Origin: Methanococcoides methylutens
GTDB taxonomy: Archaea > Halobacteriota > Methanosarcinia > Methanosarcinales > Methanosarcinaceae
NCBI RefSeq assembly: GCF_000765475.1
Contig: NZ_JRHO01000014.1
Location: 451,687 to 515,686 of the forward strand
Length of the DNA stretch: 64,000 nucleotides
Direction of reading: 5' to 3'
This document shows positions 1-64,000 of the stretch, one piece after another. The position numbers and the translations under genes are program-made. How positions within the stretch are numbered: the first letter of the stretch is position 1; the number at the start of each line of letters is the position of its first letter. Under the pieces are notes generated by a model. It ran no database searches. It was not told the DNA's origin and saw only the letters and a list, made by a program, of their open reading frames with translations.

Positions 1-345
1 AGCCATCTGTTCCCAGAGTTTCTGAAGTGCAGGAAGGTACTTCCTTGTCACATATCCACTGATGATCATGACATCTGCATGCCTTGGGGAATTACGTGGA
101 ATGATACCGAACCTGTCAGTATCATAGTGAGCACAACCTGTAGCGATCATTTCCACACCACAGCAACCCATTGGCTGAGTCATGAACCATAGGGAGTTCT
201 TCCTACCCCAGTTTATTGCATCCTGTGCTTTTGTCTTTTTCAAGAAATCAGTGATAGCCATGGAAGTGGTGGTAATGACACCTGGAATCTCTTCCACGTA
301 CTCTTCCTGATCCTCAACTGGTACATTATCGTTTAATTCATCCAT
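1..345 (-). CDS. fpoB: F420H2:methanophenazine oxidoreductase subunit FpoB (partial)
   Basis: FpoB is the NuoB-like subunit of the membrane-bound F420H2 dehydrogenase; by homology it carries the terminal [4Fe-4S] cluster (N2) that passes electrons to methanophenazine. The first 115 residues are visible and the C-terminus lies outside the window. The paired cysteines of the cluster motif CCGVEM are at residues 61-62, followed by the conserved stretch ATGCAHYDTDRFG. The start ATG at 345-343 lies inside the last codons of fpoA (13-nt overlap), showing translational coupling in the fpoAB... order known from Methanosarcina. The subunit faces the cytoplasm at the membrane arm junction. Identity is secure from the motif and the neighbour. 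Confidence 0.95.
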   Translation of the reverse strand, partial: MDELNDNVPVEDQEEYVEEIPGVITTTSMAITDFLKKTKAQDAINWGRKNSLWFMTQPMGCCGVEMIATGCAHYDTDRFGIIPRNSPRHADVMIISGYVTRKYLPALQKLWEQMA

Positions 346-728
346 TTAAGAGCACCCTTCTTCCATAAGTAGGCATATCCAAACAACAAAACGAAAATGA
401 AGATCAACATCTCAACGATCGCTGTTACCATATCGACACCATTGCCTATGTATACCATAGCCCATGGGTAAAGGAAAAGAACTTCGATATCGAACAGAAC
501 GAATGCGATCGCATAAAGATAATACTCAACATTGAACTGTATTCGCGCATCTCCTAACGGATCGGAACCACATTCATAGGTCGCATATTTATTAGGTGAT
601 TTGCTTCTGGGGCTCAACAACTTGACCATAGCCATTGTTGCAGGTGGCATCAGAAGCGAAACAACAAGAAACACAGCAACCGGAATGTAACTATTGATAA
701 TATTGCTACTATCGATTATTACTGACAT
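333..728 (-). CDS. fpoA: F420H2:methanophenazine oxidoreductase subunit FpoA
   Basis: FpoA is the NuoA/ND3-like membrane subunit of the proton-pumping F420H2 dehydrogenase. The 131-residue protein has three hydrophobic segments (about 17-37, 70-92 and 100-121) and, between the first two, the family loop with KYATYECGSDPLGDARIQF, which contains the conserved Cys. Length and motif match NuoA-type subunits. The start ATG at 728 follows a good ribosome site (AGGTGA on the minus strand, 740-735). It is the first gene of the operon here, since the upstream gene (1011-1517) is separated by about 280 bp of AT-rich DNA. It overlaps fpoB by 13 nt. Confidence 0.95.
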   Translation of the reverse strand: MSVIIDSSNIINSYIPVAVFLVVSLLMPPATMAMVKLLSPRSKSPNKYATYECGSDPLGDARIQFNVEYYLYAIAFVLFDIEVLFLYPWAMVYIGNGVDMVTAIVEMLIFIFVLLFGYAYLWKKGALKWMN

Positions 729-734
729 GATGAA

Positions 735-777
735 TCACCTGATGATTACTAATCGTAGATATTACAATCGTAGATAT
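735..777 (-). promoter_or_regulatory. fpoA leader: ribosome site and 12-bp direct repeat
   Basis: Upstream of the fpoA start the sequence AATCGTAGATAT occurs twice on the plus strand, at 751-762 and 766-777, with a 15-bp period, and is followed by the ribosome site at 735-740. AT-rich tracts further upstream (785-795, 831-840) could be TATA boxes, but I cannot choose between them. The repeat lies between these and the start, so it would be in the transcript leader or be a downstream operator. Confidence 0.35.
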
Positions 778-1010
778 AGTATTCTCTATATAACTATTTC
801 CAAATACTAGTCATTCATGATAAAACATGACGATATATAGAATAGGCAGTATACATAATTAAAGAATAAAATAGATAATATATATTTCTATTTTAAGTTA
901 TAATAAACGAAATTTGCAATAAATAATAGAAATGATAAAAAAGCTGATCAAAAAAATAGTCATTAAAATAAGAATGCTGAGAAGCAGGTGATGCCCTGCT
1001 CCTCCAACCA

Positions 1011-1517
1011 TCAGACCAGTTTAGGTGAGAAGTATTTCTTGATCATGGCACCACAGTTTGAACAGGAAATAACAAGCCATTCACCAACTTCTTCCGATTC
1101 ATACTTGTCAAAGATGGATGAGCCGCAACTGGGGCACATATAGTGCTCCTTAAAGTAGTAATGATAGAACTGAGGAGTCTGCTCAAGCCAGTCAAGAACT
1201 TCATGCATGCGCTCAAAATAACGCTGTTTAGAAGGGTTCTTGCTTTCCTGAATAGCATCTTCAGCACGCTCAGTCACACCTTTTGCATATTTATGCGATT
1301 TAGAGGTTATCTTCTTATAATCGCTTACATAGCGGGTAGTATTGTCCAGATAGTGCAGATAGCCCTCATGTGCTTTTGGCTTTGAAGCATCCTGCACAGT
1401 CTTCATGAAATACTCGCCCATTACATCTTCCATGATATCTGCACATGCAGTACAGATATTATAGCCCTCATATTGCTTATAGTCCTGATCTTCTCCGCAG
1501 ATCACACATTTTTCCAT
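1011..1517 (-). CDS. Double zinc-ribbon protein, unknown function
   Basis: A 168-residue protein with two cysteine pairs at each end: CVIC...CTAC (Cys4/7 and 22/25) and CPSC...CSNC (Cys128/131 and 152/155), each likely to bind one zinc. The middle is charged, aromatic and mostly helical, with no membrane segment. The ATG at 1517 is preferred to a GTG three codons earlier because GGGGGTG sits just upstream of it as ribosome site. It lies 24 nt downstream of the DUF22 gene on the same strand, so the two are probably one transcript. I do not recognise a characterised family; a nucleic-acid or protein-binding role is only a guess from the zinc ribbons. Confidence 0.8.
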   Translation of the reverse strand: MEKCVICGEDQDYKQYEGYNICTACADIMEDVMGEYFMKTVQDASKPKAHEGYLHYLDNTTRYVSDYKKITSKSHKYAKGVTERAEDAIQESKNPSKQRYFERMHEVLDWLEQTPQFYHYYFKEHYMCPSCGSSIFDKYESEEVGEWLVISCSNCGAMIKKYFSPKLV

Positions 1518-1541
1518 ATAGGACACCCCCTGCAGTTATTC

Positions 1542-1961
1542 TTATTTGATCAGTACAGGCTTCATAGCTTCCCTTGTGAACATGATCGGGAAGATGTTAA
1601 GCACACCAAGCAGATCTCCTGCCCGAACCTTTCCTGTTTCCTGCCCGAAAACATAGACATATTTGATCGTTCTTGGCTTCTCAACGAGGCAGTTACCTTC
1701 CTTGGAAGCTACCTTCAGGACAGAAGCTACCGCATGGTAAGTAAAAGCACACGGAATTGCGAGAGTATCCGCATCCAATGTGACCTCCTGAATAGCGATC
1801 TTCTTGTATTCGCCGGCACGGAGTTCTACATCCTCCTCGGAGATCATCATCCCCCACTTCGCACGGGTGGCGATAGTGAATTCATAGGGTGCGGCCTTGA
1901 ACTTCTTTGAAATCAATTCACCGTCTTTACGAGCTACTACTTGTATCGTTTCCGTGGACAT
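1542..1961 (-). CDS. DUF22-type conserved archaeal protein
   Basis: A 139-residue soluble protein whose segment TRAKWGMMISEEDVELRAGE and later KGN/AGDLLGVLNIFP pattern resemble the archaeal family DUF22, as far as I can judge without a search. No catalytic motif, signal peptide or membrane helix is visible; the sequence is beta-rich. It is the first gene of a likely two-gene minus-strand transcript with the double zinc-ribbon gene. The start ATG is at 1961, with AT-rich DNA upstream shared with the divergent ferredoxin gene at 2251. The function of the family is not known. Confidence 0.6.
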   Translation of the reverse strand: MSTETIQVVARKDGELISKKFKAAPYEFTIATRAKWGMMISEEDVELRAGEYKKIAIQEVTLDADTLAIPCAFTYHAVASVLKVASKEGNCLVEKPRTIKYVYVFGQETGKVRAGDLLGVLNIFPIMFTREAMKPVLIK

Positions 1962-2250
1962 AAAATCACCATACTAGATGTTAGCATGTTTAGTATAAAT
2001 AGATTGTCATTATTGTTAATGAACAATTTAAAGTTGACACTAGCAGAAGTTAAGAAAAGAAGAGAATCAAACCAGATACCCAAAATAATAACTATAAGAT
2101 AATATGGCATTTCAATATTAATAATTACTTAAAGAATACTACAAAAGAGCAGGACAAAATATGAAGCTTCAATTAATTACTGACATATGAATTGAACAAA
2201 ATCCTTTTGAGCATTGAAGGAATTAAAAGAACAAAACTCGAGGGAAATTA

Positions 2251-2412
2251 ATGAAAGTCAATGAAAACTGTGTTGGATGTGGCCAGTGCACTGCATTTTG
2301 TAAGAAAGATGCGATCATTGTTAAAAGTAAGGCATATATCACAGACAAATGCGTAGAATGTGGGATATGTGCAGCGTACTGCCCCATGAAAGCTATAGAG
2401 GTAGCTGAATGA
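2251..2412 (+). CDS. Small 2[4Fe-4S] ferredoxin
   Basis: A 53-residue ferredoxin with two CxxCxxCxxxC motifs: Cys7/10/13/17 and Cys34/37/40/44. Only the second motif is followed by the usual proline. It would carry low-potential electrons in the cytoplasm. The start ATG at 2251 follows GAGGGAAATTA. Its stop overlaps the start of the next gene in an ATGA junction (2409-2412), so it is translated together with the FAD oxidoreductase and is most likely its electron donor. The same arrangement (ferredoxin, ATGA, FAD reductase) recurs at 8298-9688, where the partner is a geranylgeranyl reductase. Confidence 0.92.
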   Translation: MKVNENCVGCGQCTAFCKKDAIIVKSKAYITDKCVECGICAAYCPMKAIEVAE

Positions 2413-3680
2413 AGGTCATAGTAATAGGCGCGGGACTTGGCGGTTTGCTAAGCGCAGCAAAATTGTCAGGAGCAGGGTATGAAGTAGAGGTATTTGAGCG
2501 CTTGCCCATGACAGGAGGCAGGTTCACCAATATTGATATCAAAGGGTACCAACTGACCACAGGCGCACTACACATGTTACCACATGGACCTACCGGACCA
2601 TTGGCACAGCTCCTCGAGGAAGTGGGCGCAGATGTTACCATCAAGCGCGATGAAGGAAAGGCTTTCATGCGCATTTTCGAAGACATTGACAACAACATTT
2701 ATGAAGACTTACCCTTTGGAAAGTTCGGAAAGGTATTCTCAATCTGGAACAGGATAAAACTTGCATATTTCATGATGAACACCAGGAGAAATCCCCCCAG
2801 GGACTGCTCCTTTGCAGAATGGCTTTCAAAGCACCTCGATGAACCTCTTGCACATCAAATGGCAGACTCATTCTGCGGCTGGGCCCTTAGCCTGAAAGCA
2901 GCCGATGTTCCTGTGGAAGAAGCATTTGAGATATTTGAGAACCTGTACCGCCACGGTGGTCCCGGAGTACCAATTGGAGGATGTAAAGCTGTTACTGATG
3001 CGCTGGCGGATGTCGTCAGGAACAATGGTGGAACCATACACACGGACAAAGAAGTCTCAGAGATCATCATCGAAGATGGAAAAGCTTCAGGCGTCATTAT
3101 AGACGGTCTAAAATATCCTGCAGACCTTGTGCTCAGCAATATCGGACATCATTACACAAACGACCTTTGCAAAGATGTACAGTCCGATGAAGAATACAAA
3201 AAGTACCAGAACAAGATAAAAATTGTCAAACCATCTGCAGGAGTTAAGATCTGCCTTGCAGCAAACGAACCTTTGATCGGACATGGAGGCGTTCTGTTCA
3301 CACCCTCAGCCAGACGTGTGAATGGCATTAACGAGGTCACCAACATTGATCCGAACCTGGCACCACAAGGAAAACACCTTGTAATGGCTCACCAGACAAC
3401 CCAGTGGGACAGGATCCCTTACCTCGAGGACGAGATAGACCTGGGCATCAAGGATCTTGAAGAGATCTTTGCAGGCAAGGACTACGAAGTACTTCTTACA
3501 CAATCCTATTACAACGGCTGGCCTGTCAACAGATCATCATCAGGTTCAGACATTGGCAATACAACACCCATAGAAGGGCTGTACGTAGTTGGTGATGGCG
3601 CAAAAGGCAAAGGTGGAATTGAAGTTGAAGGCGTAGCCCTTGGTGTTAAGAACACCATGAACCTCATTCTGGGCAATTAA
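2409..3680 (+). CDS. CrtI/phytoene-desaturase-like FAD oxidoreductase
   Basis: A 423-residue FAD-dependent oxidoreductase. The N-terminus has the dinucleotide-binding motif GAGLGGLLSAAKL (residues 7-19) followed by FERLPMTGGRF, and the C-terminus the second FAD contact GLYVVGDGAKGKGGIE. This is the layout of the phytoene desaturase/CrtISO and amine-oxidase superfamily. It is coupled by an ATGA overlap to a ferredoxin, which points to a ferredoxin-driven reduction rather than a desaturation. Its place between the fpo genes and the F420 genes suggests an isoprenoid substrate linked to methanogenesis; saturation of the methanophenazine side chain is one possibility (inference, see findings). The exact substrate cannot be read from the sequence. 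Confidence 0.85.
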   Translation: MKVIVIGAGLGGLLSAAKLSGAGYEVEVFERLPMTGGRFTNIDIKGYQLTTGALHMLPHGPTGPLAQLLEEVGADVTIKRDEGKAFMRIFEDIDNNIYEDLPFGKFGKVFSIWNRIKLAYFMMNTRRNPPRDCSFAEWLSKHLDEPLAHQMADSFCGWALSLKAADVPVEEAFEIFENLYRHGGPGVPIGGCKAVTDALADVVRNNGGTIHTDKEVSEIIIEDGKASGVIIDGLKYPADLVLSNIGHHYTNDLCKDVQSDEEYKKYQNKIKIVKPSAGVKICLAANEPLIGHGGVLFTPSARRVNGINEVTNIDPNLAPQGKHLVMAHQTTQWDRIPYLEDEIDLGIKDLEEIFAGKDYEVLLTQSYYNGWPVNRSSSGSDIGNTTPIEGLYVVGDGAKGKGGIEVEGVALGVKNTMNLILGN

Positions 3681-3923
3681 AACCTGACAAAACTTATTTT
3701 GATGACGGATCACTGACCCTCATCAATATTTGATCACAGATATTCAGCAGGGACCCACTAATCCCCTACACTTTTATTTTTACCTTGACCTATGAAAAAA
3801 CGTTGTTAATTTTTTAAACAAGTTGACAGTTATGACCAAACCTTACCCTCACAGATCCCATCTGACACACAAATGTACCTTCGATTAAACTTATGTACTA
3901 ATTCCTTCATTCATTGACCAATT

Positions 3924-4913
3924 ATGCCCGAATTTGTTACATTCTCACGCAATGTTTTCATTCCTGTTACGAATATTTGCAGGAACCGTTGCGGATACTG
4001 CACATTCAGACGCGATCCGGAGCATCCGGAAGCCCGCCTCATGAGTGTGGAGGAGATAATACCGATCCTGAAAAACGGAAAAGAAGCAGGATGTACTGAA
4101 GCACTTTTTGTTTTTGGAGAATATGCCGAAGAGGTTCCCGAATACAGAAAGGAACTCGAAAAGATGGGGTATTCCAGCACCATCGAGTATGTCACTAAGC
4201 TTTGTGAACTTGCCATAGAAATAGGAATATTGCCGCATACCAATGCAGGCATTCTTGACCGGCATGAACTGGAGATGCTAAAGCCACTTAACGTCAGCAT
4301 GGGCCTTATGCTGGAAACCACTGCAGAACTGAAAGCCCACAGCGAATCTCCAGGGAAAGCCCCTTCAAAGCGGATCGAGATGATACGCACTGCCGGAGAA
4401 CTGCAGATACCATTCACAACGGGCATACTGGTAGGAATCGGAGAAAGCATCGAGGACAGGAAGCATTCCCTGGAAACCATCGCAGCGATCCATGAGGAGT
4501 TCGGACATATCCAGGAAGTCATCATCCAGAACTTCATGCCAAAACCAGACACTCCAATGGCGGATCAGATCCCACCTACAAAGGAAGAGATGATACAGAC
4601 AGTATCCCTCGCAAGAGAACTACTGCCGGAGGATGTTTCTGTTCAGGTCGCACCAAACCTTATCGAACCCCATATACTGATACAAAATGGAGCCACCGAC
4701 CTTGGAGGAATTTCTCCCACCACCATCGACTGGATCAATCCCGAGGCTGAATGGCCAAGTGTGGTCGACCTTCAGAAGATGACAGGAAAAATACCCCTGA
4801 AAGAAAGATTACCGATCTATCCACATCATATTAAGAAAGGATGGTACAGCAGTAACCTTTCCGACCTTATACAAACACTTACCGACAAAAACGGATTCAA
4901 GAGGAAACAGTAA
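3924..4913 (+). CDS. cofG: CofG, F0 synthase subunit 1 (radical SAM)
   Basis: CofG is the radical SAM enzyme that, with CofH, makes the deazaflavin F0 (7,8-didemethyl-8-hydroxy-5-deazariboflavin), the chromophore of coenzyme F420. The 329-residue protein has the CxxxCxxC cluster motif CRNRCGYC at residues 19-26 and a TIM-barrel radical SAM domain ending in QVAPNLI...DLGGISP. It opens the cofG-cofH1-cofH2-cofC operon; its stop codon overlaps the cofH1 start as TAATG. No clear ribosome site precedes the ATG at 3924, and a TATA-like stretch near 3890-3897 would place transcription start only a few bases upstream, so this message may be nearly leaderless (inference). Confidence 0.95.
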   Translation: MPEFVTFSRNVFIPVTNICRNRCGYCTFRRDPEHPEARLMSVEEIIPILKNGKEAGCTEALFVFGEYAEEVPEYRKELEKMGYSSTIEYVTKLCELAIEIGILPHTNAGILDRHELEMLKPLNVSMGLMLETTAELKAHSESPGKAPSKRIEMIRTAGELQIPFTTGILVGIGESIEDRKHSLETIAAIHEEFGHIQEVIIQNFMPKPDTPMADQIPPTKEEMIQTVSLARELLPEDVSVQVAPNLIEPHILIQNGATDLGGISPTTIDWINPEAEWPSVVDLQKMTGKIPLKERLPIYPHHIKKGWYSSNLSDLIQTLTDKNGFKRKQ

Positions 4914-5983
4914 TGATCCCCGAAGATATCATAGAAAGAGCATACATGGGCACCACTACCAAAGAAGATGCTCTTAAACTACTGGAAGTGAGACCCTTTG
5001 AACTATATGCACTGGCAGACCAGCTAAGATATGAGGCAGTTGGAGATAACGTCACATACGTTGTTAACCGTAACATCAATTTCACAGACAAATGTGTTGG
5101 AACGTGTGGATTTTGTGCATTCAAGGATAAAAAGGGATACCTGCTCTCACCTGAACAGATCAGGGAAAAAATTGATGAAGCAGTTGCATCAGGTGCCACC
5201 GAGCTGTGCATCCAGGGAGGATTGATGGAGGATGTAAAACTCGACCTCTACCTGGATATCCTCAGGGCAGTAAAAGAAGACCACAACCACATTCATACTC
5301 ACTGTTTCTCACCAATGGAAGTTTACCATGCTGCCACATCAAGTGGACTTACCATTGACGAAACTCTTACTGAACTTAAGAAGAACGGATTGAACACCAT
5401 GCCCGGGACCGCTGCAGAGATACTGGCAGACCGGGTACGTGAGATCATCTGCCCGAGAAAGATCACAAGACAGCAGTGGATAGACATAGTAACAGCCGCA
5501 CACCAGGCAGGGATCCGTACAACTGCCACCATGATGTACGGACATGTGGAAACGTGGGAAGAACGGATTGATCATATACTCACCATCCGCGATATCCAGA
5601 AAAACACCGGTGGTTTCACAGAATTCGTGCCACTTCCATTCATGCCTTACAATAACCGTATCGGGGAAGAGATACTTAAAAACGGCCAGTTCATGACAAC
5701 AGGAGTTGAAGACCTGAAAGTCTACTCCCTGGCACGTATTTTACTCAACACTCACATCGAGAATATTCAGGTAAGCTGGGTAAAACTTGGAAAGAAGCTT
5801 GCACAGGTTGCCCTGCTATGCGGTGGCAATGATCTTGGAGGCACACTAATGGAAGAAAGTATCTCAAGATCAGCAGGAGCATCTAATGGGGAGGTCATTA
5901 CTGTGGAAGAGCTCGAATGGCTCATCAGGGCTGCAGAAAGGACACCTGTCCAGAGAGACACACTTTACAGGAGCATATTATAA
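4913..5983 (+). CDS. cofH1: CofH copy 1, F0 synthase subunit 2 (radical SAM)
   Basis: CofH is the radical SAM enzyme that joins tyrosine-derived 4-hydroxybenzyl to 5-amino-6-ribitylaminouracil, giving the substrate of CofG. This 356-residue copy has the cluster motif CVGTCGFC at residues 61-68 and family stretches such as GHVETWEERIDHI and FMPYNN. The start at 4913 overlaps the cofG stop (TAATG) and its own stop overlaps the cofH2 start in the same way. It is followed by a second cofH of exactly equal length, clearly a tandem duplication. Two cofH genes are, as far as I recall, usual in Methanosarcina; whether both are active on the same substrate is unknown. Confidence 0.94.
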   Translation: MIPEDIIERAYMGTTTKEDALKLLEVRPFELYALADQLRYEAVGDNVTYVVNRNINFTDKCVGTCGFCAFKDKKGYLLSPEQIREKIDEAVASGATELCIQGGLMEDVKLDLYLDILRAVKEDHNHIHTHCFSPMEVYHAATSSGLTIDETLTELKKNGLNTMPGTAAEILADRVREIICPRKITRQQWIDIVTAAHQAGIRTTATMMYGHVETWEERIDHILTIRDIQKNTGGFTEFVPLPFMPYNNRIGEEILKNGQFMTTGVEDLKVYSLARILLNTHIENIQVSWVKLGKKLAQVALLCGGNDLGGTLMEESISRSAGASNGEVITVEELEWLIRAAERTPVQRDTLYRSIL

Positions 5984-7053
5984 TGACCATTCCCGAAGAG
6001 ATTATTGAACGGGCATACGAAGGAACCGCAACAAAAGAAGATGCACTTGCACTTCTGAATGTCAATCCCTTCGAGCTTTACGCATTCGCAGATGACCTGC
6101 GCAAAGAGGCAGTTGGCGATACAGTGACCTATGTAACCAACCGGAACATCTACATCACCAATATGTGCAAAGGAAACTGCGGATTCTGTGCTTTCCGGGA
6201 AGGAGACGGATACATACTTACCATTGAAGAGATACTCGAGCAGGTCGGTCAGGCAGAAAAGGCCGGTGCTGTTGAGATCTGCATCCAGGGAGGCTACCTT
6301 CCACAGCTTGATCTTGAATTTTACAATGAGATCGTAAAGAGCATACACACCACCTATCCAAATATGACCATACATGGATTTTCACCCATGGAGATCCACT
6401 ATGCATCATCCCTTTCAAAAACACCCCTGGAAGATGCTTTTGCCGAACTCAAGAAGAACGGACTGGGCACGCTTACAGGAACATCTGCAGAGATACTTTC
6501 GGACCGTGTACGAAAGATCATCTGCGAGGATAAGATAACAACAGACCAGTGGATAGAGACCATCAAAGCTTCCCACAGGGTCGGCCTGCGTACCAATGCC
6601 ACCATAATGTACGGGCATGTGGAGACATGGGAAGAACGTTTCGACCACATACTTACAGTGCGAAATATCCAGCAAGAGACGGGAGCGTTCACCGAACTGA
6701 TAACAATGCCTTTCATGCCTTACAACAACCGTGTTGGCGAAGAAATGCTGAGTTCAGGAAAGTTCATGACCACCGGCATGGATGACCTCAAACTAATAGC
6801 AATTGCAAGAATACTGCTAAACAAGCATGTCGATAACCTTCAGGCATGCTGGGTCAAGCTCGGCAAGAAGCTTGCACAGGTAGCTTTATCCTGCGGGGCA
6901 AATGACATGGGAGGCACTCTTATGGAAGATCAGATCACCCTGGCATCCGGAGGAGCGAACGGGGAATACCTATCACCGGAAGAACTTGAATGGATCATCA
7001 CAAGTGAAGGCCGCAAACCAATGAGAAGGAATGCATTATACGAGGAAATATAA
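5983..7053 (+). CDS. cofH2: CofH copy 2, F0 synthase subunit 2 (radical SAM)
   Basis: Second CofH paralogue, 356 residues, aligned end to end with copy 1. The start ATG at 5983 overlaps the cofH1 stop (TAATG); longer upstream reading in frame is only the tail of cofH1 DNA. The radical SAM motif CKGNCGFC is at residues 62-69 and is intact, and the barrel motifs GHVETWEERFDHI and FMPYNN are kept. Both copies keep the cluster cysteines, so neither shows signs of decay. The central region is substantially diverged, so the duplication is old. cofC follows after one base. Confidence 0.93.
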   Translation: MTIPEEIIERAYEGTATKEDALALLNVNPFELYAFADDLRKEAVGDTVTYVTNRNIYITNMCKGNCGFCAFREGDGYILTIEEILEQVGQAEKAGAVEICIQGGYLPQLDLEFYNEIVKSIHTTYPNMTIHGFSPMEIHYASSLSKTPLEDAFAELKKNGLGTLTGTSAEILSDRVRKIICEDKITTDQWIETIKASHRVGLRTNATIMYGHVETWEERFDHILTVRNIQQETGAFTELITMPFMPYNNRVGEEMLSSGKFMTTGMDDLKLIAIARILLNKHVDNLQACWVKLGKKLAQVALSCGANDMGGTLMEDQITLASGGANGEYLSPEELEWIITSEGRKPMRRNALYEEI

Positions 7054-7054
7054 T

Positions 7055-7702
7055 ATGCGGGCAGTGATCCCATATAAGAAAGAGAATGCCAAATCAAGGC
7101 TATCTCCGGTACTTTCACAGAACGAACGCGAGGAGTTCGTGGAGCTCATGTTAAGGGATGTAGTCAGCTCATTGAACTCTGCGGGGATCACAGAAATAGA
7201 TATACTGACCACATCCAGCGAAGGAGTGCCCGAGGATCTGGATGTGAACCTTATCGTAGCCGATCCCGGACTTAATACATCCATAAACTCATACCTACAA
7301 AATGTTGATGAACCAACCATGATCATCATGGCAGATCTGCCCCTTGTGAGAAGCAGTCACATCAAAAAGATAGTATCGTATCCAGAAGATATTGTCATCG
7401 TTCCCGGAAAAGGCGGCGGTACGAATATATTGTTCATACGGCAACCAAAAGATTTTACTGTTAAATATCATGGATGCAGCTTTATAAGCCATTATGAGAT
7501 CACAGAAGACCTTGGGAAGAGCAGAAGGGTCTTTGACTCATTCCTTGCAAGTATCGATATCGATGAACCTCATGATATTGTAGAGTTACTCCTATACGGA
7601 AATGGCCTTTCAAAAGAATATGCTGAAAAAAGGTTTTGTGCCGAGACCGGGAAAGGGCGCGTGAAGATATCACCCCTTTCAAAGCTGTCCGGTTTCATCT
7701 GA
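7055..7702 (+). CDS. cofC: CofC, 2-phospho-L-lactate guanylyltransferase
   Basis: CofC activates 2-phospho-L-lactate with GTP to lactyl-2-diphosphoguanosine, the side-chain donor for F420. The 215-residue protein starts MRAVIPYKKENAKSRLSPVLS, where the Lys-Ser-Arg-Leu segment is the nucleotide-binding signature, and continues with IMADLPLV and VPGKGGGTN, both typical of the family. The ATG at 7055 is chosen over an upstream in-frame ATG at 7031, which lies within cofH2, because GAGG is placed just upstream. It is the last gene of the cof operon. Its 3' end overlaps the convergent cutA gene by 24 bp. Confidence 0.93.
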   Translation: MRAVIPYKKENAKSRLSPVLSQNEREEFVELMLRDVVSSLNSAGITEIDILTTSSEGVPEDLDVNLIVADPGLNTSINSYLQNVDEPTMIIMADLPLVRSSHIKKIVSYPEDIVIVPGKGGGTNILFIRQPKDFTVKYHGCSFISHYEITEDLGKSRRVFDSFLASIDIDEPHDIVELLLYGNGLSKEYAEKRFCAETGKGRVKISPLSKLSGFI

Positions 7703-7993
7703 GATCCACTGGAGATACTTATTTTCACCAGTGATCCCCCATGAGATTATACATGGGAGATCATAGCTGTGAAGCGATACAATGGTTTCTTTTAGTTCAT
7801 CGAACATTTCAGAGGTCGTTTTCAATATAACTACAACCTCATTGTCCTCCACCATTTCACCATTCCACCTATAAATGGAATTTATAGGATGGATATTTGC
7901 ACAGGCAGCAAGCCTCCTTGACACAAGCTCTTTTCCAAGCATGCGCGCTTCTTCCATACTTCCGGTTGTAATGTAAACTATAATATGTTGCAT
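7679..7993 (-). CDS. cutA: CutA1 divalent-cation tolerance protein
   Basis: A 104-residue trimeric CutA1-family protein. Visible family features are YITTGSMEEARMLGKELVSRRLAACANI near the N-terminus, the IYRWNGEM strand and EVVVILKTT, followed by HSYDLPCIISW. CutA proteins are linked to copper and other divalent-metal tolerance in bacteria; the biochemical role in archaea is uncertain. It is convergent with cofC and overlaps its last 24 bp, so the two share a termination region inside coding DNA. A TATA-like box at 8071-8080 fits its promoter. Confidence 0.93.
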   Translation of the reverse strand: MQHIIVYITTGSMEEARMLGKELVSRRLAACANIHPINSIYRWNGEMVEDNEVVVILKTTSEMFDELKETIVSLHSYDLPCIISWGITGENKYLQWISDETGQL

Positions 7994-8070
7994 AACACAA
8001 AATATTAGCAGAGAACATATTTAGATATCGTCTGCTCATCTGCAGATCCCATATGGCACCGGGCACGAGA

Positions 8071-8080
8071 ATATATAATA
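8071..8080 (-). promoter_or_regulatory. cutA: Putative TATA box of cutA
   Basis: On the minus strand this reads TATTATATAT, an archaeal TATA-like element about 80 bp upstream of the cutA ATG, predicting a leader of roughly 50 nt. Assigned by sequence and position only. Confidence 0.4.
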
Positions 8081-8136
8081 GCTAAATTTTAATAAAAATA
8101 TGATTTAAGTTGAATTCATTAGCCTCAAAGGTCACA

Positions 8137-8209
8137 ACTGTTCACAACAGTGTCCAAAAATGACGTGTTTTTTACTACTATTGGCTTCCCAGAAATAATC
8201 ACATATAAG
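8137..8209 (+). promoter_or_regulatory. Upstream region of ferredoxin/GGR operon: dyad and TATA box
   Basis: The 304-bp gap 7994-8297 has no gene. It holds a 6-bp inverted repeat ACTGTT-CAC-AACAGT (8137-8151) and a TATA-like CATATAAG (8202-8209). The TATA box predicts transcription start near 8232 and a leader of about 65 nt before the ferredoxin ATG at 8298. The dyad about 50 bp upstream of the TATA box could bind a regulator. Confidence 0.35.
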
Positions 8210-8297
8210 AATTTCTATAAGCCAGTGAGCAGCTCACGAAACATATATTATTATCGAAGTAATAATGGTAATCACATCTGACTATCGGTGATAATGA

Positions 8298-8471
8298 ATG
8301 AGCATCATTGTAAATAAATATAAATGTGGGTACTGCGGTGCATGTGTGGGCGTCTGCCCAACTGGAGCATTAGAGCTCATCGAAACATGGATAGAAGTAG
8401 ACAATAAATGCACAAGCTGTGGTATCTGCCAGAAGATATGCCCGCTTGGAGCCATCGAGGTGGACAGATGA
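8298..8471 (+). CDS. 2[4Fe-4S] ferredoxin, partner of geranylgeranyl reductase
   Basis: A 57-residue ferredoxin with motifs Cys10/13/16/20-Pro and Cys38/41/44/48-Pro. It is coupled to the geranylgeranyl reductase by an ATGA overlap. In Methanosarcina acetivorans the ferredoxin encoded next to geranylgeranyl reductase was reported to be needed for full reduction of archaeal lipid in a heterologous host, and this gene sits in the same position, so I assign it as that electron donor. The start at 8298 is used; an ATG at 8294 is in another frame. Confidence 0.92.
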
Positions 8472-9688
8472 AAAAGGAGTACGATCTTATTGTGGTCGGC
8501 GCAGGTCCCGGAGGATCCATTGCTGCCAAAACCGCTGCAAAGGAAGGACTTGACGTACTTTTAATAGAGAAGAGACAAGAGATCGGAGATCCGATCAGAT
8601 GTGCTGAAGGTGTGGGCAAATACAATCTGAAGCAACATATTGAACCCGACCCCAGATGGATATGTGCTGACCTGAAAGGTTCACGCATCTTTTCACCAGA
8701 TGGAACTGAGATCGAAATGGCAGAGGAGATCGCCGGCGGAGAGGTTGGATATGTACTTGAAAGAAAGATATTCGACCGGGCACTTGCTAATGAAAGTGCT
8801 ATTGCCGGAGCAGAAGTTATGGTCAAGACCAGAGCTACCGACCTCATAATTGAGAATGATACAGTCTGTGGTATCAAGCTCATGCACATGGGTGAAGAAT
8901 ATGAAGTGCGCTCAAAGATAGTCATCGGTGCAGATGGAATGGAATCAAAGGTAGGGCGCTGGGCAGGTATCGACACATCGGTAAAACCTGCAGACATGGA
9001 AACATGTGCGCAATATCTGGTGTCCAATGCAAATATTGACCAGGAATTCTGTTATTTCTACCTTGGAAATGAGATCGCTCCTGCAGGATATATCTGGTTG
9101 TTCCCAAAAGGTGGCAACAAAGCCAATGTTGGAATTGGAATACTTGGCAGTAAATCCAGAAAAAAAATGCCCATTGATCTTTTGAATGAGTTCATGGAAA
9201 AGAACATGCCCGACGCAAAGATCATTGAAATGGTCGTAGGAGGAGTACCAGTATCAGGTTCCATTGAGAGGACCATTGCCAATGGCCTTATGCTCGTCGG
9301 CGATGCTGCCAGGCAGTCCGACCCTATCACCGGCGGAGGCATCATTAACGCCATGGATGCCGGAAAGATAGCCGGTGAGATTGCTGTAAAAGCAATAAGG
9401 AAAGAAGATTGTTCTACAGCGACATTGCAGGAATATGAAGACCTCTGGAGAGAGACAATTGGCAAAGAGATCGATAACAGTCTGTTAGTCAAGGAGACAT
9501 TTGTCAATTTCACAGACGATGACCTGAACTCACTTGCTAACTCACTCAAGAACGTTAACTTCACAAGCATGAGCCTTCTGGACCTCTTACTTGCTCTTTT
9601 CAAGGCAAATAAGAAACTACTCTGGAATCTCAGAGGACTCTTCAAGGACATTGTTAAGAACGATATTGACTTTAAATACAGGTCCTGA
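8468..9688 (+). CDS. Digeranylgeranylglycerophospholipid reductase
   Basis: A 406-residue FAD enzyme that saturates the isoprenoid chains of archaeal membrane lipids. The dinucleotide motif GAGPGG is at residues 11-16, followed by [16 protein letters not shown], and the second FAD motif [15 protein letters not shown] is near residue 277; these are typical of the geranylgeranyl reductase family. The start ATG at 8468 overlaps the ferredoxin stop; a longer in-frame reading from 8408 is within the ferredoxin gene and is rejected. It acts at the inner face of the membrane. The gene ends before a T-rich convergent terminator region shared with trkH. Confidence 0.94.
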
Positions 9689-9730
9689 TCCGACATTTTA
9701 TTGTTCCGTCCAAAAATGGATGGAGCAAAC

Positions 9731-9787
9731 TTCATTTTATTTTATTTTGTATTGTTTTATATTGTTCTGTATTGTATTGTTTTTATA
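9731..9787. terminator. T-rich convergent termination region
   Basis: Between the convergent geranylgeranyl reductase and trkH genes lies a run of T-rich repeats of the type TTTTAT/TATTG, repeated many times. Oligo-T tracts are the usual archaeal terminator for the plus strand. Its simple repeat nature has no other visible meaning. Confidence 0.5.
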
Positions 9788-9788
9788 T

Positions 9789-11228
9789 TCACCTTCTCCA
9801 GAACTCCGGAGTGAGCATAACTATAACAGTGAATACTTCAAGCCTGCCTATCCACATATTAGCGATGAGCACAAGCTTTCCAATTGCAGGAACAGTACTG
9901 AAATTTGCCATTGGTCCGACCACATTGAAACCGGGCCCTATATTACCAAGAGTTGCGATGGATGCTGTGACAGAACTGGTAAGATCCATTCCAAATATGG
10001 AAAGGATAGCCGAACTTATCAAAAAGATAAGGAAATAGATCACAACAAAAGAGATGATCGCATGCATAATATCCCCAGGCACACTTTTCCCATTAAATTT
10101 GATAGGCCTCACAGCTTTAGGGTGAACCGCTTTGAAAAGTTCACTTCGTGCATATTTTAACAAAAGAAGAAGACGTACGACTTTTATGCCACCTGCAGTA
10201 GAACCAGCACATCCACCAATGAACATCATCGCCAGTAAGACGACCTTCCCTGAATCCGTCCACAGGTTGAAGTCAGTGGTCGCATACCCTGTTGTCGTCA
10301 GTATCGAGACAACCTGGAAAACAGCATATCTGAAAGAGGTAGGAATAGAATCAGGCGTGTCCCTCCAGAGGAGCAATGTCAGAAGGACAGTCGCAAGTCC
10401 TACGATCACAAAATAGAACTTGAACTCGTTATCCTTTAGAAGACTTTTTTTATCAGAATATAAGGTCTTGTAATGCAGAGCAAAATTCGCACCTGCAATG
10501 AACATAAAGAGCGTAATGATACCCTCGATCAGAGGACTATTAAAAGCTGCAACACTGTCTGCATAAGGTGAAAAGCCCCCACATGCCATGGTAGTAAAAG
10601 TATGTGTACAGGCATCATAGAAGGACATTCCTGCAATAAGCAGAAGAAGAAGCTCTAATACGGAAATAGATACGTAGACTGCCCAGAGTATCTTTGCAGT
10701 TTCCCTTATCCTTGGCTTGAGCTGGTCCTCTTTGGGGCCCGGAGCCTCTGCACGGAACATCTGACGACCCGCAACTCCAAGCTTTGGGAGAATGGCAATG
10801 AACAACATGATAATTCCCATGCCACCGATCCATTGGGTCATACTTCGCCAGAACAGGAGACTTCTTGAATGGGTCTCAATATTTATGAAGACCGTTGCAC
10901 CGGTCGTTGTAAACCCTGACATTGACTCGAACAGGGCATTAAGAGGAGTTACTCCATCAAACATGTAAGGAATAGAACCAAAGAGTGCTGCTGCAAACCA
11001 TCCAAAAGCAACTATAGCAAAACCTTCACGCTTCTCCCAGTCCCCTTCATCTGCTGAGGAATACTGGAATGAAAGCATAGCCCCAACGATCGTGGTCAAT
11101 GAAAAAGCGACTGCGAAAGGATATGGAGATTCACCATAATAGAGAGCAACTCCAAGCGGGATCAGCATCATAGGACCAAGAAGACGTAGAAGTAATCCCA
11201 GTACACTAAGTATAATCCTGAAGTTCAT
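9789..11228 (-). CDS. trkH: TrkH-type potassium uptake channel
   Basis: A 479-residue integral membrane protein of the TrkH/KtrB family, the pore subunit of a potassium uptake system. It contains about ten hydrophobic helices and the repeated P-loop-like segments with conserved glycines: GFTTTGATVF, MACGGFSPY, TTTGYATTDF and TLGNIGPGF, the four selectivity-filter positions. It lies 20 bp downstream of trkA on the same strand, so the two form an operon. The ATG at 11228 is preferred to a TTG one codon upstream, with GTGAT as ribosome site. Potassium uptake fits osmotic adaptation in a marine or saline methanogen. Confidence 0.95.
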   Translation of the reverse strand: MNFRIILSVLGLLLRLLGPMMLIPLGVALYYGESPYPFAVAFSLTTIVGAMLSFQYSSADEGDWEKREGFAIVAFGWFAAALFGSIPYMFDGVTPLNALFESMSGFTTTGATVFINIETHSRSLLFWRSMTQWIGGMGIIMLFIAILPKLGVAGRQMFRAEAPGPKEDQLKPRIRETAKILWAVYVSISVLELLLLLIAGMSFYDACTHTFTTMACGGFSPYADSVAAFNSPLIEGIITLFMFIAGANFALHYKTLYSDKKSLLKDNEFKFYFVIVGLATVLLTLLLWRDTPDSIPTSFRYAVFQVVSILTTTGYATTDFNLWTDSGKVVLLAMMFIGGCAGSTAGGIKVVRLLLLLKYARSELFKAVHPKAVRPIKFNGKSVPGDIMHAIISFVVIYFLIFLISSAILSIFGMDLTSSVTASIATLGNIGPGFNVVGPMANFSTVPAIGKLVLIANMWIGRLEVFTVIVMLTPEFWRR

Positions 11229-11247
11229 CAAATCACGTCTTTTTGAA

Positions 11248-12582
11248 TTACTTGAACAATCTTTCGACGGCCTGATGTGCAGAAGGTAATGAGAAAATTA
11301 GTACACGATCGCCTTCTTTTATGATGTAGTTCCCACGGGGTACGAATGTATCGCCTTTATGGACCACCATACTGACAAGTGCACCTTCAGGGAACTTAAC
11401 GTTCTTCAGCGGTTTACCCACTATCTTTGAATTGCCAGATGCAGTATATTCAATGATCTCAGCCTTTTCACCCTCGATCATGGTCAGGGCTTCAATACCA
11501 GTCCCCATGGTCAGTTTCAGTACTTCGTTAATGGTAGCTTCCCTTGGACTTACTGCACGATCCACACCTACAAGTTCGAATAGTGGAACATAATCAAGAT
11601 GATCAGCACGTACAACAACCTTTTTGGCGCCAAGCTGCTTTGCAAGCAGAGCACATAAAAGGTTCTTTTCATCACTGTCCGTCACAGAGATAACAACATC
11701 CATATCCTGAACACCCTCTTCTCTGAGAAGGTTGATGTCCGTCCCATTACCTTTCAGAACAAGTACTTTTGGAAGTGCCTCAGCAATGAACTCGCACCGT
11801 TCCCGTTTCTTTTCGATTATCTTTATAGTGGCATGGCTTTTTTCAATAAGCTTTGCAAGATAGAAACCAACAGTACCTCCACCGATGATCATTACCCTGC
11901 TAACGTTTTCCTCGTGCCCTGCAAAGAGGCTTCCAACATTTGCCATGGCATCAGATTTTCCAATGACAACAACATGATCAGCACCATGTATCACATCATC
12001 CCCATGAGGAATGATAATGTCCGACTGCCTGTAAATAGCACTAACTATACAGCAATCAGAGAGATCCAGGTCCTTCATATTTTTGTCAACAAGGTCGCTC
12101 TCCGGAGATACAACAAATTCCATCATCTTTATCTTGCCATCTGCAAAGATCTCAGCATCAATCGCCGATGGTATGGAAAGGATCTCGGCAACCTCAGAAG
12201 CAAGTGAGAGTTCCGGGCAGATCATGACATCAATGCCTATCTGTGTGCGAGTTGCAACCGGCCTGTCAATATAATCAGGATTTGTGACCCTTGACATTGT
12301 TTTGAATGGTCTGTAAGAAGGAGCCAGCAGCTTGGCTGCTGTACATGCAACAATGTTCACTTCATCTGAACCGGTCACAGCAACAAGGAGATCAGCATCA
12401 TTGATCACCTGACCCAATATGGAGATATTAGCACCATTTCCATGAATGACCTGTACATCGAGCTCATCTGCCCTTGCACATGCATCTTCATCATTATCAA
12501 TGACAATAACATCATTGTTGAGATAAAGGGATTTTGCTATATGATACCCTACCTCACCGGCTCCGACGATTATGATTTTCAT
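11248..12582 (-). CDS. trkA: TrkA potassium channel regulatory subunit
   Basis: A 444-residue cytoplasmic regulator made of two tandem RCK units: each has an NAD-binding fold (GAGEVGYHIAKSL at residues 6-18; GGGTVGFYLAKLI near 234) followed by an RCK_C lobe, the second ending in PRGNYIIKEGDRVLIF. It gates TrkH in response to nucleotides. The ATG at 12582 is used because the in-frame GTG at 12591 lies in the likely ribosome site (GTGATC). It is the first gene of the trkA-trkH operon and follows dnaJ after about 130 bp, so it probably has its own promoter. Confidence 0.95.
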   Translation of the reverse strand: MKIIIVGAGEVGYHIAKSLYLNNDVIVIDNDEDACARADELDVQVIHGNGANISILGQVINDADLLVAVTGSDEVNIVACTAAKLLAPSYRPFKTMSRVTNPDYIDRPVATRTQIGIDVMICPELSLASEVAEILSIPSAIDAEIFADGKIKMMEFVVSPESDLVDKNMKDLDLSDCCIVSAIYRQSDIIIPHGDDVIHGADHVVVIGKSDAMANVGSLFAGHEENVSRVMIIGGGTVGFYLAKLIEKSHATIKIIEKKRERCEFIAEALPKVLVLKGNGTDINLLREEGVQDMDVVISVTDSDEKNLLCALLAKQLGAKKVVVRADHLDYVPLFELVGVDRAVSPREATINEVLKLTMGTGIEALTMIEGEKAEIIEYTASGNSKIVGKPLKNVKFPEGALVSMVVHKGDTFVPRGNYIIKEGDRVLIFSLPSAHQAVERLFK

Positions 12583-12710
12583 AATGATCACACAAACCTA
12601 TGAAAATAAATTGGAAGTATAAGATATGGTTAATAACAGGTATCTGTGTTAAAGGTTACTCCACAGAAATGGAGACGTACAAAAAAAATAAGAAATTTCC
12701 CGCCCTGTTA

Positions 12711-13910
12711 TCAGGAGTCAACAGGACCGGAAACAGTATTAGAAATAGCAGTTTCAAAAGCATCTTTAACCTTGTCAAAGAAGCCTTTACCACCTTTTGA
12801 TCCGTTGGATCGAGTACCGCTGAGCTTATCAAGTTCTTCCAGCAGACCCTTCTGTTTTTCCGTGAGATCCGTAGGAGTCTCAACAACAACCTTCACAAGC
12901 TGGTCACCCTGACCGTGGCCATGAAGATGTGGCATACCTTTGCCTTTCAGACGCAGTATTGAATGTGTCTGGGTTCCTGCTTTGATCTTCATCTTGACCT
13001 TGCCATGAAGTGTCGGGACCATTACTTCAGAGCCAAGAGCTGCCTGAGAGAATGTTATCGGGACCTCATAGACAATATCATCACCTATGCGATCGAACTT
13101 CTCATGAGGTTTTATATGGATCACAACATAAAGGTCACCTGATGGTGCACCCGGACTTCCTGCTTCACCCTCCCCGCTGACCTTCAGACGCAAACCGGTA
13201 TCAGAACCTTTTGGAACCCTTACTTCGATCTTGCGTACTTTCTTCTGCTTGCCTGAACCTTTACAGACAGGACACGGAGATTCGATGATCTGACCCCTAC
13301 CGTGACAATTGTCACATGTAGTAGTGGTCATGAAGTTACCAAGAGGTGTCCTTCGTGAATGTGTCATCTGACCGCTGCCACGACATTTCGGACAGGTGGT
13401 CGGACTTGTGCCCTCCTTTGCACCTGTGCCCCCACAGGTTTCACAGTTCTCTGCCCTTGGAATATTGATCTTCACCTGTTCACCAAAAGCAGCCTGCTCC
13501 AGAGTTACAGCCAGATCATACCTCAGATCAGAACCCCTTGTAGGACCCTGCCTGCGATGACCTCCGCCGCCAAAACCTCCGAAACCGCCAAAGCCGCCTC
13601 CGAAGATACTGCCAAAGATATCACCAAGGTCTTCGAAACCGCCAAAATCAGCATTCCTGAAAATATCTTCTGTGCTATATCGACCGTCTATACCTGCATG
13701 GCCAAACCGATCATACTGTGATCTTTTCTCATCATCGGACAGCACAGCATAAGCTTCGGATATTTCCTTGAACTTCTCTTCAGCACCATCATCCTTATTC
13801 TTATCAGGATGGAATTTCATCGCAAGTTTGCGATATGCTTTCTTGATCTCGGTCTCAGAGGCATCCTTGGCTACACCAAGTATTTCGTAATAATCACGTG
13901 TGGTCGACAT
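12711..13910 (-). CDS. dnaJ: Chaperone DnaJ (Hsp40)
   Basis: A full-length type I DnaJ of 399 residues. The J-domain has the catalytic HPD at residues 34-36, followed by a very Gly/Phe-rich linker (about 85-125), the four zinc motifs [24 protein letters not shown] and CPVCKGSG, and the C-terminal substrate-binding domain. It stimulates the DnaK ATPase and hands over unfolded proteins. AAGGAGAT precedes the ATG. It is downstream of dnaK with a 66-bp gap, the third gene of the grpE-dnaK-dnaJ set. The bacterial-type Hsp70 system in methanogens is thought to have come by ancient transfer. Confidence 0.97.
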
Positions 13911-13976
13911 TAAATCTCCTTCATGGATAAATTAAAGTGCAGATGGAAAGCATCTGCACCTATACCTTCAAGATAT

Positions 13977-15836
13977 TTATTTGTCTTCGTCGACAACCTC
14001 ATAGTCCGCATCGACAACAGTTTCATCGGATCCGGAATCTGAAGTGGATGCACCTGCATCTTCGGAAGCTTCAGCACCTGCAGCTGCTTCCTGCTGTGCC
14101 TTCTCATACATTGCAGCGGAGACCTTATAAACAGCTTCCTGCAATGCTTCGGTCTTAGCTTTGATAGCTTCGAGATCTTCGCCTTCAAGAGCCTCTTTCA
14201 GATCTGCCATAGCCTTTTCGATGGTGGTCTTCTGCTCATCGGTTGCGACATCCCCAGCCTCTTTCAGGGTCTTCTCAGAAGCATTGATAAGGGATTCTGC
14301 GTTGTTCCTGACATCAACCTCTTCCTTACGTGCCTTGTCCTCTTCTGCATGAGCTTCAGCATCCTTCACCATCTGGTCGATCTCCTCATCGGATAATCCA
14401 CCAGGTTTCTGGATAGAGATAGACTGTTCCTTACCGGTACCAAGATCCTTTGCATTCACATGAAGGATACCATTGGAATCAATGTCAAAGGTCACTTCGA
14501 TCTGTGGCATTCCCCTTGGTGCAGGTGGTATACCATCCAGTACAAAACGGCCAAGTGTCTTGTTAGCAGAAGCAATTCCTCGCTCACCCTGCAGGATATG
14601 GATCTCCACAGATGGCTGGCTGTCTGCAGCAGTTGAGAATATCTGGCTCTTCTTTGTAGGGATGGTAGTGTTCCTCTCGATAAGCGGTGTTGCAACGCCT
14701 CCAAGGGTCTCAATACCAAGTGTCAGAGGTGTGACATCGAGCAGCAGAACATCATGGACCTCACCGCCAAGCACACCTGCCTGAATAGCTGCACCGACTG
14801 CAACTGCCTCATCAGGATTGATGTTCTTATATGGGTCCTTTCCGATGAAGTTCTTCACAAGATCATATACTGCAGGGATCCTGGTAGAACCACCGATAAG
14901 AAGTACCCTGTCAATGTCCTTTGAAGTGACCTTTGCATCACTTAGAGCCTGTTTCATGGAAACAAGTGTCTTCTCTACAAGATCTTCGGTCATCTTCTCG
15001 AACTGTGCCCTTGTAACATCAATATCAATGTGTTTTGGCTGGCCGTTAGAATCTGCTGTAATGAAAGGCAGGTTCACGTTAGTTGAAGTAACGCCTGAAA
15101 GCTCGATCTTTGCCTTCTCAGCAGCATCACTGAGACGCTGGAGTGCAGCCTTATCGTTTGAAAGGTCGATACCTTCTGCCTTTTTGAACTCCTCAACAAG
15201 GAATTCTGTGATCCTGTGATCAAAGTCATCGCCACCAAGATGTGTATCTCCACTTGTGGAAAGTACTTCAAAGATACCGTCCCCAAGCTCAAGAACGGAC
15301 ACATCAAAAGTACCGCCTCCGAGATCATAGACCAGGATCTTGTGGTCGCCTTCCTCTTTGTCAAGACCGTATGCAAGGGATGCAGCAGTAGGCTCGTTGA
15401 TAATCCTCATTACCTCAAGTCCGGCGATCGTACCGGCATCTTTGGTAGCCTGCCTCTGAGAATCATTGAAGTAAGCAGGTACAGTGATAACAGCCTGAGT
15501 AATGGGCTCACCAAGATATGCTTCAGCGTCATCCTTGAGCTTGCGAAGGATCATTGCAGAAACTTCCTGAGGAGTGTAATCCTTATCGTTCATATTTACT
15601 TTATAGTCACCCTCACCAATGTGACGCTTAATGGAGCTTACACTGTTATCAGGATTAGCGATCATCTGTCTTTTTGCGACCTGACCTACAAGTTTTTCTC
15701 CCTTCTTGGAAAAACCAACAACTGAAGGAGTTGTTCTTGCACCCTCTGCGTTAGGGACAACAGTAGGTTTTCCACCTTCGATAACAGCCATACAGGAATT
15801 AGTAGTTCCAAGATCAATACCTAATATCTTTCCCAT
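13977..15836 (-). CDS. dnaK: Chaperone DnaK (Hsp70)
   Basis: A 619-residue Hsp70. The N-terminal ATPase domain starts [13 protein letters not shown] and includes [17 protein letters not shown] and the phosphate-binding [10 protein letters not shown]; the substrate domain has the usual TIPTKKSQ and [14 protein letters not shown]; the C-terminus is a helical lid ending in an acidic, Ala/Ser-rich tail. It lacks the extra insert that marks Gram-negative DnaK only in as much as I can judge by eye. GAGGTA is the ribosome site. It lies between grpE and dnaJ, with a 95-bp AT-rich gap to grpE that may hold a separate promoter. Confidence 0.97.
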
Positions 15837-15931
15837 GATAATACCTCACTTGTCTTTGATTATTAAATAGTTAATAGTAATTTGGTTCTCTTTATGATAT
15901 TAATAAAGCGATAAACTCATAATATCAAATG

Positions 15932-16510
15932 TTAGTTCTCATCCGGATTATCTGCAATTGTTACCATTGCGTGGCGTATGACCTTCGAGTTGAGCTCATA
16001 ACCAGGCTTGCAGACATCAACAACATGACCTTCAGGGTGTTCCGAGGTCTGCACATGCATCATTGCCTCATGAAGGTGCGGATCGAATTCCTGGCCTGTG
16101 CAATCGATCTTTTTCAGGCCTTCTTTCTCAAGGATAGAGACAAATTGCCTGAATACCATCTCGACGCCCTCGATAACTGAGTTCACGTCGTCGGTCTTCT
16201 TTGCAGATTCAAGAGCACGCTCAAAGTTATCATACACTTCCAGCATTTCGACCATCATATTCTCCAGAGCGAACTTGCGGAACTCTTCCTTTTCACGCAC
16301 ACTTCGCTTTCTGAAGTTCTCGAACTCAGCCCTCTGACGGATCAATTGTTCTTTGAGTTCTGTTATATCAGAATCCGCGGAGGCGATATCTTCATTTTGG
16401 TCATCGCCCCCATTACCGGCCAGTTTTTCCGACAGATCGTCGTTTTTGCAGCCAGTACATGAATCCTTCTCTTCTTTAACTTTAGATTTCTTTCCAAATT
16501 TACCTGCCAT
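15932..16510 (-). CDS. grpE: Nucleotide exchange factor GrpE
   Basis: A 192-residue GrpE, the nucleotide exchange factor for DnaK. The first 60 residues are charged and low-complexity, with a Cys pair CTGCKN near residue 18. A long coiled-coil follows (ELKEQLIRQRAEFENFRKR) and then the beta domain with the family signature CTGQEFDPHLHEAMM and EHPEGHVV. It is the first gene of the chaperone set on the minus strand. Start ATG at 16510, with GGAG and GTGATC upstream. A TATA-like element is present at 16574-16580. Confidence 0.95.
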   Translation of the reverse strand: MAGKFGKKSKVKEEKDSCTGCKNDDLSEKLAGNGGDDQNEDIASADSDITELKEQLIRQRAEFENFRKRSVREKEEFRKFALENMMVEMLEVYDNFERALESAKKTDDVNSVIEGVEMVFRQFVSILEKEGLKKIDCTGQEFDPHLHEAMMHVQTSEHPEGHVVDVCKPGYELNSKVIRHAMVTIADNPDEN

Positions 16511-16573
16511 TGATCACGACTCCGCCATAATTTATCAGCGGTATAATTAACATCTGATGATTGTTTGAAGTTC

Positions 16574-16580
16574 TATAAAT
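16574..16580 (-). promoter_or_regulatory. grpE: Putative TATA box of grpE-dnaK-dnaJ
   Basis: On the minus strand the sequence reads ATTTATA, 64-70 bp upstream of the grpE ATG, predicting a leader near 40 nt. It is the best archaeal TATA candidate in the 153-bp gap. A heat-shock operator could not be identified. Confidence 0.45.
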
Positions 16581-16663
16581 ACGTTACGCATTTGTTTGCA
16601 TGCTACACTAAAAAAAGAATAGACCAAAAACAAGCCCCAACAAGCGCCTTTGGTCAACATGGT

Positions 16664-17077
16664 TCAGGCATATTCTGCCTGCATCTTATAGGAAAGTAAT
16701 TTGACAAGCAACATGCTTGCTATCATACAGATGGCAAGTGCTGACACCAACCGATCCCATCCTAATACACTGAGACCGTCCTTGAGGACAAAATCAACGC
16801 CTCCAAAGAACGAAAAGATGGAGATGGTAGCTGCAAGCGACACGACACATCCGCCTATAAGTGCACCTATCTGGTCGGCACCCCTCTTCTCAAAGAATAC
16901 TGAACCCACTATGAACACCACAGCAAATATCAGCAATATGACAGAAGAAGGCATTGGACTGATGCCGCTGGAAACAATGTTCATAACTCCAAGAGCCATA
17001 CCTATCATAAAAATGGACATGGTACTTGAAACAGCAAGCGCCTGTAAAAAAGGATTATCTGAAATTTCTGCATTCAT
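16664..17077 (-). CDS. Small four-helix membrane protein, unknown function
   Basis: A 137-residue protein with four hydrophobic segments: about residues 12-34, 40-58, 66-90 and 103-128. The start at 17077 (MNAEISDNPF) is chosen over a longer in-frame reading because GAGGGAT is placed just upstream and the extra residues would precede the TATA-like box at 17112-17122. No family is recognised and no catalytic motif is seen. It stands alone between the chaperone genes and the divergent methanofuran operon, whose promoter region it shares. Confidence 0.7.
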   Translation of the reverse strand: MNAEISDNPFLQALAVSSTMSIFMIGMALGVMNIVSSGISPMPSSVILLIFAVVFIVGSVFFEKRGADQIGALIGGCVVSLAATISIFSFFGGVDFVLKDGLSVLGWDRLVSALAICMIASMLLVKLLSYKMQAEYA

Positions 17078-17111
17078 CCTTTGTATCCCTCGCGTTGTAA
17101 TTTGTATTGCT

Positions 17112-17122
17112 GATATATATAG
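17112..17122 (-). promoter_or_regulatory. Putative TATA box of the 16664-17077 gene
   Basis: An alternating AT run (GATATATATAG on the plus strand) lies 35-45 bp upstream of the membrane-protein start, predicting transcription start near 17090 and a short leader that includes the GAGGGAT ribosome site. Confidence 0.45.
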
Positions 17123-17213
17123 TAATTGTCGAGGACACACAATGTATAGATAATACAGTCAGTACACCATGATCACAGTAAATAACAAATAATATGATAG
17201 AATCTCACCTTAC

Positions 17214-18137
17214 ATGAAAATACTTCTTTCGGAATATGCCGTCAGCACCGGCATGGGTGGAACCTATCTTTTGGAAGGTAAAGCAATGCTTCACACCCTT
17301 GCATCAAGTTTTTCACGCCTTGGACACGAAGTGGTATACACATCGTCCGGACCAACGATAGAATATGGAACTTCGATTGCCTCCAGCGAAGAAAATATCA
17401 ATGAGATCCTGAAGGAACAGGCAAAGGATTGTGATGCAGCCCTTGTGATCGCACCTGAAGAGCTTCTACCCGACATCACAGCCATAATCGATGATAATAC
17501 ACTGAACCTCGGCTGCCCCTTTGAGTCAGTAGCCATTTGCTCGGATAAGCTGGAATGCACCAGAAAGATGGAAGCTGCATCAATTGCGATCCCGGAGACC
17601 TATTCTGCTGACCAGGAAATACCTAAGGACAAGCGATGGATAGTAAAACCAAGATACGGGTGTGCATCAGAAGATACATTCGTATCCCACGATCCGAAAC
17701 TGAAAGAAGAACAGATCGCAACTGAGTATATCGAAGGAGAACACCTAAGTGTCAGCCTTATCTGTGGAAAGAAGACACTCCCATTAACAGTGAATAAGCA
17801 GATGATGAAAATCAATCCCGGAAAGGATGGATCTTCTGTTGATTACTGCGGCTGTACGACACCATACCCTACCGGAAGGAAGCAGGAACTTTACGAAACT
17901 GCAATCGAGGCAACACGTATCCTGAACTGCAATGGTTACACCGGAGTGGACATAATACTTGGGGACAGGCCATACATAATAGATATTAATCCAAGACCTA
18001 CAACATCACTTGTGGGCATTACTAAGATAATGGACAGGGAGATAGCAGAGCTTCTGATAGCTAATGCTCTTGGACAGACACTCCCGGAGATAAATATTAC
18101 AGGAAATTACTCGTTCACCAAAGAGGAATTGATATGA
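17214..18137 (+). CDS. mfnD: MfnD, tyramine-L-glutamate ligase
   Basis: MfnD is the ATP-grasp enzyme that joins glutamate to tyramine in methanofuran biosynthesis. The 307-residue protein shows the ATP-grasp core: KPRYGCASEDTF (about residue 144), the EYIEGEHLSVSLI strand and the metal-binding end VDIILGDRPYIIDINPRPTTS. It begins the mfnD-mfnF-mfnE operon; its stop overlaps the mfnF start as ATGA. No good ribosome site precedes the ATG at 17214, and an AT-rich TATA-like stretch at about 17187-17196 would start transcription almost at the ATG, so a leaderless message is plausible (inference). Confidence 0.9.
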   Translation: MKILLSEYAVSTGMGGTYLLEGKAMLHTLASSFSRLGHEVVYTSSGPTIEYGTSIASSEENINEILKEQAKDCDAALVIAPEELLPDITAIIDDNTLNLGCPFESVAICSDKLECTRKMEAASIAIPETYSADQEIPKDKRWIVKPRYGCASEDTFVSHDPKLKEEQIATEYIEGEHLSVSLICGKKTLPLTVNKQMMKINPGKDGSSVDYCGCTTPYPTGRKQELYETAIEATRILNCNGYTGVDIILGDRPYIIDINPRPTTSLVGITKIMDREIAELLIANALGQTLPEINITGNYSFTKEELI

Positions 18138-19117
18138 GATATATTGGAATAGATATTGGCGGAGCCAATACAAAGGTTGCCTCCTCTGATGGGGAAATTA
18201 AAGAACTCCTCTACATCCCGTTATGGAAAGATACAACACTTCCATCAGCCCTGAAGGAACTCGGAGAAAGGCTCAACCCCGATGGGCTGGCTGTTGTTAT
18301 GACAGGAGAACTTGCAGACTGTTTTGTTGACAAGGACGAGGGGATCAGCTTCATCATGAACGCTGTGAACAACGCTTTTGACTGCAAGATCGAATATGTG
18401 AACAACAGCGGACACTTCCAGGACAGCACCCGGAACGCAAGGGACCTTGCTGCTGCCAATTGGGCTGCATCTGCCCGCCTGATAGGAAAAGAGGTCGGAG
18501 ATTGCATCTTTGTGGATGTAGGCAGCACCACCAGTGACATAATTCCTATTAAAAGCGGTAAACATGTGGCAGGACATACAGATTTTTCCAGGCTGCTTCG
18601 CAGTGAGCTGGTATATGCAGGAACCCTGCGCACGAACCTTGCAGCCCTGCTTAAGACCGTGGAACTAAAGGAAGGTACATGCCGCGTCTCCTCCGAGCTT
18701 TTTGCAACCACTGCTGATGCATACATGCTTCTTGGCGATATCGACAAAGAGCTGTTCACATGCGAGACCTCGGATGGTGCCGGCAGGGACAGAATTGATT
18801 GCATGAGAAGACTTGCTCGTGTAGTATGTGCTGACCTTGCAGAGATATCCGAGGAAGATCTGCTTATGATAGCAAAGGATGTGAAAGAAACACAAATATC
18901 CCTGCTTTGTGAAGCCATCTCAACAGTGGCCGAGAAGGACGGCCTTGACACTATTGTCTCAGCCGGACTGGGAGAATTCATGATAGAAGAAGCTGCAAAG
19001 CGTCTTGGTCTTGATTGCTTCTCAACTTCCGACAAGTGGGGACCGGAAATATCCAAGGTATTCCCTGCTTACGCTGCTGCAAAGCTGCTTGAAGAAGAGG
19101 AAGAAGAAAATAAATAA
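18134..19117 (+). CDS. mfnF: MfnF, methanofuran core synthase (hydantoinase-like)
   Basis: MfnF condenses the furan diphosphate made by MfnE with gamma-glutamyltyramine to form the methanofuran core. The 327-residue protein belongs to the hydantoinase/oxoprolinase-like, ASKHA-fold group: the phosphate loop GIDIGGANTKVAS is at residues 4-16, and the second loop VDVGSTTSDIIPI is near residue 130. It overlaps mfnD by 4 bp and is followed after 22 bp by mfnE, so all three steps are on one transcript. The assignment rests on the fold and on the conserved gene order. Confidence 0.88.
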   Translation: MRYIGIDIGGANTKVASSDGEIKELLYIPLWKDTTLPSALKELGERLNPDGLAVVMTGELADCFVDKDEGISFIMNAVNNAFDCKIEYVNNSGHFQDSTRNARDLAAANWAASARLIGKEVGDCIFVDVGSTTSDIIPIKSGKHVAGHTDFSRLLRSELVYAGTLRTNLAALLKTVELKEGTCRVSSELFATTADAYMLLGDIDKELFTCETSDGAGRDRIDCMRRLARVVCADLAEISEEDLLMIAKDVKETQISLLCEAISTVAEKDGLDTIVSAGLGEFMIEEAAKRLGLDCFSTSDKWGPEISKVFPAYAAAKLLEEEEEENK

Positions 19118-19139
19118 GAACCAAGTCCTTCGAGAAGAA

Positions 19140-19772
19140 ATGAAAGTTGTCCTTAAGATCGGCGGAAGCCTTATAGAGCAAGCCGATGAGCTGTTAAAAA
19201 CAGTCGTTGAACACATTTCCAGCACCAAGAGCAAAGTAAAGATAGTGGTGGTGCCAGGAGGAGGTCCTTTTGCCAATGGCATTAGAGAAGCAAGCAGCAC
19301 ACATTCGATCGGAGATGAGGCTGCCCACTGGATGGCTGTGGCAGCAATGGAACAATATGCATACCTTCTTATGGACAAGAGTGGCGTGCCTTTGATAGAT
19401 GATACGGATGATCTGACCGAAGGAGTCTCCATCCTGTTGCCATACCAGTTACTAAGAACCACTGATGAGCTCGAACATTCATGGGACGTCACTTCCGACA
19501 CCATAGCTGCATGGGTTGCACATAGGATCGATGCAATCCTTGTTAAAGCCACAGATGTTGATGGCGTGCTGAATGAAGACGGACTTATCGAAGAGATCAC
19601 TGCTAAAGAGCTTAAGAGCATGGGAGAGACATGCACTGACCGGATACTACCATCCATATTAGATAAATATGGCATGGACTGTGTCATCGTTGACGGAACC
19701 TATCCGGAAAGAGTGGTTGCTGCTATCGAAGGGAAAGTGGTAAGGAGTACATACATCAAGGGGAATATTTAA
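19140..19772 (+). CDS. mfnE: MfnE, aminomethylfuran-phosphate kinase
   Basis: MfnE phosphorylates 5-(aminomethyl)-3-furanmethanol phosphate to the diphosphate used by MfnF. The 210-residue protein has the amino-acid-kinase fold: KIGGSLIEQ at residues 6-14, [15 protein letters not shown] near 37, and the nucleotide region [13 protein letters not shown]. The ATG at 19140 follows a purine-rich stretch; the longer in-frame reading from 19005 lies inside mfnF and is rejected. It is shorter than most amino acid kinases (about 250) but matches this subgroup. Last gene of the mfnDFE operon. Confidence 0.88.
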
Positions 19773-19873
19773 ATTATATACCACGCATGTACAGAAACCG
19801 TTATAGCTTATCGCGACACGAACAGTTTCGTTCAAGCATTATACATATTTACAGAATCAAAAGGAGTATTACA

Positions 19874-20038
19874 ATGGCAAAAGTTGAACAATGCACATCA
19901 TGTGGAGTTCGCCTTGCTGAGAAGGGATACACAAGATTCCCATGCCCAGCATGTGACACCGAGCTTGGAAGATGTACCAAGTGCAGACAACAGAGCAACC
20001 CTTACACATGCCCTAAATGCGGCTTTGTAGGACCCTGA
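19874..20038 (+). CDS. Small archaeal zinc-ribbon protein (HVO_2753-like)
   Basis: A 54-residue protein with eight cysteines in four CxxC pairs: CTSC, CPAC, CTKC and CPKC, which can hold two zinc ions. The form and the ending [10 protein letters not shown] resemble the archaeal two-zinc-finger family typified by HVO_2753 of Haloferax, often annotated as an RNA-binding zinc protein. The start at 19874 is fixed by the GGAG ribosome site 8-11 bp upstream; the longer in-frame reading from 19787 is rejected. It lies 9 bp before the aEF-1beta gene, a linkage also common in archaea, which suggests a link to translation. Confidence 0.9.
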
Positions 20039-20047
20039 GGAATCCAT

Positions 20048-20317
20048 ATGGGAGAAGTAGCAGCAACAATAAAGATCATGCCAGAAGGTGTCGACACCGA
20101 CCTGGATGACCTTAAGAACAAACTCGAAGCAGTATTGCCAGAAGGCTCATCAATGTTTGGTTCAGAGATCGAACCTGTTGCTTTTGGTCTGAAAGCACTC
20201 AAGGTAGTAATCCTTGTAGGCGACCTTGAAGGCGGCACCGAATCCGTTGAAGAGGCTTTTGCAACAGTTCCTGGCGTAGAAAGCGTACAGGTTACTGAAT
20301 TAGGCAGACCTGTATAA
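20048..20317 (+). CDS. ef1b: Archaeal elongation factor 1-beta
   Basis: The 89-residue guanine nucleotide exchange factor for aEF-1alpha. Family features include the N-terminal IKIMPEGVDTDLDDLK, the central IEPVAFGLKALKV and the end TVPGVESVQVTELGR. The length (about 90) is that of the archaeal, catalytic-domain-only form. It is co-transcribed with the zinc-ribbon gene 9 bp upstream and ends just before a strong oligo-T tract. Confidence 0.95.
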   Translation: MGEVAATIKIMPEGVDTDLDDLKNKLEAVLPEGSSMFGSEIEPVAFGLKALKVVILVGDLEGGTESVEEAFATVPGVESVQVTELGRPV

Positions 20318-20331
20318 TCACAGCAAACCTA

Positions 20332-20358
20332 TTCTTTTTTCTTTTTTCTTTTCTTTTA
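20332..20358 (+). terminator. Oligo-T terminator after ef1b
   Basis: Three consecutive T runs separated by single C bases, starting 15 bp after the ef1b stop. This is the form of intrinsic archaeal terminators (T tracts without need for a hairpin). It separates the ef1b transcript from the tRNA gene. Confidence 0.65.
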
Positions 20359-20397
20359 ATCAGTCATAATACCTAGTAATTACTCTAATATCATCGC

Positions 20398-20469
20398 GGG
20401 CTCGTAGATCAGGGGGAGATCGTTACGTTCGCAACGTAAAGGCCGCGGGTTCAAATCCCGCCGAGTCCA
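20398..20469 (+). tRNA. tRNA-Ala (anticodon CGC)
   Basis: A complete cloverleaf: acceptor GGGCTCG pairs with CGAGTCC, D-arm GATC/GATC, anticodon stem TTACG/CGTAA with loop TTCGCAA, T-arm GCGGG/CCCGC with TTCAAAT. The anticodon CGC reads GCG alanine codons, and the third acceptor pair is G-U, the classical alanine identity element. The discriminator base is A. The 3' CCA is not encoded. No intron. Confidence 0.96.
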
Positions 20470-20608
20470 GTAAGAAAGTTTAGATAGACCTAAGAAAATA
20501 GCGATATTTTATAAAATTTCGGCACTAATCCTCTGATTTTTTTGTACTGAGCATCAATGGCATTCTTTTTACTGACACATACTGAATTATTCCAAAAATA
20601 GCAAAGGG

Positions 20609-20950
20609 TCAGTCCAGATCATCAAGGATCGAGCTGATGGATGTGCCCAGAGATAGAAGGTCCTGTTGTATCGTGTCCCATACAATTCGTGTATCGACAC
20701 CAAAATAAGCATGGATGAGCCTGTCACGCATTGATGCCATCTCCCTCCATGGAACGGAAGGATACTGTGACCTTACATCGGAAGATACGTTCTTGGAAGC
20801 TTCACCAATCACTTCCAGAGCTCTTATAACAGCATACTGGGTCTTTTTGTCATCTTCAAAATGTTCATAGGTATATCCCTCCACAAAGGTCAGGATATCA
20901 TCAATAGCACTCCGAATATCCTCAAGGTGATCAACACTACTGCGGATCAT
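20609..20950 (-). CDS. hepT: HepT-like HEPN ribonuclease toxin
   Basis: A 113-residue HEPN-domain protein (formerly DUF86). It carries the RNase motif RX4HXY as RDRLIHAY in the C-terminal half, with the helical scaffold typical of HepT. HepT toxins cut RNA and are silenced by their MntA partners, which by family knowledge AMPylate a tyrosine near the active site. The ATG at 20950 overlaps the stop of the nucleotidyltransferase gene (ATGA), so the two are co-translated. The active-site residues are intact, so the toxin is probably functional. Confidence 0.9.
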   Translation of the reverse strand: MIRSSVDHLEDIRSAIDDILTFVEGYTYEHFEDDKKTQYAVIRALEVIGEASKNVSSDVRSQYPSVPWREMASMRDRLIHAYFGVDTRIVWDTIQQDLLSLGTSISSILDDLD

Positions 20951-21258
20951 GCTTCTACCACCTCTGCAAGAATATGCCGGCCGATGCGTGGTTTTAAAGC
21001 ATTTTTGGATACGAGGTCCACATGCACGCCAAAAGCCTGTGAGAGCTCTTCTTCCAGACGTGCATAGCCAAGCAATGTAATGGTCCCATTGAACTCTACA
21101 AGGATATCAAGATCACTCGAAGAGGTCTGCTCACCCCGTACAACAGATCCAAAGATTCCCATATAACTGATGGGATACCTTTGCTTAAGGTCCGGGAGCA
21201 TCTCATGCAATTTGTGCAGATATGTTCCAATTTCCTCATTCTTTTTCGGATCAAACAT
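20947..21258 (-). CDS. mntA: MntA-like nucleotidyltransferase antitoxin
   Basis: A 103-residue minimal nucleotidyltransferase. It shows the catalytic motif GSX10DXD as GSVVRGEQTSSSDLDI and a third acidic strand HVDLVS. By family knowledge it adds AMP to HepT and so neutralises it. The start ATG at 21258 is used; a TTG three codons upstream is less likely. It is the first gene of the two-gene operon and has a TATA-like box (21283-21293) only about 30 bp away, suggesting a very short leader. Confidence 0.9.
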   Translation of the reverse strand: MFDPKKNEEIGTYLHKLHEMLPDLKQRYPISYMGIFGSVVRGEQTSSSDLDILVEFNGTITLLGYARLEEELSQAFGVHVDLVSKNALKPRIGRHILAEVVEA

Positions 21259-21282
21259 ATTGATCAAATCTATGCTGATACT

Positions 21283-21293
21283 GATATATAAAA
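21283..21293 (-). promoter_or_regulatory. mntA: Putative TATA box of mntA-hepT
   Basis: On the minus strand this is TTTTATATATC, a strong archaeal TATA match, centred about 30 bp from the mntA ATG. Transcription would start within a few bases of the ATG, so the message may be leaderless. Confidence 0.5.
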
Positions 21294-21357
21294 CATATCA
21301 AAAGTCCATAACCGGAAAAATGATCAGAGAAGGATCGACAGAAACCTGCTGATGATA

Positions 21358-21560
21358 GATCTGCAATTGGTTATGGCTAAGAGCATATCAACAGATGCCC
21401 ATTCTATTTTCGAAATGTGCCGCCTGCGGCGGGATAGTTACATCGGTTCTAAAAGAATGGCCATCTCGATCTTATCCCGGACCTGTTATTTGATGATCCA
21501 CCCGATACACACGACATCTCCGACCACCTCACCCGGGAGAAGGATCTCACTGACCTGATC
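21358..21560 (+). pseudogene. Decayed coaD-like (phosphopantetheine adenylyltransferase) fragment, copy 1
   Basis: This stretch aligns with 23305-23510 over about 190 bp (for example both hold the block TGGCTAAGAGCATATCAACA and then GGACCTGTTAT followed by GATGATCCACCC). Copy 2 runs on into a recognisable C-terminal half of archaeal CoaD. Here the reading frame is broken by a stop (TAA near 21450) and only PDLL-DDPP...TREKDL remains, after which the similarity to CoaD ends. A 68-codon frame starting at 21352 crosses this DNA but is in the wrong frame and is not a gene. The copy lies upstream of the ATPase gene; copy 2 lies downstream. Confidence 0.6.
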
Positions 21561-21816
21561 AGAGAGCCAGATATCTCAGGATCGTCAGGACAGACCATGA
21601 CATGGTCGATGATGACATCCCGGCTCCTTCCACAGGGATGGTACACTGAGAGAGATGTATACCTTATGTTAGAGATATCGACCTCAGGTGGCTTTTCCGG
21701 GGTCTTCATATAATGCACTCCGTATTCTAATTACTAATTTTAACAAAATTAGTGATCATTGGTGATTGGAAATTAATTATAAGCCATCCCGCAGATCGCA
21801 CTAAAAGCACAACTGA

Positions 21817-21839
21817 TATATACTTACTTTCCAGTAAGT
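21817..21839 (+). promoter_or_regulatory. ATPase promoter: TATA box and 7-bp dyad
   Basis: A TATATA (21817-21822) is followed at once by a perfect inverted repeat ACTTACT-TTCC-AGTAAGT (21822-21839), which ends 6 bp before the ATPase ATG at 21846. With the usual spacing transcription would begin near the ATG. A perfect dyad between TATA box and start is well placed for a repressor. Confidence 0.45.
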
Positions 21840-21845
21840 TACTGT

Positions 21846-23231
21846 ATGGTAAGATTCTTTGGCCGTGAGAATGAACTGGATATGCTCAAGGATATATACG
21901 ACGCCCCGGGATCGTCAATGGTGGTCCTTTACGGGAGGAGGCGAGTTGGTAAGACAGAGCTTAGCAGGGAATTCCTCAAAGACAGGAAGGGATTGTATTT
22001 TTTCATCGAGACGAAAAGCGAGGAGCTCCTGTTAAATGATCTTGAGGCAGGTATAGAGACCATTACAGGCATGCGACCGCGCCTTGAGAGCTTTGATGAC
22101 CTGTTCCCGGTACTGTTCGGCATAGAGGAGAAGCTTGTGATCGTGTTCGATGAGTTCCAGAACCTTGCAAAGGTCAATCCGGACCTGTTCTCAAAGTTCC
22201 AGAAACACTGGGATTCGTATCACAGGGAGAACGATCACATGTTCATAATGATCGGCTCGTATATCGGAATGATGAAAAAGATATTCGAGGAGAGCAAGGA
22301 ACCTTTGTTCGGCAGGGCAACTTCGATACTGAACATAAGGCCGTTCACGTTCGCAGAAAGCTATTCGTTCCTCAGTGGCATGAACCCGATGGACTTTGAG
22401 GAGGCCATGAAGACATACTTCATTCTTGGAGGAGTGCCGAAATACCTGTTGCTTTCAGGACAGTTCCACCAGCCAGATGCTATGCAGATGTTCAGGAAGC
22501 TCTTTGTGGAGATGAAGATCCTCCTGGAGGAGGCTAAGAACATTCTCATACTGGAATTCGGCTCAGAGCATAAGGGATATTTCTCGATACTTGAGGGGAT
22601 CGCATCAGGCAAGAGCACACCGAAAGAGATCTCTGATTATACAGCGATCCCGCCGGCCACGGTATCCAAGTACCTTCATGAGCTGGTCCACAGGTATGAG
22701 ATCGTAAGAAAGGAAGAGCCTGTGACCGGCGGTGGAAAAAGGAACGGACGCTATTTCCTGGACGATAATTTCTTTACCTTCTGGTTCAGGTTCATTCACA
22801 AATACTACGGAGTGTTTGAGATCGATCCCGAAAGAGCAGAACAGCTTGTCCTGAAGGACATAAACACCTATTTCGGATATGCCTTTGAGGATGTTGCAAA
22901 GGAGATACTGATATCCTGCAACAAACAGGGACTTCTCCCTCTGAGGTTCACCGACATCGGCAGATGGTGGAGCAAGGACACCGAGATAGACCTGATCGCC
23001 TTTGACAGGATAGAGCATGAAGCGCTCTTCTGTGAGGTTAAATGGAAGCATCTGACAGAAACGGACGCCCGGAAGATCGTCACCAGCCTGAAGAAGAAAT
23101 CGGAGAAGGTCAGCGGTAAATGGAACAGCCACTACTGCTTGATAGGAAAAAGCATCGAAAACAAAGAGGAGCTGCCATTCCTGACCCTCGACCTGGCTGA
23201 CCTGGAAGAGCATCTTAAAGCCAGGATATAA
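21846..23231 (+). CDS. Archaeal ATPase with DUF234-type C-terminus
   Basis: A 461-residue P-loop ATPase of the archaeal ATPase_2 (PF01637) type. The Walker A motif GRRRVGKTE is at residues 30-38 and the Walker B IVFDEFQNL near 98-106. A winged-helix region follows (EISDYTAIPPATVSKYLHELV), then a C-terminal part with EIDLIAFDR...FCEVKW, which resembles the PD-(D/E)XK-like core of DUF234 proteins. The cellular role of this family is unknown; members are often in variable genome regions. Here it stands alone between two decayed coaD copies, next to a toxin-antitoxin pair. Codon use looks like the surrounding genome and the gene appears intact. Confidence 0.88.
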   Translation: MVRFFGRENELDMLKDIYDAPGSSMVVLYGRRRVGKTELSREFLKDRKGLYFFIETKSEELLLNDLEAGIETITGMRPRLESFDDLFPVLFGIEEKLVIVFDEFQNLAKVNPDLFSKFQKHWDSYHRENDHMFIMIGSYIGMMKKIFEESKEPLFGRATSILNIRPFTFAESYSFLSGMNPMDFEEAMKTYFILGGVPKYLLLSGQFHQPDAMQMFRKLFVEMKILLEEAKNILILEFGSEHKGYFSILEGIASGKSTPKEISDYTAIPPATVSKYLHELVHRYEIVRKEEPVTGGGKRNGRYFLDDNFFTFWFRFIHKYYGVFEIDPERAEQLVLKDINTYFGYAFEDVAKEILISCNKQGLLPLRFTDIGRWWSKDTEIDLIAFDRIEHEALFCEVKWKHLTETDARKIVTSLKKKSEKVSGKWNSHYCLIGKSIENKEELPFLTLDLADLEEHLKARI

Positions 23232-23304
23232 AAGATGAATTAATATCTGCAAGCAGTGGGATCGAAAAGCGATGAGAAGGACTTACATCACCCTGCTTAT
23301 GACA

Positions 23305-23779
23305 ATTCTGCAAGTGACTATGGCTAAGAGCATATCAACAAGTTATTACTATTTTTTTAAAGAATGTGCCGCCTGCACCGGGATGGTTGCACCTTTTTTT
23401 AAAAACTGCACTTCTCGCTCTTATGCCGGACCTGTTATCTGATGATCCACCCCACATTCCCGACTACTCCACCCGCGAAAAGAACTTCCCCGATTTTCTA
23501 AAAGAGCTCGGCATCCCAAAATCCCGCTACCAGATCCAGATGTTCACCACCCCCCACGAAACCATCCTGGAAGACGACTACGATGCGATGTTGGTCTCCC
23601 CCGAGACCTATCCCGTGGCCCTGAAGATCAACGAGCTGAGAAAGGCCAACGGCAGGCCCGAGATCAAGATAATCAGGATAGAGTACGTCATGGCCGCTGA
23701 TGATATTCCTATTTCATCCACAAGGGTCGTACACGGAGAGATCGATGTACACGGACATTTGAAGGAATCACAGAGTTAA
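23305..23779 (+). pseudogene. N-terminally truncated coaD-like (phosphopantetheine adenylyltransferase) relic, copy 2
   Basis: From an ATG at 23423 a 118-residue frame is open and reads as the C-terminal two thirds of archaeal phosphopantetheine adenylyltransferase: YDAMLVSPETYPVALKINEL and then AADDIPISSTRVVHGEID, the late substrate-binding and ISSTR motifs. The N-terminal GTFDxxHxGH catalytic motif is missing. Upstream DNA (23305-23420) still spells a remnant similar to the TSD-x-MAKS turn, but it is broken by T-rich insertions (TTTTTTTT near 23355 and 23393). Without the HxGH motif it cannot adenylylate pantetheine phosphate. Normally CoaD makes dephospho-CoA in coenzyme A synthesis, so an intact gene should exist elsewhere. 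Confidence 0.75.
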
Positions 23780-23912
23780 CCTAGACGATGATGTTTGGAG
23801 GGCAGGACAAAATGCTGCCCTAAATACAGAAAAGCAGGTCATTCTCAGATTTTTCCTACAAAACAGTTACAGGGTAATGTACATACACATTAAAAAAACC
23901 AGACCAATCGAC

Positions 23913-23920
23913 TTAAATAT
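23913..23920 (+). promoter_or_regulatory. Putative TATA box of the 24003 small gene
   Basis: TTAAATAT at this place predicts transcription start near 23945, some 60 bp before the TTG start. A short hairpin GAGAC-ATTTGAA-GTCTC (23925-23941) overlaps the predicted start region. Another hairpin, GGGCAG/CTGCCC (23800-23820), lies just past the coaD relic and may be its old terminator. Confidence 0.35.
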
Positions 23921-24002
23921 TTTTGAGACATTTGAAGTCTCGAATCTAAAACAAGTCAGCTTTATCATAGTTTCAATGAGTACAAAATAAAGGGTGTTAG
24001 TA

Positions 24003-24149
24003 TTGAGTTATGTTGAAAAAACCTGTTCTGTGTGTGGGAATAAGTTCATAGTTAGTGGAAAGATAGCAGACAGGGAGTTGTTCTGCACGCTTGGATGTTT
24101 TTCAAGGGCTATGAAGGATGAGCCGCAGAGTACTGTTCTGGAAGCTTGA
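24003..24149 (+). CDS. Small zinc-finger protein, TTG start
   Basis: A 48-residue protein with cysteines in the order CSVCG near the N-terminus and FCTLGCF in the middle, a one-zinc finger form (Cys8/11 and Cys28/32 by my count). The start is TTG at 24003, supported by GGGTG 7 bp upstream; no ATG is available in frame before the first cysteine. It is preceded by a plausible promoter and is not part of any operon. The pattern resembles short treble-clef or MYM/FCS-like fingers, but I do not recognise a named family. Confidence 0.65.
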   Translation: MSYVEKTCSVCGNKFIVSGKIADRELFCTLGCFSRAMKDEPQSTVLEA

Positions 24150-24234
24150 ATTGATAACCTGCCATTTTACTAAAAAACGTCACAAATTCTATTTTTAATT
24201 CATTCAGGATGAGAGTTGTCATTTGTTTTAGCAG

Positions 24235-24441
24235 AAACGGATTGGAGAGATCATCGTTGAAGAGATGGGACTGAAAGATGTTAAGTTCAGTTATACCAGT
24301 GGAAGCAGAGGTTGGAAAGGAGATGTTCCTAAGATGATGCTTTCGATCAACAAGTTGAAAGTTCTTGGATGGGACCTAAATACAGGATCAGAGGACTTTG
24401 TGAGGGAAACTGTGAACTCATTGCTGAATGGCAATTATTGA
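24235..24441 (+). pseudogene. C-terminal remnant of a UDP-glucose 4-epimerase-like gene
   Basis: The frame RIGEIIVEEMGLKDV...GWKGDVPKMMLSINKL...LGWDLNTGSEDFVRETVNSLL ends at TGA 24439-24441 and matches the extreme C-terminus of NAD-dependent sugar epimerases of the GalE type. No start codon or Rossmann fold precedes it: the DNA upstream of 24235 is unrelated. It is therefore the tail of a deleted gene at the left edge of the glycan island. Confidence 0.65.
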
Positions 24442-24629
24442 AAGAGGTAGAGCAGTATGATACAACTAATAAAAAAGGTATTTATCATCTTTTTTTCTTA
24501 AACCAAAATTATTGAGATCCAAAAGAGGTTATTTTTTGAATTATATGAATTATTTGCATTCAATTACTGTGTTAATCAAGAGAATGATATTAATTAATTA
24601 ATTAATTAATTTGCAAGGGGATTTTTAAG

Positions 24630-25613
24630 ATGGAACAAATAAAAGGGAAAAAAATTTTAATCACTGGCGGTACAGGCTCTTTTGGCAATGCATTCATTGA
24701 TTTTTCTAAAGATTGTGACATAAAATTTATTGTTTTTAGTCGAGATGAGAAGAAACAACATGATATGTTTGTTGAAAGAAATGATAGCAATATCGAATAT
24801 GTTGTTGGCGACATAAGAGATAAAAGCAAAATATTGGATTACTGTCAGGACGTTGACTACGTATTACATGCCGCTGCTCTAAAACATGTTCCAACCGGGG
24901 AAAACTTCCCAGAGGAAGTTATCAATACAAATGTACTGGGTACAAAAAATGTAATTGAAGCTGCAGAAAAATGTGGTGTGGAAAAGATTGTAAATTTAAG
25001 CACAGACAAAGCAGTCTACCCAGTTAATGCCTATGGGATGAGTAAAGCTCTTGCTGAAAAATTGATGAGTGCACATAGAGGAGATACAGTCTGCGTAAAT
25101 TTAAGATACGGAAATGTGATCGGTTCCAGAGGATCCGTCATACCCTTGTTCATCAATAAAATAAAAGAGGGACTTCCACTTACAATAACAAATGCTAATA
25201 TGACACGATTTTTGCTGCCTCTAAGTCATGCAGTTGCTTTGTCTAAAAAATGTATTGAAGTCGGAGAACGAGGTGATCTTTTCGTTATGAGACCTCCAGC
25301 AGCAACAATCAGCACAGTAATCGAAGCACTTGAGTTACATTTTGAAGATTCTTTTGAAAAGCAAATTATTGGAATCCGTCCAGGCGAAAAAATGGATGAA
25401 GCTCTCCTCACACCTGAAGAAATACACAGAGCATTCAGATTTACAGATGATGGAATTGATTATATGAAAATTCCACATTTGGATGCAAATATTGGAGACT
25501 TCTTCTACCATGGTGAAGAGTCTAAAGTCCCTGATGCTTTTACTTCAGGAAATACGACCCAACTAAATGCTGAAGAAACATTGAACCTAATCAAGGAAGC
25601 AGGAATTTTGTAA
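24630..25613 (+). CDS. UDP-GlcNAc 4,6-dehydratase/5-epimerase (CapE/WbjB-like)
   Basis: A 327-residue extended short-chain dehydrogenase. The NAD(P) motif TGGTGSFG is at residues 12-19; the catalytic lysine lies in NAYGMSKALAEK. In place of the usual catalytic Ser/Tyr pair it has the STDKAVYPVNAYG arrangement typical of inverting 4,6-dehydratases. It would make the first 4-keto-6-deoxy intermediate of UDP-N-acetyl-L-fucosamine. This is supported by the next three genes, which match the remaining CapF and CapG steps. AAGGGGAT is the ribosome site. It is the first gene of the AT-rich glycan cluster and lies downstream of an AATT simple repeat (24588-24612). Confidence 0.88.
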   Translation: MEQIKGKKILITGGTGSFGNAFIDFSKDCDIKFIVFSRDEKKQHDMFVERNDSNIEYVVGDIRDKSKILDYCQDVDYVLHAAALKHVPTGENFPEEVINTNVLGTKNVIEAAEKCGVEKIVNLSTDKAVYPVNAYGMSKALAEKLMSAHRGDTVCVNLRYGNVIGSRGSVIPLFINKIKEGLPLTITNANMTRFLLPLSHAVALSKKCIEVGERGDLFVMRPPAATISTVIEALELHFEDSFEKQIIGIRPGEKMDEALLTPEEIHRAFRFTDDGIDYMKIPHLDANIGDFFYHGEESKVPDAFTSGNTTQLNAEETLNLIKEAGIL

Positions 25614-25626
25614 ACGGTGTACTCTT

Positions 25627-26286
25627 ATGAAAGTTGGGATCACTGGAGGAAATGGATTTATTGGCAGGCATTTAGCAGATGCTCTGGAAGATCCAATCAT
25701 TTTTCATGGAAATCTTAATGAAATAGATAATGTAAGAGAATTTGTTTTAGATTGTGATCGAATCTATCATCTAGCAGGGAAAAATAGAGCAGATACAGGA
25801 GACATATTGAAGAATAATATTGTTTCAACAGCAAATCTTATTCTTTCAATGAAATTAGAAAATAAGTATCCAGAGCTAATTTTTGCCTCATCTCAGCAAA
25901 CTGTTTGGAATGCAGATTCTGAATATGGCTTCACAAAGACATTAGAGGAAGAAATAATCAAAAAAGCAGATAGATGGTGTATCTATAGAATCCCTAATGT
26001 TTATGGACCCGATTGTAAGCCTTTCTATAATTCTGTTGTAGCAACATTCTGTTACCAGGTATCAAAAGGAGAAAAAGTAACAATCAATAATCCAGATGTA
26101 CAAAGGGAATTCATCTATATTGAGAATCTAATTCAAGATCTGCTAAGTCCAGAATTTAGTACATACAAGTCTCCAAATGGGGAAGTATTGACTATTGGCG
26201 AGATTTATTCATTCCTAACAGACAGGGCAGGAGAACACAAAAAATTGAAAATGTGTTTAGACCACTACAAAAGAGAGGAAGATTAA
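25627..26286 (+). CDS. CapF-like reductase domain (SDR), separate gene
   Basis: A 219-residue short-chain reductase with the motif TGGNGFIG near residue 5-12, HLAGKNRA and the catalytic YGFTK. It matches the N-terminal half of bacterial CapF/WbjC, which reduces the 4-keto group after epimerisation. In bacteria this domain is fused to a cupin; here it ends at 26286 in a TAATG overlap with the cupin gene that follows. Nothing suggests a sequencing error, because the stop is followed by an exact start. It acts in UDP-L-FucNAc synthesis. Confidence 0.85.
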   Translation: MKVGITGGNGFIGRHLADALEDPIIFHGNLNEIDNVREFVLDCDRIYHLAGKNRADTGDILKNNIVSTANLILSMKLENKYPELIFASSQQTVWNADSEYGFTKTLEEEIIKKADRWCIYRIPNVYGPDCKPFYNSVVATFCYQVSKGEKVTINNPDVQREFIYIENLIQDLLSPEFSTYKSPNGEVLTIGEIYSFLTDRAGEHKKLKMCLDHYKREED

Positions 26287-26666
26287 TGTATCCAATTCAT
26301 GAAAATGAAACTGGAAGTTTTCAGGAACTTGCAAGATTTGATGACGTTAAATTCGGACAATTGAGCTATTTAACTATTGTACCAGATTGTTCACGAGGTA
26401 ATCACTATCATAAAAGGAAAGAAGAATGGTTCTGTTGTCTTCATGGAAAATGTGAAATGGAGTTGACAGATGTCAGATCAAACTCATCAAGATCCATTAT
26501 AATGGATAGCTCGAGAAGAGAGTTTGTTAAAGTAAATCCATTTGAAAGCCATATGGTCACTAATTTGGACTCCAAAATAACCTGCGAGCTATTGATAATA
26601 ATAAGTGAAGAATATGATGAAAGCGACCCAGATACATTCAAACCAGAGGAGCCTGTGAATTTATGA
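26286..26666 (+). CDS. CapF-like cupin epimerase domain, separate gene
   Basis: A 126-residue cupin matching the C-terminal domain of CapF, which performs the 3-epimerisation step. The metal-binding pattern is visible as GNHYHKRKEEWF (His-x-His and Glu) and the later ESHMVTN (His). Start ATG at 26286 overlaps the reductase stop (TAATG), and its own end overlaps the next gene by 4 bp (ATGA). So the two CapF activities are on separate, coupled genes. Confidence 0.85.
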   Translation: MYPIHENETGSFQELARFDDVKFGQLSYLTIVPDCSRGNHYHKRKEEWFCCLHGKCEMELTDVRSNSSRSIIMDSSRREFVKVNPFESHMVTNLDSKITCELLIIISEEYDESDPDTFKPEEPVNL

Positions 26667-27796
26667 CTAACTTAAAAGTGATGACCATTCTGGGAACACG
26701 TCCCGAAATAATCCGTCTGTCCGAAGTAATAAAGAAGTTAGATAAATATGTTGACCATATTCTTGTGCACACCAATCAGAATTACGACTATGAGTTGAAT
26801 CAGATCTTTTTTGAAGAGCTTAACTTAAGGAATCCCGATTATGTACTTAATGTTAAAAGTTCTTCAATAGGGGGACAGATCGGGAACATCCTGTCTCAAA
26901 CTGAGGAAGTAGTCTTAAAGGAAAAACCGGATGCGATTTTGATATTAGGTGACACAAACAGTGCCCTTTCCTGTATTGTTGCAAAACGATTGAAAATCCC
27001 TATTTTTCATATGGAAGCGGGGAACAGATGTTTTGATGACAGGGTTCCTGAAGAGATAAACAGAAGGATCGTTGACCATACCGCGGATATCAACCTACCT
27101 TACACAGAGCACGCAAGAAGAAATTTGCTGAGAGAAGGTTTGAGTCCAGATAGCATTTATGTCAGTGGATCTCCAATGGCTGAAGTTCTTGAAACAAATA
27201 TGGAAAAGATAGAAAATTCGTCGATATTGGATAAACTGGCACTTGAAAAAGAGAAGTATTTCCTTGTAAGTATTCACAGGGAAGAAAATGTGGACAATAC
27301 AGATAATTTGAAAAATATCTTTAATGCTCTAGAATCTATAGCGGACAAATATGACTATCCGATCATAATATCCACACATCCAAGGACAAGGAAGCGCATT
27401 GATGATCTAAAAATAAAGATACATGATCAGTTCATTCTCCATAAGCCCTTTGGAATGTTCGATTTTGTAAAATTGCAAAAAAAATCGTTTTGTGTGTTAT
27501 CAGATAGTGGAACCATCCACGAAGATGCTGGAATTATGGGCATCCCTTCACTGGTCGTAAGGGAAAGTTCCGAAAGACCAGAGGCTTACGATACAGGGAA
27601 TGTTATTTTGACAGGCACTGATCCCAAAACGATACTCATGTCTGTTGATATTGTAAGGAGACAATCTGAAGAAAATATCAAATTCTCAAACCCTTATGAC
27701 TATCAAGAATTAAATGTATCTGATAAAGTAGTCAGATTAATTGTAGGCATGAGCAAAATAGTTCCTAAAAAGAAATATTATTTGCCTTTGGAATGA
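26663..27796 (+). CDS. UDP-N-acetylglucosamine 2-epimerase-like (CapG/WbjD)
   Basis: A 377-residue enzyme of the WecB/CapG family. Family marks are TILGTRPEIIRL at residues 8-19, LGDTNSALS, HMEAGNRCFDDRVPEEINRRIVDH and the later SDSGTIHEDA and RESSERPEAYDTGN. WbjD/CapG performs the last epimerisation giving UDP-L-FucNAc. The codons are less AT-biased than in the following genes. It is coupled to the cupin gene by an ATGA overlap and is followed 49 bp later by the first glycosyltransferase. Confidence 0.9.
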   Translation: MTNLKVMTILGTRPEIIRLSEVIKKLDKYVDHILVHTNQNYDYELNQIFFEELNLRNPDYVLNVKSSSIGGQIGNILSQTEEVVLKEKPDAILILGDTNSALSCIVAKRLKIPIFHMEAGNRCFDDRVPEEINRRIVDHTADINLPYTEHARRNLLREGLSPDSIYVSGSPMAEVLETNMEKIENSSILDKLALEKEKYFLVSIHREENVDNTDNLKNIFNALESIADKYDYPIIISTHPRTRKRIDDLKIKIHDQFILHKPFGMFDFVKLQKKSFCVLSDSGTIHEDAGIMGIPSLVVRESSERPEAYDTGNVILTGTDPKTILMSVDIVRRQSEENIKFSNPYDYQELNVSDKVVRLIVGMSKIVPKKKYYLPLE

Positions 27797-27845
27797 CAAA
27801 GGAAATCCTATCACCAATTTCTAGATAAGTGGAAGGAATAAAAAT

Positions 27846-29078
27846 ATGAATATTATAATTATTGTACCTAATTTTGTTCCAGAAATTGGGAGTACATCAC
27901 ATATTTACTTTGATTTAGCGAAAGCTTTCGTTCAAAAAGGACATGAGGTTGATGTAATTACATCTTACCCAAGAAAATATAACTTGGATAAAATTAATTC
28001 AAATAGCACTTTTTTAGTTGAAGAAACACTGCAAGGTGTTAGAATACATCGATGTAAACATACAACAATTAGAGATAATATTGTTATTCGAGGTCTAGAA
28101 CATTTTTTATTGCCAATTTATTATTTTAACACATATCGAAAATTGAAGAAGAAATTTGATGTTTGCATTGTATCCATCCCACCACTTCCCCTACATTACT
28201 TAGCAAAAAAGATTAAGAATTATGATGGAACTCCGACAATTTTAAACTTTCAGGATTTCCATCCACAAGAGCTAACTGATGTAGGAGTTCTGAAAAACCC
28301 CCTAATAATCAAAATGATGGAACATATAGAAAAGAAATCTTACAGGAATGCAGATATTATAACCGTCTTATCTCAGGGAGGAATAAATTATGTTACCAAA
28401 AGAGGGGGTGACATAAATAAAATCTACCATATTTATAATGGAGTTTCACTTTCCGATTTTGACAACTATGCAACTAAAAACGATTTTAAAGAAAAGGAAG
28501 GAATCAAAAATAAATTCTTAATAACCTATGCGGGCATACTATCTCCTTTTCAAAAAATAGAGAGTATATTAGACGTGGCAAAAATATTGGACAGTCACGA
28601 AGATATAATATTCTACATCGTTGGCGATGGAATGGTAAAAGACAACATAGAAAGAAGAATTAAAGACGAAATGATTTCCAATGTAAGATTGTTGCCTTTA
28701 CAACCACGTGAAGAATATTTAAACATCATTAATTCATCTGATCTTTCTTTAATTTTACTTGATGAGCGGATGAAAGCGCCATGTATACCTGGGAAAACTA
28801 TCAGCCTAATGGCCAGCAAACAACCAATAATTGCAATTGTTGCTAAGGATAGTGAAACTGCATATGTAGTAAATAAAGCACAATGTGGTTGCATAGTAGA
28901 ACCTGACAACATCGAAAAATTTAAAAACACCATATTGGAATTGAAAAATAGTGAGAATAAAAGAAAAAATTATGGATGTAATGGAAGACGATTTCTCGAG
29001 GAGAATATGAACTTAAACAATATTATTGACGATTATGAAAAAGTGTTTAGTATTTTGCATGAAGAAGGGGAAAATTAA
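27846..29078 (+). CDS. Family-4 glycosyltransferase, WbuB-like
   Basis: A 410-residue GT-B fold transferase. N-terminal acceptor domain begins NIIIIVPNFVPEIGSTSHIYFDLAKAF; the C-terminal nucleotide-sugar domain includes GDGMVKDNIERR and ends LEENMN. The layout resembles WbuB, which transfers L-fucosamine in bacterial O antigens, and its place right after the UDP-L-FucNAc genes supports that donor (inference). Family-4 enzymes act at the inner face of the membrane on lipid-linked acceptors. Strongly AT-rich, with a GGAAGGA ribosome site upstream. Confidence 0.85.
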   Translation: MNIIIIVPNFVPEIGSTSHIYFDLAKAFVQKGHEVDVITSYPRKYNLDKINSNSTFLVEETLQGVRIHRCKHTTIRDNIVIRGLEHFLLPIYYFNTYRKLKKKFDVCIVSIPPLPLHYLAKKIKNYDGTPTILNFQDFHPQELTDVGVLKNPLIIKMMEHIEKKSYRNADIITVLSQGGINYVTKRGGDINKIYHIYNGVSLSDFDNYATKNDFKEKEGIKNKFLITYAGILSPFQKIESILDVAKILDSHEDIIFYIVGDGMVKDNIERRIKDEMISNVRLLPLQPREEYLNIINSSDLSLILLDERMKAPCIPGKTISLMASKQPIIAIVAKDSETAYVVNKAQCGCIVEPDNIEKFKNTILELKNSENKRKNYGCNGRRFLEENMNLNNIIDDYEKVFSILHEEGEN

Positions 29079-29107
29079 TATAAGCATCTTAATGTGGTTG
29101 TGATAAA

Positions 29108-30190
29108 ATGAAGTTAGCTTTCTTTGGTCGTCATGGTTCTTTTAACTATACTCATATAGGTGGAACCAATTCACTTGTTCGTCGCCTTTCAACTGAACTA
29201 ATAAACCGCTGGAATTTTCAAATTGATTATATTATATATGGAAACAGTTGTGATAATGAGGTTACACACTTTCCAGGTCTTCGCTCAAAGTACTATCAAA
29301 GATTGGATAGAGCACTAGAATCACTCAAAGATTATGACCATATAGTTGCAATTTATTTCCCACCAAACGATCTTCCAGCTTATTTGTATTATCGAACTAA
29401 ACAATTAAGAAAAAACCATTTCAGCAAACTCCATCAGACTTGGCCCGATTCAACTGTCATACGCAAATTAATGTTCACCATAAATAGAGTCATTTCTATA
29501 AATAGCAACTCATTTGCAGTATCTCCAAGACTTGTACAAAGTATAAAAAAATGGAGCCATAGGGCAGAATTGTTATGGCCACCAGTTCCATCAAATTACT
29601 TTGTAAATCCATCTCAAAAAAGTGTTTCAAACAAAACACGTGTTACCTTTATAGGAAGAATTGATGTGGGAAAAGGTGTTTTGGAAACAATTGATATATT
29701 CAACGCTCTTGCAGATCGTCCAGAAATTGAGCTTGCATTCTATGGTATGTACTGGGAAAGTGACCCTAAAGCAGTGCAACTTCACCAGCAACTTTTAGAA
29801 CAGACAAATTTTAATTATGTGCCCATCAATTTTGCAGAATACTCAAGCCACATTGAAAAAATGGTCCAATCAGTTCTCCGTGATACAGATATTTTTATTC
29901 AGCCTTATCGCAAATTGAGCAGTACAATTGATACACCACTTCTTATATTAGAAGCAATGGCATCGCTTTGCGCTGTGATTACCAAACCATATGGAAATAT
30001 TCCCTATGTTTATGGAAAAAGTCCATGTTTAATAGATGATCCACATTTGTGTGAAAAAGCCACAGAACTTATCCTTTCAGCAAATGAGTGGCTTCCTTCC
30101 GAGCGTAAACGTATCGAACTTCAAAATGATAAATTAAAATTTGATGTTTCATCTGTTGCTGAACAATTTGTCAAATCAATTAATTTTTAA
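29108..30190 (+). CDS. Glycosyltransferase, family-4 type
   Basis: A 360-residue GT-B enzyme: N-terminal FFGRHGSF...GGTNSLVRRLSTEL and a C-terminal half with VTFIGRIDVGKGVLETIDIF and PLLILEAMA, the canonical family-4 glycosyl-1-phosphate loop and the EAMA acid motif. The donor and acceptor are not predictable. Start at 29108 after GGTTGTGAT. It lies within the AT-rich cluster, 29 bp after the WbuB-like gene. Confidence 0.82.
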   Translation: MKLAFFGRHGSFNYTHIGGTNSLVRRLSTELINRWNFQIDYIIYGNSCDNEVTHFPGLRSKYYQRLDRALESLKDYDHIVAIYFPPNDLPAYLYYRTKQLRKNHFSKLHQTWPDSTVIRKLMFTINRVISINSNSFAVSPRLVQSIKKWSHRAELLWPPVPSNYFVNPSQKSVSNKTRVTFIGRIDVGKGVLETIDIFNALADRPEIELAFYGMYWESDPKAVQLHQQLLEQTNFNYVPINFAEYSSHIEKMVQSVLRDTDIFIQPYRKLSSTIDTPLLILEAMASLCAVITKPYGNIPYVYGKSPCLIDDPHLCEKATELILSANEWLPSERKRIELQNDKLKFDVSSVAEQFVKSINF

Positions 30191-30211
30191 AAATAAAATG
30201 GGGGTAAATCT

Positions 30212-31576
30212 ATGAATAATCAAACATGTGCATCTGAAAGTCATTTTATAGTCAACGTATTTAATGAACTTGAAAAACAAAAACTGCCATATATCGTCTT
30301 GCGAAATTATGAAAACCTCCCTCAAGATGCAGGTCATGATATAGACGTTCTTGTAGGAGAAGAAGATTTAGACAGATATAGCACTTTATTATGTGAAACT
30401 GCAAAAAAAGAAGGATGGTGTCTAGTACAATATGCCAAACGCTATGGATTTCATTCTTTCACCTTTGTATCGACCCTTGGCACAAAAGAAATGATTAGTT
30501 TAAAATGGGATGTTTGGGCTCCAATTAGTTGGAAAGGATTCACTTGGATAGATACAGGAGTAGCATTAAAAACTCGTAAAGCCCATCAAAATGGATTCTA
30601 TACACCAGCACCTGGCGTTGAAGCTGCAACACTTCTTTTAAAAGAAGTATTGCAACTTGGAAAAATTAAAGACAAATACCTAAACCTAATAAAAAGATAT
30701 GCACAAAATGATTCAGACAACTTTGTAAATGTTTTAGAAAAACCTTTTGGCAAAAATACAGCAAATCGATTACTGGATTATGCACAAAATGGTAATTGGA
30801 AACAGGTTGAGAAAGCCCATAAAGAATTGCGTCTGATTTTAGTCAAAAATGCAATTAAAAAAAGCCCCATCTCTCCTTTAATTGGATTGTACAAATTTAT
30901 AAAAGGACATTTAACTGAGCGAATTAAAGGAAGACCACACATATTTTTATGCCTGATTGGCCCAGACGGATCTGGTAAATCAACTTTATCTTCAGAAATT
31001 ATTAAATCATTAGAAGATATTTTTGAAGAAAAGTGTTATTACCATGGTCATTTTGCCATATTACCTGAGTTAAAAAAGTTTGTCCCATGGATGAAAACTA
31101 AAGAAAATGAAATTGATGTCCATGGTATAGTAACAAAATCTCAAAAACCCAGCCGTTTAATAACCTCTATCTTAATGACATACTATGCTATTGATTATAT
31201 AATTGGTTATGCATGTATTTTTCAAAATAGAGGCAAAGGAAATTTAATCCTATTTGATCGATACTTTTATGATTATATCATACAGCCAAGTAAATTTGGA
31301 ACAAATAACATTCTTTTCCGCATATTATCTCAAATAGTTCCTTCTCCCGATTTAATTATCTACCCACATGCTCCTTCAGAACTAATTTACAATAGAAAGC
31401 CAGAACTTACAATTCATGAAATTAATCGCCAAGAGAACATTTGCAATCAATTAATCAAAGTTTTACCTGCTGCTCATCGTGTAGACAATTCCTTGCCTCT
31501 AGAAAATGTAGTATTCCAAATTCGTGAAATCATTTTAGAGAAAATGGAAACCTATTCAACTACCAATCGGAGATAA
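30212..31576 (+). CDS. Nucleotidyltransferase-like/thymidylate-kinase-like fusion
   Basis: A 454-residue two-part protein. The N-terminal third contains YIVLRNYENLP...GHDIDVLV, which looks like a nucleotidyltransferase-fold motif (Asp-x-Asp). The C-terminal half has a P-loop GPDGSGKST at about residues 250-258, a later LFDRYFYDY and a C-terminal thymidylate-kinase-like fold. Such fusions are seen in polysaccharide gene clusters but I know of no proven function; modification or phosphorylation of a glycan precursor is a guess. It is inside the glycan cluster and ends 2 bp before the next transferase. Confidence 0.65.
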   Translation: MNNQTCASESHFIVNVFNELEKQKLPYIVLRNYENLPQDAGHDIDVLVGEEDLDRYSTLLCETAKKEGWCLVQYAKRYGFHSFTFVSTLGTKEMISLKWDVWAPISWKGFTWIDTGVALKTRKAHQNGFYTPAPGVEAATLLLKEVLQLGKIKDKYLNLIKRYAQNDSDNFVNVLEKPFGKNTANRLLDYAQNGNWKQVEKAHKELRLILVKNAIKKSPISPLIGLYKFIKGHLTERIKGRPHIFLCLIGPDGSGKSTLSSEIIKSLEDIFEEKCYYHGHFAILPELKKFVPWMKTKENEIDVHGIVTKSQKPSRLITSILMTYYAIDYIIGYACIFQNRGKGNLILFDRYFYDYIIQPSKFGTNNILFRILSQIVPSPDLIIYPHAPSELIYNRKPELTIHEINRQENICNQLIKVLPAAHRVDNSLPLENVVFQIREIILEKMETYSTTNRR

Positions 31577-31578
31577 AT

Positions 31579-32679
31579 ATGGATGAAAAAATAATTGTTG
31601 GTAGTTTGCAATACAGCCCAATTTATAAATCTCATTGCTGTGCACTTGGAAAACAATGTGAAAAACAGGGCTATTCTGTAGTTTATCTATTTAGCCATGA
31701 GTATAAGTGGATGTTATCAGAAGAAATTAAGGAAAAAACCATATTCGTTGGTAAATCAAAAAGTATAAAGTCTGCTATAATTGATGGATTTGATATTAGA
31801 AACATTCTTAAATTAAAAAATATCCTTTTAGGAACAAATCCCGACTATATATATATGTACAATTATCATCCTTTTTTAAACTATTACATAGCAAAGTTAG
31901 CAAAAAAATATGGTTGTAATTTTATACAGCATGTCCAAGAGCCTTATGTAGAAAACAAATCTATCTATCAAGGATTTAAACAATACTGGCTTTGTATTTT
32001 TGAATTAATGCAAGAAAAATTAATAATGAATGCAGATACTGCCATAGTGTCTTCAGAAATATCTTCAAATTTATTCTCTAAAAGATATAAAAAATATATA
32101 GGGAAAAAAAGTATAATTCCATTAATGTATGAAGATTTAGGAGATGTAAATAAAAATATCAAATTTAGAAAATATATTACTTTTATTGGACCACCAGTTC
32201 CAGCAAAGGGACCTGAAACATTCTTAAAAATAGTTCAATATTCTGAAGAACATAACTTAGATTATAAATTTTTATTAATTTCACGTTCAAAAATAAATGA
32301 TCCTATCTACCACAAATGGAAAAATTTAAAGATTCATTATAAAGACAAAATAAGCGATGAGGAGATAGGAGAATTTATGAAACAAAGTCTTATGACGATT
32401 ACGCCATATAAAATTGCAACTCAAAGCTCAGTAGTATTAACTTCTTATATGCACGGAACACCAGCCATATCTACCAATGTAGGAGGATTGCCTGAAGTTG
32501 TCCACCACCTCAAAAGTGGGTATCTCGTAGACAAAAAGTCTAGTGTTGAAGAGTGGGTAAAAGGAATTAATTATATCGCAAATAATCATTCAAAGATATC
32601 TAAATATTGTAGGGATTATTTTGTCAAAAATTATTCGGAACAAAACTGGCCAAAATATTTCGATGATGTTTTAAAGTAA
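31579..32679 (+). CDS. Glycosyltransferase, family-4 type
   Basis: A 366-residue GT-B protein. The C-terminal half shows FIGPPVPAKGPETFLKIV and ATQSSVVLTSYMHGTPAISTNVGGLPEVV, the donor-site loop of family-4 transferases. The N-terminal half is divergent, with VVYLFSHEYKWM. It begins 2 bp after the kinase-like gene. Donor and linkage are unknown. AT content is very high, with frequent AAA and TTA codons. Confidence 0.78.
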   Translation: MDEKIIVGSLQYSPIYKSHCCALGKQCEKQGYSVVYLFSHEYKWMLSEEIKEKTIFVGKSKSIKSAIIDGFDIRNILKLKNILLGTNPDYIYMYNYHPFLNYYIAKLAKKYGCNFIQHVQEPYVENKSIYQGFKQYWLCIFELMQEKLIMNADTAIVSSEISSNLFSKRYKKYIGKKSIIPLMYEDLGDVNKNIKFRKYITFIGPPVPAKGPETFLKIVQYSEEHNLDYKFLLISRSKINDPIYHKWKNLKIHYKDKISDEEIGEFMKQSLMTITPYKIATQSSVVLTSYMHGTPAISTNVGGLPEVVHHLKSGYLVDKKSSVEEWVKGINYIANNHSKISKYCRDYFVKNYSEQNWPKYFDDVLK

Positions 32680-32814
32680 ATTATTGAAAAGATGGAATAC
32701 ATCGAGTTTCACCAAAATAATTAATTTATTTAATAATAATTGCTTAATTAAATAAATTGTGCAATCAGAGTAAAATTAAGCACTGCTAAATAATAAAAAA
32801 TGATGAGGTTTAAT

Positions 32815-33990
32815 ATGAAAATCGCACAAGTCATTTCTACGCCACCATTTGCATGGGCAACAGGAGGTTGTGCCAGAATTGCTCACGAATTATCTAAAGA
32901 ATTGGCTAATAAAGGACATGAAGTTACGATAATAACAACCGATTTATATAAACCAGACCAACGTTATATAAATACTAAAAATCCTGAATATATTGATGGA
33001 ATACGCTTTTTTAGATTTAGATGTGCCAGTAATTGGTTAGCTTGGAAGCACAAATTATACATATCCCCAAAATTGTTAAGATATTTAAAGATAAATTTGC
33101 AAGAGTACGAAGTGGTTCATTTACAAGATTTAATATCTATTCAAGCAATAATAACTTCCAAATACTGCAAAAAATACAAAATCCCATATATCCTTACAGC
33201 GCACGGATCAATTCCTTGGCTATATAAAAAAAGCATATTAAGTTGGGTTTTCAACAGGCTGTGGGGACATAATATTCTAACGAATGCTGACAAGATCACT
33301 GTCTTTACCGAAGAAGAAGCTGAACAATGCAGATATATGAAAGTTAGCGAAGACAAAATAAAGCTAATCCCAAATGGGATTGATTTGAATAAATACAAGA
33401 ATCTTCCAGAAAAAATGGAATTTAGAAATAAATATACAATCAATAAAAATAAAAAAATTATATTATATATAGGTCGAATCGAACAAAGCAAAGGAATTGA
33501 CTTACTGATAGAATCATTTTCGTTATTAGCCCCGGAAATGGATGATGTACTTCTTTTGATCACAGGTCCAGATGATGGATACCTAAATACCCTAAATAAA
33601 TTAGTTTTAGCTTCAGGCATTGAAGATAAAGTCATATTCACTGGATTTCTAGAAGAAAAAGATAAAATCAGAGCATATGTCGATGCCGATGTACACGTGT
33701 CCCCTCGTCAATGGGAACCTTTCGGCTTAACTTTATTAGAATCATGTGCTTGTGGAACTCCTGTTATATGTAGCAAAGGATGTGGCATAGCCAACGTAAT
33801 AGATAATCAAGTGGGAATCGCTGTTCCTTACAATAAATATGATATGAAAACTGCACTTATGCGCGTGCTAAAAGATGATGAAACTAAAAGAAAGTTTGGC
33901 GAAAACGGAAAATTGATTGTTCAAGAGCAGTTCAGCTTCGAAAAAATAGTAGAAGAAGTAGAAAAAACCTATAAGGAATTCAAGAGGTAA
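32815..33990 (+). CDS. Glycosyltransferase, family-4 type
   Basis: A 391-residue GT-B enzyme with the N-terminal ATGGCARIAHELSKELANKGHEV and the C-terminal YIGRIEQSKGIDLLIESF, EPFGLTLLESCACGTPV and a long carboxyl helix. The ATG at 32815 is preferred to an in-frame ATG at 32800, because the GAGGT ribosome site lies between them. It is preceded by 135 bp of AT-rich DNA and so may have its own promoter. The conserved E-x7-E motif (EPFGLTLLE) marks it as a retaining family-4 enzyme. Confidence 0.86.
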   Translation: MKIAQVISTPPFAWATGGCARIAHELSKELANKGHEVTIITTDLYKPDQRYINTKNPEYIDGIRFFRFRCASNWLAWKHKLYISPKLLRYLKINLQEYEVVHLQDLISIQAIITSKYCKKYKIPYILTAHGSIPWLYKKSILSWVFNRLWGHNILTNADKITVFTEEEAEQCRYMKVSEDKIKLIPNGIDLNKYKNLPEKMEFRNKYTINKNKKIILYIGRIEQSKGIDLLIESFSLLAPEMDDVLLLITGPDDGYLNTLNKLVLASGIEDKVIFTGFLEEKDKIRAYVDADVHVSPRQWEPFGLTLLESCACGTPVICSKGCGIANVIDNQVGIAVPYNKYDMKTALMRVLKDDETKRKFGENGKLIVQEQFSFEKIVEEVEKTYKEFKR

Positions 33991-33996
33991 TATCAC

Positions 33997-35166
33997 TTGA
34001 AAATAGTATTTATATGCCAAAGTGCATCTCATTCAAAAACTCGCCCATTTGGGCGTGGCGGTACTGACAGTCAAATATATGGACTTTCATCTAAAATGGC
34101 AATGCAAGGACATGATATCTATGTACTAGGCAAATTCAATGGTGATGATTGGAAAGACGATGGAATTCTAACTGATCACATCAAATTTATCAATATCAAA
34201 TCCCCTTACCTCAAAGATGCAATTATAGGTGAAACATTTTCTGCACTATTACTTTCATATCAAATGAGAAAAGCAATTAAAAAAAATAAACCAGATGTTC
34301 TGGTTTTAAGTAGTCGGTTTACAGCATATTTCCCATCAAAGTTAAAAATTCCTAAAATATTTGTAACGCATAATCCCGATGCAATGGAGTTTTTTAAAAA
34401 TTTTTCAGTAGAAAGCCATTGGTTTAATAACATATATTATTATTTCAAGAAATATATCGAAGAGAGGGTCATGCATAATTCAAATATGATAGTTGCATTA
34501 AACAAAGACATACAGAATTATTTAAATGAAAATGGACATTCTAATGTCTGCATAATCCCAAATGCCATAGACGTGAATAAATATAAAAATGAAACTGACA
34601 AAAATTTCATATTGTATGCAGGAGGGTTTCGTAAAGTTAAAGGATTGGAATGTTTATTAGAAGCATTTTTAAACTTATGGCAAAATTATAATACAGATTT
34701 AGTGCTTATTGGATCGGGACCTGAAGAAGAGAAACTAAAAAATATAGTTCATTCAAAAGGTATTGAAGATCGCGTACATTTTCTACCCCTTGTAAGTAAT
34801 AGTAAACTCCGAGAATATTTATCGAAGTGCTCGATTTTTGTTTTGCCATCGTTTTTTGAGACATTTGGGATAGTAACTATTGAAGCAATGGCATCAAGTA
34901 AACCAATAATTGCAACCAATATCCCAGGTCCACAAGATATTATAACACATGGTTTTGATGGATTCTTATTTGAAAAAGGAAATGTTGATGACTTAACAAA
35001 ATATATGGATTTGTGCATTTCAAATAAAAATATAAGAGAAGAAATAGGGGTAAATGCGAAGTATACTGTTGAAACTTCATATACATTTGACATAATTTCT
35101 ACAAAATATATTGAAATGTGTAAATTGCTTATTATGAATATGGAAAAGTATAGGGGGAACTCATAA
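33997..35166 (+). CDS. Glycosyltransferase, family-4 type, TTG start
   Basis: A 389-residue GT-B enzyme; the N-terminal domain has GRGGTDSQIYGLSSKMAMQGHDI and the C-terminal GGFRKVKGLECLLEAF and FETFGIVTIEAMAS, containing the E-x7-E motif. The start is TTG at 33997, supported by GAGGTAATATC just upstream. It lies 6 bp after the preceding transferase and is directly followed by the next one, so these three genes are co-transcribed. Sugar specificity is unknown. Confidence 0.84.
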   Translation: MKIVFICQSASHSKTRPFGRGGTDSQIYGLSSKMAMQGHDIYVLGKFNGDDWKDDGILTDHIKFINIKSPYLKDAIIGETFSALLLSYQMRKAIKKNKPDVLVLSSRFTAYFPSKLKIPKIFVTHNPDAMEFFKNFSVESHWFNNIYYYFKKYIEERVMHNSNMIVALNKDIQNYLNENGHSNVCIIPNAIDVNKYKNETDKNFILYAGGFRKVKGLECLLEAFLNLWQNYNTDLVLIGSGPEEEKLKNIVHSKGIEDRVHFLPLVSNSKLREYLSKCSIFVLPSFFETFGIVTIEAMASSKPIIATNIPGPQDIITHGFDGFLFEKGNVDDLTKYMDLCISNKNIREEIGVNAKYTVETSYTFDIISTKYIEMCKLLIMNMEKYRGNS

Positions 35167-36399
35167 ATGAAAATATTAATGCTGTGCCATAGCCTCCCCA
35201 ATCCAAGAAGAGGAGATACACTTCGACCTTTCAATTTAATTAAAATTTATTCAGAGATATATCAGCACGAAATCACTTTAGTTTGCTTTAAAGAAAACGA
35301 ACTAAATCAAACATTTAATAGTGATTTAGCTAATTTAAACCAATATTGCCACAAAATCCATACGGTAAACCTAGAGTCTGGTAATTTAATATCAAAATTT
35401 AAATCGTCGTTCAAAAATACAATTTCTATACGAAATATACTATCTGGTAATTTTAGTTTTTTAAATTATTATTATGCTCCAAAAATGCAGCATTTAATAA
35501 ACAAACTTCTTGAAAGTAAAGAATTTGATGCAATATATACAGATGGAGGAATGGCTCACAACGTCTACAATACAAATTTGCCCAAAATAGTAGAGCCTTT
35601 AGATGCAGTATCAAAAAGTTGTAAAGAGTTATACTCAAAAGAAAATAAAATAATTAAAAAGGCATTATATTTAATGCAATATATAAAAACAAAGAGAAGA
35701 GAAACAAAAGGTTATAAAATGTTTGATTACTGCATAGTAGTCACAGAAGAAGATAAAAGAATATTAGAATTTGATGCGAAGCTTCAAAATGTAAAAGTAA
35801 TTCCAAACGGAATCGACCTTTCATATTTTAAACCTATGGATCTCAAAGAAGATTTTCCTTCTTTAATATTTGTGGGAGTAATGAATAGCATAAAAAATGT
35901 AAATACTGTGCTCCATTTTTACAAAAATATCTATCCAATGGTGTTGAAAGAATATCCAAATATCAAATTTTATATTGTAGGTTCAAACCCTCCAAATGAA
36001 ATAAAGCAATTAGCTGTCGACAAATCTATAATTGTAACAGGATTTGTTGATGATATAAGACCTTATTTAGCAAAAGCCACTGTTGCAATCATTCCAATGA
36101 AAGAAGGAACTGGTATCAAAAATAAAGTATTGGAAGCCATGTCTATGGAAAAGCCAGTTGTTACAACATCAATTGGTTCAATGGGAATAAAAGTGAAAAC
36201 AGGAGAAAATATATTTATTTCTGATGAGCCGAATGAATTTGCTATTAATATATTGAAACTTCTAAATGATGCACATTTAAGAGATAAAATCGCAGCAAAT
36301 GGGAAAAAGCTTGTCGAAAATAAATATTCTTGGGAAATGACCGCTATCAAAATAAATAGACTATATGAAAACTTAGTTGAAAAACATGAAAGTAAATAA
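35167..36399 (+). CDS. Glycosyltransferase, family-4 type
   Basis: A 410-residue GT-B protein starting at the base after the preceding stop. The N-terminus MLCHSLPNPRRGDTLRPFNLI and the C-terminal IPMKEGTGIKNKVLEAMSMEKPVV identify a family-4 enzyme of the type common in polysaccharide clusters. The loop GTGIKNKVLEAM is the donor-binding signature of this subgroup. It overlaps the following membrane-protein gene by 14 bp. Confidence 0.83.
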   Translation: MKILMLCHSLPNPRRGDTLRPFNLIKIYSEIYQHEITLVCFKENELNQTFNSDLANLNQYCHKIHTVNLESGNLISKFKSSFKNTISIRNILSGNFSFLNYYYAPKMQHLINKLLESKEFDAIYTDGGMAHNVYNTNLPKIVEPLDAVSKSCKELYSKENKIIKKALYLMQYIKTKRRETKGYKMFDYCIVVTEEDKRILEFDAKLQNVKVIPNGIDLSYFKPMDLKEDFPSLIFVGVMNSIKNVNTVLHFYKNIYPMVLKEYPNIKFYIVGSNPPNEIKQLAVDKSIIVTGFVDDIRPYLAKATVAIIPMKEGTGIKNKVLEAMSMEKPVVTTSIGSMGIKVKTGENIFISDEPNEFAINILKLLNDAHLRDKIAANGKKLVENKYSWEMTAIKINRLYENLVEKHESK

Positions 36400-38605
36400 C
36401 TTTTTCCAAATTAATTGGAATATTAAGAAGTACCTTGTATTTGTGGTAGCAATTCAACTCGCAATGTTGGGAGTTATAGGATTAGACTTTATCGGATTGG
36501 AAATTCCACTATTAAGAGAGCTTGTTGCTTTTATTTACATTACATTTTTACCAGGATCAATAATTCTAAAAATATTAAAATTACACAAACTTAATAAAAT
36601 TGATGCACTATTATATACAGTAGGATTAAGTATTTCAACTTCGATGTTAGTTGGATTTTTCATCAATTTATCATATCCACATTTAGGCATATATAAACCA
36701 ATATCAACAATTAGTCTATTAATTTCAATGGGTATATTAATAGCTTTGTCATGCCCCATATGTTACTTAAGAAATAGAGAGGATACTAATCTAATTTATA
36801 TAGATTTCAATAAAAACATATCTCCAGTTGCTTTAATTTTACTGCTAATTCCCTTTTTTTCTATTTATGGGACATATTTGATGAATAACTATCAGAATAA
36901 TGTTCTTTTGTTGGCCTTGATAGTTACAATTATTTTATTAATATTAATCGTAAGCTTCACCAAATTAATTCCTGGAAGCATCTATCCTTTAGTTGTTTTC
37001 ATCATTTCAATTTCATTGTTATATCACCACTCGTTGATCTCAATGAATTTGACTGGTTGGGACATTCAAACTGAATATTTTTTGAGCAAGTCGGTAATTA
37101 CGAATGGTATATGGAACTCAAACATACCCTCAACAATTAATGCTATGCTAAGCATAGTATTTCTCGCTCCGATTTATTCAATATTATGTGATATGAACAC
37201 AATATGGGTTTTCAAAATAATCTATCCGTTTGTATTTTCATTAGTACCAGTTGGATTATATAGAATCTATAAAAAACAGACAAACGATATGATTGGATTT
37301 TTAGCATCCATTTTTTTCATCTCACTTTATACATTTTATACAGAAATGTTAGGGTTAGCAAGACAACAAATCGCGGAACTATTCTTAGTATTATTAATTC
37401 TTCTGATGATTGATCACAAGATACACAAAACACAGAAGGCATTATTATCAATTGTATTTGGTTTATCTCTTGTGGTATCACACTACGTCCTATCATATAT
37501 TTACATATACACAATTATCGTAACGTGGTTAATTTTAATTTTACTTGAAAATTCTAAGATACAGATATTTGGAAATAACATAAAATCAAGAATTCAAAAA
37601 TATAGAAAAGAAAAAAAAGTATATATTGATAATCAAAATTTAGATAATTCATACGATAAGAGTATAAGTTTCACATTTTTGATATTAATATCAGTGTTTA
37701 CTATGGCATGGTACATGTACGCTTCAAATCTCATTTTCGAGTCGTTTGTGTATATCAATAATGACATAATGAACAGTGTATACAGTGATTTTTTGAATCC
37801 AGAAGAAGTACAAGCACTTTCTATGCTAATGGTAGATAAAAAATCAACATTTCAACATGTACATGAATACCTAAATATAATTCCTTTGATTTTAATTGTA
37901 TTTGGAATTATAGAGATAATTTTAAATGGAAAATTCATGAAGCTTAAAAAACAATATATCGCTTTATCTTACGTTAATTTATCCTTATGTTTAGCAGCAG
38001 TTACAGTTCCACATCTATCTGAAAAATTGAACACTATCAGGCTATATCAAATTACACTCATTATATTAGCTCCTTTTTTTGTTATCGGAGCAATATCATT
38101 ATTCAAATATCTAAGATTTTTAGCTACAAGATCTTACAGTAATCATATAGCTGGAACACCTTTGAAAGTTATAACTATTTTTATAGTAACATACCTACTG
38201 TTTAATACAGGAATTATATATGAAACCACAGGAGATTCAAAATCAATTTCATTAAATGATACAATAGATTATCCCCGTTTTAACGAATACGAAATAAAAA
38301 GTGTTACATGGATAACAGACAATTCAAATGAAGCACAAATATATGCTGATTATTATGGGAGTTTGCTATTAAATGGATATAAATTCGGACAAACAAAAAC
38401 GTTTTGGGGATATGATGGAAAAGAAAACATAACCGAAAGTGATTATATTTATTTCAGGTCTCTGAACACAAAGGCAGAATTAATTATAGAACATGAAAAC
38501 TTACCGTATAACTATATAGGTCTACAAGAATCAACATTATACAAAGAGGTAATTGTAAATAAAAACAAGATTTACGATAATGAACAATCTGAGGTATATA
38601 TATAA
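36386..38605 (+). CDS. Large multi-TM protein, DUF2206-like
   Basis: A 739-residue integral membrane protein with roughly twelve or more hydrophobic helices, an AT-rich gene and a C-terminal soluble part of about 150 residues with TWITDNSNEAQIYADYYG. The helix pattern and segments such as FIYITFLPGSIILKILKLHKLNKI and LLYTVGLSIS resemble the archaeal family DUF2206, seen in methanogen surface-glycan loci. Such proteins have a GT-C-like or polymerase-like layout, but no activity is proven. The ATG at 36386 is preferred to a TTG at 36377. It is the last gene of the left-to-right transcript and ends 8 bp before the target duplication of an insertion sequence. Confidence 0.7.
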   Translation: MKVNNFFQINWNIKKYLVFVVAIQLAMLGVIGLDFIGLEIPLLRELVAFIYITFLPGSIILKILKLHKLNKIDALLYTVGLSISTSMLVGFFINLSYPHLGIYKPISTISLLISMGILIALSCPICYLRNREDTNLIYIDFNKNISPVALILLLIPFFSIYGTYLMNNYQNNVLLLALIVTIILLILIVSFTKLIPGSIYPLVVFIISISLLYHHSLISMNLTGWDIQTEYFLSKSVITNGIWNSNIPSTINAMLSIVFLAPIYSILCDMNTIWVFKIIYPFVFSLVPVGLYRIYKKQTNDMIGFLASIFFISLYTFYTEMLGLARQQIAELFLVLLILLMIDHKIHKTQKALLSIVFGLSLVVSHYVLSYIYIYTIIVTWLILILLENSKIQIFGNNIKSRIQKYRKEKKVYIDNQNLDNSYDKSISFTFLILISVFTMAWYMYASNLIFESFVYINNDIMNSVYSDFLNPEEVQALSMLMVDKKSTFQHVHEYLNIIPLILIVFGIIEIILNGKFMKLKKQYIALSYVNLSLCLAAVTVPHLSEKLNTIRLYQITLIILAPFFVIGAISLFKYLRFLATRSYSNHIAGTPLKVITIFIVTYLLFNTGIIYETTGDSKSISLNDTIDYPRFNEYEIKSVTWITDNSNEAQIYADYYGSLLLNGYKFGQTKTFWGYDGKENITESDYIYFRSLNTKAELIIEHENLPYNYIGLQESTLYKEVIVNKNKIYDNEQSEVYI

Positions 38606-38621
38606 AAGAAACCTCAATTCC

Positions 38622-39621
38622 GGCTCTGTAGAAATCCTATTTCTAATCCTACTGAGTCAGTACACTTTTTATAAGAATAAGTCCCCTGTGATTGTTTGCA
38701 ACCAAAAACACAAGGGGATGATTGTGTTTTGTCTAACAAGTACTTAAATTTTATTGATATAGCATTGCAAGTAACACGGTATTCACACCTGCCACTCTAC
38801 AGTTGCAAATATTCCAAACAAACATACACACAATACCAGCTATTGACGTTGGTTTTGTTTAAGGAATATTTAGGAGAAGATTATAGGGATTTTGTTGATC
38901 TTGTTGAATTGATGAGTTCTATCCAGACTAAACTTGGATTAACCAAAGTGCCTCATTTTACTACACTTCAAAAATTTGTTACTCGGATCTATTCAGCAAT
39001 ACTCGATCGTATTTTCAAGAAGACTTTAGACTTATTTTACAAGAATGGAGAGTCAGTTGAAGTTACTGGTATCGATTTAACTGGTTTTACAAGTGGGTAT
39101 TGTAGCAACTACTATTCCTGGAGAATCAAAAAGTGGAGACGAAGCTATGTTAAAACCAGTATTTCAGTTGATGTTCACAAATTTGTGATCACGGGATACA
39201 AGATTTCTGGAAAACCTGTTCATGATGCAAAGCATGCAAAGACATTGCTATCGCAATGTCATCGTAACAGGAAATCAAGATATTATGTAATGGATAAAGC
39301 GTATGATTCTGAAGGCAACCATAAATTGACTAGAGAAAAACTCAGATCAATAGCAATTGTTCCACTGAGACAGCGTGAAAGAAAGAGGATAAAAGGACAT
39401 TATAGGAAGAAAATGTTACGAGAATTTGATGATGAAATTTACTCGCTGCGAAATTTGAGTGAAACAATGTTCTCTCTATTGAAAAGAAAATATGGAGAAA
39501 ATCTGAGAGCTAGGAAATATAGAAACCAAGTAAAAGAAGTAAAATTCAAGGTGTTAATACACAATCTTGACAGATATGTCAAGATTGTATGTTTAGTCTG
39601 GTTGAGGATTTCTACAAAGCC
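38622..39621 (+). mobile_element. IS5-type insertion sequence, 1000 bp, with 8-bp target duplication
   Basis: The ends are inverted repeats GGCTCTGTAGAAATCCT (38622-38638) and AGGATTTCTACAAAGCC (39605-39621), matching at 16 of 17 positions. The 8-bp direct repeat TCAATTCC is at 38614-38621 and 39622-39629, a target duplication. An 8-bp duplication and GGCTTTG-type ends fit the ISH1/IS903-like branch of the IS5 family, as far as I recall. The element inserted just after the DUF2206-like gene. Its transposase frame runs through the right end into host DNA. Confidence 0.88.
38667..38720 (+). promoter_or_regulatory. IS transposase promoter and ribosome-site-hiding inverted repeat
   Basis: A TATA-like TTTTATAAG at 38667-38675 would start transcription near 38697. 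CCCCTGTG (38683-38690) can pair with CAC-A-AGGGG (38709-38717), the latter being the transposase ribosome site AAGGGGATG. The left arm lies upstream of the predicted start, so only read-through transcripts from outside would form the hairpin and hide the ribosome site. Confidence 0.45.
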
Positions 39622-39667
39622 TCAATTCCAAAAGTTCATTTCAAAACTCAAAATGTTACCTTTATAA
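38729..39667 (+). CDS. IS5-family DDE transposase, TTG start
   Basis: A 312-residue DDE transposase. The catalytic residues are visible as VTGIDLTGF (first Asp), [14 protein letters not shown] (second Asp) and [20 protein letters not shown] (Glu in the typical Y/R-rich C1 region). The start is TTG at 38729, with AAGGGGATG just upstream; a longer in-frame reading begins at 38696 before the ribosome site. The reading frame continues through the right inverted repeat at 39605-39621 and takes its last 14 residues and its stop from host DNA. The transposase is otherwise complete, so the element may still be active. Confidence 0.9.
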
Positions 39668-40106
39668 ATCATAGTATGTTAATAGAATGAATTGCACGAC
39701 CGAATCATATTGGATATTTTTATCACCAAAACCAATATACAGTCGGAAGGGAGCTGATTATTTATAATAATCAATGCAATTCTGTTTATTATAAATACAA
39801 AGTAATAGATCGTGAGATATGTTTACTTGTTATGGATTTTGCTAAATGAATAATGAGAAAATAGAAAACTGGGATTTGGATTTAAATCATGGATAGCTTC
39901 AAGGACTTTAATTCTAACGAAAGTCCGTTCTCACTTAAGTTCATTAGCATTTGCAACCAATCTGTGAAAATGCCAGGAAGTATCTGCCTATAGTAGAACA
40001 ATAATCATGCTATTGTGATGTGCGATGCATTTCCTTTGAAATTGACTTTTCTTCCAAAAATGAGCACTATAGTAAAAAGTTCATAGAGGATATTTATATA
40101 GGTTTC
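39668..40106. other. 439-bp gap after the IS, no clear gene
   Basis: AT-rich DNA between the insertion sequence and the flippase gene. It contains TATTGG...CCAATA inverted half-sites (39708-39738) and short open frames without start signals. A minus-strand frame near 39885-39990 (LPGIFTDWLQMLMNLSENG) looks like a protein fragment that I cannot assign. The region probably holds remains of earlier genes. A T/A-rich end precedes the convergent-facing flippase stop. Confidence 0.4.
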
Positions 40107-41630
40107 TCATCGGAAAAAGTTAAAACCTAATTTTTTTTTAATCAATGATGTAATTATTACGTCTTCATCATCCAATATATGTGCAAATAATAATGATAAA
40201 ACGAATGTCAGCATAAATGTAAAACTAATTACTAGAAAAGTCCAAAAAGATGCTACAGTATGATCATTTATAGTGCTAAAAATCGAGATTAGAATAATCG
40301 ATAAAATTGTCAACTTTAAGTATGTAGTAGTAAAAGGATGAATTTTGAGAATTGTATATAGTTTAATACTCATTAATATTTCGATAAATACAAAAGACAG
40401 AGTTGATGCGATTGCAGCACCTGCAACACCCCATATAGGAATTAAAATTATATTTAACAATATGTTCATCACAGCACCAACCAAAGAACAATTCATTAAA
40501 AATTTAGATTTGCCAACTGTCATTAATGTATAATAATTAAGGCCAAAATAAGAGTTAATAATAAATTCTAATGACAGTATTTGCAAAACAATGCTTGCAC
40601 TTATGTAACGAGGCCCAAAGAATAAATTCAAAATAAAATCAGGAAATACGAATAAAATGAAAAAAAGAGGAAGAGTCCCAATAAAGCACCATTTTGTTGA
40701 GACTACATAGCTTCTTCCCAACTCTCTGATTTGGTTTTTACCATATAATTGCGACATAACCGGCACATAAACGAAGCTCAAAGAACCTATTATTATCGTA
40801 AGAAGATTAGCTAAAGGTACCGCAGAGTTATAAATCCCCACATCTTTTGCTGTTTTGAAGTAACCAAGCATTAGTGTATCTGTCCATGACATTAAAGTTA
40901 AAATAATGCTAACTGCCAAGAGAGGAATTGAAAAAGTTAGTAATTCTTTAATCATTGATTTGTCAATAAATTGAAAATCCTCTACACCAAATAACTTATG
41001 CTTTTTTAGGAAATATATTGAAATAATTATAGAAGGTATTATTATTGACATTAAGTAAGCAGAAGCCATCCCAGATAAAGATCGAGCAAAAAAGACCACT
41101 ATCCCTAAAAATATAATATGAATAATTGGTTTCATAATGTCATTAAAATATACTTTTATAGTAAATTGATCAAAACTTCTGAAAATTGAAATGATGATAC
41201 CTGAAAATGCTGTAAATGGAATTGTAATTAAAAAAATATTAATTATATTCGATAATTCTGATGAATGAAATATATTTGTTGCAATAAAATCTGAGAAAAA
41301 AAAAGCAATTATAAATATTAAAGCACTTGACGATAAGGTTATTACAATAGATGAAATAATAGCATTCGGTATCAGTTTATTTTTACTTTTCCCTTTTAAG
41401 TAAGCAATATATCTCGTAGACCCTTCACCTAATCCCATCGTAGATATCGTTGTGAGTATACTAACAAGCGTTAGTGCTAAACAATAAATACCAAAATCAT
41501 ATTGAGTTGTAAATCTAATCAATATCAATCTTCCAATAAATCCCAAAAGCAAGCTAACCATTGTCCCAATAAGAATAATTGTTGAACCTTTTGCTATTTT
41601 TTCAAGAGAATTGTTGACTGTTTCTGACAT
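40107..41630 (-). CDS. Wzx-type polysaccharide flippase
   Basis: A 507-residue membrane protein with about fourteen helices of the MATE/Wzx (polysaccharide transporter) family. The N-terminus KIAKGSTIILIGTMVSLLLGFIGRLI and the RYIAYLKGKSKN motif are typical of oligosaccharide flippases that move lipid-linked sugars across the membrane. It is on the opposite strand from the transferases. Its AT content is that of the island, so it belongs to the same acquired set. No oligosaccharyl transferase is in the window, so the final acceptor is not visible. Confidence 0.88.
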   Translation of the reverse strand: MSETVNNSLEKIAKGSTIILIGTMVSLLLGFIGRLILIRFTTQYDFGIYCLALTLVSILTTISTMGLGEGSTRYIAYLKGKSKNKLIPNAIISSIVITLSSSALIFIIAFFFSDFIATNIFHSSELSNIINIFLITIPFTAFSGIIISIFRSFDQFTIKVYFNDIMKPIIHIIFLGIVVFFARSLSGMASAYLMSIIIPSIIISIYFLKKHKLFGVEDFQFIDKSMIKELLTFSIPLLAVSIILTLMSWTDTLMLGYFKTAKDVGIYNSAVPLANLLTIIIGSLSFVYVPVMSQLYGKNQIRELGRSYVVSTKWCFIGTLPLFFILFVFPDFILNLFFGPRYISASIVLQILSLEFIINSYFGLNYYTLMTVGKSKFLMNCSLVGAVMNILLNIILIPIWGVAGAAIASTLSFVFIEILMSIKLYTILKIHPFTTTYLKLTILSIILISIFSTINDHTVASFWTFLVISFTFMLTFVLSLLFAHILDDEDVIITSLIKKKLGFNFFR

Positions 41631-41876
41631 GAACCCTCAAAAATTTAGACATATATTATATTCAAATCCTGATATATATGCATTATAAATCAAATGATAT
41701 GTTAAATAAAGATGAATTCTATTTCGAGTAAATAACCATAAACAAATAATTTTTTATTTTTTAGTTAAATTGCTCTAAGTCTAGAGTTCATCATATTTTC
41801 AATATTTAATATATTCCCCATATCGCCACATAAATAATTGCAATATCGAGAAAGAGTTTAAGCATAAATTGTCAAA

Positions 41877-43244
41877 TTATTTTCTACCATACACATCATC
41901 AAACCTGACAATATCATCCTCATCAACATGTTCTCCTAACTGAACCTCGATTATCTCAAGAGGAATCTGACTTGGATTGGAAAGTCTGTGCTTCTCACCT
42001 GCCTTTATGAAGGTACTCTCACCAGGCCTTACAAAAAATTGATCATTCTTTACCTGAACGGAAGCCATTCCCTTTACAACAACCCAATGTTCGCTTCTAT
42101 GATAATGCATCTGCAGGCTTAACTTCCTACTAGGAAGCACTGTTATGTTCTTGATAACATGGTTCTGGGATTTTTCAAGTACCGTGTATGAACCCCATGG
42201 TCTGTAGACCGTCTGGCCAATCTCTACCCTCTGATCATCCTTATCCTTGAGCTCAGAAACAATATCCTTTACCTTCTGACTGCTTCCTTTTGGACAGACT
42301 AAGAGAGCATCAGGAGTGTCAACAACAACCATGGCATTGACATCAATTAGTGAAACTGCCTTGCCAGTTTTTGAGTGAACAAAGTTATTACGTGAATTCA
42401 AGGATACATGATCACAAGCGTAGACTACATTGCCTTTTGAATCCTTTTCGAGCTCATCATAGATAGCAGAAAAGTTACCGAGATCACTCCAATTATAATT
42501 TAGTTTGACAACAGCTACATTGTTAGACTTTTCCATAATGCCGTAGTCAACTGATATACTAGTAACAGCATTGTATATACTTGAGATCTCATCTGAGCCC
42601 TCAAAAGCATTGAAAATGTCGGGAGAATGCATCTTCAACTCCTTGAAAAAAACTCCCGTATCAAAAAGGAACATTCCACTATTCCAAAGACAACCTTCCT
42701 CAATGTATTTTTTGGCAGATTCAATGTCAGGTTTTTCTCTAAACTCAGAAACCCTGTGTCCTATATCTAAAGATTCTGCAGGCTTTATATACCCATATCC
42801 TATATGAGGGAACGTGGGAGCTATCCCAAACGTCACAAGATGACTAGATGACAATGCCTTTACATCTGCTATTGTCTTCATTGCAGATTTATCCAAAACA
42901 TGGTCGGAAGAAAATATTCCAACAGTTGATCTTCCAAACCTACTATCTATCTCCTTCATTCCAAAACAGATGGCTGGAAGTGTGTTCCTCCCTTCTGGTT
43001 CGATCAACACATTCTCTTTGGGGATATCGTACCCAAGTTCCTGTATCTGTCCACTCACGAAAAACTTCTGGGATTCATTTGTTACCACGAAGATTTCAGA
43101 GATATCCGAAACATCAAGACAGCGAAGCACGGTTCCCTGGAAAAGGGAGTTTTCACCTAATTTGAGGAATTGTTTTGGGTATTGCTCACGGCTTAGAGGC
43201 CAGAGTCGAGTGCCAGATCCACCTGCAAGGATTATAAATCTCAT
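41877..43244 (-). CDS. manC: Mannose-1-phosphate guanylyltransferase/mannose-6-phosphate isomerase
   Basis: A 455-residue bifunctional enzyme that makes GDP-mannose. The N-terminal nucleotidyltransferase motif GGSGTRLWPLSREQYPKQF is at residues 8-26, and the C-terminal cupin isomerase part has PWGSYTVLEKS, SLQMHYHRSEHWVVVKG and ETF-type metal residues (His-x-His, Glu, His). GDP-mannose supplies mannose or rhamnose-type sugars for surface glycans. The DNA is less AT-rich than the island to its left, so it may be part of the older gene set. A 246-bp spacer with TATA-like tracts separates it from the flippase. Confidence 0.92.
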   Translation of the reverse strand: MRFIILAGGSGTRLWPLSREQYPKQFLKLGENSLFQGTVLRCLDVSDISEIFVVTNESQKFFVSGQIQELGYDIPKENVLIEPEGRNTLPAICFGMKEIDSRFGRSTVGIFSSDHVLDKSAMKTIADVKALSSSHLVTFGIAPTFPHIGYGYIKPAESLDIGHRVSEFREKPDIESAKKYIEEGCLWNSGMFLFDTGVFFKELKMHSPDIFNAFEGSDEISSIYNAVTSISVDYGIMEKSNNVAVVKLNYNWSDLGNFSAIYDELEKDSKGNVVYACDHVSLNSRNNFVHSKTGKAVSLIDVNAMVVVDTPDALLVCPKGSSQKVKDIVSELKDKDDQRVEIGQTVYRPWGSYTVLEKSQNHVIKNITVLPSRKLSLQMHYHRSEHWVVVKGMASVQVKNDQFFVRPGESTFIKAGEKHRLSNPSQIPLEIIEVQLGEHVDEDDIVRFDDVYGRK

Positions 43245-43329
43245 GATGTGTTCCTTGAATATTATGCTTAATTTAATTTTTAAATCATCACGATTGCTAA
43301 AAGATAAAATTCCAGATTAAATGAAAGTA

Positions 43330-44361
43330 TTATTCACTTTGTTTAATTTCGGGACTTTTTTTATCCACCCTTCCAATTCCCTTGTGAATAAACTCATCTT
43401 CAATGAGATTATCAGACTCCACAACAACCGGACTTGCATTCACATGATTAGGATAGGGTTGAGTAACTGAAAAGTTTGGAACAAGTAAATGGATAGCCCT
43501 TGAGATAGAGTGCAGTATTATACCTGTAAAAGACATGAAGATCCCAACTATAGTAAGCATCATCATTAATAGAGTTGGACCAAAAGCCAAATTACCACCT
43601 AGATAGAAATCTTGTAAAAAGCTTAACCCCATAAACATTCCTGTTGCAGAAAAGACCATTCCAGGGAAAGTAAAATAATAAAGAGGCCTCCTATACTCCA
43701 TGTCTTTTAGTATTCTATACAGAACCTTTGTCCCATGTGCCACAGGATTATGAGTAGAAGCACCTTCCACATCATACCTACAGTGAATTTGAACCTCATC
43801 AAATGTTAGGTTATGATCCTTAATCTGAAGCAGGATCTCGGAACCTGCCGACATGCAGTTATTGTTTATCCTGATCTTCTGGATGGCATTCTTGCTGTAG
43901 GATCTGAAACCGCTCTGGGAATCAGTTACATTGATCCCACCGACAAAATTTGTTGCGGTATCAAGGACCTTCATGCCGACCTTCCTGTATGAAGGAATGT
44001 GTTCGCTCTTGTTTTCCAGGAATCTTGAGCCAATAACCATATCCACTCCTTTTTCAAGAGGTTCTAGGAGTCTTGGTATATCAGCAGGGTTGTGCTGACC
44101 ATCGGAATCTATAATCACCATGCGCCTTACATTGAGGTAGCGTGCAGTCTCAAAGCAACTCCTTATTGCTCCACCGTAGCCTAGATTTTGTGGATGCTTG
44201 ACCACATAGGCCCCGGCAGATTCCGCAACTTCGGCAGTATTGTCACTGCTCCCATCATCTATGACAATGACAGAATCCGCGTGCTTTTTGCATTCCAATA
44301 CTATATTGTGGATAGATTTTGCTTCATTATAAGCAGGCATAGCAACTACTGTGGGACACAT
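43330..44361 (-). CDS. Family-2 glycosyltransferase with C-terminal membrane helices
   Basis: A 343-residue GT2 enzyme of the dolichol-phosphate mannose/glucose synthase type. GT-A motifs: VVAMPAYNEAKSI at residues 5-17, VIDDGSSDNT at 33-42, and the DXD-like metal motif IIDSDGQHNP at about 103; the two C-terminal hydrophobic segments (YFTFPGMVFSATGMF and MMMLTIVGIFMSFTGIIL) anchor it. Such enzymes load a sugar on a polyprenyl phosphate. GAGGTGTA precedes the ATG. It is 85 bp upstream of manC on the same strand, so the enzyme that makes GDP-mannose and a likely user of it are neighbours. Confidence 0.88.
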   Translation of the reverse strand: MCPTVVAMPAYNEAKSIHNIVLECKKHADSVIVIDDGSSDNTAEVAESAGAYVVKHPQNLGYGGAIRSCFETARYLNVRRMVIIDSDGQHNPADIPRLLEPLEKGVDMVIGSRFLENKSEHIPSYRKVGMKVLDTATNFVGGINVTDSQSGFRSYSKNAIQKIRINNNCMSAGSEILLQIKDHNLTFDEVQIHCRYDVEGASTHNPVAHGTKVLYRILKDMEYRRPLYYFTFPGMVFSATGMFMGLSFLQDFYLGGNLAFGPTLLMMMLTIVGIFMSFTGIILHSISRAIHLLVPNFSVTQPYPNHVNASPVVVESDNLIEDEFIHKGIGRVDKKSPEIKQSE

Positions 44362-44699
44362 TCAAACTACACCTCTTACGGACTCACTATTTTCACTCAT
44401 ACTATCCACCCTGAGAATACCAAACACACAATTATAGTACCCTATGCGAAGTGTAGCATATGAGAACATATTATATATATATTAGTATTTCCAATAATAC
44501 TTTCTTAAAAAACAACAATAAGTTGATGTTAACTGACATTGATTTTTGCCCCCTCCACTTTTAATTATGTATTTCATAAATACGTATTATCACGTGTTCC
44601 AAAAAAGCAGACCATTCGGGAAAATAAAAAACTGACATCTGTCGATGTCTTAAAAACAGCCTTAATTAACGACCCATCGGAGATTCGTTAAAGCTGATA

Positions 44700-44948
44700 C
44701 CCCCATATACAGATAAGCTGCCCGAGGTTATTAAGAAAGGATGCTACGGTCCTATTGGCAGGGATGGTCTTTTCCGGATTCTGCTTCTGCCACAAGCGGC
44801 ACCTGGGAATGATCTTGATGCTATTGACTTCCCTGACCACACATGCCTGAAAGGGGGGTCTTCCGGCATATTTTCCAGCTTCTTGTTGAATTCCTGTTCA
44901 ACTACAGAGAAAAGTGGCGCTGCAAGATATATTTTCTTACTTGCCCAT
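44700..44948 (-). pseudogene. Nucleoside 2-deoxyribosyltransferase-like pseudogene
   Basis: On the minus strand, after AAAGGAGATAAA and an ATG at 44948, the next codons reach a stop (MGK*), but one base later the frame reads KKIYLAAPLFSVVEQEFNKKLENMPE, the N-terminal signature (IYLAAPLFS) of nucleoside 2-deoxyribosyltransferases. After about 30 codons the similarity ends and stops follow. So the gene lost its frame right at the start and its C-terminus. The 823-bp gap between the GT2 gene and the large surface-protein gene (44362-45184) holds nothing else that I can name. Confidence 0.6.
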
Positions 44949-45103
44949 TTTATCTCCTTTGTCTTAATTCTACCCTCTACTAATGTAAGTTAAGATCCGT
45001 AAATCATTCCAGAGATGTATCATTTTTGATATTGTGTAAATATTTCACAATTTCGCTTTTAATAGCAACTATTAATTACAAAGAAAACATCTAATGAACA
45101 AAA

Positions 45104-45111
45104 ATATAAAA
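45104..45111 (+). promoter_or_regulatory. TATA box of the large surface-protein gene
   Basis: ATATAAAA preceded by AACAAAA (a BRE-like purine stretch) lies 74-81 bp upstream of the start. Transcription would begin near 45135, leaving a leader of about 50 nt with GGTGAT just before the ATG. One of the best archaeal promoter matches in the window. Confidence 0.55.
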
Positions 45112-45184
45112 GATTGTATAGTTCCCTGAGTTTTCCAGTAATTCAAATAAAATTAATCAATAAATCAATCAATATGGTGATGTA

Positions 45185-48100
45185 ATGTTCAAATCAATGG
45201 TCAGATGTATCTTGTTTCTATCTGTGATACTTACTTTGATGTGCTTCCTAACAGCTTCTGCAGGTACTATGAACGATGAGTTCATAATGCAGGTCAGCAT
45301 CGGAGAAACCAATGTAAGTTTTGCAGATCATACAAATTCCCTTACAGAAGGTAATTGGATAGGTTTAAGCGGCGGTTCATCATTCTCTTTACCGTATCCG
45401 CTGACATTTACGTATAATGGTATTAATTCTAAAGAGATAACCACAAGCAGTAGAGATATTAGTGTATATTTGAACGTTGACAACTTTACTGACCATGTTA
45501 TTACTTATCCATATGATACTCACCAGATGTACACCAATGTTTCCGGCATGAACGATGTTACATTTGATTTCAAGGGTTCCTCGTATTTTGCTGGCGATAC
45601 TGTGGATGTATATCTTCTGGAAAGCAGCATCTCGGAACTTGAAATGAATGTGGATGTTCTGTACGATAAATTCTCCGATCCAACAGTCTCCTTTTCTGAG
45701 GAACTTGATGCAAATGGGGACCTATCATACAATTTTGGTCCGCTGGATGCAGGTACCTATTGTATCGTACTTATGATAGCTGACGATATTACCGAAGAGA
45801 ACGTTCTGCTTTCATTTACTGCATTTGAGGTTCTTGATCACGATCTTGATGTAAGCATCTTAAAAGATGGTTCCACGCTTACTGTTAATAACCATCTGCT
45901 AGGTGCTCCTTCAGGCAGTTACACATATAACACAATACTCATAAAGGAAAGCGAATATGAGGCAGATGTCAGGGTAAACTTCAACGGTACAACAACAGGT
46001 CTTAACAGTTCCATTAACGGATATCCTGTTCTCGGTGCAACCGAAATAATGGACCTTGGTCTACCGACAATCGATACATCTTATGTCAATGAGAATTTTG
46101 AAGGAATATTCAGCAGTGATGATTCTTCATTAATTTCAACCCCTTCAACTTCGAACACTTCATCCACTGCTTTTGATACATTCCAGTTGTCCTCCGGAAA
46201 TTACATCGTTTTAACATATGCAATGTCCGACGGAAACATTATGGGATTTGATGAGAAGATGGTAACCCTCTTCAATGAACATGTGGAACTTACATCAGAC
46301 AAGCTTTCAGAAACTGCAGAGAAGAATACAACAGTAGACTATACGATCACTGTTTGGAACAAGAAGGACAACGCAAGGGATATTTCTCTAAGCCTGGTAG
46401 CTCCGGATGACCTGATAACTGATCTTGGAACGAATTCCGTATCATTGGGTCCGAGCAGTTCAACAACGGTCCCACTCTCTGTCAGAAGTGAGGGTGTAGG
46501 TTCCCAGATCCCTGTCATGATTACAGCTTCCAGCGGGGATGATCAGGACTCAATCACTTTGAAGACATCTTTCATTGACCCACTCGCTGCAAGCGTTGAT
46601 TCCACAAAGAAAGCGGTTCATACTAACAACGATGCAACATACACATTCAATGTAGAGAATGTTGGTGTTGCTACTCATACTTTCGTTATTAGTGCTACAA
46701 GTAGTGCTGATGATAGTTTGAGTGTTCCATCAGTGACGTTACTTCCTGGGACTTCCACTTCATTCACATATAATGTCAGCAGTGCTTCTCCAGGCAAATA
46801 TCCTTCCGAAGTTCTTATTGAAGACCAGGATGATGCGTCCATATCAAGGACCTTCAATGTTGTAACTGACATATCACAGGAGCCTGTGTATGATGTATCT
46901 GTTTCCAGTGACATCAGCAGTTCATCTATAGGAGATGGTGAAGATGCTGTCTACAATATAACGATCACTAATACAGGTAATGTTCAGGACACCTATGATA
47001 TCATATTGGTCAATCCGATGGCTGATAGTGCAATTCTTGATGATGATTCTGATGTGTCACTGCAAGCCGGTGAGAAAGCTGTCAGGAAACTGACCGTATC
47101 CTCATCACCTGGTACCTATGATGTAACCTTCATTGCAATGTCACAGAACTCTTCTGCAGTATCGGTCAAGACCACTACAAAAGTTCTGGAACGAGGGGTA
47201 ATACTAACTTCTGACCTTTACGATAGTGTATCTATTCCATATGGTGCCTTGACATGTACCCTTACGGTGAAGAACATTGGAAATTCTGCAGACGACTTCA
47301 CCATCAGTGCGATATCAAATGGAACCATTGATATTGCAACATCAACAATAGTTGATCTTGAAAGCGGAGCCAGTGAGGATGTTGAAGTGACACTCGAAGG
47401 TGCAGATGTAGGTCTCTACAATTCCACCATTACTGTGGTGTCTGACAATGATGCAAGTGCTGAAAGTTCTGTAACACTCAACCTTCGCATAATTGAAGAG
47501 CCGGTTTATGCTTTCGACTTGTCAATGGATTCATTATCAAAGACGATGGAGAGGACGGATGATGCGTACTTTGTCCTTTCCATAAAGAATAAGGGTAACA
47601 GAGCTGATGATTACAACGTTTCTTCCGTATCTCCTTATGTAAGTCTCGATAAAGATTCTCTCTTCCTGGAAGCAGGAGAGTCCGGAGACATTATTATGGA
47701 TGTTTCTGGTCTTCCTGACTATGATACTTATCCTCTAAGGGTGGATGTAACTTCACAGCAGTCTTCAGAAACTATAGGTAAGGCACCTTCCATAACAGTG
47801 GTTCCTGCCCTGTCGATAAGTGCAAACCCTGCTTCACAAGCCGTTGGACTTGGTAATTCCTCTCTTTATAGGATAACTGTGACAAACACAGGTACCAATG
47901 TGCACGATTATGATATCAGCATTGCACAGAGTTCATCAGACACAACTGCAGAACTTGTAACGTCAACTATAAACGATCTGGATGTTGGCGGATCGTCTAC
48001 GGTAGATATGATCTTTAACAGTACTATCTCTCAGGAGAGAAGTATCGAAGCACTGGTCAAAGCAGAAGTTTCTGACAGCCCGCTGAAGAACAGGTCTGTT

Positions 48101-50395
48101 TCAGTAACAACCCTTTATCTTGAAGATGATGTGTTCGGTGTTTCAGCTAAAGCAGATGCTTTATTGCAAAGTATTTCCCCTGGCAAGGATGCTATCCACT
48201 TGATGAGCGTCAAGAACCTTGGAAATACGCAGGATAATTTCTCAGTGACCATATTAGGTGATAATGCGATATCAGATGTTTCATACCTTCTCCTCGAACC
48301 CAGTGGTTCAACCGGTGATTCAGGAACAGTGGTCCTGACGCATACTCCACCATCCTCTGCAGGAGACTATTCGTTTGAGGTTAAGGTGGGATCCGCAAAT
48401 GCAAGGGATTCTGTTAAATATACTACCAGGGTGGTCGAGGTTCAGGAAGATAACATAATCAAGAGTTATGTAGATTCCACTTCCAGTATCGTTGGTTCTG
48501 AAGTCCACAATTCATCGATCTATAATTCTTTCATAAACGGATCTGTATTGAGCGATTCTGAGATAAAGGATTCCAGTATAGGTAACAGTACCATCGAGAG
48601 TTCTGTTATTCGGGATATGGTTCTAATAGACGCCAGTATCGTTGAAAACAAGATATATTATGGAACCATTACTCTTGATGATAGGGATTATGATATTGAT
48701 CCTGCAAAATATCCTGATGGAATATATACTGATGAGCTTTTGATCGCTTCCAGTGCAACTGCTAACGATCTTGCTGGGGTTGCCAATGATTCCATAGATG
48801 TCGGTCTTGAAGATTCTGAAATGTCTGTAAGCCTTGGTGTTAACAGCAGCTTTGTTGGAGGGGAATTGAAGGTCCAAAAGACATTTGTTCCGCCAAGTGA
48901 TGTCGAAACATCATCATTCTCTGATGTTGGTGTCTATGTTACTTTCGAGGAAAGTGAGAACATCAAAGATGTACTTTCTCACGCGAACATAAGCATAGAT
49001 TATGATGAGGATGCTCTTGGTGATATCAATGAGACTGATCTCTTCATATACTGGTACGATGAAGATTCATCTGAATGGGTTCCTCTGGTAGGGGCTGGTG
49101 AACCATCTTTCTGTCTTGATGCAGGAAGGGATACTGTGAACAATATTCTCTGGGCAAATGTAACACACTTTTCGACATATGCTATTGGTGAAGCTGAAGA
49201 AGAAGAGGTGCCGCCTGAAGACGATAGCAAGAAGTCCTCCGGATCAAGTGGTGGCGGTGGAAGCGGAGCAAGCGGTGAAGCTTTCGAAAACATCGCATTT
49301 AAGGATGTGAAAACAGAAAACATTGTAGGTGGACTTACAATTAGTTATTTCTTCGATGATGGACAGAATGCAATTCAATACATCAATTTCTCTGCACTCA
49401 GGAATAGCGGAAGAGTTTCAACAACCATCGAAGTGCTTAAGAACAGATCATCGATGGTCGATGAAAGTGCTCCGGGACTTGTTTACCAGAACATGAACAT
49501 ATGGGTTGGAAAAGCAGGATTTGCTACAGAAGATAACATTGCTGATCCTGTAATAGGCTTCCGTGTAGCAAAAGATTGGTTGACAGAGAATGGAATTGAT
49601 GAAAATTCAATAGCAATCTATCACCACAGTGAAGGAAAATGGAATGCTCTCAATACAGAGAAGGTTGGAGAAGATGGATCATACATCTACTTCGAAGCGG
49701 AAACTCCGGGATTCTCACCATTTGCTATTGCAGCTGATGTTGCTGATAGTGTGGTAACAGACAATACTGGCTCAATAGAAGAAGATTCCAGCACTCTTAT
49801 TATCACTGAACCATCAGGAGAATATATGAATGCAACCGTGTCTGACGGAAAATCCGGTTTAGGACTAAAAGAGCTGTTCTTTGTACTAGGAGTGCTCATG
49901 TTTTTTGGGCTTATATACGCCACGTATGCAACAGCTAAAAAGAATGAAGAGAATGCAGATATCAGAACTGATGATCTCCCGGAGGATATGCAAAATGCAG
50001 AGGGTGATGTTTCTGAAACTGCTTCAGATAGCACAAATGCTGAGGAAACATCAGGTCAGCCTGCTGAAACAATACCTTCTGTTGATGAAGTATCAGATCA
50101 GCCCGCTGAAACAATACCTACTGCTGAGGAAATATTAGGTCACCCTGCCAAAACAATATCTCCTGCTGAGGAAAATGAAGTCCGGCCAGTTGATACTGAA
50201 CAGAATATCAAAAAGATGAAAAAGTCCAGAAATTTCTCAGATGACGGATGGTCAACCTCTACTACTAAGAAAATATCAGGGGAATCTGCTGAGACAACAT
50301 CTACTGGTGAGGAATATGAAGTCCAGTTAGATGATACTGAACAAGAAGACGAGGAGACGAAAGACTTCAGAAATTTGCCAGATAGTAAATGGTGA
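45185..50395 (+). CDS. Large secreted/anchored surface protein, 1736 residues
   Basis: An exported envelope protein built as a modular rod. Residues 1-27 are a signal peptide (cleavage after TASAG is likely). A 280-residue N-terminal beta domain follows, then seven tandem Ig-like repeats of about 100 residues (about 365-1085), each with an NTGN/NIGN...DDF-like core. Residues 1098-1162 are thirteen exact five-residue repeats. Then come a globular part, a Ser/Gly linker (GSSGGGGSGASG), a PGF-pre-PGF domain (about 1364-1513) and one membrane helix (about 1559-1583). The last 150 residues are an acidic cytoplasmic tail with 14-residue repeats. There are many N-glycosylation sequons. It may form part of the envelope; its partner is unknown. 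Confidence 0.85.
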   Translation: MFKSMVRCILFLSVILTLMCFLTASAGTMNDEFIMQVSIGETNVSFADHTNSLTEGNWIGLSGGSSFSLPYPLTFTYNGINSKEITTSSRDISVYLNVDNFTDHVITYPYDTHQMYTNVSGMNDVTFDFKGSSYFAGDTVDVYLLESSISELEMNVDVLYDKFSDPTVSFSEELDANGDLSYNFGPLDAGTYCIVLMIADDITEENVLLSFTAFEVLDHDLDVSILKDGSTLTVNNHLLGAPSGSYTYNTILIKESEYEADVRVNFNGTTTGLNSSINGYPVLGATEIMDLGLPTIDTSYVNENFEGIFSSDDSSLISTPSTSNTSSTAFDTFQLSSGNYIVLTYAMSDGNIMGFDEKMVTLFNEHVELTSDKLSETAEKNTTVDYTITVWNKKDNARDISLSLVAPDDLITDLGTNSVSLGPSSSTTVPLSVRSEGVGSQIPVMITASSGDDQDSITLKTSFIDPLAASVDSTKKAVHTNNDATYTFNVENVGVATHTFVISATSSADDSLSVPSVTLLPGTSTSFTYNVSSASPGKYPSEVLIEDQDDASISRTFNVVTDISQEPVYDVSVSSDISSSSIGDGEDAVYNITITNTGNVQDTYDIILVNPMADSAILDDDSDVSLQAGEKAVRKLTVSSSPGTYDVTFIAMSQNSSAVSVKTTTKVLERGVILTSDLYDSVSIPYGALTCTLTVKNIGNSADDFTISAISNGTIDIATSTIVDLESGASEDVEVTLEGADVGLYNSTITVVSDNDASAESSVTLNLRIIEEPVYAFDLSMDSLSKTMERTDDAYFVLSIKNKGNRADDYNVSSVSPYVSLDKDSLFLEAGESGDIIMDVSGLPDYDTYPLRVDVTSQQSSETIGKAPSITVVPALSISANPASQAVGLGNSSLYRITVTNTGTNVHDYDISIAQSSSDTTAELVTSTINDLDVGGSSTVDMIFNSTISQERSIEALVKAEVSDSPLKNRSVSVTTLYLEDDVFGVSAKADALLQSISPGKDAIHLMSVKNLGNTQDNFSVTILGDNAISDVSYLLLEPSGSTGDSGTVVLTHTPPSSAGDYSFEVKVGSANARDSVKYTTRVVEVQEDNIIKSYVDSTSSIVGSEVHNSSIYNSFINGSVLSDSEIKDSSIGNSTIESSVIRDMVLIDASIVENKIYYGTITLDDRDYDIDPAKYPDGIYTDELLIASSATANDLAGVANDSIDVGLEDSEMSVSLGVNSSFVGGELKVQKTFVPPSDVETSSFSDVGVYVTFEESENIKDVLSHANISIDYDEDALGDINETDLFIYWYDEDSSEWVPLVGAGEPSFCLDAGRDTVNNILWANVTHFSTYAIGEAEEEEVPPEDDSKKSSGSSGGGGSGASGEAFENIAFKDVKTENIVGGLTISYFFDDGQNAIQYINFSALRNSGRVSTTIEVLKNRSSMVDESAPGLVYQNMNIWVGKAGFATEDNIADPVIGFRVAKDWLTENGIDENSIAIYHHSEGKWNALNTEKVGEDGSYIYFEAETPGFSPFAIAADVADSVVTDNTGSIEEDSSTLIITEPSGEYMNATVSDGKSGLGLKELFFVLGVLMFFGLIYATYATAKKNEENADIRTDDLPEDMQNAEGDVSETASDSTNAEETSGQPAETIPSVDEVSDQPAETIPTAEEILGHPAKTISPAEENEVRPVDTEQNIKKMKKSRNFSDDGWSTSTTKKISGESAETTSTGEEYEVQLDDTEQEDEETKDFRNLPDSKW

Positions 50396-50438
50396 TGATA
50401 GCATTCAGGGGGTTACTAAACTAAGTAAGAATAAATGA

Positions 50439-50463
50439 GTCAAAGGAAACCATTTCCTTTGAC
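50439..50463 (+). terminator. Hairpin terminator after the large surface-protein gene
   Basis: A perfect 11-bp stem GTCAAAGGAAA/TTTCCTTTGAC with a 3-base loop, 44 bp after the stop codon and followed by CTGTTTTAG. It has the form of an intrinsic terminator or mRNA 3' stabilising hairpin. Confidence 0.6.
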
Positions 50464-50585
50464 CTGTTTTAGATATAGGTTGAACTTAAATTACTGGTTT
50501 GACTTCTAAAAGCAAATGTTAAATTCATAAAGTTTTTATAATATACTACAATTACATATAATAATCAAAGGAGAATGTGTGTAAA

Positions 50586-50861
50586 ATGCTGACTAGCATA
50601 ATTTCAACTACTAGCGCGGTATCATCTGCGGCTTCAAGCGCTGCATCATCCGCTGCAATATCAATGACAACCGGTATAGGATTGCCGGAATATGGCGTAC
50701 TTGCAGTTATCGCGCTTATATTCCTATTGTCTGCAAAAGAGATTCTGTCTGCTTCAAAATACTGGAAAAAATCAGTATGTGCTTCTCTTAATATAGGCAT
50801 ATTCCCGTTACTTCTAGCCTTTGCAGGAATTGTGATCTTCAAGGTTGCAGAAATAATTTAA
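50586..50861 (+). CDS. Small Ala/Ser-rich membrane protein, unknown function
   Basis: A 91-residue protein. The first 30 residues consist mostly of Ser and Ala (SAASSAASSAAIS), followed by GLPEYG and a helix VLAVIALIFLLSA, a short basic loop (SKYWKK) and a second helix near the C-terminus. The ATG at 50586 is used because GGAG lies 12-16 bp upstream; a GTG at 50577 is too close to it. I recall similar short proteins in other Methanosarcinales, but no function is known. It lies between the large surface-protein gene and the CPBP protease, convergent with the latter. Confidence 0.7.
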   Translation: MLTSIISTTSAVSSAASSAASSAAISMTTGIGLPEYGVLAVIALIFLLSAKEILSASKYWKKSVCASLNIGIFPLLLAFAGIVIFKVAEII

Positions 50862-50878
50862 ATTACTGTCAAATTAAC

Positions 50879-50920
50879 GGTAAAGCCCTTTCCTTTACCT
50901 ACTTTCTATTTTTATTATTT
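50879..50920. terminator. Bidirectional hairpin terminator
   Basis: A 7-bp stem GGTAAAG/CTTTACC (50879-50899) is followed by a T-rich run on the plus strand. It sits between the convergent small membrane-protein gene and the CPBP protease gene and can serve both. Confidence 0.55.
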
Positions 50921-50927
50921 TCCCACT

Positions 50928-51764
50928 TCAATGTTGCACCATATGAGGCAATATTCCAAAGAGCAGGATGTTCACAAATCCGTGTACCATCGTCACGAGT
51001 AACAGATCCCTTCTTATTATGTATATTCCACCCATTATAAATCCTGCAAAAGCAGTGAATGCTATCTCATGGAAGGTACCATATCCGGAGTGCATAAAGC
51101 CGAAAAGGATACTTGCAAGTATAAGTCCCTGGTACTTGCCAATCATTTCTTCAAGTTTTGTCTGAAGGATTGACCTGAATACGAGTTCTTCAACCAGACC
51201 GACGAAAAAGATCATTATTATGGATAACTTGAGCAAGTTAAATACTGAAAGGTCCGGAATCAGGTAACCGGGTTTGATGATTAAGAATTCTCCTACTGCG
51301 ATCACAACACTTGCGATCAATGCAACAGGCAGTTCATAGTACCTTATATTTCTGGTAATTCCAATATCTGAATATGAGAGTTCCTGGTCCTTTACAACAA
51401 CATATGTCGAAATTATCAGTGGTGCATAGATAAATGCATAGGAATAAAGTGTCATTTCAAAGAACACGGGCATTGACAGATTCAGTATCCTTAGCAGTGA
51501 AAGGAGAATAAATGCACGCAATATATGTTTCCTGTTCCTGTCATCAAATACCATTGTAGACAAAGTTAAAAATATCAGCAGGATCAAATGCATCCACATC
51601 GCAAGCTTTGTCCTGCCAGCAAACAATGACATCTCTGCAATTATTATCATTAATGAAGGAATGGCTATAGCAAGGAGGTCAATTCGGGATTGGTCAATTC
51701 CCCTTATTTTGCTAAAAAAATCGTTTTCCACGACAATATCTCCAACTTCAGTTCCTGCCTCCAT
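50928..51764 (-). CDS. CPBP-family intramembrane metalloprotease
   Basis: A 278-residue membrane protein of the CAAX-protease/Abi (CPBP) family, with about eight helices. The catalytic motif EELVFRSILQ is at about residue 191-200, with a later FGFMHSGYG (His) and the HGFVN motif (His), which together form the metal site. The family includes prenyl proteases and many enzymes of unknown substrate in archaea. It starts 1 bp downstream of the DUF1616 gene stop, so the two are translated together. Neighbouring surface proteins with membrane anchors are possible substrates (inference). Confidence 0.9.
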   Translation of the reverse strand: MEAGTEVGDIVVENDFFSKIRGIDQSRIDLLAIAIPSLMIIIAEMSLFAGRTKLAMWMHLILLIFLTLSTMVFDDRNRKHILRAFILLSLLRILNLSMPVFFEMTLYSYAFIYAPLIISTYVVVKDQELSYSDIGITRNIRYYELPVALIASVVIAVGEFLIIKPGYLIPDLSVFNLLKLSIIMIFFVGLVEELVFRSILQTKLEEMIGKYQGLILASILFGFMHSGYGTFHEIAFTAFAGFIMGGIYIIRRDLLLVTMVHGFVNILLFGILPHMVQH

Positions 51765-51765
51765 T

Positions 51766-52650
51766 TCAGGACTCCCCTACATCGATCCATAAATGAAGAT
51801 CTCGATATGGCTCAGTCATGTTATTGTCTTTGTAGAGAAGGAATTGCAGTTTCATATCATCTCCAACAGACTCAGGCGTAAAAGTTACCTCTTTTTCCCA
51901 GGTTTGATTGTGTTGAAGGGTTATATGTTGCAATTCCTGCCCCATGGGAATTGAATTATTCCCCAGGACCAGCTCTATGGAATATTCCGTATCTGCATAT
52001 TCATGGTTTACGATGCCAATTATTACGTTACCACTCTGACCATTCCGGAGTTCCGTAGGATAGCCATCTGCCATTCCCTCAGGTCCGAGGACGTAGAATT
52101 CAGTGAACTTTTCGCCTTCTTTTGGTGTGACAACTACGTATGCAAGGGTTACTACTGAAGCTAATATTGAGATTACCAGAAGAATTGTCAGGATCCTGTC
52201 AAGTTTGTTCTCCGGTTTCCCCGAGACCTCTTCTTTTATTGAAGCATATGCCGAGGAAAAAGGTACACTAAACTTATCATCCACAGGAAGGGATCCCCTC
52301 CTGAGCACTGCTACTGCACACATAAGGATCGTAAAGGCTGAAAGTGATATCAATATGGGTAAAAGTCTGATCCCCCATGGCGTATAGTTGAGCGCAAGGC
52401 CAATGAGTGGAACTACTGCAATACTCAGACCAAAACTAAGAGCCAGTCTCTCGATCCCGTCCAGGTCATCCCTGGATGGAAAAAGTGCTGCTATCAATGC
52501 ATAACCCGGTAAGAACAACACCATTGGAAGCCCGAGAACCGTTCGTATTGGTGTGTGGCTCAAATCGGGGACAGTTATGAATATACAGGTAAGCAGGACA
52601 AGTGCGATGACGACCTGAATATCGGAGGGGATTTTATTCCTGTTGGGCAT
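51766..52650 (-). CDS. DUF1616-type membrane protein
   Basis: A 294-residue protein with four N-terminal helices (residues 10-110) containing the family segments VLGLPMVLFLPGYALIAALFP and LERLALSFGLS-like patterns, and a C-terminal extracellular beta domain of about 130 residues (EGMADGYPTELRNGQSGNVIIGIVN...). DUF1616 proteins are common in methanogens next to surface-protein genes, with no known activity. It is the first gene of a two-gene transcript with the CPBP protease. A TATA-like element is at 52701-52712. Confidence 0.85.
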   Translation of the reverse strand: MPNRNKIPSDIQVVIALVLLTCIFITVPDLSHTPIRTVLGLPMVLFLPGYALIAALFPSRDDLDGIERLALSFGLSIAVVPLIGLALNYTPWGIRLLPILISLSAFTILMCAVAVLRRGSLPVDDKFSVPFSSAYASIKEEVSGKPENKLDRILTILLVISILASVVTLAYVVVTPKEGEKFTEFYVLGPEGMADGYPTELRNGQSGNVIIGIVNHEYADTEYSIELVLGNNSIPMGQELQHITLQHNQTWEKEVTFTPESVGDDMKLQFLLYKDNNMTEPYRDLHLWIDVGES

Positions 52651-52952
52651 TATTATTTCTCATTTGTTTATGTTTTGGTGCGTTCCTAAAGAGGTGACAT
52701 GATTTATAAATATGCTTGAAATGAGTTATGCAACATCCAGCCTTTGATGGCATTTAGATATTACCATTTTATTTATATCAGACGACTTATTCTATTTTTG
52801 AGCTCCTTTTGGATAGCCCCATATAGGTTTGTAACCGACACAAAAACTGTAGGCATTATTTGTGCATATACCAGAAACATTTATGTATAGTACAATATCT
52901 GTTACAATGAACGAACTTACATAAATATTCAGATGTCGGTACGGTGGTATAT
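52651..52952. promoter_or_regulatory. Divergent promoter region: DUF1616 and PGF-pre-PGF genes
   Basis: This 302-bp gap has no gene. ATTTATAAATAT (52701-52712) is a TATA candidate for the minus-strand DUF1616 gene. ATTTATGTA (52879-52887) is one for the plus-strand surface protein, which has GGTGGT (52943-52948) as ribosome site. Confidence 0.45.
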
Positions 52953-54251
52953 TTGACAAAAAAGATATTTCAGTCAGGCCTTTTATTCTTTGCAGTTTTA
53001 CTTATCTGTTTGCTAGTTCCTATTGCAGGTGCTTTTGAAGTTTCCCCTTCAAGCCCGTCAGTTGGCGACAAGATCACTGTAAGTGGATATACGGATAAGG
53101 CAGGATCAGTCCCTGCTAAAGTTGTTTTTACTTCGGTTGTACCGGTAAACGATGGAACTTATCTTTATGATGCCGGGAAGGTAGAAATTCCGGAGGGTCC
53201 GAACAGTTTCCATGTGAAGGCAGTTGGCGTTGATGATCTTGAGGTTAAAGTTAAGTTCGTCTTATGGGTAACTGCAGCTCATCCACAGGCTACAGATGGA
53301 GTTGCTTCCTATTCAATGTCAGGTGTACCCGAGGGCACGTATCCTATAAAACTAAGAGGGCAGGCACAATCGGGGGAAAAATCTGTCGATATCACTATTA
53401 CTGCATCAAGCAGTATTGATGTTGAAGATGGTTACTATGAATATTCTTACTCCACCAGTTCGATACCGGCAGGTGATTTCACGTTGACCATCGATGGTGA
53501 AAGCAAGACAATAAATCTTGCTGGCGCTTCCACTTCTTCCGGAAGCAGTGGGGGAAGTTCCGGTGGTGGTAGTATTGGAATAAGTCCTGATGTGGCTGCA
53601 AATAACGTTGTAGCTTCGGAACATGCCAATTCCAGAGCTGTCAGTGGCATGCCTGTAGAATTCAATTTCAAAGAACCTCAGAACCCGATAACATATATTG
53701 ATTTTACATCTGGCATTACTTCTAGTGATGTGCCGGTAACTATCGAAATATTAGAACATACATCTGCATCGGCATCGAAACCCCCTGAAGGCATCGTATA
53801 CAAGAATATTAATATCTGGATGGGTTATACTGGTTTTTCAAGACCTGAAAATATAATAGATGCATCTTTGAAGTTCAAGGTTGCTTCCTCCTGGATCGAA
53901 GATAATAATCTTGATCCGGAAAAACTGGCCTTTATGCATTATGATGAAACCAGCAATGTATGGGAACCGGTGTCTACTGAATTGATAGAAATTCTTGATG
54001 GATACGCATATTATCAGTCAAGCCCTGAATGCTTCTCACCTTTTGCCATTGTTGGGACTGAGGAACTAAAACCGCAAGTTGTAGAAGGGTTACCATCTGA
54101 AGATGATGTAAATGAAAATCATACGTCAGTTGATGATGTACCTAATTCAGTAATCAATGAACCGAAAAATCCAAATTTCGGAAAAAGTCTTCTTTTCATA
54201 GTGGTAGCATCAATGTTAGGCATGTTCCTATTCTTTAAACTACGAAAATAA
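52953..54251 (+). CDS. PGF-pre-PGF-domain surface protein, shorter paralogue
   Basis: A 432-residue exported protein. The start TTG at 52953 is preferred, as GGTGGT lies 5 bp upstream; a GTG at 52944 overlaps that site. Signal peptide about residues 1-26 (LLFFAVLLICLLVPIAGA). Two beta domains follow, then a Ser/Gly linker (STSSGSSGGSSGGGS) and a PGF-pre-PGF domain (about 210-365), homologous to the one at the C-terminus of the 1736-residue protein. A single C-terminal helix is followed by the short basic end FKLRK. Neither protein has a PGF motif before the helix, so archaeosortase processing of the classical type is unlikely and a permanent anchor is more probable. Confidence 0.85.
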   Translation: MTKKIFQSGLLFFAVLLICLLVPIAGAFEVSPSSPSVGDKITVSGYTDKAGSVPAKVVFTSVVPVNDGTYLYDAGKVEIPEGPNSFHVKAVGVDDLEVKVKFVLWVTAAHPQATDGVASYSMSGVPEGTYPIKLRGQAQSGEKSVDITITASSSIDVEDGYYEYSYSTSSIPAGDFTLTIDGESKTINLAGASTSSGSSGGSSGGGSIGISPDVAANNVVASEHANSRAVSGMPVEFNFKEPQNPITYIDFTSGITSSDVPVTIEILEHTSASASKPPEGIVYKNINIWMGYTGFSRPENIIDASLKFKVASSWIEDNNLDPEKLAFMHYDETSNVWEPVSTELIEILDGYAYYQSSPECFSPFAIVGTEELKPQVVEGLPSEDDVNENHTSVDDVPNSVINEPKNPNFGKSLLFIVVASMLGMFLFFKLRK

Positions 54252-54362
54252 TTTGTACTCAAAATCTCTAAAATTACATCCGAACTCGAAATAGCTATAG
54301 TATATCTCTAAAAGATAGGTAGATAACGATAAGCGTTAAGGATTTTACTAAAAGAGTTAAGC

Positions 54363-54554
54363 TTAATGATGCCTGGAATGAGAGAGCTTGATGATCTCAA
54401 CGATACTAATGTCCCCACATGCCGCCTCGAGCAGTTTCAGTCTTGCCTTGATATCCTCAAGTTCAGCATATTTCAAGACCGCATTATGAGTTTGTATAGC
54501 AGTCACAAGAACTCGGAGGTACTTTAAAGATGAAGTTGAAAAAATAATAACGAA
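54363..54554 (-). pseudogene. Possible decayed gene fragment
   Basis: In the 467-bp gap 54252-54718, the minus-strand frame ending at 54363 reads LKYLRVLVTAIQTHNAVLK...ARLKLLEAACGDISIVEII and looks protein-like (helical, amphipathic, normal codon use). It has a stop upstream at about 54557, no ATG and no ribosome site. It is best explained as the tail of a lost gene that I cannot name. Nothing else is visible in the gap. Confidence 0.35.
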
Positions 54555-54718
54555 CTATTGAAAAAGAAGACTCACAGGAGTATTTTGCACATCTATTAGA
54601 ATACATCGAAGAAAACATCATATGCACATATACAGCCACCATCAAGATACTGTAAAGCTACCAAAGATCCACTGTAAAGCCACTGTCAAAAAAGAAGGAG
54701 TGATGAAATAAAAAAACA

Positions 54719-55897
54719 TCACTCATTACCTACGAAAAATGATCTTGCGTTAGTGACCGAGTCCTCCACCATTTCTTCAATGTTCAGCTTTTCCTCTTCT
54801 CTGACCATCAGATCGAATGCAGCATTGATCTCCGGCCTGTCAGGAACTGCACCACATCCGGATGTCGGCATAATGGAAATATCATAGGTACCTATACGCC
54901 TTGCAAGGTCAATGATCTCAGTCTTATCAAGTCCGATCAAAGGATGATAAAGGGGTATACCAAGTCCATATATCTCAGCATGCATGTTAGCAGCTGTCTG
55001 TGAAGCGACCTGCCCAATGGAAGAGCCAGTAACAATACCATCAGCACCTTCTTTTTTCATGATTTTATATGCCATGCGATACATAGTACGTTTGCACAGA
55101 AGACAGGTATTCTTCTCATTGCAGTTGTTAATGAATGTGTCAAGATTCTTGCCATGCGGAACTTCATACATCTTGAGGTCATCTGCAGGCGACCACCTCT
55201 TTAATACTTCCACACATTTGATTGCCCTTTCAAGGGCACTATCTTCAGCAAATGGATTATTGTTGGCATAAACCGGTATTATTTTTACACCACGCCTCAT
55301 CATAAGCCAGGCTGCTACCGGAGAATCGATTCCACCAGACATTAGAACGATCATTTTGCCCTGAGTACCAAGAGGTAATCCACCCACACCTTTCACGATG
55401 TCAGTAAATACATATGCCTTGTTCTGCCTCATTTCAACGAAGATCTCACGATCAGGGTTGGAAAGATCCACTTTCGGAGTCCTTCCAAGAGATTCCAGAC
55501 GAGCCCAGACCGCATCTCCGCAAAGGCGTCCAATATCAGTGGATGAAAGACCCTCTTTACCCGAGCGGCGTGCACGGATGCCGAATGATTCACCATCTTT
55601 GATCAGATCAGCACCAATGTCGGCACACAACTTTGCAGCAGCATCAATATCAGCTTCGACCTTTACAGCAGAAGATGTTGATACTACTCCGAAAACATCC
55701 GCAGCTGCCTTTGCAGCACCGGGATCATCTGATTCGATAAAAATACGGCCCCATTCCCTGTAAACCCTGGAGAAAGATACATCCTCCTGCTTCAGCATGG
55801 CTTCAAGGTTGCGAACCAGGACCCTTTCATACAGATTCCTGACGCCCGGACTCTTGAGAGCCAATTCGCCATATCTTACAATAACCACGTCGTACAT
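54719..55897 (-). CDS. thiI: tRNA 4-thiouridine synthase ThiI (no rhodanese domain)
   Basis: ThiI makes 4-thiouridine at position 8 of tRNA, and in some organisms also serves thiamine synthesis. The 392-residue protein has an N-terminal ferredoxin-like/THUMP region (about 1-165), then the PP-loop motif SGGIDSPVAAWLMMRRG near residue 189. The C-terminal part has NEKNTCLLCKRTMYR and SGCGAVPDRPEI. The rhodanese domain of bacterial ThiI is absent, as is usual in methanogens, so the sulfur donor must come from another source. Identification is sound; the upstream DNA to 55920 is a short promoter region. Confidence 0.93.
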   Translation of the reverse strand: MYDVVIVRYGELALKSPGVRNLYERVLVRNLEAMLKQEDVSFSRVYREWGRIFIESDDPGAAKAAADVFGVVSTSSAVKVEADIDAAAKLCADIGADLIKDGESFGIRARRSGKEGLSSTDIGRLCGDAVWARLESLGRTPKVDLSNPDREIFVEMRQNKAYVFTDIVKGVGGLPLGTQGKMIVLMSGGIDSPVAAWLMMRRGVKIIPVYANNNPFAEDSALERAIKCVEVLKRWSPADDLKMYEVPHGKNLDTFINNCNEKNTCLLCKRTMYRMAYKIMKKEGADGIVTGSSIGQVASQTAANMHAEIYGLGIPLYHPLIGLDKTEIIDLARRIGTYDISIMPTSGCGAVPDRPEINAAFDLMVREEEKLNIEEMVEDSVTNARSFFVGNE

Positions 55898-55975
55898 GAT
55901 GCTTACTTATTCATACATGTTTTTTAAGCTATTTGGTAAAGGCAAAAGTGACCAAAACATCAATTTGCCAAAAAT

Positions 55976-55983
55976 TATAAATA
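55976..55983 (+). promoter_or_regulatory. TATA box of zinc-ribbon unit A
   Basis: TATAAATA, preceded by an A-rich BRE-like run, predicts transcription start near 56005. It is conserved in copy B. The start codon is about 160 nt further on, an unusually long archaeal leader. Confidence 0.55.
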
Positions 55984-56066
55984 TTGATGAGATGATTATA
56001 TAGGTTTACTGTCCGACCAGAAATGTGGGGCACGATATAAATTTCAGCATCAGAAGGAATAAGGAC

Positions 56067-56093
56067 GTGTTAGGGGAGTGGGAAACTCAACAC
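56067..56093 (+). ncRNA. Conserved leader hairpin, copy A
   Basis: In the predicted leader, GTGTT pairs with AACAC and, inside, GAGT pairs with ACTC around a GGGAA loop, leaving a four-base bulge (AGGG). The pairing bases are identical in copy B although neighbouring bases differ. It may be a regulatory structure of the messenger rather than a separate RNA. Confidence 0.4.
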
Positions 56094-56164
56094 AACACTT
56101 AGAGTAATCTTTGTAAATTACATCCTGCGATGTGAAATTAATTGAAATTAGGGGAAAACGTAAA

Positions 56165-56302
56165 ATGAGAACATTACACAAATGTCCAAAATGTAGTTCA
56201 AGATTGGAATTGAAAGGGGAAAACATACAGGTTTGCAATGTCTGTAAATACTGGACAGAAGCAGGAACTGTAAGACTCGACTCAATTACAATTCTTGAGT
56301 GA
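56165..56302 (+). CDS. Small zinc-ribbon protein A1
   Basis: A 45-residue protein with two CxxC pairs, CPKC (Cys7/10) and CNVC (Cys24/27), separated by 13 residues: a minimal zinc ribbon of the kind found at the end of larger archaeal proteins. GGGG lies upstream of the ATG at 56165. It is nearly identical to B1 at 56795. The second gene of the unit begins 9 bp later. No function is known. The small size, the conservation and the ordered cysteines argue for a real gene. Confidence 0.75.
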   Translation: MRTLHKCPKCSSRLELKGENIQVCNVCKYWTEAGTVRLDSITILE

Positions 56303-56311
56303 GGAGAAGAC

Positions 56312-56464
56312 TTGAAAATTGCTTTAAAATGCCATATGTGTGATGTGGACCCGAAGATCATGAGGATTGGGGACAAAGCAATGTACTATTGTCCGAAATG
56401 TGGAAGAACGACACCAATTGACTCTGCATGCAGTGTTTCCGATCAAATTGCTTATACCGCTTGA
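56312..56464 (+). CDS. Small zinc-ribbon protein A2, TTG start
   Basis: A 50-residue zinc-ribbon protein with CHMC (Cys7/10) and CPKC (Cys27/30), ending in SDQIAYTA. The TTG at 56312 follows GAGGAGA. No other start fits before the first cysteine. It pairs with A1 and may bind the same partner; the two could even form one two-ribbon complex (inference). The gene has diverged from its B copy at 31 of 153 bases, of which a large share are third-position changes, so it is under protein-level constraint. Confidence 0.72.
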   Translation: MKIALKCHMCDVDPKIMRIGDKAMYYCPKCGRTTPIDSACSVSDQIAYTA

Positions 56465-56604
56465 TGTGAATTGCCTGTGACAGTCATCAATTCACAAAAT
56501 GTGAAAAAAGTTATCCATGTCATATATGAAGCATACCTACATATCATCTTTTTTAAGCTATTTTGCAAAGGCAAAAGTGGCCAAAACATCAATTTGCCGA
56601 AAAT

Positions 56605-56612
56605 TATAAATA
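56605..56612 (+). promoter_or_regulatory. TATA box of zinc-ribbon unit B
   Basis: TATAAATA at the equivalent place of copy B, with the same BRE-like context. Each copy therefore has its own promoter, so the two units are separate transcripts. Confidence 0.55.
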
Positions 56613-56695
56613 CTGATGAGATGATTATATAGGTTTACTGCCCCACCAGAAAGTTGGGGTATAAAGTCAATTTCGACATCATAAGAGGTATGAGC

Positions 56696-56722
56696 GTGTT
56701 TGGGGAGTGGGAAACTCAACAC
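56696..56722 (+). ncRNA. Conserved leader hairpin, copy B
   Basis: The GTGTT/AACAC and GAGT/ACTC arms of copy A are present again, with the loop GGGAA unchanged and the bulge changed from AGGG to TGGG. Positions are equivalent by the 629-bp offset. Confidence 0.4.
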
Positions 56723-56794
56723 AAAATTTAGAGAAATCTTTGTAGATCATATCCTGCGATGTGAAATATATTAGAAATTAGGGGAAGACGTAGC

Positions 56795-56932
56795 ATGAAA
56801 ACATTACACAAATGTCCAAAATGTAGTTCAAGATTGGAATTGAAAGGGGAAAACATACAGGTTTGCAATGTCTGTAAATACTGGACAGAAGCAGGAACTG
56901 CAAGACTCGACTCAATTACAATTCTTGAATGA
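56795..56932 (+). CDS. Small zinc-ribbon protein B1
   Basis: A 45-residue protein almost identical to A1 (two residue changes, Arg2 to Lys and Val36 to Ala). The CPKC and CNVC pairs are kept. Such near identity, flanked by more divergent DNA, suggests recent gene conversion or strong constraint on this gene. Confidence 0.75.
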   Translation: MKTLHKCPKCSSRLELKGENIQVCNVCKYWTEAGTARLDSITILE

Positions 56933-56941
56933 GGTGAGATC

Positions 56942-57094
56942 TTGGAAATTACCTTAAAATGTCACTTGTGTGATATTGATCTGAAGATAATGAGAATTGG
57001 CGATAACGCCATGTACTATTGTCAGAAATGCGGAAGAACAACCTCCATTGATTCTGCCTGCACAATTTCCGATCAAACTGCTTACACAGCCTGA
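56942..57094 (+). CDS. Small zinc-ribbon protein B2, TTG start
   Basis: The 50-residue partner of B1, with CHLC and CQKC pairs and the end SDQTAYTA. The start TTG at 56942 follows GAGGTGAG. It shares 80% of bases with A2. Its final codons overlap the stop of the convergent Toprim gene by 13 bp. Confidence 0.72.
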   Translation: MEITLKCHLCDIDLKIMRIGDNAMYYCQKCGRTTSIDSACTISDQTAYTA

Positions 57095-57558
57095 TGTGAA
57101 CTGCCTGCGATCTTCCTCAATTTTGCAACATAGGAATAAAGGCTTTCCACATCTTTAATCTCTTTTTTTACCATTGAACTCAAGCGTTCACGCATGTTCA
57201 TATCTACATCAATACCAAAATACCGGAGGTCTTCCGATATCTTTGATGCTAGCAAGTCACCACGACGGTCCCAGTCAGTCAGGACCATAACCTTTTTACC
57301 AGTATCAACGATCCTGGCAGAAACTTCCGTCAGAGGCCGGTGAGTTGCAAGTTCAATATCCCCCTGAAAACCCAGTTTTCTCAAAGAGATAACATCTCTT
57401 TTTCCTTCAACAACAATAAGATCACCATTATTTGAATGATCCAGCATTTCTTCAAGAAGTTCCTCGATCAGTTCAAGTTTTCGTTGATATACAAAAAGAG
57501 GAGCTTTCAGATGGGGCCTGCCCACTGGCATATTTGCATTCTGTTCATGATCTGACAT
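57082..57558 (-). CDS. Small Toprim-domain protein (UPF0292-like)
   Basis: A 158-residue protein with a Toprim domain: LIVVEGKRDVISLRKLG (catalytic Glu) and VLTDWDRRGDLLASK (Asp-x-Asp). Archaeal proteins of this size are grouped as UPF0292. Toprim domains occur in topoisomerases, primases and RNase M5-type nucleases, so a nucleic-acid cleavage or joining role is possible. It is the only minus-strand gene between the duplicated units and the 57710 gene, and its 3' end overlaps the B2 gene. Confidence 0.85.
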   Translation of the reverse strand: MSDHEQNANMPVGRPHLKAPLFVYQRKLELIEELLEEMLDHSNNGDLIVVEGKRDVISLRKLGFQGDIELATHRPLTEVSARIVDTGKKVMVLTDWDRRGDLLASKISEDLRYFGIDVDMNMRERLSSMVKKEIKDVESLYSYVAKLRKIAGSSHQAV

Positions 57559-57709
57559 TAATATAGAATATTAGAACTCAAACATTTAATAATCATGCCA
57601 TTAAAATGAGAACTCATCATTCCACACACATCGGATAATATTATATAGAAATGATAATTAAACTTTATACAGATGGAGATATCGACCAATCCATCAAGGA
57701 GTGGTATAT

Positions 57710-57916
57710 ATGAGTTGTATCTTTTGTGGAAAAGCTTGTACAGAAGCAGGAGTCGAAGGAGAATATGGGAAAGAGGTCGCAGAAGGCCGAATTGTCGGAC
57801 ACACCCACATTTGCCTGGATTGTCTGGCAGAGTTAAAAGAGATCCTCGATATTGAAGAAATTGAAAAGAAGCTCGCTGAGACAGAATACGAAATTTTTGA
57901 AGAGACAAAACACTGA
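57710..57916 (+). CDS. Small zinc-binding protein
   Basis: A 68-residue protein with CIFCGKAC near the N-terminus and HICLDC in the middle (Cys3/6 and Cys35/38 by my count), followed by an acidic helical tail (EIEKKLAETEYEIFEETKH). GGAG lies 8 bp before the ATG at 57710 and a CTTTATAC TATA-like box is at 57663-57670. The tail may be a coiled-coil. No family is recognised. Confidence 0.72.
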   Translation: MSCIFCGKACTEAGVEGEYGKEVAEGRIVGHTHICLDCLAELKEILDIEEIEKKLAETEYEIFEETKH

Positions 57917-57998
57917 AGTGGATTAATTGCCTGGCATAAATTAATAAAAAGAAGACATGCCAGACAGTACCAACTGTCTAGAACTAGCAAGAAGCAGA

Positions 57999-58289
57999 TT
58001 ATCTTTTAATAACGAATTCGGAGAGTTCATCATAAGTATCGATCCACATAACTTCGATGCCTTCAACATTGGAAAGTTCAGGACCGATGCGCAGATTATC
58101 CAATAGCTCTAATATAAGAGATCTTTTACCCTGAGCAATAACCCTTACACGACCATCTGGCAAATTCTGGGCATAGCCGACCAGACCTAATCCGGTAGCT
58201 ACTTTCTGAGTGAAGCTCCTGAAGTATACACCCTGAACCCTGCCGGAGACATACATCTCCGCACAGGCATTCTCATTATTTTCTGACAT
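57999..58289 (-). CDS. acyP: Acylphosphatase
   Basis: A 96-residue acylphosphatase, which hydrolyses acyl phosphates such as 1,3-bisphosphoglycerate and carbamoyl phosphate. The phosphate loop and catalytic residues are in MYVSGRVQGVYFRSF (Arg) and GYAQNLPDGRVRVIAQG (Asn). Length and layout are typical of the family. It is 21 bp from the thrS gene stop on the same strand, so it is probably co-transcribed with thrS. Confidence 0.93.
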   Translation of the reverse strand: MSENNENACAEMYVSGRVQGVYFRSFTQKVATGLGLVGYAQNLPDGRVRVIAQGKRSLILELLDNLRIGPELSNVEGIEVMWIDTYDELSEFVIKR

Positions 58290-58310
58290 GAACTCACTTC
58301 AATTACTATC

Positions 58311-60218
58311 TTAGAGGAACTTTGGCCTCATGGAAAGCAACTTTGCAAGAGGTAAACTGCGGTATGGCATATCGCCTATCTCGGACAGAACCCTTCCATT
58401 AAGCTCATCAGCAGTCATTTCGACTTTCTTTGGCTTCTTTGGTTCAGACTCAGCACGAATGGTCACATTGACCTTGCCGCTTTCCACTTCAGAATCACCA
58501 ATAACCGCCACATATGGAATCCATTCACGGCCTGCATCGCGTATCTTCTTACCCACGGTTTCCTCGCGGTCATCAATATCCACACGACACTGAAGAGCAT
58601 CGGCAACCTGATTGGCAAATTCCATATGCCTTTCAGCAATAGGGATGACACGGACCTGTGTCGGAGACACCCACACAGGTAAATTTGGAACTTTGCCAGC
58701 TTCTGCATCCATTGCGGCTTTTTCAAGGAGGGCATATATACACCTCTCAATTGCTCCGCTTGGAGAACAGTGAAGAACAACAGGACGTTGCGTCTCACCA
58801 TTGGAATCAATGTAATTTATATCATAGCGCTCTGCGTTCTCCACATCGATCTGTACAGTAGACAATGCACTTGCCTTTTCGATGGCATCCACGAAATTGA
58901 ACTCGAACTTAAGGACGAAATAGAAGAACCTTGTATCCCACATTTCCACAAGTACAGGCTTGTCAACCTTTCTTGCAAGTTCTGTGATAAAGTCCCTATT
59001 GCCTTCGTAAAAGTCACGTGTAAAGCGAATAGCAACTTCAAAGTCACTTACATCGATACCGATCCTGTTCAATGTATCAATACACATACTGTACTGCTCA
59101 CCGAACTGGGACACGGCACCTTCCATGTCCGGACACAATGTGTGCATATCCGGCATTGTGAAAGCACGCAGCCTTCGAAGACCCACAAGCTCACCACGCT
59201 GTTCCTTCCTGAAACTGTATCTGGTAAGCTCCATCATCTTAAGAGGAAGATGGCGGTAAGAAATGGTCATATCATGGTTCATCAGGAACTGACCGAAACA
59301 GGCAGCAAACCTGAGGAACATGTGACGTTTGTCAGACTCAATGGAATACTGACGTGCAGGGAACCTGTCAAGATACTTCTTCAAAGTCGGATGGTTCATG
59401 TCATACATCAATGGGGTTTCTACCTCCATTGCACCGATCTTTGCAGACTCATCGAGAACAAAATTCTCAATAAGTGACTTCATCAGCCTTCCCTTAGGAT
59501 AATAGCGCATATTACCGGAATCTGAACCAGGCTCATAATCTGCGATCTCAAGCCTGCGCATCAGCTCCACATGTGGTGGTGCCTTGTCAATGTTCCGGTT
59601 CTTGGTGATCTCATAATCCACGAACTTCCTGAGATTGTCGTAGCCGGTAAAATCAAACCCTTCTGCTTCATGAAGCTCACCATCAGGAGTGAGGATGCGC
59701 CAGTAGGACTTTGCAGTGCTTTCTGCTTTCAGTGCTTCAGAAACTACCTCATCCTTCTTCTCTTCAACTACAACTGCTTCACCACAGGTTGCAGACTCTT
59801 CCGGCCTGATAGTACGGGAAAGTTCGGAGAGCGGATGACCCTTACAGCTGATACTGAATGCTTTATACCAGCCAAATGGAGCTCTCATGACATTGTACTT
59901 GCCAGAAAGTTCTTTTTCGATGCTCTTGAGAACAGAGACCGCCACCTTCGGAGAGGAAAGGTCGGAGCTCAAGTGTGCATAAGGATAGAGCATCACATTT
60001 TCAGCTTTTACCTGCCCTGCAACCTTCTCTATTTCAGCAACAGCACGTTCAACTACCTGCTGCTGATCAGCCTCATCGAAGCTCTCAACGGCCATGAATG
60101 CCGTAAGTGCTTCCTCAAGACGTCCCTGCTTGAAGGACTCCTCGATCTTTTCAGCTACAGGAGTGCTCTTTTTTACCTCATATTCAATATAATCTGAATG
60201 GATAAGTAATAACTGCAT
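58311..60218 (-). CDS. thrS: Threonyl-tRNA synthetase, archaeal type
   Basis: A 635-residue ThrRS. The N-terminal about 140 residues ([17 protein letters not shown]...) are the archaeal editing domain related to D-aminoacyl-tRNA deacylase, which removes Ser from tRNA-Thr. The class II catalytic core has motif 2 [21 protein letters not shown], the zinc ligands Cys (AACFGQ), His (DMHTL) and His (VLHCSPSGA), and motif 3 [12 protein letters not shown]. The anticodon domain follows ([13 protein letters not shown]). Full length. Confidence 0.97.
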
Positions 60219-60329
60219 GATCTCACCGGTTGAATAATCCTGTGCTTTAATTAAGCCAATCCTTATTAACCTTTTTCAAGTAAGTATCCCGGAAACAAAA
60301 ATGGTACACAGATAAAAAGAGATTCACTT

Positions 60330-61418
60330 TTACTCTGCTTGCTCAACTTCAGCATTCCCTGCGTCTACCTGCTCAGCTTCAGCCTTATCCTGACACTCCA
60401 CATAAACGCGGTAGGCTGCCACCAGGGACCCCAGAAGTATCGGGGCTGCAAAGAAACCGGCAATTCCCCCGACAAATGCACCGCCGAGGAATGTCAACAT
60501 AATAAGGAACGGATGAATGTGCGATTTTATACCTGCAAGATATGGACGCAGGAACAACTCAGGTGGCACATAGATGACAATAGAACATATAACAAAGAAT
60601 ATCAGAGCACTCTCAAGTCCAAGGCTGAAGTAGCGTATGATAGAAAGAACGACCAGTACCATGTAACCGGCAAACATAGGTATCGCAGATGCAACGAAGA
60701 TGAGGGTTGCCAGCGCAAGAACATGTGACAGACCAAATGCATAGAACACAATAACAGAAAGCGTACTTACTGAAAGTGCAGCATAGGCATTGCCAATAAA
60801 CACGCCACTAAGGATCACATCCATGTGATGGACATATCTTTTGACAACATTCTGATCTCCATCCGGAACGATCCTGAGCATTGAGCGGTAGAGCGCATCG
60901 CCATCTGCAAGAAGGAAAAAGCACATGAAAATCGCGATCATAAGATTGATCATGAACATAGCGATCCCGCGTGCATAGGAAACGAATACAAGATTACCAA
61001 GAAGAGGAAGGACAGAGAGAGATGAATCCCATATAGTCTGCTGGATCTGTTCATAGTAGGCATGGGGGATGTTGAGATCGCGTATAAAATCGAACAGAGA
61101 ACCAAGTACAACAGTTTGGTTCTCAGATATCCAGACGATCTGGTTAGCGATCTCGACAATACCCATGCCAAGTATCAGCGTAATTGGTGCCACAATGAAC
61201 ATCGTGGCAATGAAAGCACCTAAATGACGTTTCCTCTTCAATGGCATATAGATAGGACGTGCTATATATGCGAAAACAAGTCCCAGCATTATACCATCAG
61301 CAAGAGGCAGCAAGATATAAACAAAAATGGAAAATAGTATAACTAAAGCTATTATTACAAAGATCTTCCATCTGGAACCGATCTGCCGGGACAGCTCATT
61401 AGATATGTTTGCGACCAT
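60330..61418 (-). CDS. AI-2E-family (TqsA/YhhQ-like) membrane permease
   Basis: A 362-residue protein with about eight membrane helices of the AI-2E transporter/PerM family (for example ALIFFVICSIVIYVPPELFLRPYL, GGAFVGGIAGFFAAPILLG). The family includes proteins linked to autoinducer export and to sodium/proton antiport, so the substrate is uncertain; the C-terminus is acidic and Glu-rich. The start ATG at 61418 is preferred to a GTG three codons upstream. It stands between thrS and the PUA/PP-loop protein, with no obvious operon link to either. Confidence 0.8.
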   Translation of the reverse strand: MVANISNELSRQIGSRWKIFVIIALVILFSIFVYILLPLADGIMLGLVFAYIARPIYMPLKRKRHLGAFIATMFIVAPITLILGMGIVEIANQIVWISENQTVVLGSLFDFIRDLNIPHAYYEQIQQTIWDSSLSVLPLLGNLVFVSYARGIAMFMINLMIAIFMCFFLLADGDALYRSMLRIVPDGDQNVVKRYVHHMDVILSGVFIGNAYAALSVSTLSVIVFYAFGLSHVLALATLIFVASAIPMFAGYMVLVVLSIIRYFSLGLESALIFFVICSIVIYVPPELFLRPYLAGIKSHIHPFLIMLTFLGGAFVGGIAGFFAAPILLGSLVAAYRVYVECQDKAEAEQVDAGNAEVEQAE

Positions 61419-61494
61419 CAAGAACACGCATTTAATTTTAACGAATAATAATATTATTTAGCACACAATATAACTGTAACACACTATTAATACT

Positions 61495-63549
61495 TCACTC
61501 AAAGGAAGTTCTTCTCGCGGACCTACCATCCATATTCAGTATGTCAGAGAGAAGCCTGTCCGAATATTTCAGGACAACACAGGCATCCGTACACCTTCCA
61601 CAACGTATGCAGTCATCACTTATGAACAGCTTTCCCTTTTCAGATCCAAGAGTAATGGCATTAACAGGACAGACCTTCAGGCATATGCCACATTCCGTGC
61701 ACTTGTTTATCCGCATCAGTTGTTCTGCAGTCCTTTTGAGATACTCCCTTGCATCATCCTCGGTCCTTGCGGTAACCTTGAGACTGCCGGAAGAGAAGAA
61801 CTTTATCGAATCACTGCCCGTCCTGACAAGCAACATGCCAAGATCTTCTGAGAGAACTGTGGTCCCCAGAATATTCAGCACTGCAGCAGCCTCGCTTAAA
61901 AGCACTCCACTAACAGCTGCTTCAACGGTGTAACCACCTTCCCTGCAAGGAGAAAACCCTGAAGTTAGAATGATAGCAAAATCCTCATCCTTCCGGACCT
62001 GTTCGGTCTCAATTCCGAGATCCTTAGCAAGATTTACCATCTTAGGCGGCAACTCCTTCCAGCGCCACAACCCATGCCTCACATATTCATCTGAAAGCCC
62101 TCTGGAACGTGCCCACTTCAGGAGATAGTCATTCCACCTGCCATATAGCGATGGATGGATCTCATGCAACCTTTCATATTCTGCAGACAATTCTGCAGGG
62201 CACAGGTAGCAGCCCACCCGCTCAAAACCCCTATCATAGAGAGGATTGTACTCCAGCCCGCGCCAGTGTATGTAAAGCCATACCTCAATAGCACGCCAGT
62301 CCCTTATCGGGAAGATGTTCAACTGGTCGGGAACAAAGGGATTCTTTTCACTGGCAGCAATATTTGCCCTGGAAAATGACTCATGCTTTCGCTTTCCATC
62401 GATGGTCAGGCACACACCACCACCTTCAGTACAACGGTCGATCACACGCCCTGCAGGAGCAAGCTTACATACCTTGCAGCACCAGCGGAAATCCTTTGCA
62501 GGAGGACCGAAGCTCTCAAGGTTATCCCAGAAAGCATTTTCTGCTTTTTCTTCGATAAGTTCAATACCCCGTTTTTCACAGTGGTCGTGCACAAAATCCA
62601 CAGTCTCCGGAAACTCGATCCCGGTGTTCAGGAAGAAAGCACTTACATCCCTGCTCTTAAGAGCACTCAATGTCAGGTCCAGGACCACAAGACTGTCCTT
62701 TCCCCCACTGAAAGATACATGCACAGGCAATTTCCGGTAATCTTTCTGGTTTGCAATGCCCTTGATGGTGTTCATTGCATTCTTCCCTAATTGCCTCAGG
62801 TGAGGGAGATTGGCCTTTATTGCATCATCCATTACGGAGATCTTTGGGCTTAACATCATAGTATTGGCCAGAATTTTTCTTACCCGAATAACCGGGCCTT
62901 CTGCCTGACCCATGTCCTCACTGTTGCACAAAGCAATACCCGAACCAACGAGATTACCAGACACCACGATCACAGGATCTCCTTTTTTGATGTCATTACT
63001 AAAGTGATCCAGCAGCTCTGCCTGCACTTTCTTGCCATTGAGATGGGACCTTGTCTTCTTCAGGACAACCGTTCTGCTGTCGGTCACCGAGTGGAGTAAC
63101 TGCGCACCAGTTGCAGATAGCTCGAAACGATATGCCATCACATGCATGTCATAGAACAACACACCGACCTTCAGCCCGTCGACGATCACCTCATCGGTCT
63201 TATCATCGCCGGGAATTTTGTTAAGAAGGACCAGATGCTCACCAATAGGATCGCAGCCATATTCGGACAAAAGCAGATCCCCAAGTACCCCACGTTCATA
63301 AGGCGAACAGAAACGTATGTCACCTGACCCTGAGAGTTTCACTTCAAGGATCTCGCCATCACAGGAACCACATTCTGGTTTGAGAAGAGGTACATTGCAT
63401 TCCTTGCACCAGAATATACGAGGATTCTCCTGTCCGGCAGGTTTCCTGAAACCTTTTTTCTTTTCACGAGAACCTTTGTTGCTTTTATTGCCTTTTTTAG
63501 AAGGAGATTTATGCATCTGTGAGTCGGCCTTTTTTAAGTGCATTGACAT
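61495..63549 (-). CDS. PUA/PP-loop (PAPS-reductase-like)/ferredoxin protein
   Basis: A 684-residue multi-domain protein. In order: a Lys/Ser-rich basic tail (1-40), a zinc ribbon (WCKEC...CGSC), a region of unknown fold, a PUA-like domain (about 170-235, VVLKKTRSHLNGKKVQAEL...GDPVIVVSGNLVGSG), a PAPS-reductase-type PP-loop domain (SFSGGKDSLVVLDLT near 281; WCCKVCKLAPAGRVI near 353) and two C-terminal 4Fe-4S motifs (CTECGICLKVCP, CIRCGRCTDAC). The PP-loop domain usually adenylates or reduces sulfur compounds, while the PUA domain and basic tail bind RNA. A role in RNA thiolation or sulfur transfer is therefore more likely than sulfate assimilation (inference). Methanogen-specific by my recollection. 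Confidence 0.8.
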   Translation of the reverse strand: MSMHLKKADSQMHKSPSKKGNKSNKGSREKKKGFRKPAGQENPRIFWCKECNVPLLKPECGSCDGEILEVKLSGSGDIRFCSPYERGVLGDLLLSEYGCDPIGEHLVLLNKIPGDDKTDEVIVDGLKVGVLFYDMHVMAYRFELSATGAQLLHSVTDSRTVVLKKTRSHLNGKKVQAELLDHFSNDIKKGDPVIVVSGNLVGSGIALCNSEDMGQAEGPVIRVRKILANTMMLSPKISVMDDAIKANLPHLRQLGKNAMNTIKGIANQKDYRKLPVHVSFSGGKDSLVVLDLTLSALKSRDVSAFFLNTGIEFPETVDFVHDHCEKRGIELIEEKAENAFWDNLESFGPPAKDFRWCCKVCKLAPAGRVIDRCTEGGGVCLTIDGKRKHESFSRANIAASEKNPFVPDQLNIFPIRDWRAIEVWLYIHWRGLEYNPLYDRGFERVGCYLCPAELSAEYERLHEIHPSLYGRWNDYLLKWARSRGLSDEYVRHGLWRWKELPPKMVNLAKDLGIETEQVRKDEDFAIILTSGFSPCREGGYTVEAAVSGVLLSEAAAVLNILGTTVLSEDLGMLLVRTGSDSIKFFSSGSLKVTARTEDDAREYLKRTAEQLMRINKCTECGICLKVCPVNAITLGSEKGKLFISDDCIRCGRCTDACVVLKYSDRLLSDILNMDGRSARRTSFE

Positions 63550-63693
63550 AAAAATGGGAGTTGTGGTTCATAAATACTTCCATAACACATCATTAATACC
63601 TGCATCCAATCGAAACTTACAGTTAATTACTGATCGAAAAATAAATATAAAAAAATGCAGATCGCTATGACCTGCTTCAAGTATTCCTCAGAC

Positions 63694-64000
63694 TTATTTT
63701 GAAAGGTAATCGTTGATGGTCTCTGCAGCCTGTTTGCCTGCACCCATCGCACTGATAACTGTAGCCGCACCGGTCACAGCATCCCCGCCTGCGCAGACCC
63801 CTTCAAGGGAGGTTACACCAGCCTCGTTCACAACAATGGTTCCCCATGGAGTGACCTCAAGACCTTTTGAACCATCAAAGATTATTGGATTCGGAGAAGT
63901 ACCGATCGCAATTATCACAATATCTGCATCGATCACGTGCTCGGAGCCATCCACTGCCACAGGTCGCCTGCGTCCAGATTCATCCGGTTCGCCAAGCTCC
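63694..64000 (-). CDS. gltA: Glutamate synthase small subunit-like/FAD-NAD(P) oxidoreductase (partial)
   Basis: The C-terminal part of an NAD(P)/FAD-dependent oxidoreductase of the glutamate synthase small-chain family. The reading frame runs into the window edge, so the N-terminus is missing. Visible are the second FAD contact GVCAGGDAVTGAATVISAMGAGKQAAETI, preceded by the strand IVIIAIGTSPNP. This ending is typical of homotetrameric GltA-type proteins. The true start lies outside the window. Confidence 0.85.
   Translation of the reverse strand, partial: ELGEPDESGRRRPVAVDGSEHVIDADIVIIAIGTSPNPIIFDGSKGLEVTPWGTIVVNEAGVTSLEGVCAGGDAVTGAATVISAMGAGKQAAETINDYLSK

Follow-up and report, generated by a model that had tools for sequence, protein, structure and literature searches.

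Archaeal relatives of the protein described here are labelled in databases and papers as PAPS reductases of sulfate assimilation. Yu et al. 2018 (PMC6286981) observed that they carry extra iron-sulfur and desulfurylase domains, encountered the same puzzle of the APS source that we meet below, and retained the reductase label. A fusion of this kind has also been noted as CysH-SufS (PMC11237513). On the biochemical side, APS reduction is reported for M. jannaschii MJ0973, with a low Vmax and a low kcat (PMC3448663), and PAPS reduction for a second homologue in an MSc thesis cited in PMC10322725. M. infernus possesses related 'APSR/PAPSR' genes together with activating enzymes, yet does not grow on sulfate (PMC10322725). 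The curated NCBIfam family NF010366, to which the protein belongs, has no name and no assigned function.

Other described enzymes share parts of this architecture. The PP-loop tRNA thiolases NcsA, TtuA, TtcA and ThiI combine an intact SGGxDS ATP loop with a set of Fe-S cysteines and an RNA-binding extension, DndC and SspD act on DNA in phosphorothioation with a partner cysteine desulfurase and without a PUA domain, and BrxP belongs to BREX phage defence. Among archaeal tRNA modifications, 2-thiocytidine at position 17 (s2C17) is described for M. maripaludis, P. furiosus and T. kodakarensis, and s2U33 for one M. maripaludis tRNA (PMC7668247). The parts of the archaeal tRNA surveys on which we draw name no enzyme for either of them (PMC7668247). 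The s2C of T. kodakarensis is independent of ubiquitin-like sulfur carriers (PMC11323500).

We analysed a stretch of 64,000 nucleotides from Methanococcoides methylutens (the window), for which a preliminary description had placed PUA, PP-loop and ferredoxin domains in one protein. This was confirmed by Pfam, which detects all three within one ORF, referred to as copy A (Table 1). The description had given no strand; the gene is encoded on the minus strand, and the plus strand of 61495-63549, read in the frame starting at 61495, contains many stops. The PUA match is marginal (residues 170-227, 25.9 bits at a cut-off of 24.8), and the PAPS_reduct (277-452, 150.7 bits) and 2x4Fe-4S (613-660) matches follow it. 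Copy A reaches 1042.2 bits with NF010366 (PRK13795.1-1) over residues 12-672, the curated cut-off being 745. A second full-length paralogue of 633 aa, copy B, is present in the same genome (G000:C9), and both copies are full-length members of NF010366/NF010368 (PRK13795 'hypothetical protein') above the curated cut-offs. The AlphaFold2 model of copy A has a pLDDT of 86.4. The Lys-rich tail mentioned in the preliminary description does exist and is found at the N-terminus, where the first 40 residues are predicted to be disordered. The description had missed the cysteine set of the PP-loop domain, the C2 domain preceding the PUA domain, the TBP-like domain (about 515-612), copy B and the members outside the methanogens.

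Table 1. Copy A, its parts and its neighbours in the window.
Feature	Position	Strand	Basis or remark
NfnL 3' end (NADPH:ferredoxin oxidoreductase-type subunit), upstream	63694..63999	-	full NfnS-NfnL pair in L057
Copy A: zinc ribbon / C2-PUA / PP-loop / TBP-like / ferredoxin, 684 aa	61495..63549	-	NF010366, 1042 bits vs 745
Lys-rich N-terminal tail, residues 1-41, predicted disordered	63427..63549	-	pLDDT about 28-40
Zinc ribbon, C48 C51 C60 C63	63352..63420	-	conserved Cys motif
C2-PUA tRNA-binding-type module, residues 77-238	62836..63321	-	Pfam PUA; hhalign to ArcS; PDB profile match to ArcTGT 1iq8/1j2b, E 1.1e-6; fold match 1j2b, Z 11.2
PP-loop (PAPS_reduct) domain, residues 248-500	62050..62808	-	Pfam, fold and profile matches
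Intact PP-loop SGGKDS, residues 281-286, invariant	62692..62709	-	alignment
C357-C358, first half of predicted [4Fe-4S] ligand set	62476..62481	-	invariant 36/36
C447xxC450, second half of predicted [4Fe-4S] ligand set	62200..62211	-	invariant 36/36
TBP-like domain containing the conserved C535, residues about 520-612	61714..61992	-	model, topology, alignment
2x[4Fe-4S] ferredoxin domain, residues 613-660	61570..61713	-	Pfam
AI-2E-type transporter, downstream neighbour	60330..61427	-	neighbourhood
Threonyl-tRNA synthetase (ThrRS)	58311..60218	-	neighbourhood
Acylphosphatase (AcP)	57999..58289	-	neighbourhood
ThiI, tRNA 4-thiouridine synthetase	54719..55897	-	joined to copy A by a tight co-directional gene run in L065, L066

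The N-terminal part of copy A was compared with known RNA-binding modules at the level of profile, structure and domain order. The Pfam PUA model matches 18 of 36 family members and scores strongly in the Asgard members (7.2e-18 for a Lokiarchaeote protein) and in copy B (5.7e-19). A profile of residues 41-240 aligned over 133 columns with the C2-PUA end of the ArcS encoded in the same genome (hhalign probability 96, E 3.9e-9) and likewise with a 193-aa C2-PUA protein (probability 96.4), while unrelated ORFs of the same loci, employed as a control, scored under 1. In the PDB, the profile of the N-terminal part matched PH0734 (1.5e-8) and residues 435-579 of ArcTGT, which comprise its C2 and PUA domains, followed by a Thermoplasma PUA protein, NSun6 and Cbf5. 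Folded alone, the module yielded a pLDDT of 96.4, and the predicted fold superimposes on the ArcTGT-tRNA complex 1j2b with an rmsd of 2.8 over 141 residues; nearly all of its first 50 structure matches are PUA proteins from RNA enzymes or RNPs. Judged by profile comparison and predicted fold, the module is homologous to the C2-PUA module of ArcS and ArcTGT, in which C2 precedes PUA in the same order, and this is the firmest new result of the analysis. The likeness is confined to this RNA-binding-type module; the catalytic domains are unrelated. The role in RNA that had been proposed for the protein is strengthened, as far as sequence and model indicate, to a tRNA-type module. Our literature search retrieved no paper that joins PUA with PAPS reductase.

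Conservation was read from an alignment of 36 diverse family members. The SGGKDS loop (281-286), C357, C358, K362, R387, E390, R394, C447 and C450 are invariant in all of them. The zinc ribbon, named in the preliminary description, is real as a motif, since C48, C51, C60 and C63 are kept in 34 to 36 members. Of the 36, 28 have C535, and the eight cysteines of the ferredoxin occur in 29 to 33. By their pattern, C357-C358 and C447xxC450 would make up a probable third [4Fe-4S] site within the PP-loop domain of copy A. This CC/CxxC set is of the APS-reductase type with four ligands, whereas the TtuA/NcsA type has three cysteines. The Thermoproteales members (L225-L244) keep SGGKDS and CC/CxxC, but their zinc ribbon and C535 are partly lost.

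The PP-loop domain is of the PAPS-reductase type. Its best fold matches are human FAD synthase (Z 21.6), CysD (19.9) and APS reductases (19.2 and lower), and NcsA and TtuA are also found among the matches. When the family profile was compared with the PDB, the best PP-loop sequence match was the ATP-using CysD (E 3.3e-14), slightly ahead of CysH. At the site where the family keeps SGGKDS, the loop of CysH is degenerate (SGAED), and CysH sits on a very long branch in the tree. With the tRNA thiolases copy A shares the intact ATP loop and a predicted RNA-binding extension; a set of Fe-S cysteines is predicted as well, with CC/CxxC ligands. It differs from them in the PAPS-reductase subtype of the PP-loop, in these ligands, in the C2-PUA module that takes the place of THUMP domains or Zn fingers, and in the ferredoxin or desulfurase fused to it within the family.

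In Methanosarcinaceae the genes are arranged in the order NfnS-NfnL-copy A-AI-2E-ThrRS-AcP-ThiI. In two loci (L065, L066) the run from NfnS to ThiI is co-directional and no gap exceeds 119 bp; in the 64-kb window the stretch before ThiI is looser, with gaps of 440 and 1184 bp. Some of the genes that separate copy A from ThiI have functions unrelated to RNA. A small TOPRIM protein (window 57082-57558) is encoded between the acylphosphatase and ThiI and is conserved in several Methanosarcinaceae.

Methanomicrobiales encode the PUA-PP-loop part in fusion with a SufS-type cysteine desulfurase (TIGR01979, E 9e-125), whose PLP lysine and catalytic cysteine are kept in 15 of 16 fusions. In one Methanomicrobiales fusion (L041:3843-6485) the desulfurase is degenerate, Asp replacing the catalytic Cys and Arg the PLP Lys. 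A stand-alone form of about 460 aa in the same order has neither ferredoxin nor desulfurase. Moreover, the sulfurtransferase gene fdhD is located near the family gene in eight loci, and the desulfurase fusions often stand beside FdhD. The transfer of sulfur, as originally suggested, is supported by the cysteine-desulfurase fusion together with the linkage to ThiI. A class-V aminotransferase next to the family gene in Vulcanisaeta-like genomes was considered as a second link to a desulfurase and rejected, as it lacks the catalytic Cys. The purH gene adjoins both copy B (G000:C9, L056) and the 460-aa Methanomicrobiales form (L045, L055, L078 and others), and this adjacency across two orders suggests an old synteny. 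At the place of the family gene, two Methanomethylophilaceae loci (L112, L123) contain longer ORFs of 1039 and 967 aa, possibly further fusions or overcalled starts.

Taken together, we consider an ATP-dependent tRNA sulfurtransferase the best reading of copy A and a reasonably probable one. The chief observation against it is the weak APS/PAPS reductase activity published for M. jannaschii relatives; the APS-reductase-like cysteine set, the 460-aa form, the degraded zinc ribbon of the Thermoproteales members and the non-RNA functions encoded between copy A and ThiI also count against it. This reading competes with the proposal of Yu et al. 2018 (PMC6286981) that such proteins are assimilatory APS or PAPS reductases whose fused ferredoxin stands in for thioredoxin. 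That proposal is consistent with the PAPS_reduct fold and the CC/CxxC set (a cluster is predicted in copy A), which copy A has in common with CysH, with the activities reported for MJ0973 and the second homologue, and with the conserved anion-pocket residues at the positions of K362, R387 and R394, although CysD has such residues too. However, the catalytic motif ECGxH was found in none of the 159 family members checked, whereas the CysH of M. methylutens itself ends in ECGLH. Copy A has an ATP-type loop and extra C2-PUA, TBP-like and ferredoxin domains (a desulfurase in other members), and it stays far below the curated CysH cut-offs (TIGR00434, 64.2 against 165.1; NF002537, 75.5 against 154; TIGR02057, 48.3 against 254.2). 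According to the preliminary description, the presence of sulfate assimilation genes was to be checked; another contig of the genome carries them as a canonical operon encoding sulfite reductase, CysH, CysD and CysN. In a survey of 295 Halobacteriota genomes, CysD exceeded the cut-off in 17 of the 42 Methanosarcinaceae carriers, one had a CysD fragment, four had Sat and 20 had neither; among the 54 Methanomicrobiales carriers, CysD was found in one, Sat in none and neither in 53. ATP sulfurylase was therefore not detected in 73 of 96 carriers of these two groups, leaving them without a recognised APS source, while it is present in M. methylutens next to the canonical CysH. The failure of M. 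infernus to use sulfate likewise speaks against a reductase, which, moreover, would have no role for the C2-PUA module, and we regard this function as unlikely. The warning that the PAPS-reductase label misleads is borne out by the separate CysH operon, by the nucleophile lost in the family and by the persistence of the family where ATP sulfurylase was not found.

The sulfur might also enter RNA elsewhere than at a tRNA base, either in rRNA or as a backbone phosphorothioate comparable to the action of DndC and BrxP on DNA. Residues 242-659 of copy A, comprising PP-loop, linker/TBP-like part and ferredoxin, match positions 101-508 of the PADLOC BrxP profile (PDLC02510) with an E of 9.5e-53, whereas DndC and SspD match the PP-loop domain far more weakly, at about 1e-13. 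The core including the ferredoxin is thus common to copy A and the defence protein, and the N-terminal module sets the family apart: the targeting part of BrxP differs from the zinc ribbon and C2-PUA of copy A. The fold matches Nip7 and Cbf5 are PUA proteins that act on rRNA as well. In contrast, among enzymes that carry this C2-PUA pair, those closest to the module of copy A are ArcTGT and ArcS, which act on tRNA, and the operon contains ThrRS and ThiI, which makes rRNA or the backbone an improbable target. Inspection by eye revealed no BREX genes near family members; the neighbours that were read are housekeeping genes. Alternatively, copy A could be an RNA-binding ATP-PPase in a ferredoxin-dependent RNA modification other than sulfuration, or could deliver sulfur to ThiI, SepCysS or FdhD. 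Lysidine and queuosine precursors are likewise products of PP-loop enzymes, FdhD and ThiI are encoded nearby and SepCysS is encoded in the genome, but the cysteine-desulfurase fusion argues for sulfur, and we assign these functions a low probability. The supply of SepCysS is ruled out as a general role, given how widely the family occurs in Thermoproteota, which are not known to use SepCysS. The insertion of sulfur into tRNA remains the likelier function on account of the archaeosine-type module, the loss of the catalytic cysteine and the retention of the family in genomes without a recognised APS/PAPS supply.

For the tRNA sulfurtransferase, we infer ATP use, cluster binding, the tRNA substrate, the sulfur product and the following order of steps. 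The tRNA would be held by the zinc ribbon and the C2-PUA module, and the base would be activated with ATP by the PP-loop domain. Sulfur would come as a cysteine-desulfurase persulfide or as sulfide; the Fe-S site in the PP-loop domain would handle it, possibly with C535 as a relay, and electrons from the C-terminal ferredoxin, fed by NfnSL, would release it as sulfide. As a tentative candidate of low probability for the product, by analogy, we name the orphan s2C17, because ArcTGT and ArcS, which have the same C2-PUA module, act on G15 of the same loop, two nucleotides away. Besides NcsA and ThiI, no tRNA thiolase was recognised in the M. methylutens genome. More speculatively than the sulfurtransferase itself, the family might be the missing enzyme of an orphan archaeal thio-modification, most temptingly of s2C17 in the D-loop, and could form a class with BrxP as its RNA member, the common PP-loop/ferredoxin core being directed to RNA by C2-PUA and to DNA by the different N-terminus of BrxP.

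If this holds true, the family provides a candidate gene for the orphan archaeal tRNA sulfur modifications (s2C17, s2U33), a question testable in genetically tractable methanogens, as well as a lead on the action of BrxP on DNA. Papers count these proteins as evidence of sulfate assimilation in methanogens and ANME, a conclusion that would be weakened if they are tRNA thiolases. What is new beside the known family NF010366 is the evidence for a tRNA module and for a sulfur donor.

Both copies occur in Methanosarcinaceae and Methanocellales. Methanomassiliicoccales genomes searched as a whole contain two members, the Asgard genomes tested contain one B-like copy, and 54 of 151 Thermoproteota genomes match, many over the full length. 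In the Halobacteriota survey, no clear member was detected in Haloarchaea and most Methanothrix. The family is an old archaeal one and not an oddity of methanogens; the term 'methanogen-type' used in the preliminary description was too narrow given the Asgard and Thermoproteota members, and Yu et al. 2018 (PMC6286981) had already described the fusion to iron-sulfur domains. With these two amendments the interpretation is partly supported: the misleading label, the involvement of RNA and sulfur transfer find support, and testing has left its core stronger. A 357-aa protein of another Halobacteriota family (L095:8018-9091) combines PAPS_reduct and ferredoxin without PUA and is very divergent.

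The domain around C535 is called TBP-like for its topology and because a stand-alone homologue scores above the cut-off of Pfam TBP. An identity with TBP was rejected, since Pfam TBP does not match copy A and direct hhalign to TBP is weak (probability 6). A stand-alone protein of 95 aa, homologous to this C-terminal domain of copies A and B, is encoded directly after IscS and IscU in the same genome (hhalign probability 94, E 2e-8), where these three genes in a row (L181, G000:C10:175557-177734) lie upstream of formylmethanofuran dehydrogenase genes and FdhD. The TBP-like Cys domain, apparently a small and undescribed domain family, also resides in larger proteins with a CxxCGExxC Fe-S motif (L201, L206, L204), the one in Methanothrix together with an HTH. 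In several Halobacteriota (L187-L200), stand-alone TBP-like domains adjoin FEN1 or UDP-glucose dehydrogenase genes.
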